Assembly (NCBI GenBank): GCA_002457745.1
Contig: NTKV01000008.1
Coordinates: forward strand, 1 to 34,331
Reading direction: 5' to 3'
Origin: SAR116 cluster bacterium MED-G06
Lineage (GTDB): Bacteria; Pseudomonadota; Alphaproteobacteria; Puniceispirillales; Puniceispirillaceae
DNA: 34,331 nucleotides
The translations under genes were made by a program, and so were the position numbers. This document shows positions 1 through 34,331 of the stretch, piece by piece. Under the pieces are notes generated by a model. That model was not told the DNA's origin and searched no databases. It saw only the letters and a program-made list of their open reading frames with translations. Position 1 is the first letter of the stretch; each line of letters begins with the position of its first letter.

Positions 1-1
1 C

Positions 2-2314
2 GACAATGTCCCGGGCGTGCCCGGGATCGGGATCAAGACCGCTGCCGAGCTGATCAACAGTTACGGCGACCTCGATACGCTGCTGGCCAGGGCTGACGAG
101 ATCAAACAGCCGAAGCGGCGTGAGAATCTGATCAATTTTGCCGAGCAGGCGCGAATCTCACGCGAACTTGTGCGGCTTCGCGATGATGCGCCAACCCCGC
201 TGCCACTTGCCGATCTGAAACGCACCGAGCGTGACATGGATCTGTTGGCGGATTTTCTGCAGGCGCAGAATTTCAAACGCCTTCTGACCCGCATCGGTGC
301 GCCGGCCGGATCTGGCTTTGGAACTGGCGCCGGATCTGGACAGGCCGCGCCGGCCATCCGCTCGATGGGCGGAAGCCCGCAGCCAGCCGAAGCGACAACC
401 GCAACGACAACGGCCGCCGCGCCGGTGCCCCCCGGCGAGACCGACTACCAGCTGATCACCGAGATCGGTGCGCTCGAATCCTGGGTGGCCGAGGCCCGCA
501 AGCAGGGCTATCTGGCGGTGGATACCGAGACAAGTTCGCTGAACGCCGCCGCCGCCGAAATGGTCGGTGTGTCGATGGCGCTGACCCCGGGCCGGGCCTG
601 CTATGTGCCGCTTCGTCATGGCGGCGCGGCGGTGACAGCCGACGGCCAGGCCGGCCTCGCGCTTGACGCTGACATTGTGCAGCCGACGCAGATCGATTTC
701 GATGCCGCGATCGCGGTGTTGAAGCCGTTGTTCGAGGATCCGGCGGTTCTGAAGATCGGGCACAATCTGAAATATGACAGTCATGTACTGATGCGCCCGC
801 ACAATGGCGGAATCCACCTGACCCCGGTCGATGACACCATGTGCCTGTCCTATGTTCTGGACGCTGGCCGCGTGGGGGGGCATTCGATGGACTTTCTGGC
901 CGGGCACTGGCTCGACCACAGCACGATCAAATATGAGGATGTGTGCGGTAAGGGCGTAAAGCAGGTGCCCTTCGGTTCCATCGCCCCGGAGGCTGCGCTG
1001 GATTATGCTGCCGAGGATGCGGACATCACCTTGCGTCTGTGGCAGATGCTGCGTCCACGGCTGGCAACCGAGGGGCTGACCTCTGTCTATGAGCGGCTGG
1101 AGCGCCCGCTGATCCCGGTTCTGGCGGATATGGAACATGCCGGCATCACCGTTGATCCGTCGATCCTGGCGCGGATGTCCAATGATTTTGCCACCCGCAT
1201 GGACGCTCTGCAGACTGAAATCCATGCCCTTGCCGGCGAGGCGTTCAACATCGCCTCGCCAAAGCAGCTTGGAGAAATCCTGTTTGACAAGATGGGGCTG
1301 AAGGGCGGCAAGAAAGCCAAGACCGGTGCCTGGTCGACATCGGCCGATGTGCTGGAGACGCTGGCAGCCGAGGGGGTGGATGTCGCCGCCCGCGTCCTCG
1401 ACTGGCGGCAGCTTGCAAAACTGAAATCGACCTATGCCGATGCGCTGGTTGACAGCATTCTTGCCGAGACCGGACGGGTTCACACCAGCTTTTCCATGGT
1501 CGGGGCATCGACCGGACGGCTGTCCTCGTCCGACCCGAATGTGCAGAACATCCCGATCCGGACCGCAGAGGGCCGGCAGATCCGTACGGCCTTTATCGCC
1601 GCGCCGGGCAAGAAACTGATCTCGGCTGACTATTCGCAGATCGAATTGCGGCTTGTCGCGCATGTCGCCGGCGAGCAGTCGATGATCGAGGCGTTCCGTG
1701 CCGGCGTTGATATTCACGCCCGTACCGCCTCCGAAGTGTTCGGCATTCCGCTTGACCAGATGGATGGCGAGACCCGTCGCCGGGCCAAGGCGATCAATTT
1801 CGGTATCATCTATGGCATTTCCGGCTTTGGTCTGGCCCGCCAGCTGGGCATTGGCCAGGGCGAGGCCCGCGATTACATCACTGCCTATTTCGAGAATTTC
1901 CCGGGCATTCGCGGCTATATGGATCGCATCAAGCTTGAGGCGCGCGAGACAGGTCATGTCGAAACGCTGTTCGGGCGGCGAATTCATATTGGCGGCATCA
2001 CCGCCAGCAATCCGGCGCAGCGTGGTTTTGCCGAGCGGCAGGCCATCAACGCGCCAATTCAGGGAAGCGCTGCCGATATCATCAAGCGGGCGATGGTGCG
2101 GCTGCCAGGGGCGCTTCGCGACGCTGGAATCGAGGCGCGCATGCTGCTTCAGGTACATGACGAACTGATCTTCGAGGCTGATGAATCTGTCGCCGAGGCC
2201 GCTGTCGAGATCATCCGCGCTGTGATGGAGGCGGCTGCCGATCCGGTGCTGGAGCTGGCCGTGCCGCTTGTCGCCGAGGCCGGCATCGCCGACAGCTGGG
2301 CCGACGCGCACTGA
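2..2314 (+). CDS. polA: DNA polymerase I, 5'-truncated by window edge
   Basis: DNA polymerase I fills gaps and removes RNA primers in repair and lagging-strand synthesis. The window opens inside the helix-hairpin-helix of the 5'-3' exonuclease domain (DNVPGVPGIGIKTAAELI from base 2), so roughly the first 160-170 residues of a usual 920-940 aa protein lie outside. The GTG at 17 is an internal Val codon, not a start. The 3'-5' proofreading domain looks active: VDTETSSL around 518-541 supplies the Asp and Glu, followed by KIGHNLKYD and YAAEDADIT. Polymerase motifs are intact: A (DYSQIELR from 1628), B (KAINFGIIYG near 1786) and C (VHDELIFE from 2153). A low-complexity Ala/Gly/Pro/Thr linker near 300-430 separates the exonuclease domains. 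No clear terminator follows. Identification is certain; only the N-terminus is missing. Confidence 0.97.
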   Translation, partial: DNVPGVPGIGIKTAAELINSYGDLDTLLARADEIKQPKRRENLINFAEQARISRELVRLRDDAPTPLPLADLKRTERDMDLLADFLQAQNFKRLLTRIGAPAGSGFGTGAGSGQAAPAIRSMGGSPQPAEATTATTTAAAPVPPGETDYQLITEIGALESWVAEARKQGYLAVDTETSSLNAAAAEMVGVSMALTPGRACYVPLRHGGAAVTADGQAGLALDADIVQPTQIDFDAAIAVLKPLFEDPAVLKIGHNLKYDSHVLMRPHNGGIHLTPVDDTMCLSYVLDAGRVGGHSMDFLAGHWLDHSTIKYEDVCGKGVKQVPFGSIAPEAALDYAAEDADITLRLWQMLRPRLATEGLTSVYERLERPLIPVLADMEHAGITVDPSILARMSNDFATRMDALQTEIHALAGEAFNIASPKQLGEILFDKMGLKGGKKAKTGAWSTSADVLETLAAEGVDVAARVLDWRQLAKLKSTYADALVDSILAETGRVHTSFSMVGASTGRLSSSDPNVQNIPIRTAEGRQIRTAFIAAPGKKLISADYSQIELRLVAHVAGEQSMIEAFRAGVDIHARTASEVFGIPLDQMDGETRRRAKAINFGIIYGISGFGLARQLGIGQGEARDYITAYFENFPGIRGYMDRIKLEARETGHVETLFGRRIHIGGITASNPAQRGFAERQAINAPIQGSAADIIKRAMVRLPGALRDAGIEARMLLQVHDELIFEADESVAEAAVEIIRAVMEAAADPVLELAVPLVAEAGIADSWADAH

Positions 2315-2470
2315 CTGTCCGCAGGTCCGGCCACCGCTTGCTTTGGGTCGTAGATGACCGGTTTGCGGCACAATGCTGTCAAGCTTTGGCCCTTTTTCAT
2401 CGGTAACCCGGATGGACGGTGGGTGAAGCGCATGAGGCCTTCGCCAGCTCTGGATGAGGGAGATGACCAG

Positions 2471-3163
2471 ATGGGAACGCGAATTGCGCTTGTTGATGAT
2501 GACCAGAACATCCTGACATCGGTGTCACTGACACTGGAAAGCGAAGGGTTCGAGGTCGATTGCTATCATGATGGCGAATCAGCACTTCGTGGCCTGGCAC
2601 GTCGACCGGTGGAACTGGCTGTTCTCGACATCAAGATGCCGCGCATGGACGGCATGGAGCTTCTTCAGAAAATCCGTGCCGGGTCCAGCCTTCCGGTGAT
2701 CTTCCTGACCAGCAAGGACGACGAGCTCGACGAGGCGCTCGGCCTTGGCATGGGTGCCGATGACTACATCACAAAGCCGTTTTCACAGCGTCTTCTTCTG
2801 GCCCGCATCCGCGCTGTTCTGCGCCGCGCCGGGCAGGAGGGTGTGGATCCCACCAGCCCCAATATTGTCCAACAGGGCGAGCTTCTGATGGACCCCGACA
2901 GGCATCTGTGCAGCTGGAAGGGCACTGAAGTGAAGCTGACCGTCACCGAATTCCTGATCCTCCAGGCGCTGGCCTCGCGCCCCGGCATGGTGAAGAACCG
3001 GGATCAGCTGATGGACGCCGCCTATGGTGAGTCCGTCTTTCTTGATGACCGCACGATCGACAGCCACATCAAGCGGCTTCGTCGCAAGATCAGGGCGCAG
3101 GACAAGGAATTCGACAATATCGAAACGCTGTATGGCATCGGGTATAAATACCGGGCATCCTGA
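2471..3163 (+). CDS. chvI: Two-component response regulator ChvI
   Basis: OmpR-type response regulator of the ChvG-ChvI envelope/acid-stress system known from Agrobacterium and Sinorhizobium. The receiver domain has the acidic pocket VDDDQN at residues 8-13, phospho-acceptor Asp53 in [11 protein letters not shown], Thr80 and Lys102 in ITKPF. A C-terminal winged helix follows, with [13 protein letters not shown] and [15 protein letters not shown]. The phrases [13 protein letters not shown] and [13 protein letters not shown] match ChvI closely. I chose ATG 2471 (230 aa) because it is preceded by GAGGGAGA at good spacing and begins exactly where family members begin; the frame is open further upstream but nothing recognisable is encoded there. 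Its kinase chvG starts 64 bases downstream, so the two are very likely co-transcribed. The 156 bases upstream hold no promoter I can call confidently. Confidence 0.93.
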
Positions 3164-3227
3164 TTGCGGGCCGCGGCATCGCCCCGGCACCCAGAATGGA
3201 TGGCCATAACAGAGTGATGGTGCCAGC

Positions 3228-4865
3228 GTGATCGCAACGATCAAATCCCGGATCCGGCGGCTTCTTGGTCGTGGTGCCATCGGCCGGCCGCTTGTCAGGC
3301 TGCGGTTCCGGATGAGCCGGCTGAGCACGCGGATCATGGCGATCATGATGTTTCCGCTGGTGCTGTTCTTTGTCGGGCTGTTCTCGATTGACCAGTACCG
3401 TACAACCCTGATCCAGTCCGAATTCACCGCCTTGGAACGTCAGGGTTTCACATTGGCGCGCTCGCTGGCGCTGGCGCAGTCGGAAATCGATGGTGGCCTT
3501 GCCAGACGCCGGCTGTCCCCAGAGACAATGAACCATCTTCTGCCGCTGGTCGGCTATGGCACCGAGCTGCGCGCCCGTGTCTTTCGCCATGATGGCAGAC
3601 TGCTTGCCGATACGGCGCGGTCAGGTTCCGGTGGATCGGTACGGTTGCGTCGGCGCGCCCCGCAGGATGCCTGGAAGCGCACTTCGGACTATTTCCAGAT
3701 CATGATGCGCCGCGCCGCCGGCATGATCGGCACCGACCGGACGCTTCCTGTCTATCGTGAGCCGCGCCGGCAGAATGCCAATGATTATGACGAGGTGGTG
3801 ATGGCTCTGGCCGGAGAGCCGGCACGGCAACTCAGGCAGGACATACGTGGCAGGCTGGTGCTGTCGGTGGCGGTTCCGATTCAGGATCTGCGTCTGGTGC
3901 GCGGGGCGCTGCTGGTCAGCGTCAGCGGCGGCAAGATCGAGACCGAGATAGCCGACGTCAATGTGGTCTTCATCAAGCTGTTTGGCATTGTCACCCTGAT
4001 CACCATCGCGCTCAGCGTCTGGCTGGCGCGGTCCATCACCACGCCGATCACCTATCTTGCTGCAGAGGCCGACAATCTTCGTCGCAGTCGTGATCTGTCG
4101 GCGCGCATGCAGCGTCTGCCCCGCCGCCGGGACGAGATCGGCAAGCTGTCCGAATCGCTGATCGAGATGACAGACGACCTGCAGAAGCGGATGGCCGCGA
4201 CCGCCGGTTTTGCGGCTGATGTTGCGCATGAGCTGAAGAACCCGCTGTCCTCGCTGCGAAGTGCCGCCGAAACGATCAGCCGGATTTCCGATGCGAAGCA
4301 GCAGCAGAAGCTGATGAATGTCATCCTTCGCGATGTGGCACGTCTTGACAGGCTGATCACCGATATTTCGCGGGCCAGCCGCCTTGATAACGAGATGGCG
4401 GTCGAGGCAGCGGCAACCTTTGACCTTCGTGACCTTGCCGGCAATTTTGTCGAGGCGCGGGCAGACACCACCGCTGGCCACAGACTTGTTGCGGAACTCC
4501 CGGAAGCGGCAGTGATGGTCCGCGCGCAGGATGGCAGGATTGTCCAGATCCTCGACAACCTGCTTGCCAATGCCGTGTCCTTCGCGCCAGCCGACAGCGA
4601 GATCACGTTCCGTCTGACAAGTGACGGCAAGGGGCAGGCCAGTCTGTCGGTCCATGACCGTGGTCCGGGCATCCCGGCGGGGCGGCTTGAGGATGTGTTC
4701 AACCGATTCTATTCCGAGCGGCCCGCCGGAGAGGCGTTTGGCGAGCATTCGGGGCTTGGCCTGTCGATCGCGAAGCAGATTGCCCAGGGCTATGGCGGTG
4801 ACCTGACCGCTGCCAATGACGAAGGCGCCTGTTTCACCCTCACGCTTCCGACTGTCTCTGCATGA
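3228..4865 (+). CDS. chvG: Sensor histidine kinase ChvG
   Basis: Inner-membrane sensor kinase that phosphorylates ChvI. Order of parts: a basic cytoplasmic N-terminus, first membrane segment about residues 35-56 (IMAIMMFPLVLFFVGLFSI), a periplasmic sensor of about 190 residues, second membrane segment near 245-266 (LFGIVTLITIALSVWLA), HAMP linker, and dimerisation/phosphoacceptor helix with His334 in FAADVAHELKNPLSSLRSA. The ATPase follows with N box (ILDNLLANAVSFAP), G1 (VHDRGPGIP), F box (VFNRFYS) and G2 (SGLGLSIAKQI). At 545 aa it is a normal length for ChvG. The start is GTG 3228 with a weak ribosome site; an in-frame ATG at 3312 would still keep the first membrane segment. In many alphaproteobacteria chvG is followed by hprK; here rapZ follows directly. 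Confidence 0.93.
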   Translation: MIATIKSRIRRLLGRGAIGRPLVRLRFRMSRLSTRIMAIMMFPLVLFFVGLFSIDQYRTTLIQSEFTALERQGFTLARSLALAQSEIDGGLARRRLSPETMNHLLPLVGYGTELRARVFRHDGRLLADTARSGSGGSVRLRRRAPQDAWKRTSDYFQIMMRRAAGMIGTDRTLPVYREPRRQNANDYDEVVMALAGEPARQLRQDIRGRLVLSVAVPIQDLRLVRGALLVSVSGGKIETEIADVNVVFIKLFGIVTLITIALSVWLARSITTPITYLAAEADNLRRSRDLSARMQRLPRRRDEIGKLSESLIEMTDDLQKRMAATAGFAADVAHELKNPLSSLRSAAETISRISDAKQQQKLMNVILRDVARLDRLITDISRASRLDNEMAVEAAATFDLRDLAGNFVEARADTTAGHRLVAELPEAAVMVRAQDGRIVQILDNLLANAVSFAPADSEITFRLTSDGKGQASLSVHDRGPGIPAGRLEDVFNRFYSERPAGEAFGEHSGLGLSIAKQIAQGYGGDLTAANDEGACFTLTLPTVSA

Positions 4866-4937
4866 CAGGCAGCGGGGGTGGCCTGACCTGTCCTGTTTCG
4901 TTTGGGCCAACGCTGGCAACATGGTTATGATGTGACG

Positions 4938-5810
4938 ATGGATGATTCACCGCCACGCCTGATTCTGGTGACTGGGGCCTCCGGCGCCGGCCTCTCGACC
5001 GCCCTCAATATCCTTGAGGATGTGGGAATCATGGCTGTGGACAATTTGCCGATTGCCATGATCGACACGCTGGTCGCGCTTGAGGTCGAAACCGGTGGGC
5101 GTAGCCTTGCCATCGGTCTTGATGTGCGCACGACAGGGTTTTCTCCAGAGGCTGTGGAAACCCTGGTGGGCAACCTTCGGCGCAAGTTCGGGGCGCAATT
5201 CACCAGCGTTTTCCTGTCCGCATCGCGTGATGACCTGCTGCGCCGTTTCAACGCCACCAGACGGCAGCATCCGTTGCAGCATATCGGATCGCTGGAAGAG
5301 GCGATCTCGGCTGATCTGGCGCGCATGGACCAGGTGATGCCGCATGGCGATATCCAGATCGACACCAGTGCCGCGAAGCCGTCAGACCTCCGGCAGTCCT
5401 TGCTCTCCAGGCTGGAGATGGACAAGGAGTTCCAGATCCAGGTGCGGCTGTTGAGTTTTTCCTACAGGCGGCGATTGCCGGACCATAGCGACCTTGTCAT
5501 CGACATGCGGTTTGCCAGCAACCCGCATTGGGTGGCCGAGCTGCGCCAGTTTGACGGCCGTGATCCGCGGGTGATCACCTATCTTGAGGCGGACGAGGTT
5601 GCGCTTGGCGTGATCGACTCGGTGAAAAGTATGCTGGTTCAGATGCTGCCACGCATGTCCCTCGAGGGCAGACCAATCCTGACCGTCGCTTTCGGGTGCA
5701 CCGGGGGAAAACACCGGTCTGTCTGGGCCACCGAAACAGTGGGGAAATGGCTTCGCGATGAGGGCTATAGTGTGAAGGTGGCGCATCGCGAGATAGACGC
5801 AGGATCCTGA
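4938..5810 (+). CDS. rapZ: RapZ-family RNase adapter / nucleotide-binding protein
   Basis: RapZ (YvcJ/DUF in older lists) is a two-domain protein; in E. coli it presents the small RNA GlmZ to RNase E and so controls amino-sugar synthesis. The N-terminal P-loop domain is seen as VTGASGAGLST at residues 11-21, followed by ALNILEDVGIMAVDNLP. The C-terminal domain has the family signature FGCTGGKHRSVWATE. Length, 290 aa, is typical. I prefer ATG 4938; the frame runs back to a TTG at 4902 but the extra residues do not look like RapZ. The P-loop has Leu19 where the classical Walker A Lys stands, so nucleotide binding may be altered. The usual alphaproteobacterial neighbours hprK upstream and EIIA-Man/HPr downstream are not here. 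Function in alphaproteobacteria is not well known; the family call is firm. Confidence 0.9.
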   Translation: MDDSPPRLILVTGASGAGLSTALNILEDVGIMAVDNLPIAMIDTLVALEVETGGRSLAIGLDVRTTGFSPEAVETLVGNLRRKFGAQFTSVFLSASRDDLLRRFNATRRQHPLQHIGSLEEAISADLARMDQVMPHGDIQIDTSAAKPSDLRQSLLSRLEMDKEFQIQVRLLSFSYRRRLPDHSDLVIDMRFASNPHWVAELRQFDGRDPRVITYLEADEVALGVIDSVKSMLVQMLPRMSLEGRPILTVAFGCTGGKHRSVWATETVGKWLRDEGYSVKVAHREIDAGS

Positions 5811-5837
5811 CTGGTCAGTCGTTATGACCCATGATGC

Positions 5838-5857
5838 CGCAAGCGGGTTTCCTTGCG
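5838..5857 (+). other. Short hairpin in the rapZ-ahcY gap
   Basis: A perfect 6-bp stem (CGCAAG / CTTGCG) with an 8-base loop lies between rapZ and ahcY. No T-tract follows, so it is a poor intrinsic terminator. It does not match the SAH or SAM riboswitch consensus patterns I know. It may be part of the ahcY leader; role unknown. Confidence 0.3.
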
Positions 5858-5908
5858 ACAGGATATCTGATATGGCTCCCCATCTTCCTGATCAAAGCGA
5901 GTGTGACG

Positions 5909-7303
5909 ATGTCGACAGATTTCATCATTGCGGATGCCTCCCTTGCCGAATGGGGCCGCAAGGAACTTTCCATTGCAGAAACCGAAATGCCGGGCCTGAT
6001 GGCTCTGCGTGACGAATTTGGCGCATCCAAGCCGCTTGCGGGCGCGCGTGTCGCCGGATGTTTGCACATGACCGTCCAGACAGCGGTTCTGATCGAGACG
6101 CTGACAGCGCTCGGTGCGGATGTGCGCTGGGCCTCCTGCAACATCTTTTCAACCCAGGATCAGGCCGCTGCGGCGATTGCTGCCGCTGGTGTGCCGGTCT
6201 TCGCCAAGAAGGGTGAGACACTGGCTGAATACTGGGAATATGTTGACCGCATCTTCGACTGGTCGGATGGCGGTAGCGCCAACATGATCCTCGATGATGG
6301 CGGTGATGCCACCATGTATATCCTTCTTGGTGCCCGCGCCGAAGCTGGCGAGGACGTCCTCGCCATGCCGTCGAGCGAGGAAGAGGAATTCCTGAAAGCA
6401 CAGATTCATACCCGTCTTGCCAGCAGCCCGGGGTGGTTCACCCGTCAGCGCGATGCCATCAAGGGTGTGTCGGAGGAAACCACAACCGGTGTCCTTCGTC
6501 TGTACCAGCTTGCCGAGGCAGGCGGTCTGCCATTCCCGGCGATCAATGTGAATGACAGCGTCACCAAGTCGAAGTTCGACAATCTGTATGGCTGTCGTGA
6601 GTCGCTTGTTGACGGCATTCGCCGCGCAACTGACGTGATGCTGGCTGGCAAGGTGGCTGTTGTTGCCGGCTATGGTGATGTCGGCAAGGGATCAGCCGCC
6701 TCGCTTCGTCAGGGTGGCGCGCGCGTCATGGTTACCGAAGTCGACCCGATCTGCGCCCTGCAGGCGGCGATGGAAGGCTATGAGGTCGTGACCATGGAGC
6801 AGGCCGCACCGAAGGCCGATATCTTTGTGACCGCGACCGGCAACAAGGATGTCATCACCATGGATCATATGCGCGACATGAAAGATCGCGCCATCGTCTG
6901 CAACATCGGTCATTTCGATAACGAGATCCAGGTGTCCTCGCTGCAGAACATGAACTGGTCCGAGATCAAGCCACAGGTTGACGAGGTCGAGTTCCCCGAC
7001 GGCAAGCGGATCATCATGCTGGCCAAGGGCCGCCTGGTGAACCTCGGATGTGCCACCGGTCACCCGTCCTTCGTGATGTCTGCCTCCTTCACCAACCAGG
7101 TGCTGGCTCAGATGGAACTGTGGAATGAAGGCGGATCCTACGAGCACAAGGTCTACACCTTGCCGCGGCATCTCGATGAGAAGGTGGCAGCCCTCCATCT
7201 TGCCAAGGTTGGCGCGACCCTGTCGCAGCTGAATTCCGATCAGGCAGCCTATATCGGCGTCGAGCAGCAGGGGCCGTTCAAGGGCGACCAGTACCGCTAC
7301 TAG
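5909..7303 (+). CDS. ahcY: Adenosylhomocysteinase (SAH hydrolase)
   Basis: Hydrolyses S-adenosylhomocysteine to adenosine and homocysteine, removing the product inhibitor of methyltransferases and feeding methionine resynthesis. The N-terminal part has [16 protein letters not shown] and [16 protein letters not shown]. The NAD-binding Rossmann core has [18 protein letters not shown], and the C-terminus ends in the family-typical GDQYRY. At 464 aa it has normal length and includes the roughly 40-residue insertion of the bacterial long form. I chose ATG 5909 (MSTDFIIAD); the frame is open to 5831 but those 26 residues are hydrophobic and unlike the family. The ribosome site is weak. It is followed after 5 bases by tsaE, so the two are probably one transcript. 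The demand for SAH removal fits the methyl-group chemistry encoded at the right end, but that link is inference. Confidence 0.96.
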
Positions 7304-7308
7304 GCCGG

Positions 7309-7791
7309 ATGAACCGCCGCGAGATCATACTTTGCGACCCGGCCGCGACCACGCGGCTGGGTTTTTTGTTGGCTGGAGCGCTCCGCACCGGCGATGTGAT
7401 TGCCCTCAGCGGCGCCCTTGGCGCTGGCAAGTCGGTGCTGGCACGCGGCATCGTGCTGGCGCTTTGTCCGGATGAGGCTGATATCCCCAGTCCGACCTTC
7501 ACGCTTGTCCAGACCTATGAGCCTGCAGACGGCCCATCCCTGATGCATTTCGATCTCTACCGTCTGGAATCGGCCGAGGAAGCGCTCGATCTTGGTATCG
7601 AGGATGCCTTTGTCGAGGCGGTGTCACTGATCGAATGGCCGGAACGGCTTGGCCCCTGGCTGCCGCGCGGCGCACTTCGCATCTCGCTGGCGCCAGATGA
7701 CAGCTCACCGGAAATGCGCGTTGCCACGCTTGAGGGAGGCCCCCGCTGGCACCCTGTCATGGATCAGGCAAGCAGCCTTTTCACCGAATGA
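7309..7791 (+). CDS. tsaE: tRNA threonylcarbamoyladenosine biosynthesis ATPase TsaE
   Basis: TsaE is the ATPase partner of TsaB/TsaD in making t6A37 on ANN-decoding tRNAs. The P-loop is LSGALGAGKSVLARGI, followed by the family block SPTFTLVQTYE, and the Walker B-like region LMHFDLYRLES with LIEWPERL. Length, 160 aa, is standard. It starts 5 bases after the ahcY stop. In many alphaproteobacteria tsaE is followed by an aminoglycoside-phosphotransferase-like kinase (amgK) and a nucleotidyltransferase (murU) before addB; here only 75 bases separate it from the addB part of the next gene. Confidence 0.93.
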   Translation: MNRREIILCDPAATTRLGFLLAGALRTGDVIALSGALGAGKSVLARGIVLALCPDEADIPSPTFTLVQTYEPADGPSLMHFDLYRLESAEEALDLGIEDAFVEAVSLIEWPERLGPWLPRGALRISLAPDDSSPEMRVATLEGGPRWHPVMDQASSLFTE

Positions 7792-7854
7792 TGCAATCGT
7801 CATGTCTCACTTGAATTTGTAGCGCGCGGCCTCGTCTTTGCGCGGCGTTGCTTC

Positions 7855-7860
7855 TATAGT
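7855..7860 (+). promoter_or_regulatory. Possible -10 box giving a leaderless addBA transcript
   Basis: TATAGT matches five of six -10 consensus bases and ends 6 bases before ATG 7867, which would place transcription start at or very near the A of the ATG. There is no good Shine-Dalgarno sequence and no good -35 at 16-18 bases. Leaderless mRNAs are common in alphaproteobacteria, but this call rests on one hexamer. Confidence 0.25.
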
Positions 7861-7866
7861 GGCGGG

Positions 7867-10800
7867 ATGACGCCGCTGCCTTCCCGTCACGACCGAATCC
7901 ACACCATTCCGGCCGGAGTGCCCTTTGCCATGTCGCTTGCCGCTGGTATCCGGCGTCTTGCCGATGGGCCGGAGGCCTTGGCCCGCGCCACCATTCTTGT
8001 GCCCTCACGCCGGGCGGCGCAATCGCTCCGCGCCGCTTTTCTGCAAACCCTTGGTGATGGTGCGGCGCTGCTGCCACGGATCGACCCGATCGGTGATGTC
8101 GAGGAGGAATCCCCCGACATGCTGGATTTCGGCGCGGATGCGCCATCGCTTCCCCCGGCGATGGACCCGCTTCGCCGGCAGCTGTGGCTGGCCCGTCTTC
8201 TCGAAGGATTTCGCCTTGGCGATGTTGCGCCAACCCCGCCACAGGCCATGCGGCTTGCCGACTCGCTGGCGCGGCTTCTTGATTCGCTGTGCAATGCCGA
8301 CGCCACACCCGAAATGCTGCGCGATCTCCTTCCCGACAGGTTCTCGCGCCATTGGCAGGACATCCTGAAACTGCTGTCCATCCTGATCGACCGGTGGCCG
8401 GCGATCCTCGAGGAGCAGGGCGTGATTGACGCTGCCGACCGGCGCAACAGGCTGGTCAGGCTTCGCTGTGATGTCTGGCGGCAGCGGCAACCGGATGACC
8501 TGATCATCGTTGCCGGATCGACCGGTACCTTTGCGGCGACGCGCGAGCTGATTGCCTGTGTCGCCGATCTGCCAAGTGGACATGTCGTGCTGCCTGGCTT
8601 GGATCGCGGGGCAACAGGTCACTGGGATCTGGTGCGCAGCGAAAGCGGCCACCCTCAACATCAGCTCTCGGTGCTTCTCGACAGTCTCGAGGTGACACCG
8701 GAGGCGGTTCGCGACTGGCCCGCGCTTGTCGATCAGCAGGAGGTGAGCCAGCGCCGTCGGGACCTGATGCGCGAGGTGTTCAAGCCGGCGGCGCTGACTG
8801 CCGACTGGCGGCGGCTTGGCAGCACCCATCCGGAGCTTGGTCGTGATTCACTCGATGGTCTGACGATGGTTGACTGCGCCACCCGCGCTGAGGAAGCGGC
8901 CCTGGTGGCACTGGCGATGCGCGAGGTGCTGGAAACCCCGCAGCGCACCGCCGCGCTGGTGACGCCGGACAGGCAGCTTGCCGAGGCGGTGATTGCGGCA
9001 CTTCGACGGTGGCGGATCGATGTGGATGATTCTGCCGGAAGGCCGCTTACGCAATGCCCGGTTGGTGGTTACTTGCAAAGCCTTGTGACCATGCTGGCCG
9101 AGGATTTTGCGCCGGTGCCGACCCTGGCCTTCCTGAAACATCCGCTGGCATCCGGCGGGGTGCCACCAGCCATCTTCCGCGCCCGGGTGCGGACTTTGGA
9201 AATTGATGGCATCCGTGGCTATCGCCCGGCCCCGGGTCTTCAGGGGCTGCGCGACAGGCTTGCCGGGCATGAGGAACTTGCCAGCTTTTTCGATCATGCC
9301 ATCGCGGCGCCGCTGGCCGGTCTCGTCGCCGCCTGGCAGTCGCCGGCTCCCAGCCTTGCCTCGCTGGCGATCGCGCTTGGCGATGCGGCGGAGCGAATGG
9401 CGGCGCGGTCACGCGATGCTGATGGTGGTGCGGACGCGGCAGACGGGGCGCTTCATCTGTGGGCCAACGAGGATGGTGAGGCGGCGGCGATGCTGCTGGC
9501 GTCACTTACCGAACAGGGCGAAGGCTTTGCCACGGATATTGAGTCCTTTCCGCACATCATGGCCCAGCTTCTGGCCGACCGGACGGTGCGGCGCACCTGG
9601 CAGACCCACCCCCGGCTGGCCATTCTCGGCCCGGTCGAGGCGCGGATGCAGAGCGCTGACAGGCTGATCCTTGGCGGCTTCAATGAAGGCAACTGGCCAC
9701 CCCGCCCCGAGATCGACCCCTGGACCAATGGTGAGATGCGCCGCGCTGCCGGGTTGCAGCCGCATAACTGGCGTACCGGACTGAGCGCGCATGATGTCTG
9801 GATGGCCAGCTGCGCACCGGAGGTCATCATCACCCGCGCCCTTCGTGACGGTGATGCCGCGACCACGGCAAGCCGCTGGCGGCAGCGCTTTGATGCTGTC
9901 ACCAAGGCGCTGAGCATCGAGGGGGCTGTGGACCGGGGGCAGCGCTGGCGTGATGCAATGATGGCGATGACACCTGTGCCGGTGATGGTGCCGGTGACCC
10001 GGCCACGTCCGGCACCGCCGGTTGCGGCGCGTCCACGCCGCTTTTCGGCAACCGAGATTGATGACTGGATTGCCGATCCCTACAGCCTCTATGCCAAACG
10101 CATTCTGCAGCTTCGCCCGCAGGAGGATCTCGACCGGCCGATCGATGCGGCGCTTCGCGGCAATCTGGTGCATGACGCTCTTGCCGCCTTCCTCAAGGAC
10201 CACCCCGCCGGCAGTCTTCCCGAGGATGCGCTGGCGCGGCTTCGCGCGACGGCACGCCGCCTGTTCGAACCGTACTGGCAGAATCCGACGGTGCGGCATT
10301 TCTGGTGGCCGGCCTTCGAGACGATTTCCGCCTGGTTCATCGAAACCGAAGTCAACCGCCGCGCGACCATTCTGGAAAGCCATGCCGAGATCAAGGGACG
10401 GATCGAGGTCGAGGCCCCGGCGGGGCCGGTCATCTTCACGGCCCGCGCCGACAGGATCGACCGGCTGGCGGGTGGCGGTCTGGCGGTTCTCGACTACAAG
10501 ACCGGCAGGGCTCCGACAAAGGCCGCTGTCGCCAAGCGTCGACGCACCCAGCTTCTTGTGGAATCGGTGATTGCCGCGCGCGGCGGGTTCGAGGGGCTGG
10601 ACAGCGCCGTTGTCGAGGCGATGGAATATTGGCGACTGACCGGCAGGAGTGACGAGCCGGCGCAGCGTGTCGATGTGCGTCCCGATGACTGGTCGGCAGA
10701 GGATGATTTCGACATGCTGGCGCGGTTGGCGACGGATTTCGACGCGCCCACCACCGCCTATGCCAGCCTTCCTGATCCGGCCATCGGCCCGGCTTTTCCG

Positions 10801-13800
10801 CAATATGACCATCTGGCGCGTGTTGATGAATGGCGGCTTGCCGAACATGGCCGTCCGGACGCGGCGCCGGTCATGGCTGCGGCTGATCATGCCATTGTCG
10901 AGGCGCCGGGGTTCGATCCGCATGTCGCATCGGATGCGTCCAGCCGGCAGGCGGCGGCGTCCGATCCCGGAACCTCGGTCTTTGTCTCGGCGAATGCCGG
11001 CACCGGCAAGACCAAGCTGTTGACCGACCGGGTGCTGCGGCTGATGCTTCAGGGGGCGGCACCTGACAGCATTCTGTGTGTCACCTATACCCGCGCCGCG
11101 GCGGCAGAGATGCGCAACCGCATTTCGGGCAAGCTGGCGGACTGGACAGTCAGTTCCAGCGAGGCGCTGCTTGACGATCTTCGTGGGATGGGGATCGGCG
11201 TCCCCGCGCAGGAGATGCTGGGGCGGGCCCGAAGCCTGTTTGCCGAAATTCTGGACAATGATGACGGCCCGCGGGTGGAGACGGTGCATTCCTTCTGCCA
11301 GTCGGTGCTGCGCCGCTTCCCGATCGAGGCCGGCATCGTGCCGCAGGCCGAGCTTGCCGACACGTTCGAGCAGGGGCGGATGAAGGCCGAGGCGCGTGAC
11401 AATCTGCTGCGGCGCGCCGACCCGGATCTGGCACGGTTGATCGGACGGCTGGCGTCGCAGACAAGCGAGGGCAATGCCGAGACGCTTCTTGATGAACTTC
11501 TGGACAAGGAAGGACGGCTTGCCGACCCGGACATCGAGCTTCGGCTGAAGACGCATTTTGCCGAGGGGCGGGGAATCGACCCGGCGCTCGATCTGGACCA
11601 GGTGATCGAGGCGCTTGTCGCGGATCTCGACATCGAAGGGCTTCGTGCCAGCGCCGCCGCGCTGACGCAAAGCGGTGTTGCGGGTCAGATGAGGCGCGCC
11701 ACAAAGATCACTGCCTGGCTTGGTGAGGATGATGACGGGCGACGGCGGCATATTGACCGGCTGATTGCGGCGCTGTTTGGCAGCAATGGTCCGCTCAGTG
11801 AACGCAGCCTGTCGAACAAGGATATTCGCGATGCCTTCCCGCGCGTTGTCGAGGTGCAACAGACCACGCAACAGGCGTTGTCCGGGCTGATCGCGACCCG
11901 CGCGGCGCAACGCTGCCGTGACCTGACTGGCGCATTGTACGGATTTGGCCGCGCCTTTCAGGATGAATATGAAACGCTGAAGACCCGCCGCGGCCTTCTC
12001 GATTATGACGATCTGATCAGGCTGACAAATGCGATGCTTGCCGATGGCGACGCGGCGCAATGGGTTGCGTGGAAGCTTGATAACGGGGTTCATCATCTGC
12101 TTCTTGACGAGGCGCAGGATACCAGCCCGGCACAGTGGCAGCTTTTGCGCCGGCTTGGTGACGAATTCTTCGAGGCCGCCGGTGAGACCTCCGCAGATTC
12201 TGGCCCCCGCACCCTGTTTGTCGTCGGTGACTTCAAACAGTCGATCTATTCCTTTCAGGGGGCTGATCCGGTGGTGATGGGCCGGAACAGGCTGGAGCTT
12301 CATGACCGGGCCGGCACATTGGCGGCACCCTGGCGCGAGGTCGGGCTTGATGTGTCCTTCCGCTCGGCGCGACCGATCCTTGATCTTGTCAATCTGGTGG
12401 TGCCAGCGCTTGATGGCATCACAGACCCGCGCATGCCGGGATTTCAGGCACACCGGTCGGCACGCCGCGATGCTGGTGGCTTTGTCGAGGTGCTGCCGGT
12501 TGTGGCCGAGGATGAGGCACCGGTTGACCCGCCTGCCTTCGCCCCGCCGGAAATCCGTGAGCCGCGTGACGCTGCGGCACAGTCGGCAGCGAAGCTTGCT
12601 GAAATGCTGTCAGAGTGGATCGGTCAGCGCAGACTTCCCTCTGGTCGGCTGATGCGGGCTGGTGATGTCATGGTGCTGCTGCGATCGCGCGGGCGATATC
12701 ACCGGCTGTTGCTGGCGGCGCTGCAGCAGGCCGGCATTCCGGTGGCCGGTGCCGACAGGATGAAGCTGGAGGACCAGATCGAGATCCAGGACCTTCTTGC
12801 GCTTGGTGATGTCATGCTTCTTCCCGAGGATGACTTGCAGCTGGCGGCGGTGTTGAAATCGCCCCTCATCGGCATTGATGAGGAGACGTTGTTCACCCTG
12901 GCGCATGATCGTGGTGGCAGGAGCCTTCATGCCTGTCTGATGGCGCATGCTGGCGGTGACAGCGCGCTTGGCAGGGTGGCAGACCGGGTGATCCGGCTTC
13001 GTGAGCTTGCCGAGGGCCAGTCGGTGTTCGGCTTCTACAGCAGCGTGCTGATCGAGGCGCGCCAGGATTTCCGGCGGCGTCTCGGCGCGGCGGTGGATGA
13101 AACGCTGGATCATTTCCTCACACTGGCGCAGGCGTTCGGCAGTGCTGGCGGTGTGTCGCTGACCGGCTTTCTGGCGCAGCTTCGCGGCAGCGGCGGTGAG
13201 GTGCGACGCGACATGGATAGCGATGGTGCCGATCAGGTGCGTGTGATGACCATTCATGGCGCCAAGGGTCTGGAGGCGCCGGTGGTGGTGCTTCCCGATA
13301 TGCTGGCACCGGTCTCGCGCATTCCCGAACAGCTTGTCCGCGACCCGCAGAGTGGATTTGTCTATTGGGCCCCGGGCGGGGTGCGCCCCGACTTTGTCTC
13401 CGAGGCCCGCGACAGGGCCCGTGAACGCGAGGATGAGGAGGAGAACCGGCTTCTCTATGTTGCGCTGACCCGGGCCCGCGACGGCATTGTCATCGGTGGC
13501 TGGCAGGCACAGCATCGCCGGCGGCTTGAGGCAAGCCACTATGAACGTCTTCATGCGGCGGTGTCCGGCATGGAGGGAGTCGAGGCGGATGCGGACGGCA
13601 CCCTTCGGCTCAACACCGAGGGTGCTCTGCCAGCAGGAAATCAGGGGCTGCCGGTGCCACCCCCGGTCGAAGACAGCCGGCCGGTGCCGGACTGGCTGTT
13701 CCGCGATGCGCCAGAAGAACCGCGCCCGCCACGCCCGCTTCGCCCGTCACAGCCGGATGGCCGGGCCCAGACTGCGCGCGCCCCGGGAAGCCGTCTTGCC

Positions 13801-14301
13801 GCTTCGCGTGCGCTGGCCCGTGGGCGGCTGGCGCACCGGTTGTTCGAGGTGCTGCCGATGATCGAGCCGGCCCGGCGGAGTGCTGTTCGTGATGCGATGC
13901 TTGCGGCGCAGGTGGATGTGCCGGCTGACCAGGCAGCGCAACTGGCGGCTGAGGTCGAAGCGGTGATGGATCTTGCCGCACTCGCGCCGGTGTTCGGACC
14001 CGATGCGCTTGCCGAAATATCCGTCAGCGGGGTGATTGACGGCATCGGTGTTGCCGGCCAGATCGACAGGCTTCATGTCGACGAAACACGCGTCCTTGTC
14101 GCCGATTTCAAGACTGGTCCGCGTCCGTCGCAGACGCCACTGGACTATGTCAGACAGATGGCGCTCTATGCAGCGCTGCTGGAACAGATCTATCCGGGGC
14201 GTCAGGTCACCACCTGGCTTGTCTGGACCGAGGCCTGTGCCATAGAAGAGCTGGACAGGACCGCGCGCGCAGCGGCGCTGGCACCGGCAACATCTGTCTG
14301 A
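7867..14301 (+). CDS. addBA: AddB-AddA fusion: helicase-nuclease for double-strand break repair
   Basis: One uninterrupted 2144-residue frame encodes both subunits of the AddAB recombination enzyme, normally two genes. Residues 1-995 are alphaproteobacterial AddB: ILVPSRRAAQSLRAAFLQ near the N-terminus, the inactivated-helicase body, a RecB-type nuclease with FSATEIDDWIADPYSLYAKR and LDYKTG (Asp876, Lys878), and the AddB terminal block HLARVDEW (982-989). About 40 residues of linker follow. AddA begins near 1003: Walker A ANAGTGKTK (Lys1048), CVTYTRAAAAEM, motif II LLLDEAQDTSPAQW (1411-1424), VVGDFKQSIYSFQGADP, VMTIHGAKGLEAPVVV, motif VI LLYVALTRARDG, and a second nuclease with VADFKTG (Asp2080, Lys2082). 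Both halves are full length. The AddB half has no cysteine cluster around its nuclease, so the Fe-S staple of Bacillus AddB is absent. A TATAGT box at 7855-7860 sits just before the start. Confidence 0.93.
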   Translation: MTPLPSRHDRIHTIPAGVPFAMSLAAGIRRLADGPEALARATILVPSRRAAQSLRAAFLQTLGDGAALLPRIDPIGDVEEESPDMLDFGADAPSLPPAMDPLRRQLWLARLLEGFRLGDVAPTPPQAMRLADSLARLLDSLCNADATPEMLRDLLPDRFSRHWQDILKLLSILIDRWPAILEEQGVIDAADRRNRLVRLRCDVWRQRQPDDLIIVAGSTGTFAATRELIACVADLPSGHVVLPGLDRGATGHWDLVRSESGHPQHQLSVLLDSLEVTPEAVRDWPALVDQQEVSQRRRDLMREVFKPAALTADWRRLGSTHPELGRDSLDGLTMVDCATRAEEAALVALAMREVLETPQRTAALVTPDRQLAEAVIAALRRWRIDVDDSAGRPLTQCPVGGYLQSLVTMLAEDFAPVPTLAFLKHPLASGGVPPAIFRARVRTLEIDGIRGYRPAPGLQGLRDRLAGHEELASFFDHAIAAPLAGLVAAWQSPAPSLASLAIALGDAAERMAARSRDADGGADAADGALHLWANEDGEAAAMLLASLTEQGEGFATDIESFPHIMAQLLADRTVRRTWQTHPRLAILGPVEARMQSADRLILGGFNEGNWPPRPEIDPWTNGEMRRAAGLQPHNWRTGLSAHDVWMASCAPEVIITRALRDGDAATTASRWRQRFDAVTKALSIEGAVDRGQRWRDAMMAMTPVPVMVPVTRPRPAPPVAARPRRFSATEIDDWIADPYSLYAKRILQLRPQEDLDRPIDAALRGNLVHDALAAFLKDHPAGSLPEDALARLRATARRLFEPYWQNPTVRHFWWPAFETISAWFIETEVNRRATILESHAEIKGRIEVEAPAGPVIFTARADRIDRLAGGGLAVLDYKTGRAPTKAAVAKRRRTQLLVESVIAARGGFEGLDSAVVEAMEYWRLTGRSDEPAQRVDVRPDDWSAEDDFDMLARLATDFDAPTTAYASLPDPAIGPAFPQYDHLARVDEWRLAEHGRPDAAPVMAAADHAIVEAPGFDPHVASDASSRQAAASDPGTSVFVSANAGTGKTKLLTDRVLRLMLQGAAPDSILCVTYTRAAAAEMRNRISGKLADWTVSSSEALLDDLRGMGIGVPAQEMLGRARSLFAEILDNDDGPRVETVHSFCQSVLRRFPIEAGIVPQAELADTFEQGRMKAEARDNLLRRADPDLARLIGRLASQTSEGNAETLLDELLDKEGRLADPDIELRLKTHFAEGRGIDPALDLDQVIEALVADLDIEGLRASAAALTQSGVAGQMRRATKITAWLGEDDDGRRRHIDRLIAALFGSNGPLSERSLSNKDIRDAFPRVVEVQQTTQQALSGLIATRAAQRCRDLTGALYGFGRAFQDEYETLKTRRGLLDYDDLIRLTNAMLADGDAAQWVAWKLDNGVHHLLLDEAQDTSPAQWQLLRRLGDEFFEAAGETSADSGPRTLFVVGDFKQSIYSFQGADPVVMGRNRLELHDRAGTLAAPWREVGLDVSFRSARPILDLVNLVVPALDGITDPRMPGFQAHRSARRDAGGFVEVLPVVAEDEAPVDPPAFAPPEIREPRDAAAQSAAKLAEMLSEWIGQRRLPSGRLMRAGDVMVLLRSRGRYHRLLLAALQQAGIPVAGADRMKLEDQIEIQDLLALGDVMLLPEDDLQLAAVLKSPLIGIDEETLFTLAHDRGGRSLHACLMAHAGGDSALGRVADRVIRLRELAEGQSVFGFYSSVLIEARQDFRRRLGAAVDETLDHFLTLAQAFGSAGGVSLTGFLAQLRGSGGEVRRDMDSDGADQVRVMTIHGAKGLEAPVVVLPDMLAPVSRIPEQLVRDPQSGFVYWAPGGVRPDFVSEARDRAREREDEEENRLLYVALTRARDGIVIGGWQAQHRRRLEASHYERLHAAVSGMEGVEADADGTLRLNTEGALPAGNQGLPVPPPVEDSRPVPDWLFRDAPEEPRPPRPLRPSQPDGRAQTARAPGSRLAASRALARGRLAHRLFEVLPMIEPARRSAVRDAMLAAQVDVPADQAAQLAAEVEAVMDLAALAPVFGPDALAEISVSGVIDGIGVAGQIDRLHVDETRVLVADFKTGPRPSQTPLDYVRQMALYAALLEQIYPGRQVTTWLVWTEACAIEELDRTARAAALAPATSV

Positions 14302-14315
14302 CCTGAAGGGCCGGG

Positions 14316-14344
14316 TTGACGGAGGCGGGTCCTCCTCCTACCTT
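14316..14344 (+). promoter_or_regulatory. Probable sigma-70 promoter for trxA
   Basis: TTGACG (14316-14321), a 17-base spacer and TACCTT (14339-14344) lie between the addBA stop and trxA, predicting a start near 14351 and a leader of about 50 bases. The spacer contains a GGAGG/CCTCC inverted repeat, and a 6-bp AACGGC/GCCGTT hairpin follows in the leader. Confidence 0.45.
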
Positions 14345-14399
14345 CAGATAACGGCGCTGCGGTGCCGTTCTCTCATGCGCTACACAAGGGACCATCACC

Positions 14400-14723
14400 A
14401 TGGCGACAACCAAAACCACCGACAGTGACTTTTCTGCCGACGTCCTCAATGCGGACAAGCCGGTTCTGGTTGATTTCTGGGCAGAATGGTGCGGCCCATG
14501 CAAGGCCATCGGCCCAGCCCTTGAAGAGCTAAGCGATGTTCACGGTGAGGCGATCTCGATCGTCAAACTGAATATCGATGAAAACCCGCTGACCCCTCAG
14601 CAATATAATGTGCGGGGCATCCCGACGCTGCTGATCTTCAAGGGCGGCGAGGTTGTTGCCGAGAAAATCGGCGCTGTGCCGAAGTCGCAGCTCGAGTCCT
14701 GGATCACCAACAGCATCGGCTGA
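14400..14723 (+). CDS. trxA: Thioredoxin
   Basis: Cytoplasmic dithiol-disulfide oxidoreductase. The redox site FWAEWCGPCK has Cys31 and Cys34, followed by the conserved RGIPTLLIFKGGE loop with cis-Pro and the terminal helix; 107 aa is the standard length, and no signal peptide is seen, so it is the general thioredoxin. AAGGGA lies about 8 bases before ATG 14400. Its position directly after addA is the usual alphaproteobacterial order. It converges on folC with only 25 bases between the two stop codons. Confidence 0.96.
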   Translation: MATTKTTDSDFSADVLNADKPVLVDFWAEWCGPCKAIGPALEELSDVHGEAISIVKLNIDENPLTPQQYNVRGIPTLLIFKGGEVVAEKIGAVPKSQLESWITNSIG

Positions 14724-14748
14724 TCCGGCATAGACTCCGCCGATATGC

Positions 14749-16080
14749 TTAGTCTGGCAGCGTGCCGTTGGCTGCCAGCACATGGCCGGCAAGATAAAGC
14801 GATCCACAGATCATCACCGGACCATCCGGCGTGGCCGAGCCATCCCCGATGGCTTGCAGGGCGCCGGTGACCGAGGGGGCCGGTCGGGCGCCGGCAAAAA
14901 CCGTGTCTGCGTCTCTGGCCAGTGCCTCGGCACTCAGGCTGGCTGGCTGGTCAGGGATCGTGACGCACTGGATGGACGCTGCCTGTGACGCGATCTGGCG
15001 CAGAAATTCGGCTGCTGGCCGCGTGTCGAGGGCACCACAGATGAAATGCCATTTAACCGGGACATCGCCGGGATAAAGCCGGGGAAGGGCTGCTGCCAGC
15101 GCCGCTGCCCCATGGGCATTATGGGCCCCGTCGATCCAGACAGGCTGGTCCAGCAACTGGGTCAGCTTTCCCTCCGGAAGACGCTGCAGCCGCCCCGGCC
15201 AGACGGCCCGTGCCACGCCATCTGCAAGTGCCTTGGTGCCAATGCGGGGCATCACTGTGGTCAGCGCTGCGGCGGCAAGTGCGGCGTTGGCCTGCTGGTG
15301 CGCGCCGCGCAACGCCGGGGCAGGCAGACGTACCCAGCCATGATCCAGAGCGATGCTGATGCCGCCATCATCGCTGGCGGACCAGTTGATATCATGGCCC
15401 ATGACACGAAGCTTTGCGCCAATGCTGGCAGCGTGCCCGGCAAGGGCGGCATGCGCGGCGTCACTCTGTGCCGCAGCAAGGCAGGGGGTGTCCGGTCGCA
15501 TGATGCCGGCCTTCTGCCCGGCAATGCCGGCAAGGTCGCTTCCCAGAAAATGTTCATGGTCGCTCGCGATCGGGGTGATCACGGTAGCGGCCGGGCGGTC
15601 CAGGACATTGGTGGAATCCAGCGCCCCGCCAAGTCCGGTTTCGAGAAGCAGCAGATCAGCCTCGATCCGGGAAAAGGCAAGGAAGGCCGCGGCGGTGGTG
15701 ACTTCAAAAAAGGTGACCGGCATGTCGCCATTGGCGGTCTCGACCTCTTCCAGCAGATCGGCGAGGGCGCCGTCGGAGATCAGCGTGCCGGCCAGACGAA
15801 TTCGCTCATTGAACCGGCAGAGATGCGGCGAGGCATAGACATGGACGCGCAATCCGGCGGCCTCGGCCATGGCACGCATGAGGGCAATTACCGAGCCCTT
15901 GCCGTTGGTGCCGGCGACATGGATCACGGGTGGCAGCCGGTGATGCGGATTGCCAAGACGGGCCAGGAGGTCGCGCGTGCGATCCAGCCCGAGATCGATC
16001 AGTTTCGGATGAAGCGCGGCAAGCCGGTCAAGAGCGGCGGCGGCGCGCGCACCGTCATCGGCGCGCCCGCGTGCCGGCAT
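14749..16080 (-). CDS. folC: Folylpolyglutamate / dihydrofolate synthase
   Basis: Adds glutamate to dihydropteroate and folates. The Mur-ligase-type ATP site is VIHVAGTNGKGSVIAL, preceded by LGLDRTRDLLARLGNP. Next comes ASPHLCRFNERIRLAG, LLLETGLGGALDSTNV and ITPIASDHEHFLG. The C-terminal domain has WIDGAHNAHGAAALA. Length, 443 aa, is normal for the bifunctional bacterial enzyme. The start codon shares one base with the accD stop (TGATG on the minus strand), so translation is probably coupled, and it is the last gene of the minus-strand run. Confidence 0.95.
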   Translation of the reverse strand: MPARGRADDGARAAAALDRLAALHPKLIDLGLDRTRDLLARLGNPHHRLPPVIHVAGTNGKGSVIALMRAMAEAAGLRVHVYASPHLCRFNERIRLAGTLISDGALADLLEEVETANGDMPVTFFEVTTAAAFLAFSRIEADLLLLETGLGGALDSTNVLDRPAATVITPIASDHEHFLGSDLAGIAGQKAGIMRPDTPCLAAAQSDAAHAALAGHAASIGAKLRVMGHDINWSASDDGGISIALDHGWVRLPAPALRGAHQQANAALAAAALTTVMPRIGTKALADGVARAVWPGRLQRLPEGKLTQLLDQPVWIDGAHNAHGAAALAAALPRLYPGDVPVKWHFICGALDTRPAAEFLRQIASQAASIQCVTIPDQPASLSAEALARDADTVFAGARPAPSVTGALQAIGDGSATPDGPVMICGSLYLAGHVLAANGTLPD

Positions 16081-16949
16081 CAGGCGGCTCTTGTGGCCTT
16101 GCGCTGGCCCATCAGGAAGCCAAGGACGCGTTCCAGATACTCGGGCTGCTCGGCGCGTGGCACAACGCAGTCAACCATGCCGTGATCCTGAAGATATTCG
16201 GCGGTCTGGAAATTCTCCGGAAGCTTCTCGCGCACCGTCTCCTCAATCACCCGGCGGCCGGCAAAGCCAATGATCGCGCCGGGTTCGGCGATCTGCAGAT
16301 CACCAAGCATGGCGAAGGAGGCGGTGACACCGCCGGTGGTCGGATGCGCCAGCAGCACGATATGGGGCAGACCCGCATCGCGCACTTTGTCGACAGCCAG
16401 AATGGTGCGCGGAAGCTGCATCAGCGACAGCACGCCTTCCTGCATCCGTGCGCCGCCGGTGGAGGGAACGGTGATCAGCGCGGCGTCGTGGGCCACAGCC
16501 GCCTCGGCGGCGGCAATGATGCCGTTTCCGACCATGCGGCCCATCGATCCTCCCATGAAGCGGAAGTCAAAGGCGGCCATCACTGCCTTCTGTCCGCCGA
16601 TGGTGCCATGCGCCACCGCGATGGCGTCATTCAGGCCAGTCTTGGCGCGGGTGTCCTTCAGCCTGTCGGCGTATTTACGGGAATCGCGAAACTTCAGAGG
16701 ATCGTCGACAATGGCGCCAAGTTCCACACGCTCGAACACGCTCTTGTCGAAGGTCATCGCGAAGCGCGCCTCCGGCGGCAGCGGGCTATGGTTGCCACAG
16801 GTCGAGCAGCAGTTGTTCGCCTGCTCGAATTCACGATGAAAGATCATCTGACCGCAGGATTTGCACTTCACCCACAGATTGTCAGGAACATCATTGGTGG
16901 TAACAAGCGCCTTGATTTTCGGCAGCACCGCGTTGGTGATCCAGTTCAT
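16080..16949 (-). CDS. accD: Acetyl-CoA carboxylase carboxyltransferase subunit beta
   Basis: AccD with AccA transfers CO2 from biotin to acetyl-CoA to make malonyl-CoA, the first committed step in fatty acid synthesis. The N-terminus has the zinc ribbon CKSCGQ and CSTCGNH spaced as in E. coli AccD, followed by the crotonase-like core with GGQKAVMAAFDFRFMGGSMG, PSTGGARMQEG and HPTTGGVTASFA, where Gly-Gly pairs form the oxyanion hole. The 289 aa length is usual. It lies 46 bases after trpA and overlaps folC by one base. The trpA-accD-folC order is a common alphaproteobacterial arrangement. Confidence 0.96.
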   Translation of the reverse strand: MNWITNAVLPKIKALVTTNDVPDNLWVKCKSCGQMIFHREFEQANNCCSTCGNHSPLPPEARFAMTFDKSVFERVELGAIVDDPLKFRDSRKYADRLKDTRAKTGLNDAIAVAHGTIGGQKAVMAAFDFRFMGGSMGRMVGNGIIAAAEAAVAHDAALITVPSTGGARMQEGVLSLMQLPRTILAVDKVRDAGLPHIVLLAHPTTGGVTASFAMLGDLQIAEPGAIIGFAGRRVIEETVREKLPENFQTAEYLQDHGMVDCVVPRAEQPEYLERVLGFLMGQRKATRAA

Positions 16950-16995
16950 CCTTCAGGTCCTCATCCAGTCGGCACAGACGCCACAATGGCGGGTG

Positions 16996-17823
16996 TCAGC
17001 CCTTCGCTGCTGCGACACCATCGGCAAGATCACCGACAAATGCGGCAATTTTGGACACGGTTTCGGGGGTGCCGTTGCCATCCGCGCCGATTGTGTCGGC
17101 GATAATCTCGACAACCGCGGATCCGACAATGGCGCCGTCGCTGAGGCTGGCGGCTTCGCCGGCCTGCCCGGGCGTACGGATGCCGAACCCGGTGACCACC
17201 GGAAGATCGGTCACGGCAGAAATACGCTTGTAGGCTGCCGAGATTGTATCGGCAGCCGCGCTGCGCGTTCCGGTGATGCCGGTGATTGCCACGTAATAGA
17301 CAAAGCCGCTTGCCGACCCAAGAACAACGGGAAGCCGCTTCTCGTTGCTTGTCGGGGTGACAAGGCGGATGAAATCGAGCCCGGCCTCGGCGGCAGGCTC
17401 GCACAGCTCGTCATCTTCTTCCGGTGGCAGATCGACGATGATCAGCCCGTCGACACCGGCGTCGGATGCGTCGGCAAGGAACCTGTCGACGCCGTAGATG
17501 TAGATCGGGTTGTAATAGCCCATCAGCACCAGCGGCGTGTCCGGATGGCGCTGGCGAAAGCCACGCGCCAGCTCCAGCGTGCCAGCAAGGGTCATCCCGT
17601 TTTTCAGAGCGCGTAGCGAGGCGGCCTGAATCGCCGGTCCATCCGCCATCGGGTCGGAGAAGGGCATGCCAAGCTCGACAATATCAACCTTTGAGTCGAC
17701 AAGCGCGTCGAGGATGGCTTCGGATGTCTGTCTGTCCGGGTCACCGGCGGTGACAAAGACACCAAGGATGCCGCGGCCTTCCGATCTGGCATTGGCGAAG
17801 GCAGTATTGATACGTGAGGTCAT
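16996..17823 (-). CDS. trpA: Tryptophan synthase alpha subunit
   Basis: Cleaves indole-3-glycerol phosphate to indole and glyceraldehyde-3-phosphate, channeling indole to TrpB. Catalytic Glu50 (DIVELGMPF) and Asp61 (SDPMADGP) are present, as is the phosphate-binding TGFGIRTPGQA region near the C-terminus. I chose ATG 17823 (275 aa, MTSRIN) because AGGAAAG lies just upstream and the product then has family length; the frame is open for 32 more codons into trpB but those residues are not TrpA-like. It starts about 30 bases after the trpB stop. Confidence 0.96.
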   Translation of the reverse strand: MTSRINTAFANARSEGRGILGVFVTAGDPDRQTSEAILDALVDSKVDIVELGMPFSDPMADGPAIQAASLRALKNGMTLAGTLELARGFRQRHPDTPLVLMGYYNPIYIYGVDRFLADASDAGVDGLIIVDLPPEEDDELCEPAAEAGLDFIRLVTPTSNEKRLPVVLGSASGFVYYVAITGITGTRSAAADTISAAYKRISAVTDLPVVTGFGIRTPGQAGEAASLSDGAIVGSAVVEIIADTIGADGNGTPETVSKIAAFVGDLADGVAAAKG

Positions 17824-17852
17824 GGTCCGGTCTTTCCTGAAGTCTGTCCAGC

Positions 17853-19076
17853 CTAGAGCTTGCCGCGCTCTTCCAGCATCGGCAGCACCGCGCCAAGATC
17901 CTTGTCGCCACGCCCGCACATGTTGAGGATCACAATCTCGTCCTTGTCCATATCGCCGATGATGGTACCGACAAAAGACAGCGCATGTGACGGCTCAAGT
18001 GCCGGAATGATCCCTTCGAGTCGGGAACAGAGCTGGAAGGCGTCGAGCGCTTCCTCATCGGTCGCGCTGACATAATTCACCCGCTTCATGTCGTGAAGCC
18101 AGGAATGCTCCGGCCCGATTCCGGGGTAATCCAGCCCGGCCGAGATTGAATGGGCGTCGATGATCTGGCCGTCATCATCCTGCAGCAGATAGGTGCGGTT
18201 GCCATGCAGCACACCGGGCGTACCACCGGTCAGCGAAGCGGCATGCAGCCCGGAGGGAATGCCCTTGCCGGCAGCCTCGACGCCATAGATTGTCACATCT
18301 TCATCATCAAGGAAGGGATGGAACAGCCCCATGGCGTTCGACCCGCCACCGATGCAGGCGACGATGGTGTCGGGAAGGCGGCCTTCGGCATCCATGATCT
18401 GCTGGCGGGCCTCCTTGCCGATGACCGACTGGAAGTCGCGGACCATCTGCGGATAGGGGTGCGGGCCGGCGACAGTGCCGATGATGTAGAAATGCGTTTC
18501 CGCATTCGCCACCCAGTACCGAAGCGCCTCATTCATCGCGTCCTTCAGCGTGCCGGTCCCGGAGGTGACCGGGTGAACCTTCGCGCCAAGAAGGCGCATC
18601 CGGTCGACATTCGGCTTCTGCCGGCGGACATCTTCCTCGCCCATGAAGACTTCGCATTCCATGTCGAACAGCGCGCAGGCTGTTGCTGTTGCCACGCCAT
18701 GCTGGCCGGCACCGGTCTCGGCGATGATCTTGGTCTTGCCCATGCGCTTGGCAAGCAGTGCCTGCCCGAGCACGTTGTTGATCTTGTGCGCGCCGGTATG
18801 GTTCAGCTCGTCGCGCTTCAGATACAGTTTCGCCCCGCCATAATGGGCTGTCAGCCGCTCGGCGAAATAGAGCGGGCTCGGCCGGCCGACATAATGGGTC
18901 TGGTAATAGGCCAGTTCACGCGCGAAATCGGCGTCTGTCGTCGCTGCCCTGTAGGAGCTTTCCACCTGAAGGATCAGCGGCATCAGGGTCTCGGCCACGA
19001 AACGCCCGCCATGCATGCCGAAACGGCCGCGCTCGTCGGGCTGGTTGCGAAGGGAATTGAGGTTTACGTCGGTCAT
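17853..19076 (-). CDS. trpB: Tryptophan synthase beta subunit
   Basis: PLP enzyme that joins indole and serine to make tryptophan. PLP-binding Lys98 sits in HTGAHKINN. The [14 protein letters not shown] block and the phosphate-binding [10 protein letters not shown] loop are intact, as is the C-terminal LEPSHAL region. Starting at ATG 19076 ([10 protein letters not shown]) gives 407 aa, the usual length; the frame continues upstream to 19202 but overlaps trpF with residues that do not resemble TrpB. trpF ends 52 bases upstream; no attenuator with tandem Trp codons is visible in that gap. Confidence 0.97.
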
Positions 19077-19128
19077 GATGATCCCGGCCTTGCGTGATGG
19101 CTCTAGGCGGTGAAAGGGAAGGCGAAAC

Positions 19129-19788
19129 TTAGCGCAACTGCGCCTGTGATACAAATTGGTGAATGCGCGCTGCGTCTTTTTTTCCGGGGGCGGACTCAAC
19201 ACCGCTGGAGACGTCCACCGCGACCGCGCCGGTCACCGTGACAGCGCGGCTGACATTGTCCGGCGACAACCCGCCTGCCAGCATCCAGCGTGTGCTTCCG
19301 GCATGATCGGCAAGGAGGGTCCAGTCAAAGACATGGCCGGTTCCTCCGGGCAGCCCGCCGGGGTCTCCCTTGGCGTCAAAAAGCAGCCAGTCGGCGATCC
19401 CATCCCAGTCGGCGCAGATCGCAAGGTCTTCCGGTCCGGCCACGCGGATGGCACGGATCAGCGGCAGTGCGTATCGCTTCCGGATGGCTTCGCCGCGTGC
19501 CGGCGTCTCGTTGCCGTGAAGCTGGATCAGATCGGGCTGTGCCGTCTCGACCATCTCATCAAGCCCGGCATCATCCATGTCGACCGTCAGGGCAACGCAT
19601 GAAGGCCCGTGTCGCAGCGCCCTGGCATGATCGGTGATGGCGCGGGCGGCGCTCATCGACAAGTGCCGAGGCGAGCGCGGAAAGAACACCATGCCGATGA
19701 AGGAGGCGCCGGCAGCGCGGCACGCATCATAGTCGCCCGGTGTCGCGATCCCGCAGATCTTTACCGCTGTATCTGTTGCTGTGCTCAC
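19129..19788 (-). CDS. trpF: Phosphoribosylanthranilate isomerase
   Basis: Isomerises phosphoribosylanthranilate in the third step after chorismate towards tryptophan. The catalytic base Cys12 is in VKICGI, the general acid Asp138 is in WLLFDAK, and the family blocks [28 protein letters not shown] and DVSSGVE are all present. The start is GTG 19788, which overlaps the stop of the upstream LapA-domain gene as GTGA, so translation is likely coupled. 219 aa, normal length. Confidence 0.95.
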
Positions 19789-20138
19789 TGAAGTCTCCTG
19801 ACATCGCCCGATACAGATGAGTCGTCTGTTTCGCTGGCAGCAAGCTGGTCCTCGGCCCTGGCGGCGCGTTTCTCTGCCTTGCCAAGTTCACGCCTGAGTT
19901 TCCAGTTCCGCGTGCGGGCCGCGACAAGCGACAGCCAGACAAGTCCGCCGCCGAACAACGCCCCGGCGACAAAGCCGCCAAGCGCCAGCCCCCAGACAGC
20001 GATATCAAGCTGGCCGCTGAAGGGCCAGAACCGGAGCATGGTGACCTGCGTGTTGGATATGGCGAACACCATCGCCAGAAGCGTGGCGACAAGCGAGAGG
20101 ATCAACCAGAGAAAGCGGCCGATGAAGCGCATGGCCAT
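19785..20138 (-). CDS. LapA-domain (DUF1049) inner-membrane protein
   Basis: A small membrane protein of 117 aa. Two hydrophobic segments are seen, about residues 8-27 (RFLWLILSLVATLLAMVFAI) and 46-70 (IAVWGLALGGFVAGALFGGG). SNTQVTMLRFWPF lies between them, as in LapA/DUF1049 proteins, and a charged, probably coiled-coil tail follows. In E. coli LapA works with LapB in controlling LPS synthesis; whether that holds here is unknown. It lies 7 bases after ihfB and overlaps trpF by 4 bases, the common alphaproteobacterial ihfB-lapA-trpF order. A second ATG two codons downstream (20132) is equally possible. Confidence 0.8.
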   Translation of the reverse strand: MAMRFIGRFLWLILSLVATLLAMVFAISNTQVTMLRFWPFSGQLDIAVWGLALGGFVAGALFGGGLVWLSLVAARTRNWKLRRELGKAEKRAARAEDQLAASETDDSSVSGDVRRLQ

Positions 20139-20145
20139 GAACCGG

Positions 20146-20424
20146 TCAGCGGTTCAGGCGTTCGCGCATGCCTTTGCCCATCTTGAAAAAAGGTACCTTC
20201 TTCTCGGCAACCTGAACGCTCGCACCTGTGCGCGGGTTACGCCCGACCCGGGCCTTGCGCTGGCGAACCGAAAAAGCGCCGAAGCCGCGAAGCTCGACCC
20301 GGTCCCCCTGTTCCAGTGCGGCACCGATCTCGTCAAGGATGGTGCCCACAAGGCGTTCGATGTCACGGTGATACAAGGCCGGGTTCTTTGCGGCCAGTCT
20401 GGCAATCAGTTCAGAACGTGTCAC
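20146..20424 (-). CDS. ihfB: Integration host factor subunit beta
   Basis: DNA-bending protein of the HU/IHF family, acting with IhfA in transcription, recombination and nucleoid structure. The protein reads [20 protein letters not shown], then [17 protein letters not shown] and the DNA-inserting arm [20 protein letters not shown], whose Pro is the intercalating residue. I chose GTG 20424 (92 aa) because family members begin MTRSELI; the frame runs upstream to 20469 but the extra residues are Phe-rich and atypical. A promoter candidate lies at 20465-20493. Confidence 0.92.
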
Positions 20425-20464
20425 TGGCACCACCCACTGGAAAAATTGAAAGAATACAGACGAA

Positions 20465-20493
20465 AGCATGCCTGCTGGCTAGAAACAGGTCAA
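20465..20493 (-). promoter_or_regulatory. Candidate promoter for ihfB-lapA-trpFBA-accD-folC
   Basis: On the minus strand, TTGACC (20493-20488), a 17-base spacer and CATGCT (20470-20465) predict a start near 20458, some 34 bases before the ihfB GTG. It lies beyond the rpsA terminator, so a new promoter is needed here. The -10 matches only three of six bases. Confidence 0.4.
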
Positions 20494-20578
20494 CCGCGTT
20501 GCTGGGACAAAGGGCTGTATTTCGTGATGAATCACCACCGAGACCCGCTGGAATGCCGCGTCAGACCCAGATTCAAGG

Positions 20579-20620
20579 CAAAAAAGAAGGCGGACCAGCG
20601 CAGGCTGCGCTGATCCGCCT
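20579..20620 (-). terminator. Intrinsic terminator after rpsA
   Basis: On the minus strand, just past the rpsA stop, a 15-bp stem with one mismatch and a 3-base loop (20620-20588) is followed by TCTTTTTT (20587-20580). This is a strong rho-independent terminator and separates rpsA from ihfB. Confidence 0.92.
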
Positions 20621-20638
20621 GATTTAGGCAGGCGTCGC

Positions 20639-22354
20639 TTATTCGTCGTCGCCCGATTCGCGTTTGGCCAGTGCCGCGCCCAGAATGTCACCAAGGCTGG
20701 CACCGCTGTCGGAGGAGCCATACTCCTCGACAGCCTGCTTTTCCTCGGCAGTTTCACGGGCCTTGATCGACAGGCTGAGCTTGCGGGTCTTTCTGTCGAC
20801 ATTGGTGATCACGGCGTCAACCTTCTCACCAACAGCGAACCTGTCGGCACGCTGCTCGGCACGGTCACGGCTGAGATCCACACGCCGGATGAACCCGGTG
20901 AGCGATTCGCCGACACTGACTTCGATGCCATTGTCGGTCAGCTGGGTGACGGTACAGGTGACGACTTCACCCTTGCGATGGCTGTCCATCTGGCCGGCGA
21001 ACGGATCGTCGGTCAGCTGCTTGATGCCAAGCGAGATGCGCTCCTTGTCGATATCGACATCGAGGATCTTCGCCTTCACCATGTCGCCTTTGTTGAAGCC
21101 CTCGAGAGCGGCTTCGCCAGTGGCGTCCCAACTGATGTCGGACAGGTGTACCAGGCCATCGATCTCGTCGGTCAGACCCACAAACAGACCAAATTCGGTG
21201 ATGTTGCGGATCTCGCCTTCGATCTCGGTACCGGCCGGGTTGGCGCTGCTGTAGTCTTCCCACGGGTTACCGCTGCACTGCTTGAGACCAAGCGAGATGC
21301 GGCGTTTGCCAAGGTCGACATCGAGGACCATGACCTCGACCTGCTGCGAGGTCGAGACGATCTTGCCAGGATGGACGTTCTTCTTGGTCCAGCTCATCTC
21401 CGAGACGTGAACCAGACCCTCGACACCAGCTTCCAGCTCGACGAACGCGCCGTAGTCGGTGATGTTGGTCACGCGGCCTTCCAGCTTCGAGCCAATCGGG
21501 AACTTGCCCTCGACGCTCTCCCACGGATCGGCCTGAAGCTGCTTCATGCCAAGCGAGATACGCTGGGTCTCCGGATTGAAGCGGATCACCTGGACCTCGA
21601 CGGTCTCGCCGATCTGCAGGGCTTCGGACGGATGGCTGATGCGCTGCCATGCGATGTCGGTGACATGCAGCAGGCCGTCAACGCCGCCAAGGTCAACAAA
21701 CGCACCGTAATCGGTGATGTTCTTGACCACACCCTGAAGGACCTGGCCTTCCTGGAGGTTCGAGACAAGCTCGGAGCGTGCTTCGGCGCGGGATTCTTCC
21801 AGAACGGCGCGACGCGAGACAACGATGTTGCCGCGGCGGCGGTCGATCTTCAGAATCTGGAACGGCTGCGGGGTGCCCATCAGCGGGCCAAGGTCCCGAA
21901 CCGGACGGATGTCGACCTGGCTTCCCGGAAGGAAGGCGGTGGCACCCGACAGGTCGACGGTGAAACCGCCCTTGACCTTGCCGAAGATCACGCCGGTGAC
22001 GCGCTCCTGCTTTTCGAAGGATGCCTCGAGAAGGCCCCAGGCTTCCTCGCGGCGGGCCTTGTCACGCGACAGCACGGCCTGGCCGTTCTTGTCTTCCATG
22101 CGCTCGACATAGACCTCGATCTCGTCACCGACATTGATGTCGGGGTCCTGGCCGGGGTTGGTCAGTTCCTTGAGTGGAACGCGGCCCTCGGACTTCAGCC
22201 CGACATCGATGAGCACGGCGTCGCCTTCAAGAGCGATCACAAAGCCGCGGACAACGCTGCCTTCGACATTGGTGTTCTCGCCAAAGCTCTCGGCAAGAAG
22301 ATCGGCAAAATTCTCGGTTGCTGCTTCAACTGCAGCGGTGGTTTCGGATGTCAA
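20639..22354 (-). CDS. rpsA: 30S ribosomal protein S1
   Basis: Six S1 (OB-fold) repeats are visible in order, beginning with VEGSVVRGFVIALEGDAVL, ERVTGVIFGKVKGGF, LQGVVKNITDYGAFVDLGG, LEGRVTNITDYGAFVELEAG, EIEGEIRNITEFGLFVGL and VVTCTVTQLTDNGIEVSVG, followed by an acidic tail. S1 recruits mRNA to the 30S subunit. Start is TTG 22354: GGAG (22364-22361) lies 6 bases upstream and no ATG or GTG is better placed, giving 571 aa, normal for the family. The open frame to 22405 is not S1-like. Two hairpins lie in the leader between cmk and this gene. cmk-rpsA-ihfB is the widely conserved order. A UUG start on so highly expressed a gene is unusual. Confidence 0.95.
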   Translation of the reverse strand: MTSETTAAVEAATENFADLLAESFGENTNVEGSVVRGFVIALEGDAVLIDVGLKSEGRVPLKELTNPGQDPDINVGDEIEVYVERMEDKNGQAVLSRDKARREEAWGLLEASFEKQERVTGVIFGKVKGGFTVDLSGATAFLPGSQVDIRPVRDLGPLMGTPQPFQILKIDRRRGNIVVSRRAVLEESRAEARSELVSNLQEGQVLQGVVKNITDYGAFVDLGGVDGLLHVTDIAWQRISHPSEALQIGETVEVQVIRFNPETQRISLGMKQLQADPWESVEGKFPIGSKLEGRVTNITDYGAFVELEAGVEGLVHVSEMSWTKKNVHPGKIVSTSQQVEVMVLDVDLGKRRISLGLKQCSGNPWEDYSSANPAGTEIEGEIRNITEFGLFVGLTDEIDGLVHLSDISWDATGEAALEGFNKGDMVKAKILDVDIDKERISLGIKQLTDDPFAGQMDSHRKGEVVTCTVTQLTDNGIEVSVGESLTGFIRRVDLSRDRAEQRADRFAVGEKVDAVITNVDRKTRKLSLSIKARETAEEKQAVEEYGSSDSGASLGDILGAALAKRESGDDE

Positions 22355-22490
22355 TAAAATCTCCGTTTTTCGCCTTGGCGGCCAGTGTCGACGGTTGGCG
22401 TACACAGGCCGATTATCCTCAGCTGGCGATGAGGGCCGGACAAGCTGAACACGGTTTCCGCGGCATCATGCGAGGTCTTCGCGTCTGTCG

Positions 22491-22530
22491 CCCTGCATCA
22501 AAGCAGGGAAGGGAAACCCGGGCCGGGTTT
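22491..22530 (-). other. Tandem hairpins in the cmk-rpsA leader
   Basis: Two perfect 6-bp hairpins lie in a row: CCCTGC/GCAGGG with a 6-base loop (22491-22508) and AAACCC/GGGTTT with a 5-base loop (22514-22530). The second has a T-run only on the plus-strand side, so it is not a good terminator for cmk. In E. coli the rpsA leader folds into hairpins used for S1 autoregulation; a similar role here is inference. Confidence 0.4.
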
Positions 22531-22611
22531 TTCAGGCGAACATGTTGTTGGTCGCCAGCGGTTCAAGGTCATACTGGGAGGGTAGGGTTGTTCAGTTGAC
22601 CCTGCCTCCGG

Positions 22612-23256
22612 TCATTGTTCCGGTGAGCTGCTGATGTGATCGATGGCCCGGTCGAAAACGCCATCGGCGTCAAGCTCCGAGCTGTCGATGGCAAGAGCGT
22701 CGTCGGCCGCTTTCAACGGTGCCGACTGCCGCTCCCGATCACGACGGTCACGATCACGCATATCCTCGAGAACGTCGCGGAACATAACGGATTGTCCGGC
22801 GGCTTGCAACTCCCGGGTGCGGCGCGCGGCGCGGACCTCGAGATCGGCATCGATGAAGAATTTGAAATCGGCGTCTGGCAGGATCACGCTGCCGATGTCG
22901 CGCCCGTCGAGAACGGCGCCCTCACCATGCGGTGGCGACATCGCAAACCCGCGCTGCAGCTCGACAAGCCCGGCGCGTACCAAGGGCATGGCGGCAATGA
23001 CCGATGCCATGCCGGCCACCCTGTCAGTGCGGATGTCAGCTGCATCGGCAAGCGCAGGATCAAGCCCCTCAATGGCGCTTGCGGCTGTCTTTTCATCAAT
23101 AGTGTCAGTTGTTTGGCCAGACTGAAGCAGATCAAGGGCGAGGGCCCGGTACAGCGAGCCGGTATCGAGATGTGACAGGTTGAAGCGTGCCGCCAGACGC
23201 TTTGCCAGCGTTCCCTTGCCGCTGGCGGCAGAACCGTCAACCGCGATGATCATCAT
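22612..23256 (-). CDS. cmk: Cytidylate kinase
   Basis: Phosphorylates CMP and dCMP with ATP. The P-loop is IAVDGSAASGKGTLAKRL, followed by HLDTGSLYRALA and VLDGRDIGSVILPDADFKFF, with the LID-type arginine stretch DRDRRDRERQ towards the C-terminus. 214 aa. The start ATG 23256 overlaps the aroA stop (ATGA), the typical alphaproteobacterial aroA-cmk-rpsA arrangement; a second ATG follows immediately at 23253. Confidence 0.95.
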   Translation of the reverse strand: MMIIAVDGSAASGKGTLAKRLAARFNLSHLDTGSLYRALALDLLQSGQTTDTIDEKTAASAIEGLDPALADAADIRTDRVAGMASVIAAMPLVRAGLVELQRGFAMSPPHGEGAVLDGRDIGSVILPDADFKFFIDADLEVRAARRTRELQAAGQSVMFRDVLEDMRDRDRRDRERQSAPLKAADDALAIDSSELDADGVFDRAIDHISSSPEQ

Positions 23257-24584
23257 GCACCGCCGTCGGTCACTGCCGCGCCGCAGGCATTCATGCCGGT
23301 GGCAAAGCCGGGGAAGCTGGTGGCGATGGTGGCGCATCCGGTGACGGTGATCGGCGCCGTCGATACCATGCCGAGTGTGAGGAACGACATGGCGATCCGG
23401 TGGTCATGCTGCGAATCGATGCTCATCCCGCCGGCAATCTGGCCGCCGGTGACGGTCATGCTGTCCTCGTCATAGGTGACAGTGCCCCCGGCGGCGAGGA
23501 TGCCTTCGGCGACAACGCCGATCCGGTCGGTTTCCTTGACACGAAGTTCGGCCACACCGCGCATGCGGGTGTCGCCCGCGGCTTGCGTCGCGGCAACGGC
23601 CAGGATCGGATATTCGTCAATCATCGAGGCGGCGCGCGCTGGCGGGACATCAATGCCGTGAAGCTGGCTGTGGCGGACACGGAGGTCGGCCACAGTCTCA
23701 CCGCCCTCAGTGCGTTCGTTGGCAATCTCGATCTGGCCGCCCATGTCCTGAAGCGTTGTGATCAGACCGGTGCGAAGCGGGTTCATGCCAACCCCCGGGA
23801 TCAGCAGGTCGCTTCCCTCGGTGATCAGCGCTGCGACCATTGGAAAGGCAGCCGATGAAGGGTCGCGTGGCACGACGACATCAGCGGCGGTCAGCACCGC
23901 TTCCCCTTCAAGCTCGACAATATGGGTGCCGTCGTCCTCGACGGACTGGCGCACCGTGGCACCGAAATGCCGCAGCATCGATTCTGTGTGATCGCGCGAG
24001 GCATGGGGCTCGCGAACAATGCTGGTGCCGCGGGCGTTCAGCCCGGCCAGAAGCACCGCCGATTTGATCTGTGCCGAGGCCACCTTGCTGACATGATCCG
24101 CGGCAAGCGGCGTGGCAGTGCCGCTGATTGTCACCGGCAGCCGGCCACCGTCGCGCGCCGTGATGTCGGCGCCCATCCGCACCAGCGGATCTGTCACCCG
24201 GGCCATCGGTCTGCGGCTGAGTGAATCGTCGCCGCAGAAGGTCGCGGCAATGGGAAGTCCGGCGACAACCCCCATCAGCAGACGGACACCGGTGCCGCTA
24301 TTGCCGAGATCCAGAGGCTTGTCGGGAGAGACAAGGCCGGATGTGCCGACGCCTGTCACGATCCAGCTGCCATCGGCATCGCGCGTGATGGTGGCACCAA
24401 GGGCCTGCATCGCGCGGCCGGTGGCCATGACATCATCGCCTTCGAGAAGCCCGGTCACCCGGGTGGTGCCGATCGCCATCCCGCCAAGGATCAGCGAGCG
24501 ATGTGAAATTGACTTGTCACCTGGCACATCGAACTGGCCTGTCAGCCCGCCATGGTGGGTCGAGATCAGGGTTTCGGATATCAT
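23253..24584 (-). CDS. aroA: 3-phosphoshikimate 1-carboxyvinyltransferase (EPSP synthase)
   Basis: Sixth step of the shikimate pathway, joining shikimate-3-phosphate and PEP. The sequence is of the class II (CP4-like) branch: DVPGDKSISHRSLILGG with Lys24 and Arg29, then TGLLEGDDVMATGRAMQALGA, and NSGTGVRLLMG at 95-105 with Leu after the conserved Arg. Position 97, equivalent to E. coli Gly96 and CP4 Ala100, is Gly, so the known CP4 resistance substitution is absent. Later blocks ARGTSIVREPHASRDHTE, DEYPILAVAA and KETDRI are intact. 443 aa, full length. It shares a 4-base overlap with cmk and supplies chorismate for the tryptophan genes downstream. Confidence 0.95.
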   Translation of the reverse strand: MISETLISTHHGGLTGQFDVPGDKSISHRSLILGGMAIGTTRVTGLLEGDDVMATGRAMQALGATITRDADGSWIVTGVGTSGLVSPDKPLDLGNSGTGVRLLMGVVAGLPIAATFCGDDSLSRRPMARVTDPLVRMGADITARDGGRLPVTISGTATPLAADHVSKVASAQIKSAVLLAGLNARGTSIVREPHASRDHTESMLRHFGATVRQSVEDDGTHIVELEGEAVLTAADVVVPRDPSSAAFPMVAALITEGSDLLIPGVGMNPLRTGLITTLQDMGGQIEIANERTEGGETVADLRVRHSQLHGIDVPPARAASMIDEYPILAVAATQAAGDTRMRGVAELRVKETDRIGVVAEGILAAGGTVTYDEDSMTVTGGQIAGGMSIDSQHDHRIAMSFLTLGMVSTAPITVTGCATIATSFPGFATGMNACGAAVTDGGA

Positions 24585-24670
24585 CGAAAGGCCTCAAACA
24601 GCAGGGTGGACGGGTCGGCATCAGCAGGGTGGCGGCGCTGTGAACGCACAGCCACCACCATGAGCGCGAA

Positions 24671-24700
24671 CAGATAGCATCCTTGGCAACAGCTTAGCAA
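24671..24700 (-). promoter_or_regulatory. Weak candidate promoter for aroA
   Basis: On the minus strand TTGCTA (24700-24695), an 18-base spacer and TATCTG (24676-24671) would start transcription near 24664 and give a leader of about 80 bases. That leader contains a stem GCTGTG/CACAGC with a 4-base loop, extended by GGTG/CACC across a bulge (24628-24656). Confidence 0.28.
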
Positions 24701-24744
24701 TCTTGGTGGCGTTGAGCGAAACGCCGCAACAGATCAATTTTGCT

Positions 24745-24772
24745 TTGACAGCCATTCGAATTTGTTTCAAAT
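24745..24772 (+). promoter_or_regulatory. Candidate sigma-70 promoter for the FYDLN-acid gene
   Basis: A perfect TTGACA (24745-24750), a 16-base spacer and TCAAAT (24767-24772) lie in the divergent gap, giving a leader of about 55 bases before ATG 24836. The region between is AT-rich compared with its surroundings. Confidence 0.45.
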
Positions 24773-24835
24773 CGCTGGTGAAAGATGGACGGTGCGCAAT
24801 GCGCCATCCCACATGTATAGAGCACGGGTCGTATG

Positions 24836-25237
24836 ATGGCGAAAGCTGAACTTGGTTTGAAACGTACATGCCTGTCCTGTGGCATGCGATTTTACGATTT
24901 TAACAGGAAACCGATTACTTGTCCGGGATGTCAGGCGGAATTTGACCCTGAGGCTGTGATTCGCAGCCGTCGCGGACGGGCCCCTGCCAAGGAAACTGGC
25001 AAGGCCAGCAAGCTGGCTGAACAGCCAGTCACCAATGATGCTGTCGAGCTGGATGAGGATGAGGATAAGGACGAGGCTGCGGCTGAAGCCGAAACCGAAG
25101 AGACCGGAGACGGCATCGGGTTTGGTGAAGCCGACATCGATGACGATGACGACGACAATGACAAGGCTGGCCTGATCGACAACGATCTGGACGAAGATGA
25201 GGAAATCATCCCCGGCATTGCCAACGAATCCGAATAG
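24836..25237 (+). CDS. TIGR02300-family 'FYDLN acid' zinc-ribbon protein
   Basis: A 133 aa protein of unknown function found mainly in alphaproteobacteria. The N-terminus carries a four-cysteine zinc ribbon (Cys12, Cys15, Cys29, Cys32) around the family signature, here FYDFNRKPITCPGC. The C-terminal half is extremely acidic, with Asp/Glu runs such as DDDDDDND, and likely disordered. I chose ATG 24836 (MAKAELG) because homologues begin MAKPELG-like; an ATG directly before it at 24833 is possible. It is divergent from aroA. A hairpin with an 8-bp stem overlaps the stop codon (25236-25256) but has no T-tract. Confidence 0.88.
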   Translation: MAKAELGLKRTCLSCGMRFYDFNRKPITCPGCQAEFDPEAVIRSRRGRAPAKETGKASKLAEQPVTNDAVELDEDEDKDEAAAEAETEETGDGIGFGEADIDDDDDDNDKAGLIDNDLDEDEEIIPGIANESE

Positions 25238-25379
25238 CATCTGTCCGGCAGATGCTCTGCCAGTGTGCTTTCCGGGGTGGGCCGCATTTTTTGCTTGCCG
25301 GTCGCCATCGCCCTGGGATAGACAATGGCTCCCGCGCCGGAAGGCGTTTGCTCGACGGTGCGGAGATGAGGCGACTTGG

Positions 25380-25455
<76 letters not shown>

Positions 25456-25522
25456 ACCTCATCAACACCAACCTGATCACATTGGCCAGCTTCATGGCCG
25501 CCAGAATCAGGGCTGAAACAAT

Positions 25523-25546
25523 AAAGGCGCCATCAGGCGCCTTTTT
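25523..25546 (+). terminator. Intrinsic terminator after tRNA-Ala
   Basis: AAAGGCGCC and GGCGCCTTT form a perfect 9-bp stem with loop ATCA, and a TTTTT tract ends it. It lies between the tRNA and the convergent ptsN stop, so it may serve both strands, although the minus-strand T-tract is poorer. Confidence 0.93.
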
Positions 25547-25569
25547 CATGAGCTGGGTTTGTTGGTGTG

Positions 25570-26022
25570 TCAGGCAGCGGCGGTCAGGCGGCTGTCAAGG
25601 AGCTGGCGAACGGCAGCTTCGTTATCAGCGTCGCGCAGCGCGTTGCCTCTGGCCTTCAGAAACTGCGACGCCGTTTTGATCGACGCCAGATAGCTGCTGC
25701 TGTCTTCCTGGTTGCCCAGAACAAGCGCAACAAGATCGACCGCGTCACCGTCCGGCGAATCAAATTCCACCGAGCTTTCCAGTGTCGCCAGCAGCGTGAT
25801 GGTCGCCGAGAGTTTGGGAAGCGTGGCATGCGGCAGGGCGATGCCTTCGCCGATTCCTGTGCTGCCAAGTTTCTCGCGCTTCATGATGGCGTCCATCACC
25901 ATACGCTCGCACAGGCCGCCATGCTGCGCGACGCGCTCGCTCAGGCTCTGCAGCAGCTGTTTCTTGCTGGTGACAGCAAGATTGAACGCCACAATATCGG
26001 GCGTCATGGAAGTCTTTGTCAT
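25570..26022 (-). CDS. ptsN: PTS IIA-like nitrogen-regulatory protein (EIIA-Ntr)
   Basis: Phosphoryl acceptor at the end of the nitrogen-related phosphotransfer chain PtsP-NPr-PtsN, which regulates rather than transports. Phosphorylated His65 is in TGIGEGIALPHATL; the fold blocks ERMVMDAIMKREKLGS and DAVDLVALVLG are conserved. I chose ATG 26022 (150 aa, family length); the frame runs upstream to 26133 and another ATG sits five codons in. Its usual upstream neighbours rpoN and hpf are not present: lptB ends 141 bases upstream. No HPr-type partner is encoded in the window. Confidence 0.92.
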   Translation of the reverse strand: MTKTSMTPDIVAFNLAVTSKKQLLQSLSERVAQHGGLCERMVMDAIMKREKLGSTGIGEGIALPHATLPKLSATITLLATLESSVEFDSPDGDAVDLVALVLGNQEDSSSYLASIKTASQFLKARGNALRDADNEAAVRQLLDSRLTAAA

Positions 26023-26104
26023 TTGGCGGCACTCATGCGGTGTCGGATGGGATCCGATGGCCCGGGTCATCAGGTGGAACAGCGCCCGGGTGTTATCGCG
26101 GCGC

Positions 26105-26133
26105 AACCTATGAGCCCCCCCGATCATTGTCAA
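26105..26133 (-). promoter_or_regulatory. Candidate promoter for ptsN
   Basis: On the minus strand a perfect TTGACA (26133-26128), a 17-base spacer containing seven consecutive G and TAGGTT (26110-26105) predict a start near 26098 and a leader of about 75 bases. Confidence 0.42.
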
Positions 26134-26163
26134 GCCCGGTATGGATGCAAGATGGTGCTGGCG

Positions 26164-26964
26164 TCAGATGGTGAAGCGATCGCCAAGATAGACCTGGCGG
26201 ACGCCCTGATGCCCGATCACTTCGTCAGGCGTGCCTTCCATCAGCACACTGCCATCATGGATGATGTAGGTGCGGTCAACGATGTCCAGAGTTTCCCGCA
26301 CATTGTGATCAGTGATCAGCACGCCAAGGCCGTGCATCTTCAGCTGCGCAATCAGATTGCGGATGTCGTTCAGGGCAATCGGGTCGATTCCGGCAAGCGG
26401 CTCGTCCAGCAGCAGGAATGTCGGCCGCATCGCCAGCGCGCGTGCAATCTCCAGCCGGCGGCGCTCCCCGCCCGACAGGTTGACAGCCGAAGTGTTGCGA
26501 AGATGCGCGATCGAGAACTCGGCCATCAGGTCGTCAAGAATGGCGTCATGGTCGCCCTTGGTCCCTTCGGTCGTCTCGAGCACCGCGCGAATATTCTGTT
26601 CAACGGTCAACCCGCGGAAGATGCTGGATTCCTGGGGCAGGTAGCCAAGGCCAAGACGGGCCCGCTGGAATACAGGCAGATTGGTGATATCGACACCATC
26701 GAGCTGGACGTTGCCTTCGTCCGCAGGAAGCAGTCCGACCAGAATGTGAAAGGTTGTTGTCTTGCCGGCACCGTTCGGCCCAAGTAGGCCAACAGCCTCA
26801 CCGCGGCGAAGCTGCATCGAAACATTCCGGACAACACGCTTGCTCTTGAAGCTCTTGCCGATGCCGCTGGCGACGAGCCCTTCCGTATGGGAAACAAGAC
26901 GCGGCTTGCCGGCATTGGCCGCATCCATGTCACTTTTCATTTTTTCAAGATCAGGAATGCTCAT
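26164..26964 (-). CDS. lptB: LPS export ABC transporter ATPase LptB
   Basis: Cytoplasmic ATPase that powers LPS extraction from the inner membrane with LptF/LptG. Walker A is GPNGAGKTT (62-70), the Q-loop is YLPQESSIF, the signature is NLSGGERRRLEIARAL, Walker B is FLLLDEPLAGIDP, and the switch His is in ITDHNVRET. At 266 aa it has about 25 extra residues before the ABC core (MSIPDLEKMKSDMDAANAG), common among alphaproteobacterial LptB. It is 120 bases after lptA. A perfect TTGACA at 27043-27038 in that gap could be part of an own promoter, but its -10 is poor. Confidence 0.94.
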   Translation of the reverse strand: MSIPDLEKMKSDMDAANAGKPRLVSHTEGLVASGIGKSFKSKRVVRNVSMQLRRGEAVGLLGPNGAGKTTTFHILVGLLPADEGNVQLDGVDITNLPVFQRARLGLGYLPQESSIFRGLTVEQNIRAVLETTEGTKGDHDAILDDLMAEFSIAHLRNTSAVNLSGGERRRLEIARALAMRPTFLLLDEPLAGIDPIALNDIRNLIAQLKMHGLGVLITDHNVRETLDIVDRTYIIHDGSVLMEGTPDEVIGHQGVRQVYLGDRFTI

Positions 26965-27084
26965 CGACCGCCGGACGTATTTTGGGGTTCCGAAACCGGA
27001 ACATAGCCCTACTTATGTCCACCAACAGCCGGTTTGCTGTCAACATGCAACTTTGAAATTGCCATAAATTTCCGTCGATTGACG

Positions 27085-27888
27085 TCAGTTCGAGACCAGT
27101 ACACCGCTGACCCGGCCACCCGAGCCGGAGGACAGCATGCGGCTGTTGCCTGTCTTGAAATCGACTTCGGCCCGCCCGCCTTTCATCCGGCTTTCACCAT
27201 CAATCACCACAACATTGCCAGTCAGCACCGCCTGTTCGGTAACCGCGTTGTAGATGGCGGCATCGCTGGTTGCCTCGCGCCCGCCTTCGGTGACCACCCT
27301 GACATCGCCCTTTGCATCAATGGTGACAAGGCTGCCGGTTTCGTCAAAAATCGCGTCGAGGCTGTCGCCGGCAAAGACACGCCCGTCTGCATCACGGTAC
27401 AGCGCATCGCCACGCGCCTTCATTTCCTGTGTCTTGTCGGCACGCGTGTCGAGAATGATCCTGGTGTCAGCGGTGATGGTGCCCCGCGGGCCGGCAACGC
27501 GCGCGTCCGGTCCATCCACCTGATAGTCATCGCTTTTCATTGTATAGATAAGCTTGCTGCCCTGCGCCTCGATGTCGGTATCGACGAAGGTGACCGCGCC
27601 GGTTGCTGTGATTTCATCGATGTCACGGCCTTCGCTGTCAGGGTCATAGGTGGCGACAAGCTTGTTGCCAGCGATCTTGCGCTCCCCCTGAATGGCGATG
27701 GCGTTGCCTGTAGCCGTGTAGATTCCATCTGTCTGGTTCCATTCAAGGCTGTCGTCAGCCTCGATGGTCAGCGGCTGCGATTCCTGTGCGGACACGCCCG
27801 CGGGCACGCTCAGCAGGGCCAGCAGGGCCATCCCGGCAAGAGACTGACGAAGAACAGTGTGGGAACGGAATGAAGTTCGCAAAATCAT
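27085..27888 (-). CDS. lptA: LPS transport periplasmic protein LptA
   Basis: Periplasmic bridge protein carrying LPS between LptC and the outer-membrane LptD. A signal peptide is clear (SLAGMALLALLSVPAGVSA, cleavage before QES), followed by the OstA-type beta-jellyroll beginning LTIEADDSLEWNQTDGIYTATG and repeating strand patterns such as AVLTGNVVVIDGESRMKGG. I chose ATG 27888 (267 aa), because the frame beyond it runs towards lptC with unrelated residues. Longer than E. coli LptA (185 aa), as is usual in alphaproteobacteria. It starts 58 bases after lptC. Confidence 0.9.
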   Translation of the reverse strand: MILRTSFRSHTVLRQSLAGMALLALLSVPAGVSAQESQPLTIEADDSLEWNQTDGIYTATGNAIAIQGERKIAGNKLVATYDPDSEGRDIDEITATGAVTFVDTDIEAQGSKLIYTMKSDDYQVDGPDARVAGPRGTITADTRIILDTRADKTQEMKARGDALYRDADGRVFAGDSLDAIFDETGSLVTIDAKGDVRVVTEGGREATSDAAIYNAVTEQAVLTGNVVVIDGESRMKGGRAEVDFKTGNSRMLSSGSGGRVSGVLVSN

Positions 27889-27946
27889 CACTTTCTGTCT
27901 GATGGATGACCCAAGGCCGGGACGGGAGGTTGATTCCAGGAAAATT

Positions 27947-28594
27947 CTATTGTGCCGCACCCACATCCTGCAAGGTCAAACGCGGGTTGCCGGTGAAAAT
28001 GATCAGGTCGCCACGGTCCAGAACCTTCATGCTGTCGGCGACAACAAGTCCGCTGTCATTTTCGACCCGAACAGGTTCGTCGCTGATCATGTAGCCCTCA
28101 TCAAGATTGGCGGTAATCGCCTGTGATGTCATCTTCAGGCCTGTGTCACGACTTGTGATGACGACATCGCCGCTGAAGTCGATTTCGCCGCGATCCGGGA
28201 AATAGATCCCTGTCAGGGATGTCAGATTGACCACATCGCCGCTCGACTGGTTCAGGAATGCCGCCGGGGATGTCATGTCCAGAATGCCGTCTGCGCGTTC
28301 CTGAGCCACTTCGGCTGTGATTTCATAAGGATCACCTCCTTCTGTGGTGCCCCGGTAGACAGCGCCTGTGAGTTCGACATCGCCGGTTTCGTCAACCTTG
28401 ATTTCGCTGACGTCCAGCCGGATTTCACTTCTCTGGCTGAACAGGCCGAGCCACAGCAGCGTGGCCACTGACATGACTGCGCCGATCCCGATGAATATCA
28501 GGCTTATGCGGATCGTCTGGCGCCCCGTATCGTCAGACCGGTCGCGCGGCGCGAACCTTGTCGGGCGCGGCGTTGCATCCTGTTGTTCTGCCAT
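27947..28594 (-). CDS. lptC: LPS export protein LptC
   Basis: Single-span inner-membrane protein whose periplasmic jellyroll receives LPS from LptB2FG. One membrane segment is seen near residues 29-50 (ISLIFIGIGAVMSVATLLWLG), then a beta-rich domain with VELTGAVYRGTTEGGDPYEITA and FSGDVVITSRDTGLKMTSQ. 215 aa, normal for alphaproteobacteria. It lies 12 bases after the rnd-like gene and directly upstream of lptA, giving the conserved rnd-lptC-lptA-lptB order. Confidence 0.88.
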   Translation of the reverse strand: MAEQQDATPRPTRFAPRDRSDDTGRQTIRISLIFIGIGAVMSVATLLWLGLFSQRSEIRLDVSEIKVDETGDVELTGAVYRGTTEGGDPYEITAEVAQERADGILDMTSPAAFLNQSSGDVVNLTSLTGIYFPDRGEIDFSGDVVITSRDTGLKMTSQAITANLDEGYMISDEPVRVENDSGLVVADSMKVLDRGDLIIFTGNPRLTLQDVGAAQ

Positions 28595-28606
28595 CGCGAC
28601 GCTACC

Positions 28607-29218
28607 CTAGTGGTGGAAAATATCGAGGTCTTCGAACCCGGTGAGGTCCATTGTGGCGCGTGTCATCAGGAAGGCAAAACAGGCCGCTGCCATTTCGGCC
28701 CGGCCTTCGCGCGCCAGCATCATATCCAGCTTTTCGCGAAGACGATGCAGATACAGAACATCGCTTGCCGCGTAATCCTGTTGCGCCCTGGACAGGGTCT
28801 CGGCGCCCCAGTCCGAAGATTGCTGCTGCTTTGAAATCTCCACACTCAGCAACTCGTGGCAAAGATCCTTCAGCCCGTGCCGGTCGGTGTAGGTGCGGCA
28901 CAGCTTTGACGCGATCTTTGTACAATAGACAGGCCCGGCCACGGGGCCGAAGCTGTATGACAGGCTGGCAAGGTCAAATCTGGCGAAATGAAACAGCTTG
29001 GTGACAGCCGGATCGCCGAGAAGCGCCTGAAGACGCGGTGCCGGCTGGCGGTCCCGGGCGATCTTCACCAGATGTGCATCGCCATTTCCATCGGACAGCT
29101 GCACCAGACACAGCCTGTCGCGATGCGGGTTCAACCCCATGGTCTCTGTGTCGATCGCCACCGAGGTGCCAAGATCAAGGTCATCAGGTAAATCGTGATG
29201 ATGCAGAAATACAGCCAT
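28607..29218 (-). CDS. Ribonuclease D-like 3'-5' exonuclease (short form)
   Basis: A DEDD-family 3'-5' exonuclease of 203 aa made of the catalytic domain only, without the HRDC domains of full RNase D. ExoI is VAIDTETMGLNP (Asp, Glu), ExoII is LFHFARFDLASLSYSFG and ExoIII is YAASDVLYLHRL with Tyr and the last Asp. This short form is typical next to lptC in alphaproteobacteria. I chose ATG 29218 (MAVFLHHHD); the frame is open to 29350 with unrelated residues. A TATAGT box at 29258-29253 on the minus strand could be its -10, without a good -35. Confidence 0.88.
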   Translation of the reverse strand: MAVFLHHHDLPDDLDLGTSVAIDTETMGLNPHRDRLCLVQLSDGNGDAHLVKIARDRQPAPRLQALLGDPAVTKLFHFARFDLASLSYSFGPVAGPVYCTKIASKLCRTYTDRHGLKDLCHELLSVEISKQQQSSDWGAETLSRAQQDYAASDVLYLHRLREKLDMMLAREGRAEMAAACFAFLMTRATMDLTGFEDLDIFHH

Positions 29219-29421
29219 GGGCCTGTCCGTAAGGGGTGCGTTCGTTGCGCTCACTATAGGATGATGTCGGCAGAATGCCACCCAAAGATTGGCGAAAGGC
29301 AGGTGGTCTGGCATGCAGGACGCATTCCGCCAACAAGCTGTCGGCAACAAGAAAATAGGCTAGACAAGCCTGTGTTGCCAATGGAGGCTGAGGTGTGAAT
29401 ATCCAGACTCGGGGGGGGAAC

Positions 29422-31827
29422 ATGAAGTCGCATTACCGCGTTGTTGTGATCGGTGGCGGGGTCGTCGGGGCCTCAATCATTTATCATCTGGCGAAGATGG
29501 GCTGGAGCGATGTCTGTCTGATCGAACGATCTGTGCTGACAGCCGGGTCCAGCTGGCACGCCGCTGGCGGTGTGCATGCGCTGAACGCCGATCCGAACAT
29601 TTCCGCGCTGCAGGCCTATACCATCGATCTTCTTGGCAAGATTGAGGAGGAAAGCGGTCAGTCTGTCGGCATGCATATGACAGGTGGTCTGACCCTGGCC
29701 GGCACGCCGGATCGCTGGGAGTGGCTGCAATCCGCCTACCGCGTCTATCAGAGCATCGGCATCGAGGATGTGCGGCTTGTCACGCCGGAGGAAGCTGGCG
29801 AGATGTGTCCGGTTCTGTCGACACATGGAATCCTGGGTGGTCTGTGGGCCGACCGCGAGGGATATGTCGACACCACCGGCACGGTGCTGGCCTATGCCGG
29901 GGCAGCGAAGAAGAACGGCGCCACCGTGATTGAACATAACCGCGTTCTGGAGCTGAACCAGACAGCGGAAGGCTGGGATGTGGTGACCGAAAAGGGCACG
30001 ATCAGCTGTGAGCACGTGGTCAACGCCGCCGGCCTGTGGGCCAAGCAGGTTGGTCGCATGGCAGGTGTCGAGCTTCCGGTCTCGCCGCTGGCGCACCATT
30101 ATCTGCTGACCGAGACCATCCCCGAGGTGGCCGAACTTGACCATGAGCTGCCACTGGTCGTCGATCTCGAAGGCTTTACCTATATGCGCCAGGACCAGAA
30201 GGGCATGCTGCTGGGAATCTACGAGATCAACCATCAGCACTGGATGATGGATGGTGCACCGTGGGATTACGGTATCGAGCTCCTGCAGGAGGATGTCGAC
30301 CGTATCGAGAACGAGCTTACCCTTGGCTTCGAGCGCTATCCGGTGCTGCAGAATGCCGGTGTTCGCAACTGGGTCAACGGGGCCTTCACCTTCTCGCCGG
30401 ACGGCAATCCGCTTGTCGGACCGGTGCCAGGCAAGAAGAATTACTGGTCCGCCTGTGCGGTGATGGCCGGCTTCCTTCAGGGTGGGGGTGTCGGAAAATC
30501 GCTTGCCGAATGGATGATCCATGGCGAGCCGGAGGCCGATGTCTATGGCATGGATGTGGCCCGCTACGGCCCGTTCGCCGAGAACAAGGAATATATCAGG
30601 CAGACCACCGGCCAGTTCTATTCGCGTCGCTTCGTGATGACCTATCCGAACGAGCAGCTTCCGGCCGGCAGGCCGCTGAAGATGGCGCCGGCGCATTCCG
30701 ACATGACCGCCGCTGGCGCGCAGTGGGGCAGCAGCTGGGACCTTGAGGTGCCGCTCTATTTCGCACCGGAAGGGTTTGCCGAGACACCGTCGCTGAAGCG
30801 TTCCAACGCCTTTGACATCGTTGGTGCGGAATGCCGTGCGGTCCGTGAAAATGTCGGGCTTCTGGACATCACCGGATTCTCCCGTTTCGAGGTCAGCGGC
30901 CCGAATGCCGAGGGGTGGCTGAACAGCATCTTTGCCACGAAGCTGCCGGCACCGGGGCGCTCACGTCTGGCGGTGGCGCTTGGTCATGACGGACGGCTGA
31001 AGGGGGATCTGACGCTGTTCAACTGGGGTGATGGCACCTGGTGGATCATGGGGTCCTATTACCTGCGTCGCTGGCACATGCGCTGGTTCGACGATCATAT
31101 GCAGGATGGCGTGAGCATTCGTGACCTTGGTGAGGAAATGGCAGGCTTCTCGCTGTCCGGCCCGAATTCGAGGGCGGTGATCGAGACGCTGACCGACGGA
31201 CCTGTCGGTGATCTTCCCTTCATGGGATGCGGCGCGTTCGATATCGGGCTGATCCGCGCCAAAGTCGGGCGTCTGTCGGTGACCGGTGAGGCCGGCTACG
31301 AGATCAGCTGCCGCATGGGTGACCATATCGCCCTTCGCCGTATGCTGCTTGAGGCCGGTGCCGATCTTGGCATCAGCGAATATGGTTTCAACGCGCTGCT
31401 GTCGCTGCGGCTGGAGAAAAGCTATGGCATCTGGTCGGCCGAATTCACGCAAGGCTATACGCCCGGCATGACCGGCATGGACCGCTGGATCGACTGGAAC
31501 AAGGAGGCCTTCATCGGCCGCGAGGCGGCACTTGCCGAACGCGACGGCAATGGCCCGGCACAGCGCCTTGTCACCCTTGAGGTGGACGCCAATGGTGCGG
31601 ATGCCAGCGGATATGAGCCGGTCTGGTCGGGAAGTGACCGGATCGGGTTTGTGACCTCTGGTGGCTACGGCCATACGGTTGAAAAGTCGCTCGCCATGGC
31701 CCTTGTCGATTCCGACCTTGCCGAGGTTGGCACCAGTCTGATGGCACATGTCGTCGGGGTGGAGCGCGATGTGAAAGTGATCGCGCCATCACCTTATGAT
31801 CCGGCTGGCGCGGTGATGCGCGGTTAG
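29422..31827 (+). CDS. Dimethylglycine dehydrogenase-like FAD/GcvT protein
   Basis: A two-part enzyme that oxidatively demethylates an N-methylated amine and hands the methyl carbon to tetrahydrofolate. The N-terminal DAO-type half has VVVIGGGVVGASIIYHLA and GSSWHAAGG, where His46 matches the residue carrying covalent FAD in mammalian dimethylglycine dehydrogenase. The C-terminal half is a GcvT-like folate domain with LDITGFSRFEVSGP, GRLKGDLTLF and ALLSLRLEKSYGIW, then a GcvT C-terminal barrel. ATG 29422 gives 801 aa and the family-typical MKSHYRVVVIGGG start; a GTG at 29395 with GGAGG seven bases before it is also possible. A run of eight G lies between the two starts. Substrate could be dimethylglycine, sarcosine or a relative; the sequence does not settle it. 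The oxidoreductase follows after 36 bases. Confidence 0.87.
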   Translation: MKSHYRVVVIGGGVVGASIIYHLAKMGWSDVCLIERSVLTAGSSWHAAGGVHALNADPNISALQAYTIDLLGKIEEESGQSVGMHMTGGLTLAGTPDRWEWLQSAYRVYQSIGIEDVRLVTPEEAGEMCPVLSTHGILGGLWADREGYVDTTGTVLAYAGAAKKNGATVIEHNRVLELNQTAEGWDVVTEKGTISCEHVVNAAGLWAKQVGRMAGVELPVSPLAHHYLLTETIPEVAELDHELPLVVDLEGFTYMRQDQKGMLLGIYEINHQHWMMDGAPWDYGIELLQEDVDRIENELTLGFERYPVLQNAGVRNWVNGAFTFSPDGNPLVGPVPGKKNYWSACAVMAGFLQGGGVGKSLAEWMIHGEPEADVYGMDVARYGPFAENKEYIRQTTGQFYSRRFVMTYPNEQLPAGRPLKMAPAHSDMTAAGAQWGSSWDLEVPLYFAPEGFAETPSLKRSNAFDIVGAECRAVRENVGLLDITGFSRFEVSGPNAEGWLNSIFATKLPAPGRSRLAVALGHDGRLKGDLTLFNWGDGTWWIMGSYYLRRWHMRWFDDHMQDGVSIRDLGEEMAGFSLSGPNSRAVIETLTDGPVGDLPFMGCGAFDIGLIRAKVGRLSVTGEAGYEISCRMGDHIALRRMLLEAGADLGISEYGFNALLSLRLEKSYGIWSAEFTQGYTPGMTGMDRWIDWNKEAFIGREAALAERDGNGPAQRLVTLEVDANGADASGYEPVWSGSDRIGFVTSGGYGHTVEKSLAMALVDSDLAEVGTSLMAHVVGVERDVKVIAPSPYDPAGAVMRG

Positions 31828-31863
31828 GCCACCATAGCAAAGTCAAAGGTAAGGAAGAGGTCC

Positions 31864-33171
31864 ATGAGTCAGCACCCCGACGCAATCATCATCGGCACCG
31901 GCGTGATCGGCACCGCGATCGCTTTCGAAATGGCGAAAAACGGGTGGAAGACACTGTCGCTCGACCGCAATCTGCAGGTCGGGCACGGCTCCACCGCCGG
32001 GTCATGCGCCATTATCCGGATGCATTACTCGACCTTTGACGGCACCGCCTTTGCCTGGGAAGGCTATCATTACTGGCGCGACTGGGAGGACTATCTCGGT
32101 CTTCCCGCCGGTCATCCGCTGGCGCAGTTCAAGGAATGCGGCTGTATGGTGATGCGCACCGAAGCGAACGATCATCTCAACAAGCATCTGGAGAACAGCC
32201 GCAATTTGGATATTCCGGTCGAGGAATGGGATGAGGCGACGATCCTCGAGAAGCTGCCGATCTATTCGCTGGACAGCTATTCCCCACCGCGCCGGATCGA
32301 TGATCCAGCCTTTGGCACACCCAATGGCAGGAAGATCGGCGGGGCGCTGTACTGGCCGAACGGGGGGTATGTCACCGACCCGGCGCTGTCTTCACAGAAC
32401 ATGGCCGATGCCGCCAGGCAGCATGGCGCCGACTTCCGTCTTGGCGTCGAGGTTGTGGAAATCCTGCAGGAAGGTGGCCGGGTTACCGGTGTGAAATTGG
32501 CATCCGGTGAGGAAATCCACGCGTCCGTGGTCGTCAATGTCGCTGGCCCGGGATCCGCCCATATCAACGGGCTTGCCGGGGTCACCGAAGAGATGACCAT
32601 CAAGACCCGCCCGCTCAGGCAGGAGGTCGCGCATGTGCCGGCGCCGGAGGGTTTTGATTTCGACAGCCGTGGCATGGTCGTCTCGGACAGTGACATCGCC
32701 TGCTATATCCGCCCGGAACATGGCAACAACATCCTGATCGGAAGCGAGGACCCGGCGTGCGATCCTCATATGTGGACCGAGAATGACACCGAATATGAAG
32801 GCGATTTCACCGCGCAGTGGAACAACCAGGTGATGCGCTATGGCCAGCGCGTGCCAAGCCTTGGCATCCCCTCGCAGTCACGCGGTGTCGTCGATCTCTA
32901 TGATGCCTCGACCGACTGGATCCCGATCTATGACAAGACCTCGCTTGGCGGCTTCTACATGGCTTGCGGCAGCAGCGGCAACCAGTACAAGAACGCCCCG
33001 ATTGCCGGCAAGATGATGGCGGCGCTGATCGATTATTGCGAGGGCGGCGCAGACCATGATGCCGCGCCGCTGTCATATACGCTTCCCTATATCGGACACG
33101 AGATCAATGTCGGTTTCTATTCGCGCAAGCGGGAGATCAACGAGGAAAGCAGTTTCTCGGTCCTTGGCTGA
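31864..33171 (+). CDS. DAO-family FAD-dependent oxidoreductase
   Basis: A 435 aa flavoprotein of the glycine/D-amino-acid oxidase or sarcosine-oxidase-beta type. The FAD-binding motif is AIIIGTGVIGTAIAFEMAKNG at the N-terminus, followed by GSTAGSCAIIRMHYS. A second FAD contact, VVNVAGPGSAHINGLAG, is central, and DWIPIYDKTSLGGFYMACGSSG occurs near the C-terminus. No signal peptide is seen. A strong GGAAGAGG precedes ATG 31864. It sits between the dimethylglycine-dehydrogenase-like gene and the cNMP-domain gene, all on one strand with short gaps, so an operon is likely. A decayed copy of its last 35 codons (stop included) lies at 33646-33750. The substrate is unknown; an N-methyl amino acid fits the context. 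Confidence 0.85.
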   Translation: MSQHPDAIIIGTGVIGTAIAFEMAKNGWKTLSLDRNLQVGHGSTAGSCAIIRMHYSTFDGTAFAWEGYHYWRDWEDYLGLPAGHPLAQFKECGCMVMRTEANDHLNKHLENSRNLDIPVEEWDEATILEKLPIYSLDSYSPPRRIDDPAFGTPNGRKIGGALYWPNGGYVTDPALSSQNMADAARQHGADFRLGVEVVEILQEGGRVTGVKLASGEEIHASVVVNVAGPGSAHINGLAGVTEEMTIKTRPLRQEVAHVPAPEGFDFDSRGMVVSDSDIACYIRPEHGNNILIGSEDPACDPHMWTENDTEYEGDFTAQWNNQVMRYGQRVPSLGIPSQSRGVVDLYDASTDWIPIYDKTSLGGFYMACGSSGNQYKNAPIAGKMMAALIDYCEGGADHDAAPLSYTLPYIGHEINVGFYSRKREINEESSFSVLG

Positions 33172-33191
33172 CACCGTAAAGAGGGCAGGTG

Positions 33192-33554
33192 ATGAACGTC
33201 GAAAATCTTGCAAAGGTCTTTCCGACCGAGACAATGGAGCCCGGAACCGTCCTGTTTGAACAGGGCGGCACCGACGGCGACGGTTATATCGTGCAGGTCG
33301 GCAGGGTGGAACTGTCACGCCAGGTCGGCGATGCCGTGCAGCGCGGCATCTTTGTCGAGGCTGGTGAAATTCTCGGTGTTTACAAGACGCTGTTCGAGAA
33401 TGACCAGCGCTATTTCACCGGAACGGTGGTTGAAAAATCACGCATCACCCGCATCCCGGAAACGGTTCTGAAAGACCGGATCGCCGCCAGCGACCCGTTT
33501 ATCATCTATTGCGTCCGTAACTGGCCCAACTTTGGTGACAGATTGATCAGCTGA
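33192..33554 (+). CDS. Stand-alone cyclic-nucleotide-binding-domain protein
   Basis: A 120 aa protein consisting of one CNB (Crp-like) beta-roll and little else. Recognisable blocks are PGTVLFEQGGTDGDGYIVQVG with VELSRQVG, then the phosphate-binding-cassette-like GEILGVYKTLFENDQRYFTGT, keeping Glu and Arg. It has no helix-turn-helix, so it is not a Crp/Fnr transcription factor. ATG 33192 follows AGGGCAGG and lies 20 bases after the oxidoreductase stop. It could be a cAMP-responsive regulatory subunit for the neighbouring enzymes or a degenerate fold used for protein contact; no homologue with known function comes to mind. No convincing terminator follows. Confidence 0.75.
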   Translation: MNVENLAKVFPTETMEPGTVLFEQGGTDGDGYIVQVGRVELSRQVGDAVQRGIFVEAGEILGVYKTLFENDQRYFTGTVVEKSRITRIPETVLKDRIAASDPFIIYCVRNWPNFGDRLIS

Positions 33555-33645
33555 TATCCCGAACCTCTGCCCGGGGTTGTGATCAGCTTCATCCTGCAGC
33601 CAAGCTGACTCTAGTGAACAGCGGCATCGCCAAAGAGCGGCATTG

Positions 33646-33750
33646 TCGTTGCCGTACACGCTTCCCTATATCGGACACGGGATCAGCGTCGGTTTCCATT
33701 CGCGCAAGCGGGAGATCGACGAGGAAAACGGTTTCCCGGTCCTTGGCTGA
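33646..33750 (+). pseudogene. Remnant 3' end of a second FAD oxidoreductase copy
   Basis: The segment aligns without gaps to 33067-33171, the last 35 codons (stop included) of the intact oxidoreductase: 92 of 105 bases are identical and the stop codon is shared. The reading YTLPYIGHGISVGFHSRKRE corresponds to YTLPYIGHEINVGFYSRKRE. All 13 differences are transitions and most of them change the residue, which fits a gene no longer under selection. The rest of the copy upstream is gone. Confidence 0.88.
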
Positions 33751-33769
33751 CACCAGAACAAGGCCGAGC

Positions 33770-33850
33770 ATGACCGGGCTGTCACGCCAGACAGGCGGCG
33801 CTGCACCGGGCACCATGTCACAAATTTGTCTTAATTGTGCAATCCGGTAG
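33770..33850 (+). pseudogene. Remnant of a second cNMP-domain gene copy
   Basis: An ATG sits 19 bases after the pseudo-oxidoreductase stop, almost the 20-base spacing of the intact pair. Three codons later CTGTCACGCCAG matches 33312-33323 of the intact cNMP gene exactly, in frame (LSRQ), then similarity fades and a stop comes after 26 codons. This looks like an in-frame loss of about 37 codons followed by decay. The match is short, so the call leans on position and order. Confidence 0.6.
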
Positions 33851-33987
33851 GAAAGTTGGAAAATTTGTCCATATCCATTGCCAGAACTCGCACTTTTCAG
33901 GATTACATCTTTCTGATCATGTGATGTGATGAGGGGTGTTTGGAGATATTGCCCAAACGCCTTTGATCTTCCGGTGTGGATGTTGTG

Positions 33988-34331
33988 ATGCGGTTTGGCG
34001 TTTCTGTTTTTGTGATTTTCAGTCTTGCTGTGTCCGCGCGCCTCGGTGCAGAGAGCATCACCACCTCGGAAGAAGTTCTCGCAACCGCCGTCAGCAACAT
34101 TGCCTCTGCAGCGGAAAATGGCGCTGGCGGCAAGGCTGCTGAATCCGAGCTGGCAAAAGCAGCGCTGGCTGCCGCCAACGGGGAACTGGACGAGGCAGCA
34201 GACCGGATCCTCTCGACCTCCAACTTTACCCATCTGGATGTCACAATGGGCGGCGACAGCTTTGGCCTTGATACCGGTACGAAGACGAAGTCGGAAGTCA
34301 TGGCGACCTATCGGCTCCACGAAACGCAGAA
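33988..34331 (+). CDS. Exported protein, possibly inverse-autotransporter-like, 3'-truncated by window edge
   Basis: An open frame of 114 codons runs off the window. ATG 33988 is followed by a signal peptide (MRFGVSVFVIFSLAVSARLGA), then an Ala/Glu-rich, probably helical stretch (LATAVSNIASAAENGAGG to LDEAADRILS), and then FTHLDVTMGGDSFGLDTGTK with KSEVMATYRLHET. The last block, alternating and ending in YRLHET, resembles from memory the first strands of the beta-domain of inverse autotransporters (intimin/invasin type), but so little is present that this is a guess. Another outer-membrane or periplasmic protein is possible. The ribosome site is weak and the upstream DNA is AT-rich, unlike the rest of the window. 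Confidence 0.6.
   Translation, partial: MRFGVSVFVIFSLAVSARLGAESITTSEEVLATAVSNIASAAENGAGGKAAESELAKAALAAANGELDEAADRILSTSNFTHLDVTMGGDSFGLDTGTKTKSEVMATYRLHETQ

Follow-up and report, generated by a model that had tools for sequence, protein, structure and literature searches.

The AddAB helicase-nuclease of Alphaproteobacteria is encoded by two overlapping genes. In the window, the whole stretch of 34,331 nucleotides analysed here, both subunits appear within one open reading frame, raising the question of whether the locus is a true gene fusion with two intact halves or two ordinary genes that were joined by error.

The reading frame and its two halves

The frame runs from position 7867 to 14301 on the forward strand and comprises 2144 translated codons, with a single terminal stop and zero internal stops. 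The AddB half, residues 1-990 (7867-10836), was matched by TIGR02786 (addB_alphas) over residues 10-990 with a score of 828.4 bits against a cut-off of 486.5, covering profile positions 1-1024 of 1024. The AddA half, residues 1027-2144 (10945-14298), was matched by TIGR02784 (addA_alphas) over residues 1027-2127 with a score of 923.3 bits against a cut-off of 860.75 (profile 2-1136 of 1138). Both alphaproteobacterial equivalog models were passed over near-whole profiles, and the proposal of the sequence-only reading, that AddB and AddA share one 2144-residue frame, was borne out. The LARVDEW block at residues 983-989, near the end of the AddB match, and the Walker A Lys1048 were both found where that reading had placed them. 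From W989 to K1048 there are 59 residues, and about 36 lie between the end of the AddB match (990) and the start of the AddA match (1026-1027); a linker of some 40 residues, as had been estimated, is right for the linker proper (residues 991-1026; 10837-10944, forward strand), which is variable among relatives.

Functional motifs were next located on the same strand. The AddB PD-(D/E)XK nuclease domain (PDDEXK_1, PF12705) occupies residues 725-953 (10039-10725), and its H769, D862, D876-Y-K878 and Q895 were invariant in a six-row alignment. In the AddA half, the UvrD/Rep helicase N-terminal region (UvrD-helicase, PF00580) spans residues 1026-1471 (10942-12279) and includes the Walker A motif SANAGTGKT (residues 1041-1049; 10987-11013), which is conserved in relatives and present in 11 of 11 sequences from the genus. 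The AddA C-terminal nuclease motifs D2067, D2080-F-K2082 and Q2097 fall within residues 2060-2100 (14044-14166) and are likewise conserved, the D-x-K and Q being kept in all nine genus sequences long enough to include the region. Motifs V and VI were each found in nine of the nine sequences that reach them, one sequence having GSK for GAK in motif V. Family models and motifs conserved in relatives both support the earlier statement that each half is full length and that both nuclease sites are retained.

Like alphaproteobacterial AddAB, the predicted protein passes both TIGR cut-offs and carries the helicase motifs and two nuclease motif sets, but it is one polypeptide with a linker (34-45 residues in the genus) rather than the product of two overlapping genes. 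Judged from these matches, it is a member of the AddAB family by homology and a fused variant by architecture. The Bacillus subtilis-type AddAB is a two-chain heterodimer, and Bacillus-type AddB has iron-sulphur cluster cysteines. The AddA half aligned with this type (PDB 3u44 and four further entries; E 3.7e-27, residues 1032-1887), the AddA of the 3u44 series being the nearest solved chain by sequence, and no AddB chain of the solved structures was matched by sequence. Unlike Bacillus-type AddB, the window protein has zero cysteines in residues 725-990 and so no counterpart of the iron-sulphur cysteines; TIGR02786 does not require the cluster, and this absence is perhaps a general trait of alphaproteobacterial AddB. 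RecBCD belongs to the same functional class of break-resecting helicase-nucleases. However, recC was absent from 12 of 12 genus genomes in a search whose control was positive in E. coli, and the RecB model gave only 163.6 bits against a cut-off of 696.

The fused gene is preceded by tsaE and followed by trxA, folC and accD, as assigned by family model, and a split sister locus (L043) has the same neighbours as judged by size and order (lengths only). An antisense frame of 983 amino acids (9502-12453, reverse strand) spans the AddB-AddA junction in the window. It is a shadow ORF, since a frame of at least 900 amino acids was present only in the window's copy among the genus fused loci compared.

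The junction in the genus and in split relatives

An assembly or sequencing indel could have merged two ordinary overlapping genes, an explanation to which the draft metagenome assembly behind the window (1.67 Mb in 85 contigs, 67% complete) lends some plausibility, as does the frame change that split sisters would need in order to become fused. However, the 12 genomes of the genus were searched for an interrupted junction, by stop or by frameshift, and none was found: the fused locus is present in 11 of them, and in all 11 the frame continues past the junction with no stop. These loci come from several projects. Their linkers, 34-45 residues between matches, differ in both sequence and length between species, a pattern not expected of an assembly error that had been copied. 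The relatives refute an indel, to which next to no probability is now attached.

Full-length single frames of 2156-2179 codons, stop to stop, were recovered from eight genus genomes including that of the window, and the fused proteins of the genus are 61-76% identical to the window's (61-75% for the seven other full-length ones). A near-complete genome (G001; 99% complete, 20 contigs) agrees with the window in being fused. In three others (G008, G009 and G011) contig ends cut the locus, yet the junction is open, and in the remaining genome (G006, 58% complete) no addB-addA locus was found. Note that 6 of the 11 sequences (L032, L033, L034, L035, L036 and L048) also occur as identical metagenome-assembled records; these records represent the same genomes and add no further evidence. 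No second copy of addA or addB was detected in the genus genomes, except for a short split-type fragment on one G009 contig that is probably foreign. The fused genus formed one clade, with support of 100/100 in both the AddB and the AddA tree, nested inside split relatives.

Selection on the halves and on the linker was compared by pairwise Nei-Gojobori dN/dS in seven pairs. Values of 0.04-0.34 were obtained for the AddB and AddA regions, a range that omits one AddA cell (28 codons with zero amino-acid changes) and, for two pairs, the AddA C-terminal region, where the contig ended. The linker gave 0.09-0.69, noisy values that come from 33-38 codons and from several pairs near synonymous saturation. 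For L006/L007, the closest of the pairs whose data are complete (dS 0.25-0.42), the domains showed 0.08-0.14 and the linker 0.25. These ratios indicate that both halves are under purifying selection and that the linker varies. A long and variable linker would also suit a polyprotein, in which the chain is cleaved within a flexible linker to leave an ordinary AddA plus AddB heterodimer, but a conserved linker motif was not seen across the 11 sequences, and we regard such processing as improbable.

A search of the family, made up of SAR116 and Puniceispirillum relatives, gave matches in 52 of 61 genomes, and the fused form was confined to the window's genus; the other genera showed separate AddB and AddA matches. 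In the five split loci inspected (L089, L090, L091, L092 and L094) the addA ATG and the addB stop share an 8-nt overlap, with addA in the +1 frame, and GGAG or GAGG was found upstream of that ATG in all five. Split AddB ends 7-8 residues past the EW of the LAR..EW block, and split AddA starts roughly 7-13 residues ahead of the conserved stretch leading into Walker A (both in L043, L090, L091, L092 and L094); in the fused genus the linker takes the place of these two ends. Because addA is in the +1 frame in the split sisters and the linker is in frame in the fused genus, fusion needed a net frame change beyond the loss of a stop.

The fused genes were also scanned for a start from which AddA might additionally be made alone, by examining the 5-14 bases before each in-frame ATG, GTG or TTG in the 75 codons preceding the Walker A glycine. 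An in-frame GTG located 25 codons before that glycine is common to 7 of the 11 fused sequences and would be the natural candidate; however, the window's copy is without it, and no Shine-Dalgarno-like site lies near it. GGAG, GAGG, AGGA and AAGG were missing before in-frame starts in all 11 fused sequences, in contrast to the split sisters, and two of the 11 have just GGTG, at different positions. An internal start in the linker is consequently considered very unlikely.

Candidate fusions in other lineages

The sequence-only reading had allowed that the fusion might be unique. In a sample of the phylum Pseudomonadota a match was present in 57 of 179 genomes and none except the window's was fused. 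Four candidates were rejected. G167, G171 and G457 each gave a single match with an internal stop, but this stop falls exactly between the two proteins, which are separate in-frame genes; such tandem pairs, with one stop between them, plausibly represent a half-way state to fusion in other lineages. The fourth, from a 0.9-Mb genome (G218), stops at the junction and is split.

In a sample of the class, 129 of 144 genomes matched and two more unbroken frames came to light, both from family f31. Another class draw, of 231 genomes and overlapping the first, gave no new unbroken fusion among the eight matches listed (E 1e-250 or better). Within f31 the locus was found in 12 of 16 genomes, with eight unbroken full-length frames. 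Three contig-limited loci (G219, G226 and G230) are open across the junction, and in G231 the match is in two pieces, one of which spans it; the four genomes without a match all belong to genus g43. The order containing f31 has no other family. The internal-start scan covered seven of the eight f31 loci, with L113 left out. One f31 locus (L114, from G103) encodes a single 2153-residue frame that, like the window's, has AddB-AddA order and exceeds the cut-off of both models (AddB 936 bits, AddA 1143.9 bits). It differs from the window's gene in its separate origin, its linker and its upstream neighbours, the order being amgK-murU-addBA-trxA, with amgK-murU directly upstream and folC and accD further on. 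The GC content of six f31 loci is 65-74%. Long frames are commoner in GC-rich DNA, though even there an ordinary addB stop would have closed the f31 frame.

Trees were prepared from 48 rows (16 fused, 32 split), using LG+C20 PMSF for AddB and LG+G4 for AddA. The f31 clade was supported at 97/99 in the AddB tree and 100/99 in the AddA tree, apart from the window's genus in both, and two changes between fused and split states were needed on each tree. An AU test on AddA rejected a single fused clade (p-AU 1.36e-10). One ancestral fusion that was lost many times is disfavoured by the two changes per tree and by this rejection. Change counts alone cannot separate gain from loss, but gain is favoured by the presence, on both sides, of sisters and outgroups that are split. 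Linkers differ between f31 and the window's genus, measuring 26-45 residues over both fusions. The best reading of the sequence data is that fusion arose at least twice, and the suggestion of uniqueness gives way to a fusion that is genus-wide, accompanied by a second, independent one in f31.

The predicted single-chain enzyme

Family models, relatives, selection and trees all back the original claim of a true gene fusion with both halves intact. The preferred explanation, to which a probability of roughly 0.88 is assigned, is that one addB-addA gene formed in the common ancestor of this genus of the SAR116 family and gives rise to a single-chain AddBA helicase-nuclease with AddAB-like fold and resection, assembled in cis. 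In place of the 8-nt overlap of stop and start seen in split sisters (+1 frame, with a separate Shine-Dalgarno-like site for addA), the fused gene would have acquired an unconserved in-frame linker of some 34-45 residues. The AddB half, a putative scaffold with a C-terminal nuclease, would thereby be tied by its C-terminus to the N-terminus of AddA, a predicted SF1 helicase that likewise has a nuclease at its C-terminus, in a chain whose order mirrors that of the operon. The tied chain most likely folds like the AddAB heterodimer, the linker serving as a flexible tether, and probably uses the AddA motor and two nucleases to resect double-strand ends in the manner of AddAB. Translational coupling would give way to a 1:1 assembly that is obligate and takes place in cis; the fixed stoichiometry and cis assembly are predictions that follow from the architecture. 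That the chain is intact in the cell, has the AddAB-like fold and is active, along with any Chi regulation, is what we infer. Structure predictions for residues 715-1530 and 1-1200 gave mean pLDDT values of 42.4 (7 sequences) and 42.0 (6 sequences), low most likely because of the shallow alignment.

The main comparative survey of these enzymes is reportedly that of Cromie in 2009. In the open-access literature examined, including PMC1839093, PMC5101192, PMC11143384 and PMC5704561, a natural AddB-AddA fusion was not found, in agreement with the earlier remark that none had been described, and a mention elsewhere is possible. The UvrD-Cas4-like nuclease fusions treated in PMC5704561 are distinct from an AddB-AddA fusion.

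It could be that, in Alphaproteobacteria, the covalent link between AddB and AddA is an adaptive change that recurs, made in at least two lineages, and that it gives a single-chain double-nuclease motor without free subunits, whose assembly, stoichiometry and perhaps nuclease control are unlike those of studied AddAB. This view is held tentatively and considered unlikely as it stands. Drift is a serious alternative: the fusion would be real and the enzyme working, with the join fixed neutrally and without functional consequence. Neutral fixation, which competes with the adaptive view and not with the fusion itself, is given somewhat less than an even chance. It fits the appearance of only two origins in broad class samples, and the in-frame pairs one stop away from fusion suggest that mutation can readily produce the step in some lineages. 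Against it, the fusion has been retained genus-wide (to 61% identity) and in five genera of f31; note, however, that such retention speaks of tolerance and not of benefit.

Whichever applies, a complex helicase-nuclease that occurs naturally as one gene and one chain would be useful for single-molecule and structural work that is hampered by subunit loss. Two independent fusions would constrain AddAB geometry, in that the C-terminus of AddB must reach the N-terminus of AddA over about 26-45 residues, and they let one ask if tied subunits alter processivity or Chi control.

Gene neighbourhood of addBA

The fused addBA gene (window 7867-14301, + strand) is preceded, at 2354-7866, by genes for a chvI-like regulator and a chvG-like kinase, followed by rapZ, ahcY and tsaE, and rapZ was the only gene of note in the chvG-ahcY interval. 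In the second fused family (f31), amgK-murU lies immediately upstream of addBA, whereas in the window it was not found between tsaE and addB. A search of four f31 genomes (G224, G227, G228 and G229; reported completeness 97-98%, contamination 4-8%) for AddBA at 1e-60 gave no match in any of the four.

Frames and atypical copies

An antisense open frame of 983 aa (window 9502-12453, - strand) spans the addB-addA junction. Among the fused loci compared within the genus, only the window copy shows an antisense frame of at least 900 aa. In the SAR116 relative G064 (L044 and L067), the reading frame of addA shifts close to window-residue 1225 and the gene is broken there, through either decay or sequencing error. 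The short contig 25 of G009, a genome of the window's genus with a fused locus, carries a peptidase-like start joined to the end of addB and the start of addA, both of the split type (L051), and is probably misassembled or foreign.

In-frame split pairs

At three junctions from three other families (L109, L110 and L125), a single stop codon divides addB from addA in the same frame, and one point mutation would fuse each pair.
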